A DNA stretch of 37,921 bases from Kiritimatiellia bacterium (GTDB taxonomy: Bacteria > Verrucomicrobiota > Kiritimatiellia > RFP12 > UBA1067). Below are positions 1 through 37,921 of this stretch, one piece after another. The notes beneath the pieces are model-generated. The model saw only the letters and a program-made list of their open reading frames with translations, was not told the origin of the DNA and did no database searches. The DNA lies in NCBI GenBank assembly GCA_017450695.1, contig JAFSTA010000078.1, positions 1 to 37,921 on the forward strand, read 5' to 3'. Position numbers and translations under genes: made by a program. How positions within the stretch are numbered: the first letter of the stretch is position 1; each line of letters begins with the position of its first letter.

Positions 1-262
1 AGTGGCGGCTGGCGCCGCCTAAGTGGGCTTGCGCCCTAAGTGGCGGCTGGCGCCGCCTAAGTGGGCTTGCGCCCTAAGTGGCGGCTGGCGCCGCCTAAGT
101 GAGCTGGCGCCCCTAAGTGGCGGGCTGGCGCCGCCTAAGTGGGCTTGCGCCCTAAGTGGCGGCTGGCGCCGCCTAAGTGGGCTTGCGCCCTAAGTGGCGG
201 GCTGGCGCCGCCTAAGTGGGCTTGCGCCCTAAGTGGCGGGCTGGCGCCGCCTAAGTGGGCTT
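1..262. repeat. Hairpin array A (38/39-bp tandem repeat, 7 copies)
   Basis: Seven near-identical units begin at 1, 39, 77, 116, 155, 193 and 232, so the period is 38 or 39 bp. Each unit holds two small inverted repeats: GGCGGC-TGGC-GCCGCC and GGGC-TTGC-GCCC. Both are separated from their neighbours by the hexamer CTAAGT. The third unit carries a variant second hairpin. The array is cut by the window's left edge, so its full length is unknown. The same hexamer-spaced hairpin design recurs at 4425-4558 and 9857-9964. Open frames through this stretch are repeat-encoded and are not taken as genes. Confidence 0.95.
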
Positions 263-510
263 TCGGAGCGAAGCGCGTATCACACCTAGGCATGCGGAGA
301 ATGGGACGCGCGACATACGCAGCGACATTCCGGCTTTCCGACACGCGCTTGTCGCGTGTCGCACGTCACCGTACCATTTCCTCATGCGGAAAATGGGAGG
401 GTAGCGCCCCGTCGCGACCGCAACGCTGAAAACGTCTTGCCTCTCAGCCTCTCAGCTTACCCGGCTTCACACGCTTACCCGGCTTCTCCCGACAGGGGTA
501 CAATTCCGTA
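263..510. other. Intergenic region with mixed repeat fragments
   Basis: No convincing gene is present. The stretch holds GCGAAGC (a mini-hairpin core) near 269, a perfect 8-bp stem GACACGCG/CGCGTGTC at 340-360, and two fragments resembling the 37-kb satellite (near 294-307 and 384-424). At 440-491 there are CTCAGCCT/CTCAGCTT octamers followed by a doubled CCGGCTT block. The octamers and the CCGGCTT block recur at 31186-31385. Confidence 0.6.
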
Positions 511-539
511 TTGAAGGAAGCTGGGGAAAACGCTATACT
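511..539 (+). promoter_or_regulatory. sigma70-type promoter of trpS-scpAB
   Basis: TTGAAG at 511-516 and TATACT at 534-539 are separated by exactly 17 bp. Transcription would begin near 546, about 20 nt before the trpS start codon. The ribosome binding site AGAGGAG lies at 554-560. Confidence 0.75.
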
Positions 540-565
540 ATTTCTTTTTCGCGAGAGGAGAAAAG

Positions 566-1528
566 ATGAGAATTTTATCCGGTGTGCAGTCTTCCGGAAA
601 ACTGCATTTGGGCAATTATTTCGGCATGATGAAGCAGGCGATCACCCTTCAGGAGAAAGGGGATGCCTATATCTTCATCGCGAACTACCATGCGTTGACG
701 ACCGTCCACAATCCCGATGAGATGCGTGAGAACACGAAGAACGTCGCGCTCGATTTCCTGGCTTGCGGACTCGATCCGGAGAAGTCCGTCTTTTTCCGTC
801 AGAGCGACGTGCCGGAGGTGCAGGAGCTGACGTGGCTGCTGTCGATCGTGACCCCGATGGGATTGATCGAGCGCTGCCACTCCTACAAGGACAAGCTGGC
901 GAAGGGGATTCCCGCCACGCACGGGCTTTTTTCCTACCCGGTGTTGATGGCGGCGGACATCCTGCTCTACCAGTCCGACCTCGTTCCGGTGGGCAAGGAC
1001 CAGAAGCAGCATCTGGAGGTGACGCGCGACATCGCGATCAAGTTCAACAACGAGTTCGGCGAGACCTTCAAGATTCCGGAGCCGTATATTCCGGACGAGG
1101 TGGCGATCGTGCCGGGCATCGACGGACAGAAGATGAGCAAGAGTTACGGGAACACGGTGCAGTTGTTCGGCGACCTGAAAGAGGCGAAGAAGCAGATCAT
1201 GCGGATCGTGACGGACAGCAAGGGGTTGGAGGAGCCGAAGGATCCCGACACCTGCAATGTCTATCTGCTTTACAAGCTCTTCGCTTCGCAGGAGGAACGC
1301 GAGCAGATGGCGGCGAACCTGCGCGCCGGTAACTACGGGTACGGGTCTGCGAAGAAGGAACTGTACGAGAAGTTCGTCGAGACCTTCACCCCGCTCCGCC
1401 AAAAGCGCGAGGAGCTGGAACGGAATCTCGATTACGTGGAAGAGGTCTTGCGCAAGGGCGCGGAACGGGCACGCGCCGCCGCGACGGTGACGCTGGACGC
1501 GGCGCGGCGCGCGACGGGTCTCTGCTAA
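566..1528 (+). CDS. trpS: Tryptophan--tRNA ligase (TrpS)
   Basis: Class I aminoacyl-tRNA synthetase that charges tRNA-Trp with tryptophan in the cytoplasm. The 320-residue length is normal for bacterial TrpRS. The N-terminus reads SGVQSSGKLHLGNYFG, which carries the HIGH-like ATP-binding signature (residues about 5-20). The KMSKS loop is present as GQKMSKSYGN near residue 187. The start ATG at 566 sits 5 nt after AGAGGAG, and a good promoter lies just upstream. The gene heads a compact same-strand run, with scpA starting 39 nt after its stop codon. The C-terminal tail is alanine/arginine-rich (RARAAATVTLDAARRATG) and looks like a normal final helix. Identification rests on the two ATP-site motifs and the overall length. 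Confidence 0.96.
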   Translation: MRILSGVQSSGKLHLGNYFGMMKQAITLQEKGDAYIFIANYHALTTVHNPDEMRENTKNVALDFLACGLDPEKSVFFRQSDVPEVQELTWLLSIVTPMGLIERCHSYKDKLAKGIPATHGLFSYPVLMAADILLYQSDLVPVGKDQKQHLEVTRDIAIKFNNEFGETFKIPEPYIPDEVAIVPGIDGQKMSKSYGNTVQLFGDLKEAKKQIMRIVTDSKGLEEPKDPDTCNVYLLYKLFASQEEREQMAANLRAGNYGYGSAKKELYEKFVETFTPLRQKREELERNLDYVEEVLRKGAERARAAATVTLDAARRATGLC

Positions 1529-1567
1529 GCGGACGTTTTTCAGCCAACCAATCCAACGCGGGACGGT

Positions 1568-2377
1568 ATGGGTCAAGAAGCGTTATTCTCGGAAGATTAC
1601 AAAGTCAATCTGGATGTCTTTGAAGGGCCTCTGGATCTCCTGTTGTACTTGATCCGTCGCGACGAGGTGGATATCTATGATATCCCTATCGAGCGGATTA
1701 CGAAGCAGTACATGGAGTACCTGAAGCTGATGCGCGAACTGAACCTGGATGTCGCAGGCGAGTTCATCGTTATGGCATCCACGCTGATGATGATCAAGAG
1801 CCGGATGTTGCTCCCTGTCGAGCGTCGTGTGGCGGACGACAGCGGCGGCGAGGAGTGGGTTGACCCGCGTCTCGACCTCGTGCGCCAGCTGATCGAGTAC
1901 AAGAAGTTCAAGGACGCCGCCTTGCGTCTCCAGTACTTCGAGGAGAGGCAGGAGAATGCGTTCTCCTTCGGCGGGGACGGTCCCGTCTTCGAGAAGACCG
2001 TTGCGGACGCGGGGCTGGCGCTGGGCGACATCGGGTTGTTCGATCTCCTGACTGCGTTCCAGGAAGTGCTGGCGCGTGCGCCGGAATTCGAAATGGGGCA
2101 GCTCAAGGGATCCGTCTGGACGGTTCCGGACAAGATGCGGATGATTGAGTCCCTCACGCAGGAGCAGGGGCATGTCAGTTTCTCCTCCCTCTTCCATGCG
2201 GAGACGCCGCGCGGGGAAATTATCGTGACCTTCCTTGCCTTGCTGGAGTTGCTGAGGATGCATCGCGTGTTGGTTCAGCAGACGGATTCGTTTCAGGAAA
2301 TCACGATCCTGCCTGGGGAGTTTGAAAACGGGGAGCCGCCACCGCTCGTGACAACGGGAGTAGATTCGTATGGATAA
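1568..2377 (+). CDS. scpA: Segregation and condensation protein A (ScpA kleisin)
   Basis: Kleisin subunit of the bacterial SMC-ScpAB condensin, which compacts and segregates the chromosome. The N-terminus carries the ScpA signature: FEGPLDLLLYLIRRDEVDIYD at about residues 17-37, then a helix ending in FIVMASTLMMIKSRMLLP. This part of ScpA contacts the SMC neck. The C-terminal part (about residues 175-250) looks like the winged helix that binds the SMC head. The 269-residue length is typical. The stop overlaps the scpB start by 8 nt, so the two subunits are probably translationally coupled. No smc gene is in the window. The start ATG at 1568 has only a weak GGGACGG element upstream. Confidence 0.95.
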   Translation: MGQEALFSEDYKVNLDVFEGPLDLLLYLIRRDEVDIYDIPIERITKQYMEYLKLMRELNLDVAGEFIVMASTLMMIKSRMLLPVERRVADDSGGEEWVDPRLDLVRQLIEYKKFKDAALRLQYFEERQENAFSFGGDGPVFEKTVADAGLALGDIGLFDLLTAFQEVLARAPEFEMGQLKGSVWTVPDKMRMIESLTQEQGHVSFSSLFHAETPRGEIIVTFLALLELLRMHRVLVQQTDSFQEITILPGEFENGEPPPLVTTGVDSYG

Positions 2378-3209
2378 TGAAATCAAGATGCCGATGGCGA
2401 AAAGCTTACAGCAGGTCATCGGTTCGCTGCTGTTCGCCTCCGACCATCCGTTGACCGCGGAGGAGATTCGCGCCTGCCTCAAGAACGTGGCGAAGGAAAG
2501 CAAGGAACGGGGCGAGGAGGACGAGACCGTCCAGCTTTTCGCGAATCAGCCTTTGCGCGAGGTGAAGGATGCGATCGGGGACATCCAGAAGGAACTGGCC
2601 CGGCTGGACTTGGGATTCGAGCTGGTCGAGACGAGCGCCGGTTTCCATTTCCAATCGCAGCCCGCCGGTGGACGCTGGGTGCGTAACCTGTTGAAGATGG
2701 ATCGCCCGAACCGCCTTTCCCATCCTGCGTTGGAGACGCTGGCGATTATCGCCTACCGGCAGCCGATTGCGAAGTCGGAGATTGAGGGAATCCGTGGTGT
2801 GGATGCCGGACATATCGTGAAATCGCTGATGGAACTTCACCTCATCCGCATCGTCGGGCGCAGCGAACTGCCCGGCCGCCCCTTCCTCTATGGTACAACC
2901 ACGACCTTCCTGGATCATTTCGGGTTGAGTACGCTCAAGGAGCTGAACGAACTGGACCCGACCCTCCAGCGCTCCAAGCCCTCCGAACGGAAGGCGGCAC
3001 ACACGAAGAAGAAAAAGGAGGAAACGGCATCCGACGCGCCTGTTCAGATGGAGTTGACGGAAGGGCAGGGGAAACCCGTGCAGAAACCCGACGGGAAGCC
3101 GCAGGCGAATCCGGACACGGAGGGGATTCGAGAGGTTTTGGGCAACGGGAAGGATGTCGGCTCCGAAGAATCTGTTTTTGAGGAAACAAAGGACGGGGAG
3201 GAGTCTTGA
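2370..3209 (+). CDS. scpB: Segregation and condensation protein B (ScpB)
   Basis: Partner of ScpA in the SMC condensin. Two winged-helix segments are recognisable: LQQVIGSLLFASDHPLTAEE near residues 14-33, and the ScpB hallmark ALETLAIIAYRQPIAKSEIE near residues 124-143, followed by VKSLMELHLIRIVGRSELPG. After the folded part (about residue 195) there is a roughly 80-residue charged, low-complexity tail (KKKKEE, then Gln/Gly/Glu-rich). The tail makes this ScpB longer than many (279 aa). The start ATG at 2370 lies inside the scpA end. The stop TGA at 3207-3209 shares its last base with the ATG of the next gene. Confidence 0.95.
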   Translation: MDNEIKMPMAKSLQQVIGSLLFASDHPLTAEEIRACLKNVAKESKERGEEDETVQLFANQPLREVKDAIGDIQKELARLDLGFELVETSAGFHFQSQPAGGRWVRNLLKMDRPNRLSHPALETLAIIAYRQPIAKSEIEGIRGVDAGHIVKSLMELHLIRIVGRSELPGRPFLYGTTTTFLDHFGLSTLKELNELDPTLQRSKPSERKAAHTKKKKEETASDAPVQMELTEGQGKPVQKPDGKPQANPDTEGIREVLGNGKDVGSEESVFEETKDGEES

Positions 3210-4420
3210 TGCGCATACCGCTGGCTTGGATGTTGTGCTGCCTGATTGGATGGTCGGTTTCCGCCCGGACGGTGAATGTCCGGGACGCGGGGGCGAAGGG
3301 CGACGGCGTGACGGACGATTCCGCCGCGATCCAGTCCGTTCTGGACAGCAAGGCGCGGCCGCTCGACGTGTGGATTCCGGATGGCGACTACCGGATCGTC
3401 CAGACGCTCAAGGTCTCCTCCGACACGACAATCCGTGCCGCCGCGCACGCCCGCCTGTTCCTCTGCGGGGAGACACGGCACAAGCGCGGCGATTTCCTGC
3501 TGGACAATGCCGACCACGAACAGGGAAATGCGAACATTACCATTGAGGGCGGCATCTGGGACGGGAACAACCAGGGACGGCTGAACAAAAAGGAGAGCGA
3601 CATCTTCAAGCCCGACGCCTGGTCCGGCACTACGATGAACTTCCGCAATGTCCGGAAACTGAAACTGCGCGACATGACCCTGGCGAACTCTGTCACCTAC
3701 AACATCCGCATGTGCCAGCTGTACGATTTCGAGATTCGCGACATCCGTTTTTTCAGCGAGCGCAAGGCGTATAACCAGGACGGGCTGCACTTCAACGGAT
3801 TCGTCTTCAACGGCGTGGTGGAGAATATCCGCGCCGTTTCCAAGGGGCAGACGAACGATGACCTGCTCGCGCTGAACGCGGATGACTCCATGGCGCGGCT
3901 GGAGAACTTCGGCATGACCTGCGGTCCGATCGAGAACATCGTCTTCCGCAACATCTTCGCGGAGGATTGCCATACGGCCGTCCGTTTCCTCAGCGTGATC
4001 TCCCCGATCCGGAATATCCGCATCGAGAACCTCACGGCGGGAATCCGCTGCTACAGCATCAACGCGGACGGGGCGCGCTATTGCCGCACCCCGCTCTTCC
4101 GCGACGAGGAACGACCGCAGGGCGTCGGCCTTCTGGAGAACATCGTGATCGACGGGTTCACAACCTGGACGACGAAGAAAGACCGGAACCCGCTGATCTG
4201 CCTGGAGACGAACCTGCGCGGTTGTACGCTGAAAAACATGACGCGAGACCTGGCCAAGGATGCCGCTCCCGACCGCGACTTCCTGCAGATCCGCAAGACC
4301 GCCGGAGTCCGCCTGTCTGGAACCGACGCGAAGGGAAACGCACAGCAGTGCGAGATCGGCGAACGGGAAAACCGTGTCTTCCACGAAGCTTTCAGCGACC
4401 TGATCCTGAACGGACGCTAG
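3209..4420 (+). CDS. Secreted pectate-lyase/GH28-like beta-helix protein
   Basis: Predicted exported right-handed beta-helix enzyme or polysaccharide-binding protein of 403 residues. A Sec signal peptide (MRIPLAWMLCCLIGWSVSA) is followed at once by VNVRDAGAKGDGVTDDSAAI, the start of the Pectate_lyase_3 family fold. Repeating N-I-x-I/F strand motifs continue to the end. NQDG (about residue 189) and NDDLLAL (about 215) resemble the NTDG and DD catalytic motifs of GH28 polygalacturonases. The GHG and RIK motifs of that family are not obvious, so the substrate is unknown. The ATG at 3209 overlaps the scpB stop as TGATG, with GGGGAGGAG just upstream at 3195-3203. That start is preferred over an in-frame TTG one codon earlier. 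Coupling of a secreted enzyme to scpB is unexpected. Confidence 0.8.
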   Translation: MRIPLAWMLCCLIGWSVSARTVNVRDAGAKGDGVTDDSAAIQSVLDSKARPLDVWIPDGDYRIVQTLKVSSDTTIRAAAHARLFLCGETRHKRGDFLLDNADHEQGNANITIEGGIWDGNNQGRLNKKESDIFKPDAWSGTTMNFRNVRKLKLRDMTLANSVTYNIRMCQLYDFEIRDIRFFSERKAYNQDGLHFNGFVFNGVVENIRAVSKGQTNDDLLALNADDSMARLENFGMTCGPIENIVFRNIFAEDCHTAVRFLSVISPIRNIRIENLTAGIRCYSINADGARYCRTPLFRDEERPQGVGLLENIVIDGFTTWTTKKDRNPLICLETNLRGCTLKNMTRDLAKDAAPDRDFLQIRKTAGVRLSGTDAKGNAQQCEIGERENRVFHEAFSDLILNGR

Positions 4421-4424
4421 ATTC

Positions 4425-4558
4425 ATTTAGGCGGTGCCAGCCGCAAGCCCTTGCAGGGGTTAAGTGCACTTCGTGCTAAGTGTCGCTTCGCTCCTAAATG
4501 CCCCTGCGGGGCTAAGTCACTTAGGGCGTAGCCCACTTAGGACCGAAGGTCCATTTAG
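4425..4558. repeat. Hairpin array B (hexamer-spaced mini-hairpins, orientation switch)
   Basis: The array fills the gap between two convergent genes. Units are short perfect inverted repeats separated by CTAAGT-type hexamers (TTAAGT 4460, CTAAGT 4476, CTAAAT 4494, CTAAGT 4512). After 4518 the spacer flips to ACTTAG (4519 and 4535) and ATTTAG (4553). Stems include GCAC/GTGC with loop TTC, CCCC/GGGG with loop TGC, GGGC/GCCC with loop GTA, and GGACC/GGTCC with loop GAA. One ATTTAG at 4425, next to GCGG/CCGC, breaks the otherwise simple symmetry. The last 40 bp (4519-4558) match array C at 9925-9964 with three differences. Confidence 0.9.
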
Positions 4559-4568
4559 CTGCATCTTC

Positions 4569-5000
4569 TCATCCATTCCATGCGGCGCGGATTCTGCGGG
4601 CCAGTTCGACGATGTCGATTTTCCAGTCGCCGTCTTCTTTCTTCAACGGCACATGCACGGTCACTTCCTCGTCGCGGTCCGCTTGCGACACGTGAACGGT
4701 CACGGTGGCGGCATCCTCCTGTTCAATGGATTCCGACTCGATCTCATACGCGACTTTCTGCAGCCGGATGCGGAACGCCGTGTCCGTGCGGATCTGGAAG
4801 AAATACTGCGTTTTCAGGTCGGAGACGAGCTTCCGCGAATCCGCGTCGCTTCGGAAGTTTTTCTCGATGCCGGAAAGATCCTCTTGCAGAACCGCGTCGG
4901 CGGCCCGCTTGACCACGCGGGAGGGAGACGGGCCTCCGCATCCCGACAACAAGACGGACAGAACGAGCAGAGAAACGAGGCGAACAGAGACACGTAACAT
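4569..5000 (-). CDS. Small predicted lipoprotein
   Basis: A 143-residue lipoprotein. The N-terminus is MLRVSVRLVSLLVLSVLLSGC, a signal peptide with lipobox LLSGC, lipidated at Cys21. The mature part begins with helices (SRVVKRAADAVLQEDLSGIE) and ends in antiparallel strands with WKIDIVELARRI. This layout recalls small NTF2-like/DUF4878 lipoproteins, but the similarity is weak and no function can be assigned. The start ATG at 4998-5000 has AGGAG at 5009-5013. A longer in-frame start 12 codons upstream would overlap the upstream terminator and is rejected. The gene lies downstream of tkt on the same strand, separated by an intrinsic terminator that ends next to its ribosome binding site. Confidence 0.75.
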   Translation of the reverse strand: MLRVSVRLVSLLVLSVLLSGCGGPSPSRVVKRAADAVLQEDLSGIEKNFRSDADSRKLVSDLKTQYFFQIRTDTAFRIRLQKVAYEIESESIEQEDAATVTVHVSQADRDEEVTVHVPLKKEDGDWKIDIVELARRIRAAWNG

Positions 5001-5014
5001 GGCGAAGACTCCTG

Positions 5015-5048
5015 AAAAAACTGGCGGCAGCCCCACTCGTGGAGCTGC
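5015..5048 (-). terminator. Intrinsic terminator of tkt
   Basis: On the minus strand a 10-bp stem (GGCAGCTCCA with TGGGGCTGCC, one T-G wobble) closes a CGAG loop. It is followed by GCCAG and six T residues (5020-5015). A second hairpin, GGCGCG-TTTT-CGCGCC, lies at 5067-5082. The T run ends 1-2 nt before the AGGAG of the lipoprotein gene. Confidence 0.85.
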
Positions 5049-5095
5049 CGTCCGTGATTCTGCGTCGGCGCGAAAACGCGCCGGATGGGGTTTTC

Positions 5096-7111
5096 TTACT
5101 TCCGGAAAAGCTCACGCGCTTTCGCGACGACATGCTCCGGCGTGAAACCGAACTTCTCCGCAAGTTTCTTATAAGGTCCGGACTCTCCGAAGTGGTCGAG
5201 CGTGATGAACGCGGTGGCGCGGCAGTTGTCGAGGAACTTTTCCCAGCCGAACGACGAACCCGCTTCAATCACCATGCGGCGGTTGCAGTTGACGTCGATC
5301 ACGCGGTCGCGGTATCCCTGGTTCTGCTTGGCGAACAATTCCCAGCTCGGCATGGAGACGACGCGGACATTCTTGTCCGGCATCATCCGCGCGGCTTCAA
5401 GCGCGAGGGAGACCTCGGAACCGGTCGCGATCATGATCAGATCCGGCGTACTCGCCACGTCACGCGACTGCCACAGGATGTAGGCGCCCTTCTCCAGATT
5501 CGCCGCCGAAGGGGAGTGTTCCCGGTCGATGACCGGAAGTCCCTGGCGGGTCAGCAGAATCGCCGTCGGCCCCTTCTTGTTCTTCAGCGCGGCAATCCAC
5601 GCCGCGCCGGTTTCCGTTGCCTCCGCCGGACGAATCACCGTCAGGTTGGGCATACAGCGCAGGGAGGCGAGCTGTTCGACCGGCTCGTGCGTCGGCCCGT
5701 CCTCACCCACATAGAAGCTGTCGTGGGAGAAGACGAAGATGACGGGGAGTTTCATCATGCAGGCGAGACGCAACGCGGGACGGCAATAGTCGCTGAACAC
5801 GAAGAAGGTGCCGCCGAAGATGCGGAACCCGCCGTGGGCGGCAATGCCGTTCATCACGCAGGACATGCAGAGTTCGCGGATGCCGAAGTGGAAATTGCGC
5901 CCGGCAAACTGGTTCGCCGCGATGTCGCCCATCTCCTTAAGGTAGGTCTTGTTCGACGGCGCGAGGTCGGCGGAGCCGCCGACGAGTTGCGGCAGCGACT
6001 TGGCGAGCGCGTTCAGCACCGTACCGGAGGCGGCGCGGGTGGCGACGGGCTTTGCGGGGTCGAACGCCGGAAGCAGCTCGTAGATGTTCTCCGGGATCAC
6101 ATCATTCTGACAGGCGTTCCACTGTTGGGCGAGGGCGGGGTTGGCGGCCTGCCATTCCTTCAGGTAGCGGCGCCACTTGTTCGCGATCCGCTTGCCCTTG
6201 GCGGCACGCTCCGCGAACGCGGCGCGGACCTCCTCCGGCACGTAGAACGGTTCGGCGGGCAGACCGAGAGCCTGCTTCGTCAAGGCGACCTCCTCCTCTC
6301 CGAGGGGCGCGCCGTGGACGTCGGCGGTGTCGTGCTTGTTCGGGGATCCCTGACCGATGTGCGTGTGGCAGATAATCAGGACCGGCTTGCCGGTCAGCTT
6401 CATCGCCTTCTTGATCGCCTTGTCGATCTGCTCGAAGTCATGGCCGTCGATTTCCAGCACATGCCAGTCGTAAGCCTTGAAACGCAGTTTCGGATCGTCG
6501 TGCATCGAGAGGTCTGTGCTGCCCTCGATCGTGATCCGGTTGCTGTCGTAGAAAACGACCAGCTTGTCGAGCTGAAGGTGTCCGGCGAGGGAGCAAGCCT
6601 CGTGGCTGACGCCCTCCTCCATGTCGCCGTCGCCGCAGAACACCCAGGTACGGTGATCCACGAGCGGCTGCTGCCCCTCCACATTGAACCGTGCGGCGAG
6701 CATCCGTTCGGCGGCGGCCATACCGACGGCGGCGGCGAGTCCCTGCCCGAGCGGGCCGGTCGTGATATCCACGCCGGGGGTGTGGCCGTATTCCGGATGG
6801 CCGGCGGTCAAGCTGCCGACCTGGCGGAAGTTCTTGAGGTCGTCCAGCGAGACGCCGTACCCCATCAGGTGCAGGATCGCGTAGAGGAGCATGGAACCGT
6901 GTCCGCCGCTCAGCACGAAGCGGTCCCGGTCCTCCCATTTCGGATTCGTGGAATCGACCTTCAGGTATTTCAGCCACAGAACGGCGGCGATATCCGCCAG
7001 CCCCATCGGCGCACCGGGATGGCCGGAGTTCGCGGCCTGAACGCCGTCGATCGCCAATCCGCGGATCGTGTTCGCGGCCAATGAAATCACATCGTCGTTT
7101 GCCTTAATCAT
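5096..7111 (-). CDS. tkt: Transketolase
   Basis: Thiamine-diphosphate enzyme of the non-oxidative pentose phosphate pathway. It moves two-carbon ketol units between sugar phosphates in the cytoplasm. Visible signatures are SGHPGAPMGLADIA (about residues 29-42), GPLGQGLA (about 119) and the ThDP/metal motif GDGDMEEG (about 158). In the pyrimidine-binding domain there is FHFGIRELCMS (about 406), with the Glu that activates the cofactor. The third domain begins near residue 540. At 671 residues it is full length. ATG at 7111 has AAAGGA upstream. It follows infC after an intrinsic terminator, so it may be transcribed partly by read-through or from its own undetected promoter. Confidence 0.97.
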   Translation of the reverse strand: MIKANDDVISLAANTIRGLAIDGVQAANSGHPGAPMGLADIAAVLWLKYLKVDSTNPKWEDRDRFVLSGGHGSMLLYAILHLMGYGVSLDDLKNFRQVGSLTAGHPEYGHTPGVDITTGPLGQGLAAAVGMAAAERMLAARFNVEGQQPLVDHRTWVFCGDGDMEEGVSHEACSLAGHLQLDKLVVFYDSNRITIEGSTDLSMHDDPKLRFKAYDWHVLEIDGHDFEQIDKAIKKAMKLTGKPVLIICHTHIGQGSPNKHDTADVHGAPLGEEEVALTKQALGLPAEPFYVPEEVRAAFAERAAKGKRIANKWRRYLKEWQAANPALAQQWNACQNDVIPENIYELLPAFDPAKPVATRAASGTVLNALAKSLPQLVGGSADLAPSNKTYLKEMGDIAANQFAGRNFHFGIRELCMSCVMNGIAAHGGFRIFGGTFFVFSDYCRPALRLACMMKLPVIFVFSHDSFYVGEDGPTHEPVEQLASLRCMPNLTVIRPAEATETGAAWIAALKNKKGPTAILLTRQGLPVIDREHSPSAANLEKGAYILWQSRDVASTPDLIMIATGSEVSLALEAARMMPDKNVRVVSMPSWELFAKQNQGYRDRVIDVNCNRRMVIEAGSSFGWEKFLDNCRATAFITLDHFGESGPYKKLAEKFGFTPEHVVAKARELFRK

Positions 7112-7130
7112 AGTGCAGAGTCCTTTCGAT

Positions 7131-7161
7131 AAAAAACGCGCACGCCTTGCACGGCGGCGCG
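7131..7161 (-). terminator. Intrinsic terminator after infC
   Basis: Minus strand: CGCGC-CGCC, loop GTGCAA, GGCG-T-GCGCG (9 bp with one bulged T), followed immediately by TTTTTT (7136-7131). An extra perfect 9-bp hairpin, GCGGGAAAG/CTTTCCCGC, lies between the infC stop and this terminator at 7166-7187. Confidence 0.8.
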
Positions 7162-7192
7162 GTTTGCGGGAAAGCTGCCTTTCCCGCGTTGG

Positions 7193-7792
7193 TTACGCAT
7201 TCGGTTTGCTATCGGACGAATCGTCCGCGTCATCCTTCTGTTGTGCGGGACGGGACGGCTGGTTGCCGCCGCCGGACTTGCCGGCCGCACGCGGCGCGAG
7301 CAGGCAGCCGAGTGTTTTTCCGACCAGTTTCGGTGCCTGTTCCACGGTCGCCTTGTCGGCGCAAGCCTCGATTACCTTCTGGATCACCTCCGCGCCCAGA
7401 TCCTTGTGGGCGTTTTCGCGTCCGCGGAACTGCATCGAGACCCGGACTTTGAAACCGGACTCAAAGAAGCCCATCATCTGGCGCAACTTGTGCCCGAGGT
7501 CATTCGTGTCCACGCCGGGGTGGAACTTGATCTCCTTGACCACAACGGTCTTCTGGCTCTTGCGGGCCTGCTTCCGTTTGATGCTTTCCTCGTAACGGAA
7601 TTTCCCGTAGTCCATGATTTTGCAGACGGGGGGCTGCGCGTTGGGCGAGACCTCGACGAGATCCAGTCCCTGCGCGTCCGCCAACTTCTGCGCCTCGCGC
7701 GTGGGCATCACGCCCAGCATTTGACCATTGCTTCCGAGAACGCGAACCTCCGGAACGCGAATCTTGAAGTTAACCCTGATGAACGAAGCGAT
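7193..7792 (-). CDS. infC: Translation initiation factor IF-3, probable AUC start
   Basis: IF-3 binds the 30S subunit and checks the start codon-initiator tRNA pairing. The conserved core is plain: LGVMPTREAQ, LVEVSPNAQPPVCKIMDYGK, KEIKFHPGVD and FRGRENAHKDLG. From the first in-frame ATG (7720) the protein would lack the N-terminal beta strands. The frame stays open upstream and encodes IRVNFKIRVPEVRVLGSNGQ, which aligns with the normal IF-3 start. No ATG, GTG or TTG occurs there, and an in-frame TGA lies at 7798-7796. The only well-placed codon is ATC at 7792-7790, 3 nt after GGAGGTGA (7803-7796). A rare start codon is a known IF-3 autoregulation device (AUU in E. coli). The protein would be 199 residues with an acidic low-complexity tail. 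It follows thrS, an ancestral gene order. Confidence 0.93.
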   Translation of the reverse strand: MASFIRVNFKIRVPEVRVLGSNGQMLGVMPTREAQKLADAQGLDLVEVSPNAQPPVCKIMDYGKFRYEESIKRKQARKSQKTVVVKEIKFHPGVDTNDLGHKLRQMMGFFESGFKVRVSMQFRGRENAHKDLGAEVIQKVIEACADKATVEQAPKLVGKTLGCLLAPRAAGKSGGGNQPSRPAQQKDDADDSSDSKPNA

Positions 7793-7826
7793 AGCTCACC
7801 TCCATTGTTGGACCGCAGCTGCGGTC
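7790..7826 (-). promoter_or_regulatory. infC translation start region: perfect SD, AUC codon, 16-nt palindrome
   Basis: Reading the minus strand, a perfect palindrome GACCGCAGCTGCGGTC (7826-7811) is followed by CAACAAT, then GGAGGTGA (7803-7796), then GCT and the ATC start codon (7792-7790). The Shine-Dalgarno sequence is unusually complete, as expected where a weak start codon must be used. The palindrome can form a 6-bp hairpin with an AGCT loop just upstream of the ribosome site. Confidence 0.7.
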
Positions 7827-7852
7827 ACTTTCTTTCCTTTGTTTTTGTACCC

Positions 7853-9589
7853 CTATGCCTTCAAGGATTCCTTGAACAGCTTCCGGAATTCCTCCAGCGT
7901 CATCGCGCCGAGGTCTCCCTTTTCACGGCTGCGAACCGAGACGACGCCCGCCTCGATGTCGCGCTTTCCGATGATGACCATGAACGGCACCTTCTCCAGC
8001 TGCGTCCGCCGGATCTTCGCGCCGAGCTTGTCACTCTCCTCATCCACCGTCACGCGGATGTCTTCGTCCAGCAGACGGTCGCGCAGCTCGCGCGCGAACT
8101 CCGCCTGTCCGGAAGTGATCGGGAGGATGCGCACCTGCTCCGGCGACAGCCAGGTCGGGAACGCGCCTCCGTAATGTTCGATCAAGATTCCGAAGAACCG
8201 CTCCAGGCTGCCGAGCAGCGCGCGGTGTACCATGTACGGCTGGTGTTCCTTGCCGTCCTCGCCCACGTAGCAGAGGTTGAAGCGTTCCGGCAGGTTGAAG
8301 TCGAACTGCACGGTGCCCAGCTGCCACGGGCGCCCCAGCGCGTCCTTGATCTTCAGGTCGATCTTCGGCCCGTAGAAGGCGCCGCCGCCCTCATCAACCT
8401 GGTAGGCGATCCCTTCCGCCTCCAGCGCCTGGCGCAGGGAGTCGGTCGCCTGGTTCCAGCGCGCCTCCTCGCCGACCGAATGCTCGGGGCGTGTGCTGAG
8501 GTAGGCGCTGATGTCGGTGAACCCGAAACGGTGCAGGATAGCCAGCGCGAACTTCACGGTGAACTTGATCTCCTCGACGATCTGCTCCGGCGTGCAGAAG
8601 ATGTGCGCGTCGTCCTGCGTGAACCCGCGCACGCGAAGCAGCCCGTGGCGCACGCCCTCTTTCTCGTACCGATAGACCGTGCCCAGCTCGGCGAAGCGGA
8701 GCGGCAGGTCGCGGTAACTGTACCGCCGCGTCTTGTAGATTTCGATGTGGAACGGGCAGTTCATCGGCTTCACGTAGTACGGCTCGACCGTGCGCGAATC
8801 ACCGTCGCCCTCCGCCACGCTCATGGAGGGGAACATGCTCTCCTTGTAGAACCCCAAATGCCCGCTCGTCTCCCACAGGTAGCTGCGCCCGATGTGCGGC
8901 GTGAAGACCATCTGGTAGCCCGCCTTGAAATGCTGCTTGCGCCAGTAGTCCTCGATCGCGATACGGATACGCGCCCCTTTCGGGTGCCAGAGCGCGAGAC
9001 CGGGACCGATGGAATCGCTGATGCTGAACAGATCCAGCTCCTTGCCGAGACGACGGTGGTCGCGGCGCTTCGCCTCCTCGATCCACGCCAGCTTCGCCTC
9101 GATGTCCTTCTCCGAGGCCTCCGCCATGCCGTAGAGACGCTGCAGCATCTTGTTCTTCTCGTCGCCGCGATAGTAAGAACCGGCGATGGAGAGGATTTTG
9201 ACCGCCCCGATCTTGCCGGAACTCTCGACGTGAGGGCCTCGGCAGAGATCCACGTATTCGCCCGTGTAATAAACCGTGATCAGCTCCCCTTCGGGAACGT
9301 CCGCCAAGCGCTCCAGCTTATAGGGCTGGTCTTTGAAAATTTCCTTCGCCTCCTCGCGCGTCACCTCCTTGCGCTCAAAGGGGAGGTCGGCGGCAATGAT
9401 CTTCCGCATCTCTTCCTCAATCTGCGGGAAATCCTCCGGCGTCAACCTGTGCTCCAGGTCGAAATCGTAATAGAAACCCTCATCGGTCGCCGGACCGATG
9501 TCAATCTTCGCATCCTTGTACAAACGGCAGACGGCGGCAGCCATCACATGGGCCGCGCTGTGCCGCATCATCATCAAACTATCGTCCAC
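7853..9589 (-). CDS. thrS: Threonine--tRNA ligase lacking the N-terminal TGS domain
   Basis: Class II synthetase that charges tRNA-Thr and edits mischarged serine. The 578-residue protein starts directly at the editing domain. The HxxxH motif is HSAAH at residues 10-14, and CRGPH completes that site. The catalytic core has the zinc ligands MNCPFH, the His in DDAHIF and the His in VHRALLGS, and motif 2 is RVRGFTQDD. The C-terminal anticodon-binding domain ends in GAMTLEEFRKLFKESL. E. coli ThrRS is about 60 residues longer because of an N-terminal TGS domain, which is absent here. The start GTG at 9589 follows GGAGG (9599-9595) by 5 nt. The gene precedes infC by 60 nt, but rpmI and rplT do not follow. 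Confidence 0.96.
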   Translation of the reverse strand: MDDSLMMMRHSAAHVMAAAVCRLYKDAKIDIGPATDEGFYYDFDLEHRLTPEDFPQIEEEMRKIIAADLPFERKEVTREEAKEIFKDQPYKLERLADVPEGELITVYYTGEYVDLCRGPHVESSGKIGAVKILSIAGSYYRGDEKNKMLQRLYGMAEASEKDIEAKLAWIEEAKRRDHRRLGKELDLFSISDSIGPGLALWHPKGARIRIAIEDYWRKQHFKAGYQMVFTPHIGRSYLWETSGHLGFYKESMFPSMSVAEGDGDSRTVEPYYVKPMNCPFHIEIYKTRRYSYRDLPLRFAELGTVYRYEKEGVRHGLLRVRGFTQDDAHIFCTPEQIVEEIKFTVKFALAILHRFGFTDISAYLSTRPEHSVGEEARWNQATDSLRQALEAEGIAYQVDEGGGAFYGPKIDLKIKDALGRPWQLGTVQFDFNLPERFNLCYVGEDGKEHQPYMVHRALLGSLERFFGILIEHYGGAFPTWLSPEQVRILPITSGQAEFARELRDRLLDEDIRVTVDEESDKLGAKIRRTQLEKVPFMVIIGKRDIEAGVVSVRSREKGDLGAMTLEEFRKLFKESLKA

Positions 9590-9661
9590 AACTACCTCCT
9601 ACCGGTAGGACACACAAACGTCCGCCGGTGAAATTCGTTACAGGTTTATCAGAAAGCCATT

Positions 9662-9690
9662 ATTTTCGGGGAAAAGCGGACAAAAGTCAA
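9662..9690 (-). promoter_or_regulatory. Candidate promoter of thrS-infC
   Basis: On the minus strand TTGACT (9690-9685) and GAAAAT (9667-9662) are 17 bp apart. The leader would be about 65 nt. It contains a palindrome, CCTACCGGTAGG (9610-9599), that overlaps the thrS Shine-Dalgarno GGAGG, so translational control is possible but unproven. Confidence 0.5.
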
Positions 9691-9844
9691 GCCCGATCTG
9701 CGAGGAATCAGAAGGAGGCGGGGAAGTGGCACGGGGTGCGTCTCGCGTGTCGCATGTCAGGAGGGGAGGGGCGCGCCCCGTCCTATGCAAGGCTACGGAG
9801 GACCGGCAAACACGACCCAATTCGGGCAACGAGGACGTTACCCC
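9691..9844. other. Intergenic stretch without a gene
   Basis: No coding or RNA gene is seen. It holds GGGGCGCGCCCCGTC near 9767, resembling the 127-bp satellite, and two CCC(A/G)ATTCGGG inverted repeats near 9818 and 9848 that lead into hairpin array C. Confidence 0.5.
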
Positions 9845-9847
9845 TCC

Positions 9848-9992
9848 CGATTCGGGCTAAGTCAACTTAGAGCCAATGGCTCACTTAGGACGAAGTCCAC
9901 TTGCCAACTTAGGGGCATAGCCCCATTTAGGGCGTAGCCCACTTAGGACCAAAGGTCCATTCAGCGGCACCGCCGCAGGAGTGCCGCTTCCC
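9848..9992. repeat. Hairpin array C (hexamer-spaced mini-hairpins)
   Basis: One CTAAGT (9857-9862) is followed by a run of ACTTAG-type spacers at 9865, 9883, 9907, 9925 (ATTTAG), 9941 and 9959 (ATTCAG). Between them lie perfect hairpins: GAGCC/GGCTC loop AAT, GGAC/GTCC loop GAA, GGGGC/GCCCC loop ATA, GGGC/GCCC loop GTA and GGACC/GGTCC loop AAA. A larger GCGGCAC/GTGCCGC inverted repeat ends the array (9964-9988). The spacer direction read from the 3' end of the neighbouring minus-strand gene is CTAAGT/CTAAAT. Confidence 0.9.
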
Positions 9993-9997
9993 CGAAA

Positions 9998-10091
9998 GTC
10001 GACGGCGAGGGCGCCGTCGCTACGCAGCGGGCGCGACACGCATACTAGCCTCTCAGCTTTTCAGCTTCTCAGCTGGCGCGAAGCGCCCCGC
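9998..10091. repeat. Satellite fragment plus CTCAGC octamer/GGCGCGAAGCGCC element
   Basis: Bases 10001-10029 are an exact inverted copy of a 29-bp block of the 127-bp satellite at 37108-37136. From 10050 octamers of the GCTTCTCA type lead into GGCGCGAAGCGCC (a 5-bp stem with a GAA loop, about 10075-10087) directly beside the stop codon of the next gene. The same octamer-hairpin unit recurs at 15178-15222, 31206-31383 and 37525-37573. Confidence 0.85.
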
Positions 10092-13000
10092 TTACCGGAC
10101 CGACAGGACGAGTCCGCCCTTTCTCCCGTAGCACAGCGTGTGCAAGCCGCCCTGTACCCGGACGAAGAAGTGGCGTCCGTCCGCATCGGATCCGGAGGGA
10201 TAGCTGACATTCGCCGTCGTCTTCGCGATCGGCACGAATCGATTCGTTGTCCAGTCCACGCCGTTTGTCGCCGGCAGAACGACACCCGCCTCGAACGCGA
10301 TGTTCCCGCCGAACGTCGCGTTCGGCACGTCGATCGTCGAGCCGGACGCCACCCGCAGACCGCCCGCGAACGTGGAGGATGAGGTGAACGTGCCGTTCGA
10401 CACGACTACGTCGCCACTGAACGACTGGTTGCCCGTCAGCGTCAGTTTCCCGCCGCCCATCTTTACGAGGCCGCCCGTGCCTTTCATGCCCACGTCCGCC
10501 GTCACGTCGAAGGCGTTGGAAATGACGAGTCCGTTTGCTCCGAGCGTCGGCGACGGCAGTCCCGACGGCATGAAGTTCACCGCCTCCGCCTTCGGCACGA
10601 GTGTCGCGCCGTCGAAGAGGATGGAGGAGTCGGCTTTCTTGTTCTTGTAGATGAAATTCGAGAGATAGACAACGGTGTTCTTCAACACCAGCGTCTGGGT
10701 GCTGTAGTTGCTGCTGCCGTAGGCGAACTGGATGGCCGAGCACGTCAGCACGGAGTTCGTCAACGCCAGCACGGACACCGCCTTGCTGTTGTTGGAGAGG
10801 TAGAGCGGATAGTTGCCGACATCAATGATGCCGCCGTCGCCGATCAGCGAACCGCTGGAGGTGTGCCCGACGAACCACTCACGCTTCGCGACGAAACGCC
10901 CTCCGTTCAACACCTCCAGCGAGGAAACGCCGTCATTGGCGCCAAGCACGTGGTTGTTGCCCGCAAACGTGTTCGTGTACGTTCCGCCGTCAATCGTGAG
11001 ATGGGCGCCATATTGGAGGTAGATACGCGAGGCGTAAGAGACGAGCGAACCCTTTCCGAATGTGAAGGCCGTTCCGTTCAGGCGCTGTTCATCGCTCCCG
11101 GAGATTTTCACCGTGCCGTTGCGGATCTCGCCGCCGTCACGGAATGACTCCGTGCCATTCCCTGCCTGCGTGACGGCAAAGGTCTGCACGGCGCCGCCGA
11201 GATCGAGGACGCCGGAGATCACGTTCGTGTTCACCGCCGTCGAGAAGGGATTCGTCACGCAGTTCGCGTTCTCCAGTACGAATGCCGCCCCGTTCGCGAC
11301 CGTAATCGGAACGTTGTCGAAGCACGCCGTCTCGACGTTGGCCGTATGGCAGCCGAATCCGGCCGTGATACTCCCCAGGCGAAGGCCGTTCGCGCAGTCG
11401 AAGATGGAGTAACCGCCGACGCTGAAAATAACATGGTCGCAGACGAAGACCGGGTCGTTGATGTTCCAGTTCCCCGCAGTCGTCCACTTCGCGTCCGCGC
11501 CGGCTCCCGTCCACACATGGGTCTTCGGATTGAACGTGACCGTCAGCGCGCCGCCTTCCACAAAGCCAACCGTGCAGGCCGGGTCGATCTCGAGGCGGCT
11601 CAGGGTGGCCGCATCCAGTCCGGATGAAAACAGCGTGTAGGGTCTGTTCGGCTCCGGGTAACCGGCGGAGACGTCGAACGTGATCGAGACCTTGCCGTCC
11701 GTGTTCGCGTCGAGAACCAGCGCGATGTTCGTGGATGCGAACCCGCCCTCCGGCGAGAAGCCCAGCCGCAGCGTCGTGCCGTCGGCCATCGCGATTCGCG
11801 CCGCATCCGGGAAGGAGGCGCCCGGATTCAACGCCAGCGTACCCTTCCGCACGTCGATGCCGCCCGTGAACGTGCTTGGTCCCGCAAGCGTCAGTGCGCC
11901 GATGCCTTCTTTCACGAGACCGCCCACGCCGGCCATCCCCTTGGCGATGGTGATGTCATACTCGTTGGTGATGGTCAATCCGCCCGCGCCGATCGTCGGC
12001 ATGGGCATGTTCGCGTTACCCGGTATGAAGTCGGTCGCGGCCGCTTTCGGCACGAGCGTCACGCCGTCGAGGAGGAACGAGGAGGCCGCATTCGTCCGTT
12101 GCCCGACGAATTTGGAAAGGTTGAGGACTGTATCCTTCAGGCTCACGGTCTGCACGCCAACGGCGGTTCCCGATGAATAGCCGAACAGGAATCTGCCGCA
12201 CGTGAGCGTGGAGTTTGTGAGCGCCAGAACGGACCCGTTATAAATCGACATGTAAAAGGCATTGTCGCCCACGTCGATCACGGCATCCTCGCCGACCATT
12301 GTCGCATTGGCGTTGAATCCCAGCCAAATTTCACTTGTCGCCAGAAAACGTCCGCCGTTCCGCAGAACTATGATCCCTTCGTGATTTCTGCCGATTGGAT
12401 TGTTGCCGAAATCGGGATCGGCGTATGTGGTGTTTAAGGTTCCGGCATCGACGACGATAGATGCGTTGTCGAGACTGAGACGCAGCGGTCCTACGACAGT
12501 TGCACCTGTACCGACCGTGAAGCTCGTATTCTTGAAGAGGGCGTCCGAGGTCGGATTGACCGTTAGCGTTCCGTTGCGGATTTCACACCCGTCGCGGAAG
12601 AACCCCGTATCGTTACCGGCCGTCGTGGTCGTAATGGTCTGCGTGGCGCCGCCGAGATCAAGGAGGCCGCCGACCGCATTCTCGTTCGCCACCGTCGAGA
12701 ACGGGTTGGTCACGCCCTCCGCGTTCTCCAGCACGAACGCCGCTCCGTTCGTGACCACAAGAGGCGCGTTGGCGAAAGACGCCGTCGCGACATTCGCCGT
12801 ATGGCAGCCGGAGTTGACGGTGATGTCCCAGAAGGGAAGCCCGTCCGTACCATCGAAGACGGAGTGACTGTCCGTGCCGCCGAACACGACCCGGTCGAGC
12901 GGGCCGAGCGCACGGTTCACGTCCCAGTTATCCGTTGTCGTCCATTTCTCGTCCGCGCCGCCGCCCGTCCACACGCGCGTGGTCGGCGTGTGCTCAAGCG

Positions 13001-14585
13001 TAACCGTCAGCGCGCCATCTTGCGCAAAGGCGAACGTAAAGGCCTTGTCTGGAACCACCGAAATGCGGTTGTTCAGGGTTGCCGCGTCCAGCCCGGGCGC
13101 GAGCAGCCTGTATGTCCGGCCTTCTTCCGGGAAACCGTCGGTCAGATCGAACTCGATCGTGACCTTGCCGTCCGTGTTCGCGTCGAGAGCCAGCGTAAGG
13201 TTCGTCGTGGCGAACTCGTAACCCGGCAGGTATTTCACCTTGAGCTTCGTACCGTCGGCCATCGCCAGCGTCGAATTCGCGAAGGACGCGCCCGCGTCGA
13301 TCGCCAACGTCCCCGTCCTCACCTCGATGCCGCCAGTAAACGTGTTCACGCCGGAAAGCGTCAACGTGGATTTGCCCGCCTTCACGAAACGTCCCGTACC
13401 CGCCATCCCCTTGGCGATCGCGACGTCGTAGTTGTTGGAAACGACCAGCCCACCCGCGCCGATCGTCGGCGTCGGAATCTTATTGCTTGCCGGCAGAAAG
13501 TCTGTCCGAGCCGATTTCGGCACGAGCGTCGCTCCGTCGAAAAGAATGGACGAACTCGGATTCATTACCACCCCGCTAAATCGAGTCACGTTGGCAACGG
13601 AATCCTTTAAGATCAAAGTCTGTTTGCCAGGGGAGGCGTAACTGGATCCTGTATCATATCCGAACTGTACCACTCCGCACGTGAACGTGGAATTCGTCAA
13701 GACCAGGACGGATTGTATGTTGTTATAGATCGAGAATAGAATGTTTTGCCCGCCAAGATCGATCATACCATGATCGCCAACCATCGTTGCGTGAGAGGTA
13801 AAGCCGACCCATACGGGGGCGGCGGTCACGATGAACTTTCCTCCATTTTGTGCCACCACATCCACATTGCCGACAACGTTGTTGAGCTTTTCCCCGATCG
13901 GATGATTGTTGTTCGAGGAGGTGACGTGTGTAGTCCTGAACGTTCCGCCATCAACTACAAGTTTCGCGCCGTTACGAAAACGAACACGTATGGCGCCATA
14001 CAGATTTGCGCCTGGACCGACCGTAAAAGTCGTGTTGGGGAAATAGGCTGTTGTTGCCAGAGTGTTTGTCACCAGTCCGTTCCTTATCTCGCCTCCGTTG
14101 CGGAAGAATCCCACGTCGTTGCCCATCGTATCCGCGATGGTCTGCTTGGCACCGCCGAGATCGAGGAGGCCGGCGACGGCATTCGCGTTCTGATTGGTCG
14201 AGAACGGGTTTGTCCGCGAGCCCGCGCCTGAAAGCGCGAACTTCGCGCCGCTCGCGACCGTGATCGGCTTGTACGTGAAGGTGGCCGACGAGACGTTGAC
14301 CGTCCACGCGCCCGACGGTACGGCGATGTTCGCGAAATTCCCAGTATCGTAGATGATCGTGTCAGAGGACAGCGTACCCGTCTGGAATTGCGCCGTGTCG
14401 CTGGCGGTCATCGCCTGCGCGGGATCCCAGTTCCCCGTCGTTGACCACTTCTTGTTTGCCCCGTTCCCCGTCCAAGTGAGCGTTTCCGCACGGAGCGAAA
14501 CTGAAAATCCCAGCACGAGGGTGAATACCCCCCCCTGCACCAAAACCGCATTCAACCTTGACAGAAGCGAACCCCGTTTCTTCAT
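10092..14585 (-). CDS. Giant secreted protein with autotransporter-type beta-strand repeats
   Basis: A 1497-residue exported protein. The signal peptide MKKRGSLLSRLNAVLVQGG... is cut after about LRA (residue 33). Three homologous blocks of about 475-500 residues begin at residues about 36, 538 and 1023. Each starts WTGxGAxxKWxTxxNW, contains a LDLGGAxQTI strand and a LALTNSTLTC strand, and ends with an autotransporter-associated beta-strand repeat of the form LTLSGxxTFTGGIEVRTGTL. No outer-membrane translocator is visible; the chain ends GGLVLSVR. Function is unknown; the fold suggests a long beta-helix on the cell surface or outside the cell. The start ATG at 14583-14585 has AGGAG upstream, preferred over an ATG eight codons earlier. 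A run of eight G residues falls in codons 17-20. Confidence 0.85.
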   Translation of the reverse strand: MKKRGSLLSRLNAVLVQGGVFTLVLGFSVSLRAETLTWTGNGANKKWSTTGNWDPAQAMTASDTAQFQTGTLSSDTIIYDTGNFANIAVPSGAWTVNVSSATFTYKPITVASGAKFALSGAGSRTNPFSTNQNANAVAGLLDLGGAKQTIADTMGNDVGFFRNGGEIRNGLVTNTLATTAYFPNTTFTVGPGANLYGAIRVRFRNGAKLVVDGGTFRTTHVTSSNNNHPIGEKLNNVVGNVDVVAQNGGKFIVTAAPVWVGFTSHATMVGDHGMIDLGGQNILFSIYNNIQSVLVLTNSTFTCGVVQFGYDTGSSYASPGKQTLILKDSVANVTRFSGVVMNPSSSILFDGATLVPKSARTDFLPASNKIPTPTIGAGGLVVSNNYDVAIAKGMAGTGRFVKAGKSTLTLSGVNTFTGGIEVRTGTLAIDAGASFANSTLAMADGTKLKVKYLPGYEFATTNLTLALDANTDGKVTIEFDLTDGFPEEGRTYRLLAPGLDAATLNNRISVVPDKAFTFAFAQDGALTVTLEHTPTTRVWTGGGADEKWTTTDNWDVNRALGPLDRVVFGGTDSHSVFDGTDGLPFWDITVNSGCHTANVATASFANAPLVVTNGAAFVLENAEGVTNPFSTVANENAVGGLLDLGGATQTITTTTAGNDTGFFRDGCEIRNGTLTVNPTSDALFKNTSFTVGTGATVVGPLRLSLDNASIVVDAGTLNTTYADPDFGNNPIGRNHEGIIVLRNGGRFLATSEIWLGFNANATMVGEDAVIDVGDNAFYMSIYNGSVLALTNSTLTCGRFLFGYSSGTAVGVQTVSLKDTVLNLSKFVGQRTNAASSFLLDGVTLVPKAAATDFIPGNANMPMPTIGAGGLTITNEYDITIAKGMAGVGGLVKEGIGALTLAGPSTFTGGIDVRKGTLALNPGASFPDAARIAMADGTTLRLGFSPEGGFASTNIALVLDANTDGKVSITFDVSAGYPEPNRPYTLFSSGLDAATLSRLEIDPACTVGFVEGGALTVTFNPKTHVWTGAGADAKWTTAGNWNINDPVFVCDHVIFSVGGYSIFDCANGLRLGSITAGFGCHTANVETACFDNVPITVANGAAFVLENANCVTNPFSTAVNTNVISGVLDLGGAVQTFAVTQAGNGTESFRDGGEIRNGTVKISGSDEQRLNGTAFTFGKGSLVSYASRIYLQYGAHLTIDGGTYTNTFAGNNHVLGANDGVSSLEVLNGGRFVAKREWFVGHTSSGSLIGDGGIIDVGNYPLYLSNNSKAVSVLALTNSVLTCSAIQFAYGSSNYSTQTLVLKNTVVYLSNFIYKNKKADSSILFDGATLVPKAEAVNFMPSGLPSPTLGANGLVISNAFDVTADVGMKGTGGLVKMGGGKLTLTGNQSFSGDVVVSNGTFTSSSTFAGGLRVASGSTIDVPNATFGGNIAFEAGVVLPATNGVDWTTNRFVPIAKTTANVSYPSGSDADGRHFFVRVQGGLHTLCYGRKGGLVLSVR
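14528..14535 (-). repeat. G8 tract inside signal-peptide codons
   Basis: Eight consecutive G residues on the coding (minus) strand span the end of codon 17 to the start of codon 20 (CAG GGG GGG GTA) of the 1497-residue gene. Gain or loss of one base would shift the frame at the very start of the protein. Confidence 0.9.
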
Positions 14586-14673
14586 CCCGTGAACTCCTTT
14601 CCGCCCCATACCGCGAAGATGGGGTGATCGACCGGAAAATAATCAACTCAACACAACAAAATAAGCAAAGACC

Positions 14674-14702
14674 ATTGTAGCATGATAACGCCCAGTTGTC
14701 AA
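14674..14702 (-). promoter_or_regulatory. Strong sigma70-type promoter of the 1497-residue gene
   Basis: On the minus strand a perfect TTGACA (14702-14697) and TACAAT (14679-14674) are exactly 17 bp apart. Transcription would begin near 14667, giving a leader of about 80 nt. Confidence 0.85.
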
Positions 14703-14967
14703 TTCCGATTTTCACCCGGCGGGGTACCGTTTTGAGACTTCACCACGTTGAGACTTCACCACGGAATACACGGAAAATACCGCGGAGGGCGCTTCGCGCG
14801 ACCACGAAAACCTGACGCAGGGCGGCACAGCTATACCGCGCACGGCGGAAGGCGCCTCCGGACGGACTGGAAGCCCGCTACGGATCCTTCGCGACGCGAA
14901 CGGACTGACAGCCCTGTGAACCATCTAGAATGACTAGAAGTTCTAGAACCTCTAGCCTTGCCTCTAA
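14703..14967. other. Intergenic stretch with short repeats
   Basis: No gene is seen. TTGAGACTTCACCACG is repeated in tandem at 14732-14747 and 14748-14763. It runs into CACGGAATACACGGAA, half of the CCACGGAA inverted repeat found at 22494-22563. At 14924-14956 CTAG occurs four times in about 30 bp, around the palindrome CTAGAAGTTCTAG (14934-14946). Confidence 0.6.
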
Positions 14968-15178
14968 GTTTGAGGTTGGGGGGTTGGGCAATCGATTGCA
15001 ATCGATAGCAGTCGATCGCGATCGATCATTCGCGACTCCCTATTGCCTGAACCGATCCCCGTTCCCATTCCCGCCGCAGTTTAAGGTTGGGTGGTTAGGC
15101 AATCGATAGCAGTCGATCATGATCGATCATTCGCGACTCCCGACTGCCTGAACCGATCCCCATTTCCATTCCCGCGCT
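14968..15178. repeat. Two direct copies of the TCGAT decamer element
   Basis: Each copy has GGTTGGG-type DNA, then exact 10-bp units with a TCGAT core, then TTCGCGACTCCC and CCTGAACCGATCCCC. Copy 1 has four decamers (14989, 14999, 15009, 15019). Copy 2 has three (15100, 15110, 15120). A third, inverted copy with three decamers is at 18227-18345 on the other side of pta-etfBA. Confidence 0.9.
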
Positions 15179-15222
15179 GGCGCTTCGCGCCCCTTGCTTT
15201 TCAGCTGGCGCGAAGCGCCCGT
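15178..15222. repeat. GGCGCGAAGCGCC hairpins beside etfA
   Basis: Two hairpins of opposite orientation, GGCGCTTCGCGCC and GGCGCGAAGCGCC, flank CTTTTCAGCT just past the 3' end of etfA. They may serve as its transcript end; no T run follows. Confidence 0.7.
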
Positions 15223-15232
15223 CCGCCCGTCG

Positions 15233-16240
15233 TTACAGCAGCGCGTTCACCTTCTGCATCACCTCGAAGGCATCGGCGACGTACACGACATCCGCCTTGC
15301 CCTGCGCCCATCCGCAGTTCGGATCGGTGTTGACGGCGCGGCGCTCGTTGATGAAGCGCCAGCCGACCACGTGCGGCTCTTCGCCGTGGCAGCAGGTCGC
15401 CAGTCCCTTGGGGTGACGCGGCGTCGAACCGGTCTGCCCGACCTGGTTCATGTGCGAGATGAAGGAAAGGCCCTGCTGTCCCTCGCTCTGCAAATCCACG
15501 ACGGACTTCGAGCTGCCGAGGGACGCGCCGGACTTCTGCAGGAAGCCCTGGATCAGCGCGCCGGCCTCGTCCGTATGGACCGCTCCGTCCTTCTGTTTCT
15601 TCGTCCAGCCGGCGCCCGCCACGAACAGGAGTTTCGCATCCGGACGGATCGTCTGGCCGTCGGCGGAGGAAGCCTGGACACCCGTGACCGTCGTACGCCG
15701 GTCGGCGTCCGTCAACGCGACCGCCACATCCTGCACGGTCGCGGCGGCAGCTTCGCCCGCGTAAGGCTCGTACAATCCGGCATCCACCAGCAGCACTAGC
15801 GGACGCGCCGCGCGGGAGAAGGTCGCCAGGATGCGCTGGCGGTAGTACCACCGCTGCGCGGTGATTTTCTCGCCTTCCAGCGAGAGCGAGACGATGTGCG
15901 TATCGACCTGCGCACCGAGACGGTACGCCGCGCCGGGCAGGCTGCGCGCGAACCGCGAGGTCTGCGCCGCCAGCACGACATCCGCGCCCGCCGCCTGAAC
16001 CAGCGCTGTTTCCGCCGCAACGTCCGTCGCGTACCGGGGCTGCTCGAACGCCTCGCCCTCCACCGCGAAGAATCCCTCCGCGCCGCAGGCCGCGACCGCG
16101 CCGCAAGCCGCCTTCGCACCCTTGCCGAGGATACCGACGGCAAACGGGACGCCCAGCTGTTTGGCGGCGGAGACCGTTTCCAGCGCGGCCTTCGCGAGCG
16201 AACCGTCCGCCTGGGTGTGCAACAAAGCAATCAGTTTCAT
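15233..16240 (-). CDS. etfA: Electron transfer flavoprotein, alpha subunit (divergent)
   Basis: ETF alpha carries FAD and shuttles electrons between flavin dehydrogenases and an acceptor. The 335-residue protein has the two-domain layout: an N-terminal nucleotide-binding-like domain (MKLIALLHTQADGSLAKAAL) and a C-terminal FAD domain from about residue 200. The FAD domain contains AKLLFVAGAGWT, VGQTG (about residue 280) and INERRAVNTDP before the final ADAFEVM. Several usual residues differ. The canonical VAGGRG is AGAGWT, and the SGAIQH segment is not recognisable. The start ATG at 16240 follows AAAGGAAGAG. It lies 22 nt after etfB and forms the end of a pta-etfB-etfA operon. The electron donor and acceptor cannot be read from the window. 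Confidence 0.85.
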   Translation of the reverse strand: MKLIALLHTQADGSLAKAALETVSAAKQLGVPFAVGILGKGAKAACGAVAACGAEGFFAVEGEAFEQPRYATDVAAETALVQAAGADVVLAAQTSRFARSLPGAAYRLGAQVDTHIVSLSLEGEKITAQRWYYRQRILATFSRAARPLVLLVDAGLYEPYAGEAAAATVQDVAVALTDADRRTTVTGVQASSADGQTIRPDAKLLFVAGAGWTKKQKDGAVHTDEAGALIQGFLQKSGASLGSSKSVVDLQSEGQQGLSFISHMNQVGQTGSTPRHPKGLATCCHGEEPHVVGWRFINERRAVNTDPNCGWAQGKADVVYVADAFEVMQKVNALL

Positions 16241-16262
16241 TTCTCTCTTCCTTTCCGTCGCC

Positions 16263-17069
16263 TTACTGGTTGATCCACTCGACGATCTCTTTCGCGATCT
16301 CGTCGGTCGAAAGGTCTTTGACCACGCGCGTGTCGCGCTTCTGCGCGGGCACCTCGGTCTTGTCGTAGGCGATGCCGCCGACGCCGACCTGCGGCGCGGG
16401 TTTCGCCTTCATCAGCGCGGGCATCACCAGGCGCATGTTCGCCATGCCGACGCGCGGATTGTTCGGCGGCTCCGGCAGACTGCCGGTCGCCCACGCGATG
16501 ACGGCGGGGGCGCCCTGGCAGGTGGACGCCTGATAGCAGCCGCCTTCCATGCGTTCCAGCACCGAGAACGAACCGTCCGCGTTCACCTTGAGTTCGTCCA
16601 CGCCCGTAAAGAGGTCGCGGATACCCAGGCGCTCGCCGACCAGCTGCAGCGTCACGCCCGCGTCGTGCGAGGCGGAGGCGCATCCGCCGAAGAGCAGGAG
16701 CTTCGATTTGTCGAGTCCCGGAATCGCCTCGATCGCCTTCGCCAGCTCCTCCGCCACCAGCGCGGAGTCCGTGAACCCGCTGGCGGAACCGTCCACCGCG
16801 ACCAGCTGGAACGGGACCTTCTGCGCGACGGACATCATCAGCTGCTGGAGCTTCGCCTTCGGCCCGAGGCTCACCAGATAGACCTGGCTGCCCGCGACCT
16901 GTTCCGCGAGGTGAGCGGCTTCGTACAGCGCGCATGCCGCCCACGGGTCGAGCACGGAGGGCAGCATCGTTTCGTTCTTCAGGCCGGGACCGTTCGGCGT
17001 CTGCACCGGTTCCAACGTCTGCAGGGGATCCGGCACCAGACTACCGCAGACCACGATTTGTAAGGACAT
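16263..17069 (-). CDS. etfB: Electron transfer flavoprotein, beta subunit (divergent)
   Basis: The AMP- or FAD-binding partner of EtfA. The 268-residue protein begins MSLQIVVCGSLVPDP, matching the EtfB start (V-V-C-x-x-x-V-P-D). VLDPWAACALYEAAHLAE stands where most EtfB have a NPFDEIAVEEA segment. A long central domain follows, with VYLVSLGP and the C-terminal KPAPQVGVGGIAYDKTEVPA. ATG at 17069 has GGAG (17079-17076) 6 nt upstream and is chosen over an ATG four codons earlier. It lies 62 nt after pta and 22 nt before etfA. No acyl-CoA dehydrogenase, FixCX or bcd gene accompanies it. Confidence 0.85.
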   Translation of the reverse strand: MSLQIVVCGSLVPDPLQTLEPVQTPNGPGLKNETMLPSVLDPWAACALYEAAHLAEQVAGSQVYLVSLGPKAKLQQLMMSVAQKVPFQLVAVDGSASGFTDSALVAEELAKAIEAIPGLDKSKLLLFGGCASASHDAGVTLQLVGERLGIRDLFTGVDELKVNADGSFSVLERMEGGCYQASTCQGAPAVIAWATGSLPEPPNNPRVGMANMRLVMPALMKAKPAPQVGVGGIAYDKTEVPAQKRDTRVVKDLSTDEIAKEIVEWINQ

Positions 17070-17131
17070 AGTATTCTCCATTTACGGTTACGGCGGCCAC
17101 CGGGAACACCGACAGCCGCCGGACTCACTCA

Positions 17132-18145
17132 CTAACAACACTGCAGGGCGGTAATGCAAATCTGCCCGACGATGTCACCGGCGTTGCAGCCGCGCGACAG
17201 GTCGTTGACAGGCTTCGCCACACCCTGCAGGACAGGCCCGTAGGCGGTGTTGCCGCCGAGGCGCTGCACCAGCTTGTACCCGATGTTCCCGGCCTGGATG
17301 TCCGGGAAGATCAAAACGTTCGCATTCCCCTGCACGCTGCCGTTGGGGTTCTTCTGCTTGCCCACGGAGGGGACGAGCGCGGCGTCCGCCTGCATCTCGC
17401 CGTCCACCGGAACATCCATGCCGAGTTCGGCCAGCCGCTGCTTGGTCAGTTCGGCGGCCTTCTGCACCTTATCGACCAGCTCGTGCTTCGCGCTTCCCTT
17501 GGTCGAGAAGGAGAGGAACGCGACGCGGGGATTGTCGCCGACGAGCTTGCGGTACGAGCCGATCGTCGCCAGCGCGATATCCACCAGCTCCTCCGCCGTC
17601 GGGCAGATGTTCACCGCGCAGTCGGAGAAGAGCAGCACCTCGTCGCCCGACGGCGTCGGGTTCGCCAGATCCATAATGAAGAAGGAAGAGGCGAGCTTGA
17701 TGCCCTTGTCGGTGCCGACGCACTGGAACGCGCCGCGCAACATATCCGCCGTGGAGGCGATGGAACCGGCCACCAGACCGTCCGCGTACCCGCGGTTCAC
17801 CATCATGTTCCCGAAATAGATGCGCTTCGAGGTCATGGTCTTCATCGCCTCTTCGGGCGTCATACCCTTCGCCTTACGCCGCTCGTAAAAGGCGTTCGCC
17901 AGTTCCGGCAACAGGGCCGACGCCGTGTGGTCGTCGCGCCGGATTCCGGCGGAGGCGAGCGTCACGCCCGCCGACGCTTCGGCGGCGGCGATCTCCTCCG
18001 GCGTACCGATGACGATCGGTTCGCAGATGCCGAGTTGCTTCGCCTGGACGGCGGCCTGAATCACGCGGGGATCCTGACCCTCCGGCAGAACGATGGTTTT
18101 ATGCGCCTCCTTGGCGCGCGGAATCATTTTCTCCAGAATGCTCAT
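17132..18145 (-). CDS. pta: Phosphate acetyltransferase
   Basis: Converts acetyl-CoA and phosphate to acetyl phosphate and CoA, the first step of acetate formation (or the reverse). The 337-residue single-domain form starts MSILEKMIPRAKEAHKTIVLP. It carries typical Pta stretches: GYADGLVAGSIASTADMLR, FSDCAVNICPTAEELVDIA, and near the end LIFPDIQAGNIGYKLVQRLG and AYGPVLQGVAKPVNDLSRG. ATG at 18145 follows AGGA by 6 nt; an in-frame TTG two codons upstream is less likely. The gene leads the pta-etfB-etfA set. No ackA is in the window, so the fate of acetyl phosphate here is not shown. Confidence 0.95.
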   Translation of the reverse strand: MSILEKMIPRAKEAHKTIVLPEGQDPRVIQAAVQAKQLGICEPIVIGTPEEIAAAEASAGVTLASAGIRRDDHTASALLPELANAFYERRKAKGMTPEEAMKTMTSKRIYFGNMMVNRGYADGLVAGSIASTADMLRGAFQCVGTDKGIKLASSFFIMDLANPTPSGDEVLLFSDCAVNICPTAEELVDIALATIGSYRKLVGDNPRVAFLSFSTKGSAKHELVDKVQKAAELTKQRLAELGMDVPVDGEMQADAALVPSVGKQKNPNGSVQGNANVLIFPDIQAGNIGYKLVQRLGGNTAYGPVLQGVAKPVNDLSRGCNAGDIVGQICITALQCC

Positions 18146-18182
18146 GCTCAATCCTTTCGAGATGTCTCAAAAACGGCTTTTT

Positions 18183-18211
18183 ATTTTGCCACTTCCCGCC
18201 CCGCTTGGCAA
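18183..18211 (-). promoter_or_regulatory. Candidate promoter of pta-etfBA
   Basis: Minus strand TTGCCA (18211-18206) and CAAAAT (18188-18183) are 17 bp apart, about 38 nt upstream of the pta start codon. The -10 element is only moderate. Confidence 0.5.
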
Positions 18212-18226
18212 GGTGAAAATGGCGGC

Positions 18227-18345
18227 TTGCCGCGGGAGGTTCGCGCCAGCGCGGAAATGGAAATGAGGATCGGTTGAGGCGGTAGGGAGTCGTGAATGAT
18301 CGATCGCAATCGACTGCAATCGATTGCCCAACCCTACCCGCTACC
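18227..18345. repeat. Inverted third copy of the TCGAT decamer element
   Basis: Read on the minus strand this matches the copies at 14968-15178. It has GGTTGGG, three decamers (18327-18318, 18317-18308, 18307-18298), TTCACGACTCCC, an AACCGATCCTC block, then GCGCTGGCGCGAA. Together the copies bracket the pta-etfBA operon in inverted orientation. Confidence 0.88.
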
Positions 18346-18386
18346 ACCTACAAGCCACCAGCCACTAGCTACCAACTACCCGCTTT
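18334..18386. repeat. Degenerate heptamer repeats (TAG-rich)
   Basis: On the minus strand, units such as TAGTTGG, TAGTGGC, TGGTGGC, TTGTAGG and TGGTAGC follow one another, mostly with a 7-bp step. A cleaner set in the opposite orientation lies at 22144-22185, at the other end of the 1222-residue gene. Confidence 0.65.
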
Positions 18387-18400
18387 TCTAAAAATTCGCC

Positions 18401-18432
18401 TTGACTACGGGGGGGGGGTAATCCGATAAAAT
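18401..18432 (+). promoter_or_regulatory. Promoter with G10 spacer, candidate phase-variable switch
   Basis: TTGACT (18401-18406) is followed by AC, ten G residues (18409-18418), TAATCC and GATAAAAT (18425-18432). With ten Gs the spacer is 18 bp to GATAAA, or 20 bp to the better hexamer TAAAAT. Losing two or three Gs would bring TAAAAT to 17-18 bp. The start codon is at 18471, after GAGAAGGAAAGGA. Confidence 0.65.
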
Positions 18433-18470
18433 GCACAACATCAAGCCGAGAGAAGGAAAGGAAACGCAAG

Positions 18471-21400
18471 ATGAAATCAGGATCTGCAATAACCCGTTCC
18501 GTCACCGTCGTGGCGGCCATTTACTGTGTGGCGGCGCTTGCGCCGTCGTATGCCGCTGACCGTACGATCGACGTGAACTACACGCTCACCGCCGATGAAA
18601 CGGTCGATGGCGTCCTCACCGTCGCAAGCGGCGTGACGGTTGATCTCAACGGATATAACCTCACCGTGCAGGGACTCGCCGGGGAAGGCACGCTCACCGC
18701 CGGCATGGCCGACCTCACCGCCCCGGATCCGAACGAGGAGCGTGTCTCCTACACCACCGGGAACGGTGATCTCTACGGCGAAACCAGAGCGATCAACCTT
18801 TTCAACAACAACTACCTGCGCCTTGTGAACAGTACGAACCGCGTCATCATCGCCGCGGGCAACCTGCCGCTTGCCGTCACCTACGATTTTGGAGCGGATT
18901 CGCCGAAGGCGGTCGATATGTACAAGGTGTACAGCGGCCCCTACGGCGACAACAAACTCCGTCTGCGCAGCCCCAAGTCCTGGACGTTCGAAGGCTCCAA
19001 CGACAAGGAGAGCTGGGCGCAGCTCGATTCGCGCGATTCCGAGACGAACTGGGCGTACGGCGTGGAAGCGCGCCTCTACTCGTTTGAAAATACCACGGCC
19101 TATCGCTACTACCGCATCACGTTCACGGCGGCGACGGCAACCGATTATCTGGAACTTGTCCAGCTGGAGTACTTCAGCACGATGGACGCCAACCCCTCCC
19201 TTTCGGAGCTGCATGTCAACGTCCCCGCCAACATCTTCGAGACGAATTCCTCCGTGACGATTCTCGGAGGCGTCCGGCTGGTCAAGGATGGTGATGGCGA
19301 GTTCGTCGCCGCCAAGGCCGGTCAAATGTATTCGGGCGGCAACCTGGTGGCGGCAGGAACGCTCAAGGCGGAGATCGGGGCGAATCAGCCGTTCGGCACA
19401 CTCGGTTGCGAGATGATCGTCGGAAACGGGACGACGTTCGACTTCAACGGCTCCAGCGACTGCTGGGTCTATCCGTTCACCCTCAACGGCTGTACCGTTG
19501 CCAATACCGGTACCAACCTGGGCCATTCCGTATCCATGCTGGGCGGGCTGACGCTGACGGACGATTCCCGTATCGTCGCGGTGATGGAAAGTAACATACG
19601 CGGGTATGACAACGAAGCCGTGTCGGTCAATCTGGGCGGGCATCTCCTGACCGTCACGAATTGCGTGACGTTCCGCCTTGTCAACGCGGATATTTCAGCC
19701 GGCTCGATCCGCATCGAGGGAAGCGAGGGAGTCACCATCTGCAACGGCATCCGCGCGCCATCCACCTCCTTCGACGTGTCGGGCGAGTTCGGCGCGTACA
19801 CGGACTTGGGGCACGATGTGTCCGTCAGCAATCTTACGCTACGCAGCGACAGCAGGACGACGCTGCGTTCGACCGGGAAAGCAATCATCTCCGTGTACGG
19901 GCGTTTCACGACCGAGACGACCGACTTCCCGCCCGTGAGGATGATGGACGGATCGACGCTCGACCTGACGGCACAGCAGGGCACGTTCAACTCGGCAAGC
20001 GCCAGTACCAACGCAAATCAATTCAAGTTGACATTCAACGCCGGCGCGACCGTGACGATCGATGCGGAAGGACGTACCTTCGCACTCGGCGACTGTATCG
20101 TGGCATGGGACCAGATGCCGCAGAATGTCACCTTCCTGTTCGACGCCTCAACGGCAGCCGGGGGCGTCGCGCCTATCGCCACGGAGCGCGGCCTCTTCTA
20201 CGGTTACCTCTCGGACGCCGCCGAATGGGCGTGGTGGACCGGAGCCGCGAACGACGGCGATCTGACCAACCCAGGAAACTGGACCTGCAAGAACGCCGGG
20301 GGCGACGTGATCGCGGGTGCTTTGCCGAGCGGCACGACGCGGGTCTTCCTGGAAGGCTCGCTGAACATCCAGGTTCCGACAAACACGACCCTCACGTGCG
20401 GCGTCTGCGTCCTGGCGAACAGTATCCTCACGGCAGACTGCGACATTCGCGGACTCGGCACGAAACTGCAGGTTTCCGAGAATGCGGAGATCAACCTGAA
20501 CGGTCACCGCCTCTATATCTCCTCCATCGCACTCACAGGCACCTGCACCGTGAAGGGGCACGACATCAGCCACTCCTACGACCTCACCACGACAACCGCC
20601 GCAAACGTGTCGTCGCCGACCACCTTTGCCGTCAACACGAAAGCGAGCAACCTCTTCAACAACAATTACGCGCGTGGCGGAATGGACAAGACGAAACGGG
20701 TCATCGTGACCGATGCCAACCTTCCGTTGGTCGTGACATACGACTTCGGCGAGGCAAAGGTGGTGGACGCCTACCGAATCTGGACTGGGTCGATGGGCGG
20801 TTATTCCAAACGGCTTCCGCGCATCTGGAAATTCGAAGGGTCGAACGACAACAACGCGAACTGGACGCCCCTTGACGCGCGCCATGCCGAAGCGGAGTGG
20901 CCGGACGCGAACTGGCATCGCACCTATTCGTTCGCCAACACGACGGCGTACCGGTACTACCGCATCACCTTCCTGGAACCCCAGACCAACAGCGACGGCT
21001 ATCTCGAACTCGTGCAGCTCGAATACTTCAACCTGAAGCCCACGCAGAGCGAGTTGCACATCGACACTTCGGCGGGCGGCAGCACGAGACTGAATCTTTC
21101 CGGCTTGGCCTTGAGCGGCAACCTGCGCCTCTTCCTCGAAGGGAATGGTGACGTGCGGTTCACAAAAACGGGACAGACATACGTCGGCGGAACGGAGGTC
21201 TGCAGCGGGACGCTCATTCCCGGAATCAACTCAGACCCAGTCCACCTGTGCGACCTCTTCGGCGAGCAGGGAAGCGAGGTCGTCCTGCGCGGAAACGGTT
21301 CGGGAAATGCGAGCGCGAAAAGCTCGCTTGTCGATTTCGCCGCCCGTTTCGGCTACACCGGGTACAAGTACGTGCTGGCCGGCGGAACGCTCCAGAACGC

Positions 21401-22139
21401 CAATGGCAACTTGACGGAACTCCGGTTGGACGCCGACTCGTACATCAAGACGACAGCTGGAATCGGCAAAGGTGAAACTGGGTGGATTGGCTCGACGAAT
21501 CTTCTCGACCCGGGCTACGCGGATCTCGGCGGACATGAGCTTATGGTAACGGTCGCGTCGCAGAGGAAGTTCGGCCTTTCAAACGCCACACTTGAAAACG
21601 GAAGCCTCTACATCAAGAGCGGCGGATGGTTTATGACCACGAACACGGTCGTGGCCACGAACAACTTTTTGATCAAGATCAATTGCGCCCCAGACATCGG
21701 AGGCCCGTTTGCCGTGCGCGACTACTTCCAGATGAACACCAGCGTGGATTACAATATGGGGGGACACGACATCGATGTGTACGGGACGTTCAAGACGGGC
21801 TCGGATGGTGTCTTCCACGGTTCCACGCTGCATGATGGTTCGACAATCGACCTGAGCGAACTCACCACCCCGCTGAATGTCATCGCGCCGTTTAACACCG
21901 CGAGTGTCAACGCGAAGGGCGTGCGGACGCTTTCCTTCGAGCCGGGCGCGACGCTAGGCGTGAAACTCGGCGCCCGCCATGTTTCCCCGAACACGCCGGT
22001 TATCTCCTGGACGGCTGCGAACAAGCCCGACGCGACGGTCAAGTTCAAGAGCGTGGACACGGGAGTGAAGCCCAGTTTCATCGTGATGGACGACGGCCTG
22101 TACGTCGTCAACCCCGGTTTCCTGTTGATGATTCGCTAG
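18471..22139 (+). CDS. Large secreted protein with two discoidin (F5/8 type C) domains
   Basis: A 1222-residue exported protein. The signal peptide ends ALAPSYA-AD near residue 29. Two homologous discoidin-like domains span residues about 107-236 and 724-853. Each starts NLFNNNY, has WxFEGSND and ends TAYRYYRITF...LELVQLEYF. Such domains usually bind glycans. Between and after them lie beta-strand-rich repeats (GVLTVASGVTVDLNGYNLTV; YSGGNLVAAGTLKA), as in autotransporter passengers. There is no visible translocator, anchor or catalytic motif; the protein ends NPGFLLMIR. The role is probably carbohydrate adhesion at the surface, an inference. The gene is monocistronic, with a G10-containing promoter upstream and an AT-richer repeat element downstream. 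Confidence 0.82.
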   Translation: MKSGSAITRSVTVVAAIYCVAALAPSYAADRTIDVNYTLTADETVDGVLTVASGVTVDLNGYNLTVQGLAGEGTLTAGMADLTAPDPNEERVSYTTGNGDLYGETRAINLFNNNYLRLVNSTNRVIIAAGNLPLAVTYDFGADSPKAVDMYKVYSGPYGDNKLRLRSPKSWTFEGSNDKESWAQLDSRDSETNWAYGVEARLYSFENTTAYRYYRITFTAATATDYLELVQLEYFSTMDANPSLSELHVNVPANIFETNSSVTILGGVRLVKDGDGEFVAAKAGQMYSGGNLVAAGTLKAEIGANQPFGTLGCEMIVGNGTTFDFNGSSDCWVYPFTLNGCTVANTGTNLGHSVSMLGGLTLTDDSRIVAVMESNIRGYDNEAVSVNLGGHLLTVTNCVTFRLVNADISAGSIRIEGSEGVTICNGIRAPSTSFDVSGEFGAYTDLGHDVSVSNLTLRSDSRTTLRSTGKAIISVYGRFTTETTDFPPVRMMDGSTLDLTAQQGTFNSASASTNANQFKLTFNAGATVTIDAEGRTFALGDCIVAWDQMPQNVTFLFDASTAAGGVAPIATERGLFYGYLSDAAEWAWWTGAANDGDLTNPGNWTCKNAGGDVIAGALPSGTTRVFLEGSLNIQVPTNTTLTCGVCVLANSILTADCDIRGLGTKLQVSENAEINLNGHRLYISSIALTGTCTVKGHDISHSYDLTTTTAANVSSPTTFAVNTKASNLFNNNYARGGMDKTKRVIVTDANLPLVVTYDFGEAKVVDAYRIWTGSMGGYSKRLPRIWKFEGSNDNNANWTPLDARHAEAEWPDANWHRTYSFANTTAYRYYRITFLEPQTNSDGYLELVQLEYFNLKPTQSELHIDTSAGGSTRLNLSGLALSGNLRLFLEGNGDVRFTKTGQTYVGGTEVCSGTLIPGINSDPVHLCDLFGEQGSEVVLRGNGSGNASAKSSLVDFAARFGYTGYKYVLAGGTLQNANGNLTELRLDADSYIKTTAGIGKGETGWIGSTNLLDPGYADLGGHELMVTVASQRKFGLSNATLENGSLYIKSGGWFMTTNTVVATNNFLIKINCAPDIGGPFAVRDYFQMNTSVDYNMGGHDIDVYGTFKTGSDGVFHGSTLHDGSTIDLSELTTPLNVIAPFNTASVNAKGVRTLSFEPGATLGVKLGARHVSPNTPVISWTAANKPDATVKFKSVDTGVKPSFIVMDDGLYVVNPGFLLMIR

Positions 22140-22143
22140 GGGG

Positions 22144-22185
22144 TAGCGGCTAGCGGTTAGTGGTTAGTAGTTAGCTTTTAGCCTC
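22144..22185. repeat. Six tandem heptamers (TAGNNNN)
   Basis: TAGCGGC, TAGCGGT, TAGTGGT, TAGTAGT, TAGCTTT and TAGCCTC follow without gaps from 22144, directly after the stop codon of the 1222-residue gene. Confidence 0.85.
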
Positions 22186-22227
22186 CCGCGCATTGCGCGA
22201 GTGATTCGATTCAGATAACTTCTCCGA

Positions 22228-22322
22228 TTGTTCACAATTGGCATACTTGTCCACAAATCGCAACTATCAATTTGTATTTGTGGCACTGGTGGTATTTTTG
22301 AACATTTGGGATTTGTGAACAA
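22228..22322. other. Three DnaA-box-like nonamers
   Basis: TTGTTCACA (22228-22236), TTGTCCACA (22247-22255) and, inverted, TGTGAACAA (22314-22322). Each is one base from TTATNCACA. TTGTCCACA is the preferred DnaA box of GC-rich actinobacteria. No replication gene is nearby, so this is only a sequence observation. Confidence 0.35.
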
Positions 22323-22326
22323 TGAA

Positions 22327-22355
22327 CCTAGATTCCTCGTTTGGGTTCTCACGCA
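22327..22355 (-). repeat. 29-bp dispersed repeat, copy 1
   Basis: Exactly the reverse complement of 37580-37608. The shared block contains GAGAACCCAAACGAGG. Both copies lie in non-coding DNA upstream of plus-strand envelope genes. Confidence 0.9.
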
Positions 22356-22493
22356 TTACCAACAGAGGGAGCAGAGTACGCAGAGAAAGTGTCGAAAAAC
22401 AGGGATTTTCGTCCACACAACGAACAACGTTACGACAGAAAAGAGATTCCCCCAAATGGTGAAAGTCCGCAAAATTCTAACGCGCCATGTTTC

Positions 22494-22568
22494 ACCACGG
22501 AACTCACGGAATCGTCATTCCATGGAACGGATGATCTTCCGTGTATTCCGTGTGTTCCGTGGTTTTTT
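22494..22568 (+). terminator. Inverted repeat CCACGGAA, terminator-like
   Basis: Left arm 22494-22512 and right arm 22545-22563 form a 19-bp stem with one mismatch (arm starts ACCACGGAACTCACGGAAT). Five further T residues follow (22564-22568). It could end transcription from the left, but the same arm sequence occurs as a dispersed repeat near 14755, so its primary nature may be a repeat. Confidence 0.45.
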
Positions 22569-22769
22569 CAAAGTGTCCAACAGCGGAATTTAGGTTGAAT
22601 CACTCACGCAATGCGTGAGCGGGGGGGGCTTGGGGCAAACAAATCTCGCACCGTGTGGTTGTCTGCGCGGAGTGGTTCAAAACTGTCGGCTGCCAGTTCA
22701 GATTTGAATAGGGAATTGGCGGTAAATAATCAGGATATTGGCCACTTCAATTTTTTTTAAAAAATAGGC

Positions 22770-22799
22770 TTGTACAGGTGTCCGAAAAAATGGTAAAGT
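22770..22799 (+). promoter_or_regulatory. Promoter of the exopolysaccharide operon
   Basis: TTGTAC (22770-22775) and an extended -10, TGGTAAAGT (TAAAGT at 22794-22799), are 18 bp apart. An A/T run at 22749-22766 sits where an UP element would lie. A G8 tract is found 140 bp further upstream (22621-22628). Confidence 0.6.
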
Positions 22800-22851
22800 A
22801 GTCCCGTTTTGGATGTCAAAGGTTTGTTGGACCGCCTGACGAAGGAAGCCA

Positions 22852-23535
22852 TTGTTGAGAAATGGTATGAAGTTTTTTGTAAAGTTGTTCGTGATCTGTT
22901 GCGGATTCTTGCTGGTGCAGGGGTGCGAATTCTTCAGGTCGTTCTTTGATTCGCCGGATGACGGATCAGGGTTTGACGCGCAGGCTGTGTACGTGGAAGA
23001 CGGAGAGCCGAAGATTGTCGCGGGACTGACCTTGCGGATTTCCGTGACGGCATCCGGTGCCGCCGCCGTGCAGGAGGGGCAGAAGGAAGTTGATACGAAC
23101 GGTGAGATACTCATGCCCTTGATCGGCAAGGTGAAATGTGAGGGGATGACGCTGGTGGATTTGCAGGAGAAGCTGGCATCCCTTTACAAGGCTTACTTCA
23201 TTGAGCCGCAGGTGTCATGCAGTTTTGCTTACGTGGCGAATTCCAACATGAAGTCCCCGTGGGGGACGGTGCTGGTGATGGGGTCGGTCGGTCATCCGGG
23301 ACCGGTGAACATGCCATCGACGAGGGATTTGACGGTTGTCCGGGCGCTGATGCTGGCGAGCAACGCGACGGCGTTGGCGGACAAGAGCAGGATTCGCGTC
23401 ACGCGCCGCCAGAAGGACGGCTCGCTGAAGAGGTTCATCGTGGACATCGAGAAGATCGGCAAGGAGGGAAGGTCTGAGATGGACATTCTCTTGAAGCCGG
23501 GTGACGTGATTTGGGTTCCGGAGTCTTGGTATTGA
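22852..23535 (+). CDS. Wza-like polysaccharide export lipoprotein
   Basis: Outer-membrane-associated export protein of the Poly_export family, the channel partner of Wzc-type chain-length regulators. The N-terminus is MKFFVKLFVICCGFLLVQGC, with a lipoprotein signal ending VQGC. The Poly_export domain follows (GLTLRISVTASGAAAVQEGQ; VDTNGEILMPLIGKVKCEGM; LYKAYFIEPQVSCSFAY). A SLBB-like segment has VLVMGSVGHPGPVNM, and the chain closes with LLKPGDVIWVPESW. At 227 residues it is short and lacks the extra domains of E. coli Wza. Possible starts are TTG 22852, TTG 22855 (both well placed after AAGGAAG) and ATG 22867, which begins the signal peptide exactly. It is the first gene of a five-gene operon. 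Confidence 0.87.
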   Translation: MLRNGMKFFVKLFVICCGFLLVQGCEFFRSFFDSPDDGSGFDAQAVYVEDGEPKIVAGLTLRISVTASGAAAVQEGQKEVDTNGEILMPLIGKVKCEGMTLVDLQEKLASLYKAYFIEPQVSCSFAYVANSNMKSPWGTVLVMGSVGHPGPVNMPSTRDLTVVRALMLASNATALADKSRIRVTRRQKDGSLKRFIVDIEKIGKEGRSEMDILLKPGDVIWVPESWY

Positions 23536-23571
23536 TTGGGTTTTGAAATAAACGAAAGGAGTAGAGAGAGT

Positions 23572-24681
23572 ATGAAAGGTATCTCCACAAAAATCGGTAT
23601 GGCAGTTGCCATCGCGATGGTAAGTGCAGGGTCGCTGTTTGCGGCTGATGGTCAGACATTGACGCGCGATCAATGGATGAAGCAGATCGGGAACGCGGCG
23701 AAGAGCGGGGAAGCGCTGACGCAAACCCTTGCGCAGGTTTCTCCGGAGGACCGTGTCGAGTTCACGCAGATGGCGCTGAAGGCCGTCTCCCGTATGCCGG
23801 TGAGCAACGAGGAGAAGGGCGCGGCGTTTGTCCGCACGGCCGTCGCGTGTATCTCGGGCAAGCAGGGCGATAACAAGAAGAACGTCATAGCGGAAGTCTT
23901 CGCGGACGTTCCCGTGGAATACCTGCCTCTGGTCACCTCGGAACTCGCCAAGCGTTTCGACCAGGAGCTGAACCAGATGTCCGACGAGGACTATGCGAAG
24001 CTCGCGAGCGATACGCTGGAAGTCTGCGCCAAGCGCAATCAATCGACCGACGATCCCGCCGTTCGTGACAGCTTTGCGGCGTTGGCGTTCATCCGCGGCG
24101 CGAAGAACAAGGAGGACTTGACGAAGCAGTTGCTGGCGAAGATGCCGGATGAGCGGACTCGTAAGCTGGCTGCGGAGTGGATTCCCGCCGCCGTCGAGAA
24201 GAATGATTATTCCGCGCTGACGGCAGCCGCCGACGTGGATACCGCCGTGAAGCCTGAGCAGACCTCCTCCAAGGGTTCTTCGTCCGAGTCCGGAGAAAAG
24301 GGCGAGGGCGGGTCTGAGAACGCGAAGGCCGACGCCACGATTCCTTCCGCGCTCGGTAGCCAGACGCTGAACGGGATTCTCGCGGACATGAACGCCGCGC
24401 AGAACGCGAAAGACTCCGGTTCCTCGGAGTCCGATCCGGACTCGCCGAAACTGGACACGACGCTTGCGGATGCCGGTGATACGGGTGATTCGGGACTCTT
24501 TGAGTTCAGTGATTCCGGTGCCAATTTCGATACTTCGAGCATGGGTGCGGGAATGCCTCGCGTTCCTGCGCAGACGACCGTGACACAGGAAACGATCATT
24601 CGCGGTTACCAGAACCAGATCATTTCCATCATCACGGAGGAAGTGGATCCGTATGCGACCTCGACCAAGCATCGCGGGCAC
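23572..24681 (+). CDS. Unrecognised exported protein of the exopolysaccharide operon
   Basis: I do not recognise a family. At 369 residues from ATG 23572 (AAGGAG at 23556-23561 upstream), it has a clean signal peptide MKGISTKIGMAVAIAMVSAG ending SLFA-AD. The first about 200 mature residues look all-helical and repeat-like. Phrases such as TLAQVSPEDRVEFTQMALKA and LLAKMPDERTRKLAAEWIP recall helical-hairpin repeats. Next comes an about 100-residue Ser/Gly/Glu/Asp-rich acidic linker. A conserved-looking end has TQETIIRGYQNQIISIITEE. It sits between the Wza-like and barrel genes, so a periplasmic scaffold or adaptor of the export machine is plausible, but this is inferred from position only. Its stop is about 40 nt before the barrel start. 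Confidence 0.75.
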
Positions 24682-24729
24682 AAGCAGTAACCCATAGGTC
24701 TTAAATCACTCGAAAGAAGGATTGACAGC

Positions 24730-25917
24730 ATGAAAATGACAATGAAGGTTTCCGGGCTCCTGACGTGCGCAGGTCTGGTCGGTGCGTTGGCTACGACCGC
24801 CTCCGCCGCCGATCGTGGGTTTCAGTTCAACAACCTGAACATCTCTCCTTACGTGAACCTCCAGTACCGCTATGATTCCAATGTGGACTCTGCTCATCGC
24901 GGTGAGTTCGACGACAGCATCCTGACCGTGACCCCGGGCGTGGATCTGAAGTACAAGGGAAACAATTGGGGCTTGGACGGAAGCGCGTTCTACGGCTACG
25001 ACATGTACATGAAGTATGACGAGCTGGATACGCACCGTTGGGGCGAACGCCTGAAGCTGTGGTATGACGGTGAGCGTTGGAAGCTGGTTTTGGGCGAGCG
25101 CTTCGTCCACACCAAGGAAAGCGACTCGATCATTGACGGTGGCCGTGGCTACTGGCGTGAGCGTGACCAGATCCAGTTCACGGGCGCACTCAGCTACGAT
25201 CTGAGCGAGGTTTCCCGCATGACGGTGGACGCCGCCTACTCGCAGCTCGACTACAAGAATGACTCGAAGCGCTACGCTCCGTTGTACGGCTGGCACGAGT
25301 GGTCCGCCGGACTGGAGTTCGCCCGTCGCCTGACGCAGAAGACCAACTGGGTGTTGGCCGGTGGCGTGCAGGGGTATGAGAGCGACAACGCTACCCGCAA
25401 CGGCCTGAAGAACGAGAGCTACGCGTATGATATTCAGGGCGGTATCAGCTCCCGCGCCACGGAACGGATCACCTACCGTCTGCTCGCCGGTGTCAGCTGG
25501 TTCGACTATGCGACTGACGATATCAACACCGGGTGGATCTACACGGCGAACCTGAACTGGCTGTTGTCGCAGAAGTGGGCCGCCTCGTTCTCGGGTTCCA
25601 GCTACTACCAGCCTTCGGAAAGCAAGGCGAATCAGGCAAACAAGATCTACTCCCTCAGCGGAGGTTTGACCTATCGCCCCTACAAACGGCTCACCACCAC
25701 CTTCAATCTGGCGTGGCGTCGTGAAGAGGACGAGTACAAGACCTACCAGTACGATCATCACACCGATGTGTTGGCGGCGCGTATCCGTGCCAACTACCAG
25801 TTGGCCCGTTACGCTTCGGTGTTCGTCGGTGCTGAATACTCGGAGCGTTTCTCCGACAACAGCAACAGCGAATATGACCGTTACATCCTGTCAACCGGGT
25901 TGAAGCTCTTCTACTAG
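24730..25917 (+). CDS. Outer-membrane beta-barrel protein of the exopolysaccharide operon
   Basis: A 395-residue outer-membrane barrel. The signal peptide ends ATTASA-AD (about residue 27). NISPYVNLQYRYDSNVD begins a series of alternating amphipathic strands through the whole chain (for example WKLVLGERFVHTKES, YAYDIQGGISSRATERITYR, YASVFVGAEYSERFSD). The last strand ends STGLKLFY, with a C-terminal aromatic residue as recognised by the BAM machinery. The layout resembles the putative beta-barrel porin 2 type found next to exopolysaccharide genes. It probably supplies the outer-membrane exit or an accessory pore for the polymer. AAGAAGGA precedes the ATG. An intrinsic terminator follows. Confidence 0.85.
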   Translation: MKMTMKVSGLLTCAGLVGALATTASAADRGFQFNNLNISPYVNLQYRYDSNVDSAHRGEFDDSILTVTPGVDLKYKGNNWGLDGSAFYGYDMYMKYDELDTHRWGERLKLWYDGERWKLVLGERFVHTKESDSIIDGGRGYWRERDQIQFTGALSYDLSEVSRMTVDAAYSQLDYKNDSKRYAPLYGWHEWSAGLEFARRLTQKTNWVLAGGVQGYESDNATRNGLKNESYAYDIQGGISSRATERITYRLLAGVSWFDYATDDINTGWIYTANLNWLLSQKWAASFSGSSYYQPSESKANQANKIYSLSGGLTYRPYKRLTTTFNLAWRREEDEYKTYQYDHHTDVLAARIRANYQLARYASVFVGAEYSERFSDNSNSEYDRYILSTGLKLFY

Positions 25918-25935
25918 GTTGATTTGAGTTGCTGA

Positions 25936-25978
25936 AAAAACCGCCTGCGCTGGAATGACGTGTGGGCGGTCTTTTTTT
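25936..25978 (+). terminator. Intercistronic intrinsic terminator
   Basis: ACCGCC (25940-25945) pairs with GGCGGT (25965-25970), flanked by an A run (25935-25940) and TCTTTTTTT. The T run ends just before GGAGAG (25980-25985), the ribosome site of the next gene. It probably lowers rather than abolishes expression of the downstream polymerase and kinase. Confidence 0.75.
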
Positions 25979-25988
25979 CGGAGAGAAA

Positions 25989-27494
25989 ATGTTGGAAAGA
26001 CTTGTCACGAAGTACGGGTTGGCGTTGCACCTGGTGGTTTTGGGAGTGACGTTGTTCTCTTTCCTGTTCCATCGCCCGCTGGCGTACGGCATTTCTCTCC
26101 TGTGGCTTTCTCTTCTGGCGATCGAGTTCCTGTTCCTCCTGCCCTCGGTTCACACGGGGGAAAACTATGTGGAGGCGCGCGCCCGTGTCGTCAGTAACAT
26201 CCTGCATGATCCGTACTTCTTCATCGGAATCGCCATCCTCCTGTTCGCGCTTTGCCAGATGTGGAACAGCAACTGTGCGCTAGAGTATGATCCCATCGCG
26301 GGCGTCTGGCAGATGAGCGCCCCTCCGTCGAAGGGTTTGCCATTTTCTGTTTCCAGTCCATTTTCCCACTTCACCTTTTTTGTTCTGCTGGCTTGTTTCG
26401 TCACGGGGCTGGCGCTTCGCGATGCGGTGAGCAAGGGTGGAAAACGGATGGTGGTGAACAACTTTGCCATCATCAGCGGGCTTGTTGCGTTTTATTTTGT
26501 ACTCCAGATTTTTCTCGGGCGTGAGTTGAATCTCTTTTTGAATCCGCCCACACCTGCTTCCGGGGATGGATTTGCCGCGCGTTTTGTGCGTTCGACCGGT
26601 GGTCAGATGATGGGGGCGACTTTTGGTTTCTGGGCGGTCCTTTCTTTTGGTTGCTATTTGGAATCCTACCTGCATCGTTGTTCGAGTTTGATGCGCTTTT
26701 GCCTGCTCTTTTTCGGGATTGTCTCGAATCTGACGGCGGCTGTACTTTATTTGAACACGGCGTTCGCACTGGTGGTACTCTTGGTGGCCTTCCTCCTCTT
26801 GGTTTATTCCGCCGTGTTTATCTCCGGCATGGACAACGGTCTAGCCTGTTTCCGTTTTGTTTTCTTCGTCATCCCGTGTCTGGTTGCCGCCTGGGCGTTG
26901 GCAACGTACGTCGTCCCCGACAATCCGTTGCGCGAGAAGATCCAATTCCTGCAGAAAGGGGATTACGAAGCGGAATTTTCCACTTGGAGCGAGTCACGCG
27001 AGCTTCGTCAGAACGCCGCGCTGCAGATCTGGCAGGATCATCCGTGGCGGGGCGTCGGCGTCAATGGGTTCAAGCATTATGTCGGGTTGATACTGGACCG
27101 CGGCGATGAGGAATTGGATCGGCGGAAGCGTGCGCAGCAGTACACCAAGTCATGGAAAATTATCAAAAAGAATCAGAATCTGGTCTTCAATGATTACTAT
27201 CAGACGCTTTGCGAATACGGACTGCTGGGAACGGGGCTGTTTCTCGCCGCGCTGATCTGCTTCCTGATCCCGATTGTGGATCAGATGCGGTTGCTGTTCG
27301 TGCGCGAGAACGGTCAAACCAAGTTCGGCTTTTTCGAGATTTCCCCGATGTGCTGGGCGGGTGTTCCGGCGATTCTGCTGGTGGGCGCGGGGGCCTGGTT
27401 CGGCAGCCCGCTCCATTCCCAGACTTTGTTGTTGTCGTGGGTTGTTTTACTTGCGGCGTTTCCGGGTTTTCTGCCCGCCAAGAAAAGTGGTTAG
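25989..27494 (+). CDS. O-antigen ligase/polymerase-like membrane protein (Wzy family)
   Basis: A 501-residue multi-spanning inner-membrane protein, probably polymerising or ligating polysaccharide units on the periplasmic side. Hydrophobic segments are seen from residue 10 (LALHLVVLGVTLFSFLF) through about twelve stretches. The Wzy_C/O-antigen-ligase signature lies in a large loop near residues 335-360: RQNAALQIWQDHPWRGVGVN, then GFKHY, followed by VFNDYYQTLCEYGLLG. The start ATG 25989 after GGAGAG is preferred over an upstream in-frame GTG (25962), which lies inside the terminator hairpin. The operon has no Wzx flippase and no glycosyltransferase, so the repeat unit must be built elsewhere. 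Confidence 0.85.
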   Translation: MLERLVTKYGLALHLVVLGVTLFSFLFHRPLAYGISLLWLSLLAIEFLFLLPSVHTGENYVEARARVVSNILHDPYFFIGIAILLFALCQMWNSNCALEYDPIAGVWQMSAPPSKGLPFSVSSPFSHFTFFVLLACFVTGLALRDAVSKGGKRMVVNNFAIISGLVAFYFVLQIFLGRELNLFLNPPTPASGDGFAARFVRSTGGQMMGATFGFWAVLSFGCYLESYLHRCSSLMRFCLLFFGIVSNLTAAVLYLNTAFALVVLLVAFLLLVYSAVFISGMDNGLACFRFVFFVIPCLVAAWALATYVVPDNPLREKIQFLQKGDYEAEFSTWSESRELRQNAALQIWQDHPWRGVGVNGFKHYVGLILDRGDEELDRRKRAQQYTKSWKIIKKNQNLVFNDYYQTLCEYGLLGTGLFLAALICFLIPIVDQMRLLFVRENGQTKFGFFEISPMCWAGVPAILLVGAGAWFGSPLHSQTLLLSWVVLLAAFPGFLPAKKSG

Positions 27495-27513
27495 TTGACG
27501 AGAGGAAAAATAG

Positions 27514-29964
27514 ATGAGTGATTCAAGTTCAAGTTCGAAATCGTCCAGCCGCCCGATGTACTATGGCGGTTCTTCTCGCGCGTTGTACTATGGCGGCTCT
27601 TCTCCGCAGGCGTATTCGTCTCCCGCGTACAGTTCGTACGGTGCTTCGTACTATTACGGCGGCGCGTACGGCGGTTCGAGTGGCGGCGGTGGCGGCGATG
27701 ACGATTCGCTGATGGGCCAGATGACGATCGGCCGCATGGTGCGCGTCTGTATGCAACGCTGGGTGACGATCGTGGTGTTCATCATCATCGGCTTTATCGT
27801 CTCATTCGCCATCTACAAGATCTCGCCTGTCATTTACGAGGCGGAATCCTTGATCGAGATGCGTATCCGCGGCGCTTCGTACACCGGCTTGAACAAGGCG
27901 GTTATGGAGCTGGATATGGGGTCGAACATGGCGGAGGTTTTCAATACCCGTCTGGCGCGCTTGGTCAGCCGTGAGGTCTTCGAGCAGATTGTCACGCAGT
28001 ACCGTAGCGACAATCCCAGTTCCACGGTGAAGGACGCGGAACTCTATCAGGCGCTCTCTGAAGCGAAGCTGACGTTGCAGCGTCAGTCCCGTCTGATTCA
28101 CATCGCGGTCCGTTCCACCAATCCCGCCCTTGCCGCCGATCTGGCGAACGCCTACTCCAAGGTCGCGGTGAACGCCACGTCTGACCAGAACCGTAACGAG
28201 TCTGAGGTCGCCGTCGCCTGGTTGGCGAACACGACGGAAGAGATCAAGCAGTCTATGCAGAAGGCGAACCGCCGCCGCATGGAGTTCGCCACGCACAACC
28301 AGATCGAGTCCATGCGCCGCCGCAAGACGATGCAGAGCGATGCCCTGCTGAAGATTTCGTCGGACATCATGTCGCTCGAAAGCCGCATTGCCGTTGGTGT
28401 CGAGCTGCAGAAGACTCTGGAACTGGTGCAGAACACCCCCGAGCGTTTCGGGTCGTTGCCGGATTCGGTTCCGCGCACGGGCGAGATCGCGCATTCCTAC
28501 CAGCAGTGGCTGAATGCCCAGGCCGAGAAGAATTCGCTGTTGGCCCGCTACACCGCCAACCATCCCGATGTCGTTGTGAAGGAACGGGCCGTTGAGATTT
28601 ACAAGAATCAGTTCCACGACACGGTGGCACGTTCACTGGAAACCTGCAAGGCAAACTTGGACCTGATGCGTCGTCAGCTCGATCCGCTGAAGGCGCGCCA
28701 GGAGGAGATCAACAAGGAGTTGGCGGAACTGGAGGTCAAGATCGACCAGAACCAGGTTGAGCTGGAACAGCTCGATCTGGAGCGCGAGGTCGCCGACATG
28801 CAGTACAAGGCGTTGCTCAAGCGTAAGAACGAGGCGCAGCTCTCCGCCGACGAAGACACGGCTATCATCAAGCCCGTCACCCCCGCCCTTAAGCCGAACA
28901 GCCCGATCCTTCCCAATCCGATGGTGATCTTCCCCGCCGGTCCTGCCGTCGGACTGATCTTGGGCTTCCTGTTCGTCATGATGCTGGACCATCTGGAGGA
29001 CAAGATTGTCGGGATCTCCGATATCGAGTCGCGCCTCCGCCTCAAGGTTCTGGCCGTCATGCCGCACGTCCGCCGCAAAAAACGCGAGCAGCTGGCGCGC
29101 TTGGTTTCGGACGACAAGTTCTCGCAATACGCCGAGGCGATCGCCGGTTTGCGCAACTTGCTGGATTCGCCCCGCTACCACGATATGTCGAAGGTGTTGC
29201 TCTGCATGAGTACGATGCCGGGCGAAGGCAAGACCGTTACGTCCTGTAGCTTGGCGCAGTCGTGTGCGCAGTCCGGACAGAAGACGCTGCTGGTCGATTT
29301 CGATATGCGCCGCCCGCGTCTGGCCCGCATCTTCGAGAAGTCGCACAAGGACTATCTCTCGCTCTCGCACAGCCTTTCGACGGGTGACGAGTCTGTCTTC
29401 GACAAATTGCCGGTCGCCTCCGGCGTGGATAAGAATTTGTCCTTGATTCTTTCCCGCGCCGCGTCCGATGTCAACCCCGCGAACATCATGGGAAGCGACA
29501 TGGTGGTGCAGTTCTTCAAGTGGGCGCGCGAGAATTTCGACCGCATCATCATCGACTCCCCGCCGTTCGGTATCGTCGGCGACGTGATGACGCTGGCTTC
29601 GCTCGTCGATTCCGTAATGATCATGTGCTGTCCTGACCGGACGCGCTTCCAGCCGATCAAGCATGCCGCGCGGCAGCTTTCCGAGGCGGGTGCGCACGTC
29701 ATCGGCGTGATCGTCAACGACATCGACTTCGGTCGCCGTTCCCAGTTCGGTTCTTACGACTACCATTACCGCTACTCCTACGGCGGCAGGTACGGCTACG
29801 GGTACGGATACGCGCCTGTCAAGGAGAAGTCGGCGACTCCTTCCGGAAAGGGTAAGAAATCCCCCGAGATTTCCGCCAGTACGGAGGTTGATGATGTTCC
29901 GTCTCCCGCTGTCGAAGTGGAACGTCAGGATGTCGTGGACGCCTCCATGACGGATGACGATTGA
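27514..29964 (+). CDS. Wzc-like chain-length regulator with tyrosine kinase domain
   Basis: An 816-residue inner-membrane protein combining a Wzz domain with a BY-type kinase. Transmembrane segment 1 is WVTIVVFIIIGFIVSFAIY (about 83-101). A periplasmic coiled-coil region runs to about 450. TM2 is at about 468-494, preceded by PNSPILPNP. In the cytoplasmic kinase, Walker A is MPGEGKT (about 568), Walker A' is VDFDMRRPR (about 594) and Walker B is RIIIDSPP (about 676). A tyrosine cluster YDYHYRYSYGGRYGYGYGY (about 748-766) matches the autophosphorylated tail of this family. Unusually, the N-terminal cytoplasmic tail is also Tyr/Gly/Ser-rich, with two MYYGGSS/LYYGGSS repeats and SYYYGG. It is the last gene of the export operon. 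Confidence 0.92.
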   Translation: MSDSSSSSKSSSRPMYYGGSSRALYYGGSSPQAYSSPAYSSYGASYYYGGAYGGSSGGGGGDDDSLMGQMTIGRMVRVCMQRWVTIVVFIIIGFIVSFAIYKISPVIYEAESLIEMRIRGASYTGLNKAVMELDMGSNMAEVFNTRLARLVSREVFEQIVTQYRSDNPSSTVKDAELYQALSEAKLTLQRQSRLIHIAVRSTNPALAADLANAYSKVAVNATSDQNRNESEVAVAWLANTTEEIKQSMQKANRRRMEFATHNQIESMRRRKTMQSDALLKISSDIMSLESRIAVGVELQKTLELVQNTPERFGSLPDSVPRTGEIAHSYQQWLNAQAEKNSLLARYTANHPDVVVKERAVEIYKNQFHDTVARSLETCKANLDLMRRQLDPLKARQEEINKELAELEVKIDQNQVELEQLDLEREVADMQYKALLKRKNEAQLSADEDTAIIKPVTPALKPNSPILPNPMVIFPAGPAVGLILGFLFVMMLDHLEDKIVGISDIESRLRLKVLAVMPHVRRKKREQLARLVSDDKFSQYAEAIAGLRNLLDSPRYHDMSKVLLCMSTMPGEGKTVTSCSLAQSCAQSGQKTLLVDFDMRRPRLARIFEKSHKDYLSLSHSLSTGDESVFDKLPVASGVDKNLSLILSRAASDVNPANIMGSDMVVQFFKWARENFDRIIIDSPPFGIVGDVMTLASLVDSVMIMCCPDRTRFQPIKHAARQLSEAGAHVIGVIVNDIDFGRRSQFGSYDYHYRYSYGGRYGYGYGYAPVKEKSATPSGKGKKSPEISASTEVDDVPSPAVEVERQDVVDASMTDDD

Positions 29965-29969
29965 TCGGT

Positions 29970-30017
29970 CGGGGAAGCGCCTCGCGCGAGCGGAGTGTGC
30001 TTCCGTGCGCTTCCCCG
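29970..30017 (+). terminator. Probable terminator of the exopolysaccharide operon
   Basis: An 11-bp perfect stem, CGGGGAAGCGC (29970-29980) with GCGCTTCCCCG (30007-30017), encloses a 26-nt loop containing the palindrome CTCGCGCGAG. Only a weak pyrimidine tract follows, so rho-independent action is uncertain. Confidence 0.55.
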
Positions 30018-30130
30018 GTGTCTCGCTCTTTCCATGCTGCTTACCCATAAGTTTCGGGTTAGGTGGTTCGGTGTTTGAAGGATAGGAACTTATCCTCATT
30101 TACATTCCCGTGCGAAGAGCGGGTTGCGGA

Positions 30131-30183
30131 CTAACCAGCTTACTTTGGTTAGCCGGCTTGACATGCTTGTCCGGCTAACGGAC
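30131..30183 (+). promoter_or_regulatory. Three mutually exclusive hairpins upstream of panC
   Basis: CTAACC (30131-30136) can pair with GGTTAG (30147-30152). GTTAGCCGG (30148-30156) can instead pair perfectly with CCGGCTAAC (30171-30179). GTCCG (30169-30173) can pair with CGGAC (30179-30183). The three stems overlap, as in a leader that switches fold, and end about 20 nt before the start codon. The CCGGCTT words also occur in other intergenic repeats, so it may simply be another repeat. Confidence 0.4.
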
Positions 30184-30204
30184 CGGTAAGGAAAGGATTG
30201 GGAA

Positions 30205-31044
30205 ATGTTGGTATTCAGAGATCCTCAGAAACTCCAGCGTTGGGCGCTGAAACAGCGTGAAGCGGGTGTGCGCGTCGGACTCGTCCCGACGATGGGCTAC
30301 CTGCACGAGGGGCATCTCTCGTTGATTGCCGCCGCGAAGAAGTATGCGGATGCGGTGGTCGTGAGTGTCTTCGTGAACCCGATCCAGTTCGGGCCGAACG
30401 AGGACTTCGAGAAGTATCCCCGCGATGAAAAGGCGGACTTGGCCAAGTGCCGCGCCGCCGGAGCCGCCGCCGTCTTCCTGCCGACTCCCCAGACGATGTA
30501 CGCCCCCGACGCCAGCGTCCATGTGACGGAGGAGGTATTGGCGAACCGCCTTTGCGGTCTTCGCCGCCCCGGCCATTTCCGGGGCGTGTGTACGGTCGTC
30601 GCCAAGTTGTTCAACCTCGCGCAACCGAATGTCGCGGTCTTCGGACAGAAGGATTTCCAGCAGGCGTGCGTCATCCGCCGCATGGTGCGCGACTTGAACT
30701 TCCCGATTCGCATCGTCGTCGCCCCGATTGTCCGGGAACCGGACGGGCTGGCGCGGAGTTCGCGCAACACCTACCTCTCGGAAACGGAACGTCAACAGGC
30801 GGTCGGGTTGAGCCGTTCGCTCCATCTCGCGAAACGCCTCTTCCGCGAGGGGCAGACATCCGCCAAACGGATTGTCGCCCGCATGGTCAAGTCGCTGGAA
30901 GCGGACGGTCTCCAGGTCGATTACGTGGAGATCGTTGACGCGGAGACGCTGGATCCCGTCAAGACTGTCCAGAAGGGGAACGCGGTGTTGCTTGCCGTGT
31001 ACGACGGCAAGACCCGTCTGATCGACAACTGCCTCTTCTCCTGA
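30205..31044 (+). CDS. panC: Pantoate--beta-alanine ligase (PanC)
   Basis: Pantothenate synthetase: ATP-dependent joining of pantoate and beta-alanine, the last step of vitamin B5 synthesis. The 279 residues are full length. Signatures are VPTMGYLHEGHLSLI (about residues 27-41, with the HIGH-like HEGH), VVVSVFVNPIQFGPNEDF (about 52-69), VAVFGQKDFQQ (about 148-158) and the KMSKS-like DGLARSSRNTYLS (about 182-194). ATG 30205 follows AAGGAAAGGA. No panB, panD or coaBC is adjacent. A possible switching leader lies just upstream. Confidence 0.96.
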   Translation: MLVFRDPQKLQRWALKQREAGVRVGLVPTMGYLHEGHLSLIAAAKKYADAVVVSVFVNPIQFGPNEDFEKYPRDEKADLAKCRAAGAAAVFLPTPQTMYAPDASVHVTEEVLANRLCGLRRPGHFRGVCTVVAKLFNLAQPNVAVFGQKDFQQACVIRRMVRDLNFPIRIVVAPIVREPDGLARSSRNTYLSETERQQAVGLSRSLHLAKRLFREGQTSAKRIVARMVKSLEADGLQVDYVEIVDAETLDPVKTVQKGNAVLLAVYDGKTRLIDNCLFS

Positions 31045-31088
31045 CATCGGCGCCCCGGGCGAGCTGCCCCACCTGCGAGAGGATCGGA

Positions 31089-34000
31089 ATGGCCCCGAGG
31101 ATAAGATTCGTGAACCACCAACACAGAACACAGAACTTAGAACTCGGACCCGAACGGGTAGTCCGCCGCCCGCGCTCACGCGGAAATACCCGGCTTCACA
31201 CGCTTACGCAGCCTCTCAGCTTTTCAGCTTCTCAGCAGGCGCGAGGCGTCCCGCTTCCCCGGCTTAACACGCTGGTGCGCCCCCCCCTGCTTCTCAGCCT
31301 CTCAGCTTTTCGGCTTCTCAGCAGGCGCGAAGCGCCCCGCTTCCCCTGTTTTTCAGCCTCTCAGCTGGCGCGAAGCGCCCGGCTTATCCTGCTCGGCCTG
31401 TTTCTGGCGGGGCGCGTCTTCGCCTTCGATTTCGACGCGGCTTGGGGACGGGTGGATCAAGCGGTCGCGCAAGGTCATCCGAGCACCGCGATCCGCGAAC
31501 TGACCGAGATCGAGAAAGAGGCCGTCTCCCTTCGCGAATGGGCGCAGGCGATCCGTTGTTCCGCCGTCCGCATTCTGGTTTCCCTCGACCTCGAAAAGAC
31601 CAAGATGGAGGAACTGCTTCCCGTCTTTTCCGATTTCGCAGAGGTGGCACCCGAACCGATGCGTCCGGGCTTGCAGCTGCTGGTCGCGCATCTGTACTGG
31701 ACCTACTATCGCGAGAACCATTGGCGTTTCCTCCATCGGTCTGCCTCCTCCGGAGACGCGGAACGCGATCCGGCGGCATGGTCGCGCGAACGGATTCTCG
31801 CCGAGATCGAATCCCGTTTCAAGCGGGTCTTGGCTTTTGAAACCGAGCTGCAACAGGTTCCGGTCGAAACCTATGCGCCGCTGTTGCAATCCGGTGCGCT
31901 TCCGGACGCCTGTCGCCCGACGCTTTACGATTTCGCGGTCTATGACATGCTGGACTTCTACCGTCAGACCGCCTACGCCCGTCCCGCCGACACACGCTGG
32001 ACGTTGAAGCCGTCCGGCGCCTGTTTCGCCTCTGCCGAGAAATTCCAGCAGTTCGTTCCCGACTCCCTGTCTGCGGAGTCCGTCCTCTTTCGCGGCATCC
32101 GCCTTCTTCAGAACCTTCTCCGTTTCCACGAGAAGGATACGGATCGGACCGCCTTTGCCGACGCGGACTTGGCGCGTCTGCAGTTTTGTTACGAGTTCGG
32201 AACGGGGCCGCGCGGGGCGAAGCAATACGCGGATGCGCTCGACCAGTTCATGTCGCGCAACCGCGCGATGGAAGTTTCCGTGCGCGCGGCCGCGCTTCGT
32301 GCGGAACTGGCCTGCGGCGGGGGGCAGGACTTCGGCTTGGCGCACTTGATCGCCTCGCGTGCCGTGGCGCGTTTCCCGGAAAGCGTGGGCGGAGTGGCCT
32401 GCCGCAAGTTGATCGAGCGGTTGGAAACGCCGTCGTTTTCCGTCCTGACGGAAGAGTCGTGGTGTGAGCCGTGGACGGAGCTGACGGTTCTGTACCGGAA
32501 TTTGTCCGACATCTTTCTTCGCCTGATCCCGTTGACGCCGCGCGAGGTCATGGAACTCGCACCGGTCGAGTGGGCGCGGCTTCAGAAGCCCGCTTCCCGC
32601 TCGTGGACACAAACGCTGCCGCCGGCGAGCGATTACAAGGAACACCGGTTTTCCGTTCCGATTCCCAAGGGGATCGCCCCCGGCCTGTATGCGCTGATTG
32701 CCTCGGACGATCCGACCTTCGAAAAAAACGGAACGGGCGTTGCGGTCAGGTTGATCCACGCGGGAGATCTGGCGGTTGTCACACGTACAGACCAACCTTC
32801 GGGTTTTGTCTTGCGCGCGACGGATGGAATGCCGGTTGCGGAGGCGACCGTCCAGCTGTGGGAGGCCTCGTCGGGCGCCAAGAAATCATGGCGTGCCGTC
32901 TCCGAAACGACTAGCGATGAGAACGGCGCGTTCGACCTCGGTTCCTTCCGCAAGGATGGACGGATCGTGGCGTGGACGACGGACGGACGGTGCGCGTTCG
33001 CCCCCTTCGAGTCGTCCTGGAGACGGGAGAAACGCAAGACGGCGGGAGAGCAGGTCGCGCTTTTTGCCGACCGGGCCGCGTACCGTCCCGGCGAAACGGT
33101 TTCCTTCTCCGGCGTCTGTTACGTTTCAAATCCCGACAAGGATCAGTTCCATGTTCTCTCCAACCGCACGGTTTCCGTTTCCTTGACGAATCCGAAAGGC
33201 AAGGGGATTGCGTCGCTGAAACTGGAGAGCGATGCCTACGGCGTCATTCACGGGGCGTTTCAGTTGCCGGAGAAGGAGGTCGGCACCTTCTCCCTGCGCG
33301 TGGAGAAACAATCCGTCGCGATTCCGGTGACGGAAAGCGCGGGCGAGAAGTTCGCCGTTCGTTTGCGTGTCGCCCAGAATGAAATCCGCTTCGGCGATCA
33401 GGTGCTCGCGGAAGGGATTGCGGAGACGGCCGGGAAACTGCCCCTTGCCGATGCCAAGGTCGCGTGGCGTGTCATGGTCGGCAAATGCGGAGCCGCGCCG
33501 GGGGGAGAACAGGTGATTGCAAGCGGGGAAATCATAACCGATTCGCGTGGGCATTTCCCGATTCTCTTCACGGCGGAAACGGATGCGGATGGAAAACTCG
33601 GCGAAAAGGATGTGTACCGGTATCGCGTGGTTGCGGAGGTGACGGATCGTTCCGGCGAAACGCACTCCGCCGACTGGTCGTGCCGCGTCGCCTCCGCGAT
33701 GTGGGAATCGGATGTCACGGTGGATGAGTACACGCTTTCCGATCGCCCCGTCTCGTTCCGCGTCGCGGTTCGGCAACTGAACGGCGGCGGTGTCGGCACG
33801 AAAGGGCGGCTGCGGATTTTTACGGTGCGGACGCCCACCCGCGTTCATCGCGATCCCTTGCTGACGGACGAGGAACGGTTGGTCGTTCCCGATTTGGCGG
33901 AGGAGGATGCCGCCAGCCGCGACTGGGAGATGTGGAAGGAGCAGGACGAGATCGCGTCGCAGCAGATTGCGACCGATGCCAACGGCCTCGCCAAGGGAAG

Positions 34001-37000
34001 CGTCCAGCTCCCTCCCGGAATGTATCGCTTCTCGTTCGAGACCAGCGACCACGCGGGAAAGCGCGTGGCCGCGCAAAAGACCTGCGCGGTTTTTGACAAG
34101 GCGGCGAAACGCATGGCGTTTCCCGTGTCCGACGTTCTCGCGGTCGAAAAGCGGGAACTCGCTCCGGGCGATACGCTTCGTTTCTTCTGGGGAACGGGAT
34201 ATCAGGACGCCCGTTTCTACACCGCGCTTCTGAAAGACGGCGCGAAACTCTTCGAGCGGTTCAATACACCGGGATGCTCGCAGGAATGCTTCGAGTTCCC
34301 GATCGACGACGCGATGTGCGGCGAACTCTTCCTGGTCACCTGCTTCGTTCGGGAAAACCGTATCTATACGCGTCGGGAACGAATTTCGGTGCCGTACAGA
34401 AACAGGCGACTTTCGCTTCGGTGGGAACGCTTCTCCTCCCGCCTCGCCGCCGAGGAAGAGGTGGACTGGGCGATTCGGGTTTCCGACGCGAATGGTGCGC
34501 CGGTTGCCGCCTCCGTGACCGCCACGATGTACGACCGTTCGCTCGACGCCGCTTCGCCTTTGGCGTGGCCTCGTTTCCAAACGCCGTTTGCGGCGGAAGA
34601 AACGAAACGTGCGGCGGAGTCCGTGCGCTTCTCGTTCGGCAACGGTCGTGCGTCTCTCGAAAACACCTGGAAACGCGAGAGTCGTGAGGAACCGGAGGAA
34701 TCGGACACGCCGCGTTACCGGCAATGGCGACGGGAGATCGTGCCCCGTTGGGAGGATGCTTCTTTCGGCGGGGTGAGATCGCGACTGCTGCGTACGCGCC
34801 TGTTGAGAAAGGGAGGCGCGGCAAAGCCCGAGCCAACCCCAACGGGAGTCTCCCCGCTTCACTTGGCGACAGCCGCACGTTCCCGCGTGCCCTTGCCGGA
34901 ACCATCCTCGTCCGTCCTCCCTGTCGGCAGATCGACGCGGCAAACCGCATGCTTCTTCCCCGCCGTGCAGACCGATACCAACGGCGTGGCGACCTTGTCG
35001 TTCAAGGCGCCGAAGAGTTTGACCGCTTGGCATCTCCGTCTGTTTGCGCATGATTCGCAACTGCGGTTCGCCGAACTGGATGACGCTTCGATCGTCACGC
35101 GCCGCGAACTGTCGGTGCAGGGGCTGCCGCCCCGTTTCGTGCGCGAACAAGATCATCTCTTCTTCTCCGCCCGTGTCACCCATGATTCCGAAAACGCCCG
35201 GCACGGTATGGCGCGACTGTTTGTGGAAGTGCGCGGTGCGGATGGGGAGGTGCGGTCGGAAACGCTTCTCGCTCCCGCCGTACAGAAGTTCCGTCTGGAT
35301 GCGCAGGGTACGGCGCAGGTCGAATGGCATTTGCAGATTCCGGACGGTGCGACCGGCATCACCTATCGCGTGACCGCCGAGACGACGGATCGTTTCCGCG
35401 ACAGCGAGGAAGGCGTCATTCCCGTCTTGTCGCGACAGGTGACGGTGCGGGAATCATTCCCGTTGCCCGCCGCCGGAGAGGAGTCCCGCCGGTGCGAGTT
35501 CATGCCGCTGGTTGCCTCGCTGGAGTCGCCCACCTTGCGGCATTCAGGGTTGACCGTACAGGGTGTCGTCTCACCCGTCAAATACGCAATGCGTTCTCTC
35601 GCGGATCTTCTGGACGCGCCCTGCGAAAGTGCGGAAGAACTGTTCGCGCGCGCGTTCGCGGCGGCGGTATGCGAGGCTGACGCGAAGAGGTCGGGTACGA
35701 ACGCGCTTTCCCGCGCCGATACGCTTCGCCTAGTCCGGATCCGCGAGGAGTCGATGCGGGGCTTGGCGGGACTACAGGTTTCCGGCGGGCTTTGGCCGTG
35801 GCTTTCGGGCGGAGAGGAAAATCTGGATGTTTCGCTCTCCATCCTCTCCGGCCTCGTCCGGTTGCAACGGCTGACCGGCGAGAAGTATCCGATCCTTCGT
35901 TCCGCGTTGCCGCAGCTCGACCGCAAGATGCGGGAAGTCACCCAGTCGCGCGGGCGACGGGGGGATGAAACGCGGCCCTTCACCGAGGCGATGTATCTGT
36001 ACGTCCGCGCTTCTTCCCTCGCCGATGTACCGATGGACGCCGAACAGAAACAATACTGGGAGCGGATGCTGGCGGAGGCACGGGAAACGTGGAAGGAAAT
36101 GGAGGTTGTCGATCGAACGCTGGTGGCACTGGCATTCCATCGGATGGGGGATCGAGAGCTGCCGCCGCTGATTCTCCAGTCTTTCGCGGATGCCGTGCGT
36201 ACACGGTTGCCTGACTTGAACATTTCTTGCGTCCCGGTGGCAAGGATGCTGGAGGCGTATCTCGAACTCGCGCGGGATGGAGGCGCGTGGAAGGAATGTC
36301 TGACATGGTTGCTTCTCCATCGCGGAGAGTCGGGGTGGGGAAGCGCACGAGAAACGGTGGAAGCTGCCGCCGCGATTCTGCTGACGGGGCAACGGACGGA
36401 TTCGGGTTCCCTTCCGCTTCCGGAACTCAAGCTGGGCGCGCGAAACGTGACCTGGCGGGATGCGGAGAACAATGGGGTCTCCGAGGAACGGATACCCGCG
36501 TCCGAAGTCTCTTCCGAAATGGGCAACATCACGTTACGCGGGCGGAACAACGGGGCGTCTGCCCCCGCGATGATTCATTGGAACTATCGCGAAAATCCGG
36601 AGTCGATTCACAGGGACGGGAAACCGCTATTCTATCTGCGGAAACGCTTCGGCATACGGGATCGTGTGACGGGCGATCTGATGCCCGTGCGGGATGTACT
36701 CGAACCGGGGACGGAAGTGGTGGTTTGCCTGGATTTCGAATCCGTCACTTCCTTGCGCTACGTGAGACTGCACGATGACCTCCCCGGCGGCGTGAGGTGC
36801 GAGGAACTCCCCGGAATCCGCCGGCAGAACGGATTGACCTACGAACAGCGTGTACACGAGACAGACACGGAGTTCTATTTCGAGAACTTGCCGAGCGGTG
36901 CCTTCCGCATCGACTACACCTGCCGGGCGGATCAATGCGGTCAATTCCAGGGAGGCAACACCTGGATCGAATGTGCGGCACGGCTCGAAACACGCGTGTA

Positions 37001-37052
37001 CAATTCGGACGCCGCCCAACTCCCCAATCTCCTCATCGATCGCAAGCAGTAG
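31089..37052 (+). CDS. Alpha-2-macroglobulin family protein, thioester residues lost
   Basis: A periplasmic protease-trap-like protein, 1987 residues from ATG 31089. An MG2-type domain with AYRPGETVSFSGVCYV lies near residue 665. The A2M domain with TDTNGVATLSFKAPKSLTAW lies near 1295, followed by an alpha-helical domain and a C-terminal MG-like domain. Where related large proteins have PYECAEQ, this one reads PCESAEE (about 1511-1517), so both thioester-forming residues are replaced (Cys to Ser, Gln to Glu). The start is uncertain. The signal peptide core LILLGLFLAGRVFA ends near residue 115, and residues about 35-100 are encoded by intergenic-type repeats. A CTG at 31365 would give a normal signal peptide, MARSARLILLG. 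No PBP1C gene is adjacent. Confidence 0.85.
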   Translation: MAPRIRFVNHQHRTQNLELGPERVVRRPRSRGNTRLHTLTQPLSFSASQQARGVPLPRLNTLVRPPLLLSLSAFRLLSRREAPRFPCFSASQLARSARLILLGLFLAGRVFAFDFDAAWGRVDQAVAQGHPSTAIRELTEIEKEAVSLREWAQAIRCSAVRILVSLDLEKTKMEELLPVFSDFAEVAPEPMRPGLQLLVAHLYWTYYRENHWRFLHRSASSGDAERDPAAWSRERILAEIESRFKRVLAFETELQQVPVETYAPLLQSGALPDACRPTLYDFAVYDMLDFYRQTAYARPADTRWTLKPSGACFASAEKFQQFVPDSLSAESVLFRGIRLLQNLLRFHEKDTDRTAFADADLARLQFCYEFGTGPRGAKQYADALDQFMSRNRAMEVSVRAAALRAELACGGGQDFGLAHLIASRAVARFPESVGGVACRKLIERLETPSFSVLTEESWCEPWTELTVLYRNLSDIFLRLIPLTPREVMELAPVEWARLQKPASRSWTQTLPPASDYKEHRFSVPIPKGIAPGLYALIASDDPTFEKNGTGVAVRLIHAGDLAVVTRTDQPSGFVLRATDGMPVAEATVQLWEASSGAKKSWRAVSETTSDENGAFDLGSFRKDGRIVAWTTDGRCAFAPFESSWRREKRKTAGEQVALFADRAAYRPGETVSFSGVCYVSNPDKDQFHVLSNRTVSVSLTNPKGKGIASLKLESDAYGVIHGAFQLPEKEVGTFSLRVEKQSVAIPVTESAGEKFAVRLRVAQNEIRFGDQVLAEGIAETAGKLPLADAKVAWRVMVGKCGAAPGGEQVIASGEIITDSRGHFPILFTAETDADGKLGEKDVYRYRVVAEVTDRSGETHSADWSCRVASAMWESDVTVDEYTLSDRPVSFRVAVRQLNGGGVGTKGRLRIFTVRTPTRVHRDPLLTDEERLVVPDLAEEDAASRDWEMWKEQDEIASQQIATDANGLAKGSVQLPPGMYRFSFETSDHAGKRVAAQKTCAVFDKAAKRMAFPVSDVLAVEKRELAPGDTLRFFWGTGYQDARFYTALLKDGAKLFERFNTPGCSQECFEFPIDDAMCGELFLVTCFVRENRIYTRRERISVPYRNRRLSLRWERFSSRLAAEEEVDWAIRVSDANGAPVAASVTATMYDRSLDAASPLAWPRFQTPFAAEETKRAAESVRFSFGNGRASLENTWKRESREEPEESDTPRYRQWRREIVPRWEDASFGGVRSRLLRTRLLRKGGAAKPEPTPTGVSPLHLATAARSRVPLPEPSSSVLPVGRSTRQTACFFPAVQTDTNGVATLSFKAPKSLTAWHLRLFAHDSQLRFAELDDASIVTRRELSVQGLPPRFVREQDHLFFSARVTHDSENARHGMARLFVEVRGADGEVRSETLLAPAVQKFRLDAQGTAQVEWHLQIPDGATGITYRVTAETTDRFRDSEEGVIPVLSRQVTVRESFPLPAAGEESRRCEFMPLVASLESPTLRHSGLTVQGVVSPVKYAMRSLADLLDAPCESAEELFARAFAAAVCEADAKRSGTNALSRADTLRLVRIREESMRGLAGLQVSGGLWPWLSGGEENLDVSLSILSGLVRLQRLTGEKYPILRSALPQLDRKMREVTQSRGRRGDETRPFTEAMYLYVRASSLADVPMDAEQKQYWERMLAEARETWKEMEVVDRTLVALAFHRMGDRELPPLILQSFADAVRTRLPDLNISCVPVARMLEAYLELARDGGAWKECLTWLLLHRGESGWGSARETVEAAAAILLTGQRTDSGSLPLPELKLGARNVTWRDAENNGVSEERIPASEVSSEMGNITLRGRNNGASAPAMIHWNYRENPESIHRDGKPLFYLRKRFGIRDRVTGDLMPVRDVLEPGTEVVVCLDFESVTSLRYVRLHDDLPGGVRCEELPGIRRQNGLTYEQRVHETDTEFYFENLPSGAFRIDYTCRADQCGQFQGGNTWIECAARLETRVYNSDAAQLPNLLIDRKQ
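31186..31385. repeat. CTCAGC octamer/GGCGCGAAGCGCC repeats overlapping the macroglobulin 5' end
   Basis: CCGGCTTCACACGCTTA is followed by three runs of octamers (GCCTCTCA, GCTTTTCA, GCTTCTCA), each ending in GGCGCGAGGCGTCC or GGCGCGAAGCGCC (the last at 31367-31379). A C8 tract lies at 31280-31287. The whole stretch is open in the macroglobulin frame and encodes FSAS/LSAF-type peptides. Confidence 0.85.
35622..35639 (+). other. Degenerate thioester site of the macroglobulin
   Basis: Codons TGC GAA AGT GCG GAA GAA encode CESAEE. The Ser codon (35628-35630) stands at the thioester Cys position and the last Glu codon (35637-35639) at the Gln position of the usual ECAEQ. A Cys two residues earlier is out of register for a CxEQ thioester. 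Confidence 0.75.
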
Positions 37053-37082
37053 GCTCCGCCGCCGCTTCCAAGTTTGAAGCTG

Positions 37083-37430
37083 TGAGCGGGACGCGCCCCG
37101 TCGCGACCGCTGCGTAGCGACGGCGCCCTCGCCGTCGGCTTCTCTCACGCGGAGTGCGAAAGGGGGACGCGTTTTTTTATCGCACGCGGAGACGCGGAGG
37201 CGCGGAGAATGGGAGGGACGCGCCCCGTCGCGACCGCTGCGTAGCGACGGCGCCCTCGCCGTCGGTTTCTCTCACGCGGAGGTGCGGGAAATGGGACGCG
37301 TTTTTTGTCTCGCGCGGAGACGCGGAGGCGCGGAGAATGGGAGGGGAGCGCTTGTCGCGACCGCTGCGGAGCGACGGCGCCCTCGCCGTCAGTTTCCCTC
37401 ACGCGGAGACGCGGGAAATGGAGCACGGTT
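37083..37430. repeat. 127-bp tandem satellite, about 2.7 copies
   Basis: The block CGCTGCGTAGCG followed by ACGGCGCCCTCGCCGTC begins at 37108, 37235 and 37362 (one base changed), an exact 127-bp period. Each unit contains nested hairpins (CGACGGCG-CCCT-CGCCGTCG) and a GGAGACGCGGAGGCGCGGAG purine-rich stretch. A 29-bp piece occurs inverted at 10001-10029. Confidence 0.9.
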
Positions 37431-37700
37431 TTCGCTTCACCCATTTGGTGAAGAATCGATCCCTTCTTATTCTCTTTCCAAACCTCGCTCGATTCTGCAA
37501 AACACCTCAATTTTCGGCCCGCTTCTCAGCCTCTCAGCTTCCCCGCTTCTCAGCTGGCGCGTAGCGCCATCAGTGGCTCTGCGTGAGAACCCAAACGAGG
37601 AATCTAGGGTAAAAGGAACAGGGAACGTTCCAATCGCTGACATCAGAAGGATCAGCGGAGAAAAACAGGTGTGCCGCCCCCTAAAATTCGGCGAATTCCA
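37431..37700. other. Intergenic repeats upstream of the PA14 gene
   Basis: No gene is seen. CTCAGC octamers with GGCGCGTAGCGCC (GTA loop instead of GAA) lie at 37525-37573. The 29-bp dispersed repeat, copy 2, is at 37580-37608. The rest, to 37700, shows nothing recognisable apart from a short GGGAACGTTCC palindrome. Confidence 0.7.
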
Positions 37701-37730
37701 TTGACAGTCCTCGTGGTTTTCTGCTTTAAT
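37701..37730 (+). promoter_or_regulatory. Strong sigma70-type promoter of the PA14 gene
   Basis: A perfect TTGACA (37701-37706) and TTTAAT (37725-37730) are 18 bp apart. The leader is about 26 nt and contains AAGGA before the start codon. Confidence 0.8.
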
Positions 37731-37763
37731 AATAACGACACCTAAAGTTAAGGATGGATCTGC

Positions 37764-37921
37764 ATGACGAGACAAAGCCTCTTTCGCCCCCTGTTCGCGC
37801 TGGCCGTCTTCGCCGCCGTGTTGTTGCCCGCGCCGCCCTGCCTCGCGACGGCCGCGCCGGGGCTTCTCGCCGAGTACTTCGACTTCGTGGACACGCCGCT
37901 GACCGACTTCCCCGACCTTTC
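37764..37921 (+). CDS. Secreted PA14-domain protein (5' part only)
   Basis: The gene runs off the window after 52 codons. The signal peptide MTRQSLFRPLFALAVFAAVL continues LPAPPCLATA and is followed at once by PGLLAEYFDF. GLxAEYF is the usual first strand of a PA14 domain, a glycan-binding beta-barrel found in secreted enzymes and adhesins. AAGGA lies about 9 nt upstream of the ATG. The rest of the protein, and so its function, is not visible. Confidence 0.75.
   Translation, partial: MTRQSLFRPLFALAVFAAVLLPAPPCLATAAPGLLAEYFDFVDTPLTDFPDL

Follow-up and report, generated by a model that had tools for sequence, protein, structure and literature searches.

The closest described systems are REP elements, which carry GTAG or CGTC tags, assemble into mosaics and include subfamilies with alternative complementary stem bases; the verrucomicrobium O. 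terrae has copies inside genes, as does Rickettsia conorii (PMC3733652). Small perfect palindromes are the substrates of group 3 TnpAREP enzymes, which cleave at CT/CA, in one system at a position chosen by the tag; the TnpA of S. maltophilia requires an almost perfect stem and a loop containing G, and its binding withstands changes of the tag (PMC8266576). Rickettsia palindromic elements (RPEs) are palindromes of 100-150 bp that lie within and between genes (PMC3767692, PMC2229807).

The DNA analysed here (the window: the whole stretch of 37,921 nt, contig C251 of G000, the 5.03 Mb, 287-contig genome of a rumen Kiritimatiellae-type bacterium) contains arrays of mini-hairpins with a TTAG tag. 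Like REPs and BIMEs, they are short palindromes in many copies, whose conserved tag precedes the stem on its 5' side; they form mosaics in both orientations and are mostly intergenic, sometimes in frame. However, the tag is TTAG within ACTTAG (in the arrays listed below) instead of GTAG/CGTC, each array holds many different stems in a strict two-armed order, and a linked RAYT was not found. With RPEs and the Wolbachia WPEs they have in common that palindromes are both intergenic and in frame in conserved proteins; RPEs lie there at tolerated sites and often in orthologues alike (PMC3767692, PMC2229807). Set against RPE features as these are described, they differ: RPEs are stem-loops of about 100-150 bp with terminal inverted repeats, whereas TTAG arrays consist of mini-hairpin units of 15-22 nt that vary in number and order, and RPEs are reported to lose repeat identity over time (PMC6649704), whereas many TTAG-array stems remain perfect. 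Since the way of life is shared with REPs and RPEs but the tag, unit and architecture differ, the arrays are members of neither.

Two further systems are similar in part. PARCEL elements, patchily distributed, are palindromic DNA repeated in tandem and translated in frame into recurring peptides (PMC2996958), but their unit is 25 residues long and sits in ORFs without assigned function, whereas the TTAG unit encodes six residues in known enzymes and is also non-coding. In nematomorph mitochondria perfect inverted repeats are kept in coding sequence (PMC6649704), but there the arms encode conserved protein, whereas the TTAG array is an extra insert. No description of TTAG-tagged arrays was found in the literature searched, outside which most subscription papers lay. 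An earlier note on this DNA had proposed a candidate undescribed element family. The data support a distinct family; to speak of an undescribed kind of element goes too far, the design being common to REPs, BIMEs and RPEs, and the note's contrast with REPs as having conserved stems is contradicted by the subfamilies with alternative complementary stem bases (PMC3733652). The arrays extend the known protein-coding palindromic elements (Rickettsia, Wolbachia, Opitutus) to rumen Kiritimatiellae, with a modular build absent from the known ones.

Arrays in the window and beyond

Three arrays are present, at 1-262, 4425-4558 and about 9857-9963 (placed at 9848-9992 by the earlier note), with the stems that had been named for them. 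Their features are as follows.

1..262, plus strand: left-arm-type array with 13 CTAAGT spacers, cut by the contig edge
4425..4518, plus strand: left arm of a two-armed element, stems and spacers read from the sequence in the order ATTTAG, GCGG..CCGC, GCCC..GGG, TTAAGT, GCAC-TTC-GTGC, TAAGT, GTCGC-TTC-GCTCC (two mismatches), TAAAT, GCCCC-TGC-GGGGC, TAAGT
4512..4524, no strand: central palindrome CTAAGT-C-ACTTAG, at which the unit orientation flips
4519..4558, minus strand: right arm, ACTTA, GGGC-GTA-GCCC, ACTTA, GGACC-GAA-GGTCC, ATTTAG
9857..9870, no strand: centre CTAAGT-CA-ACTTAG of the third element, from the sequence
9865..9963, minus strand: right arm of the third element, with spacers ACTTA/ATTTA and hairpins GAGCC-AAT-GGCTC, GGAC-GAA-GTCC, GGGGC-ATA-GCCCC, GGGC-GTA-GCCC, GGACC-AAA-GGTCC

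Read on the minus strand, 4519-4558 becomes a run of TAAGT-spaced hairpins with TNC loops. It is identical to 9925-9964 at 37 of 40 bases, and the homology asserted earlier is correct down to its three differences, two in spacers and one in a loop. The first array is plain local amplification with a 38-bp period, in which GGCGGC(TGGC)GCCGCC alternates with GGGC(TTGC)GCCC. Contig C27 of the same genome begins (1-128) with this amplified array in the opposite orientation. Because both contigs start within one amplified array, an assembly break probably falls inside it, and the two contigs may be neighbours in the genome.

The pattern CTAARTG-N8-14-CTAAGT matched 14 times in the window (mean 0.005 in shuffles) and 246 times in G000, against 2 matches for the reversed control pattern. 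Together with stem pairing above that of shuffled units (below), these counts mean that the arrays, which occur genome-wide, are neither confined to the window nor made of chance palindromes, the two doubts that the earlier note had raised against itself. A scan of named genomes found the repeat in the rumen Kiritimatiellae MAGs RGIG2765, RGIG6996 and RGIG2632, as well as in UBA3624 and RUG572. The strict pattern occurred in 7 of the 346 genomes of the class, spread over 3 of its 121 genera; this distribution is a lower bound, since the pattern used for relatives was CTAAGT repeated and misses other spacers such as the TTAAAT of G004. That genome, a relative without CTAAGT arrays, carries TTAAAT-spaced CGGGCAAAGCCC units of similar length (L113, G004:C74:7733-7776), and other spacer types of the same hairpin-array design may exist. 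The double unit CTAAGTGNNNCTTCGNNNCTAAGTG had zero exact matches in viral contigs, and viral spread of the arrays was rejected on this ground.

An ordered, two-armed element

On the ACTTAG strand, a unit consists of the TTAG tag, directly followed by a short GC-rich palindrome and then by ACTTAG again; the loop either has three bases with G first (GNA) or is a tetraloop of the GCCA type. The unit period in G000 is 15-22 nt. The anatomy of the arrays was worked out on 58 of them in 728 kb of G000, mainly on contigs chosen for having matches. In left arms TAAGT separates hairpins with mostly TNC loops, in right arms ACTTA separates hairpins with mostly GNA loops, and CTAAGT-n-ACTTAG (n = 1 or 2) forms the centre. 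Orientation switched from plus to minus 27 times, against 3 times from minus to plus, mostly at CTAAGT-n(1-2)-ACTTAG. As in BIMEs, the arrays are mosaics with units in both orientations, here with one flip per element. The centre found at 4512..4524, CTAAGT-C-ACTTAG, is the commonest of the genome sample (7 copies).

The units form ordered composite two-armed elements and are no random mix. The type A element has three ordered hairpins, GATAAGT-GGCGGC-TGC-GCCGCC-TAAGT-GGCCC-TGC-GGGCC-TAAAT-GGGGC-TGGC-GCCCC-TAAGTTGACTT, and is present in 22-25 copies in G000 with largely unrelated flanks. The array at 4425-4558 represents a second ordered type with about seven slots.

Arrays within reading frames of a sister genus

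By our own ORF scoring, used instead of an annotation, none of 57 arrays in G000 and none of 24 in G001 was coding; all 58 arrays sampled in G000 were intergenic. In the sister genus g13, which includes RUG572 (G036), UBA3624 (G198) and RGIG2632 (G201), nearly all arrays lie within long open frames, in frame. One design is confined to intergenic DNA in the window's genus, as far as sampled, and is almost entirely coding in the neighbouring genus. The reading phase in g13 is constant (CTAAGT 81/81, ACTTAG 86/87), the period is 18 nt in 328 of 332 units, and the elements end in TTAAGT...ACTTAA. Left arms translate as LSxxSx (LSAASQ, LSGPSG) and right arms as LSREAT, LRGEAP or LRAEGP; the predicted peptides, for example LSAASQLSGPSG, are found within enzymes and recur in unrelated proteins.

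In carboxynorspermidine decarboxylase the insert measures ~47 residues and PDB entry 9eaf aligns on both sides of it; entries 2itm and 5vm1 likewise flank the insert in xylulokinase. Further hosts are a PFL-like glycyl radical enzyme and an HZS_alpha/FGE-sulfatase protein with two sites, PFL-like, Gly_radical, FGE-sulfatase and HZS_alpha being the domains recognized. As judged from alignments only, the inserts fall between conserved blocks or domains. In-frame insertion into conserved genes, a feature of RPEs, was seen in g13 only.

Orthologues show gain and loss. The xylB insert is present in G036 and G200 (97% identical) and in G278 of another family, and absent from six orthologues within the genus at 76-82% identity (the empty site in G203 follows from match coordinates only). 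Site 1 of the HZS/FGE gene is occupied in UBA3624 and empty in its RUG572 orthologue, which a frame break in the assembly splits; the two genes are 95% identical over the longest aligned stretch and 85-90% beside site 1. Both sites are empty in G000 and G001. At occupied sites the number and order of units vary, and orthologous arrays differ by whole units. Because one genus contains both occupied and empty orthologues at 76-82% identity, it permits direct measurement of insertion, of the exchange of units and of constraint on the frame. A target-site duplication was not definable at the g13 insert sites, as the linkers that form the empty sites have diverged. The idea of an autonomous transposon with terminal arrays was rejected: in UBA3624 and G036 the two arrays of such a pair, about 2 kb apart, both lie in frame in a single long gene.

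A probable family of dispersed selfish palindromic repeats

We consider it probable that the arrays constitute a dispersed, non-autonomous, selfish family of palindromic repeats, related in design to REP/BIME and to Rickettsia palindromic elements. Mobility here is deduced from comparisons between genomes, with zero transposition events seen directly. Spread would proceed through a single-stranded DNA hairpin intermediate, and the cutting and joining, at the CT of the spacer, may be done in trans by a Y1 HUH enzyme like those of the TnpAREP/IS200-IS605 group. Such cleavage would free exact TAG-hairpin-ACT units of 18 nt. By analogy, the array unit, in which TTAG and a perfect 5-bp stem with a G-first loop precede A-CT-TAG, resembles the substrates of TnpAREP. 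The units would be amplified and re-perfected by slippage of replication from spacer to spacer and by template switches from arm to arm, and in coding copies the host's need to keep the frame would fix the period at 18 nt. A counterpoint to the selfish reading is that the strong perfection of the stems could also be a product of structural selection.

No mover gene was found for the arrays. A search of 21 genomes for Y1_Tnp found it in all but G046, and since it is present with or without arrays its co-occurrence is uninformative. Among the array-bearing genomes an array lies beside a Y1_Tnp gene at one locus only (L091 in G001), which chance can explain; neither result supports RAYT/Y1 as a linked mover. 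G046 itself contains 15-bp tandem repeats, CTAAGTGTAAGGCGA, that form no hairpin and have only the spacer in common with the arrays.

A more elaborate scheme, which we regard as possible but unlikely, is a tiny-integron-like system of single-strand cassettes, in which a Y1 HUH enzyme would recognize by shape TTAG plus any short perfect hairpin whose loop starts with G, and would swap exact 18-nt units at CT. If true, it would account for the free stems, for the constant spacer and for insertion into genes with the frame intact, and the arrays would have been built unit by unit.

Unlikely, too, is that the arrays are not mobile at all and arise from replication error alone, template switching making and correcting the stems and slippage multiplying them with neither enzyme nor function. 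Template switching is known to make and maintain perfect hairpins (PMC8794818), and HZS/FGE site 1 offers what we read from the sequence as its mark: a 13-base host sequence adjoins its exact inverted copy, CTTCGGGCGAAAC-TA-GTTTCGCCCGAAG (L037), and in another species (L164) a substitution in the host base is matched in the inverted copy. The 38-bp tandem at 1-262 is likewise local amplification. However, replication error leaves unexplained the fixed TAAGT spacer, the ordered composites at unrelated sites and the recurrence of one peptide-coding array in genes that are not related to each other. Such error probably operates in addition to dispersal.

Stem pairing and selection on RNA structure

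It is improbable that the arrays are selected structured RNAs or regulatory elements (terminators, mRNA stabilizers, protein-binding hairpins) in which the need for an RNA fold drives covariation. The pairing itself is strong. Inner stems of 92 distinct G000 units paired at 0.854, compared with 0.364 for shuffled units, the control that the earlier note had proposed, and 0.695 when 3' arms were swapped between units. Distinct units of G000, G001 and g13 gave 0.85-0.92, against 0.30-0.37 shuffled and 0.57-0.70 arm-swapped. In addition, the array at 4425-4558 folds better than shuffles, both as DNA and as RNA, and lies 4 bp past a stop codon in the gap between convergent genes.

The mismatches tell against selection on RNA structure. 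The hairpins had been called perfect; among the 92 distinct units 52 are, 28 have one mismatch and 12 have more, so that 40 are imperfect. Examples within the window are GTCGC-TTC-GCTCC at 4482-4494 and GAGCTGGCGCCCC in the array at 1-262. Nor do both arms always change together, as had been claimed: a slot-by-slot comparison of 22 type A copies, counted from the slot table, gave about 5 independent compensatory changes, against about 18 breaks on one side only. Most of the stem diversity that the earlier note took for covariation consists of differences between slots. Over all genomes, one-sided mismatches were G-T in 14 units and A-C in 20 (binomial P for so few G-T, 0.20). As G-T does not exceed A-C, there is no sign of G-U tolerance on the TAAGT strand, nor of selection on one RNA strand, and a G-U excess as proof of RNA selection was rejected. 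A strand preference by hairpin energy was also rejected, modelled energies being equal for both strands of triloop units.

Of 48 classifiable G000 arrays, 22 lie in tandem, 12 in convergent and 14 in divergent gaps, and some are near start codons; all gap types are used alike, and terminators or other 3'-end elements were rejected because the gap types do not fit. The hairpins are followed by TAAGT/ACTTA and lack the T tract of Rho-independent terminators, Rfam covariance models gave zero matches up to E = 1 over window positions 1-10200, and g13 has these arrays within reading frames. The mismatch pattern fits copies that were born perfect, then decayed and were sometimes restored. If perfect palindromes are copied and template switching in some cases corrects one arm from the other, the stems are explained as well as by RNA selection. 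Strong covariation of stems among repeats need not imply a selected RNA structure.

Other repeats nearby

Least credible is that the arrays are canonical GTAG REPs of a RAYT with a degenerate tag: the size class, the palindrome, the mosaic grouping and the alternative complementary stems are those of REPs (PMC3733652), the genome has a Y1_Tnp and in-frame REPs are known from the verrucomicrobium O. terrae (PMC3733652), but T rather than G precedes TAG, each array has many stems, and the genome's RAYT is surrounded by GTAG REPs of a different family.

This second REP family, an ordinary one tagged GTAG (CGTAGCGACGGCGCCCTCGCCGTCG), is found in the window at 37088-37421 and at about 10003-10030 (minus strand), in tandem within a 127-bp repeat, and also in and around the RAYT-like Y1_Tnp gene on contig C137 (L061, 6779-7627). 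Beside the second, weak Y1_Tnp match of G000 (L032, 1369-1990) lie GGAG-tagged palindromes (GGAG GGCCGCAA TTTA TTGCGGCC), which are another REP-like family. CTCAGC is a further intergenic repeat. It is strongly strand-biased (17 on the plus strand, 2 on the minus strand), clusters in runs such as CCTCTCAGCCTCTCAGCTT, found in the window at 440-460, 10052-10075, 31215-31365 and 37525-37555, and also flanks type A elements (GCTGAGAAGC).
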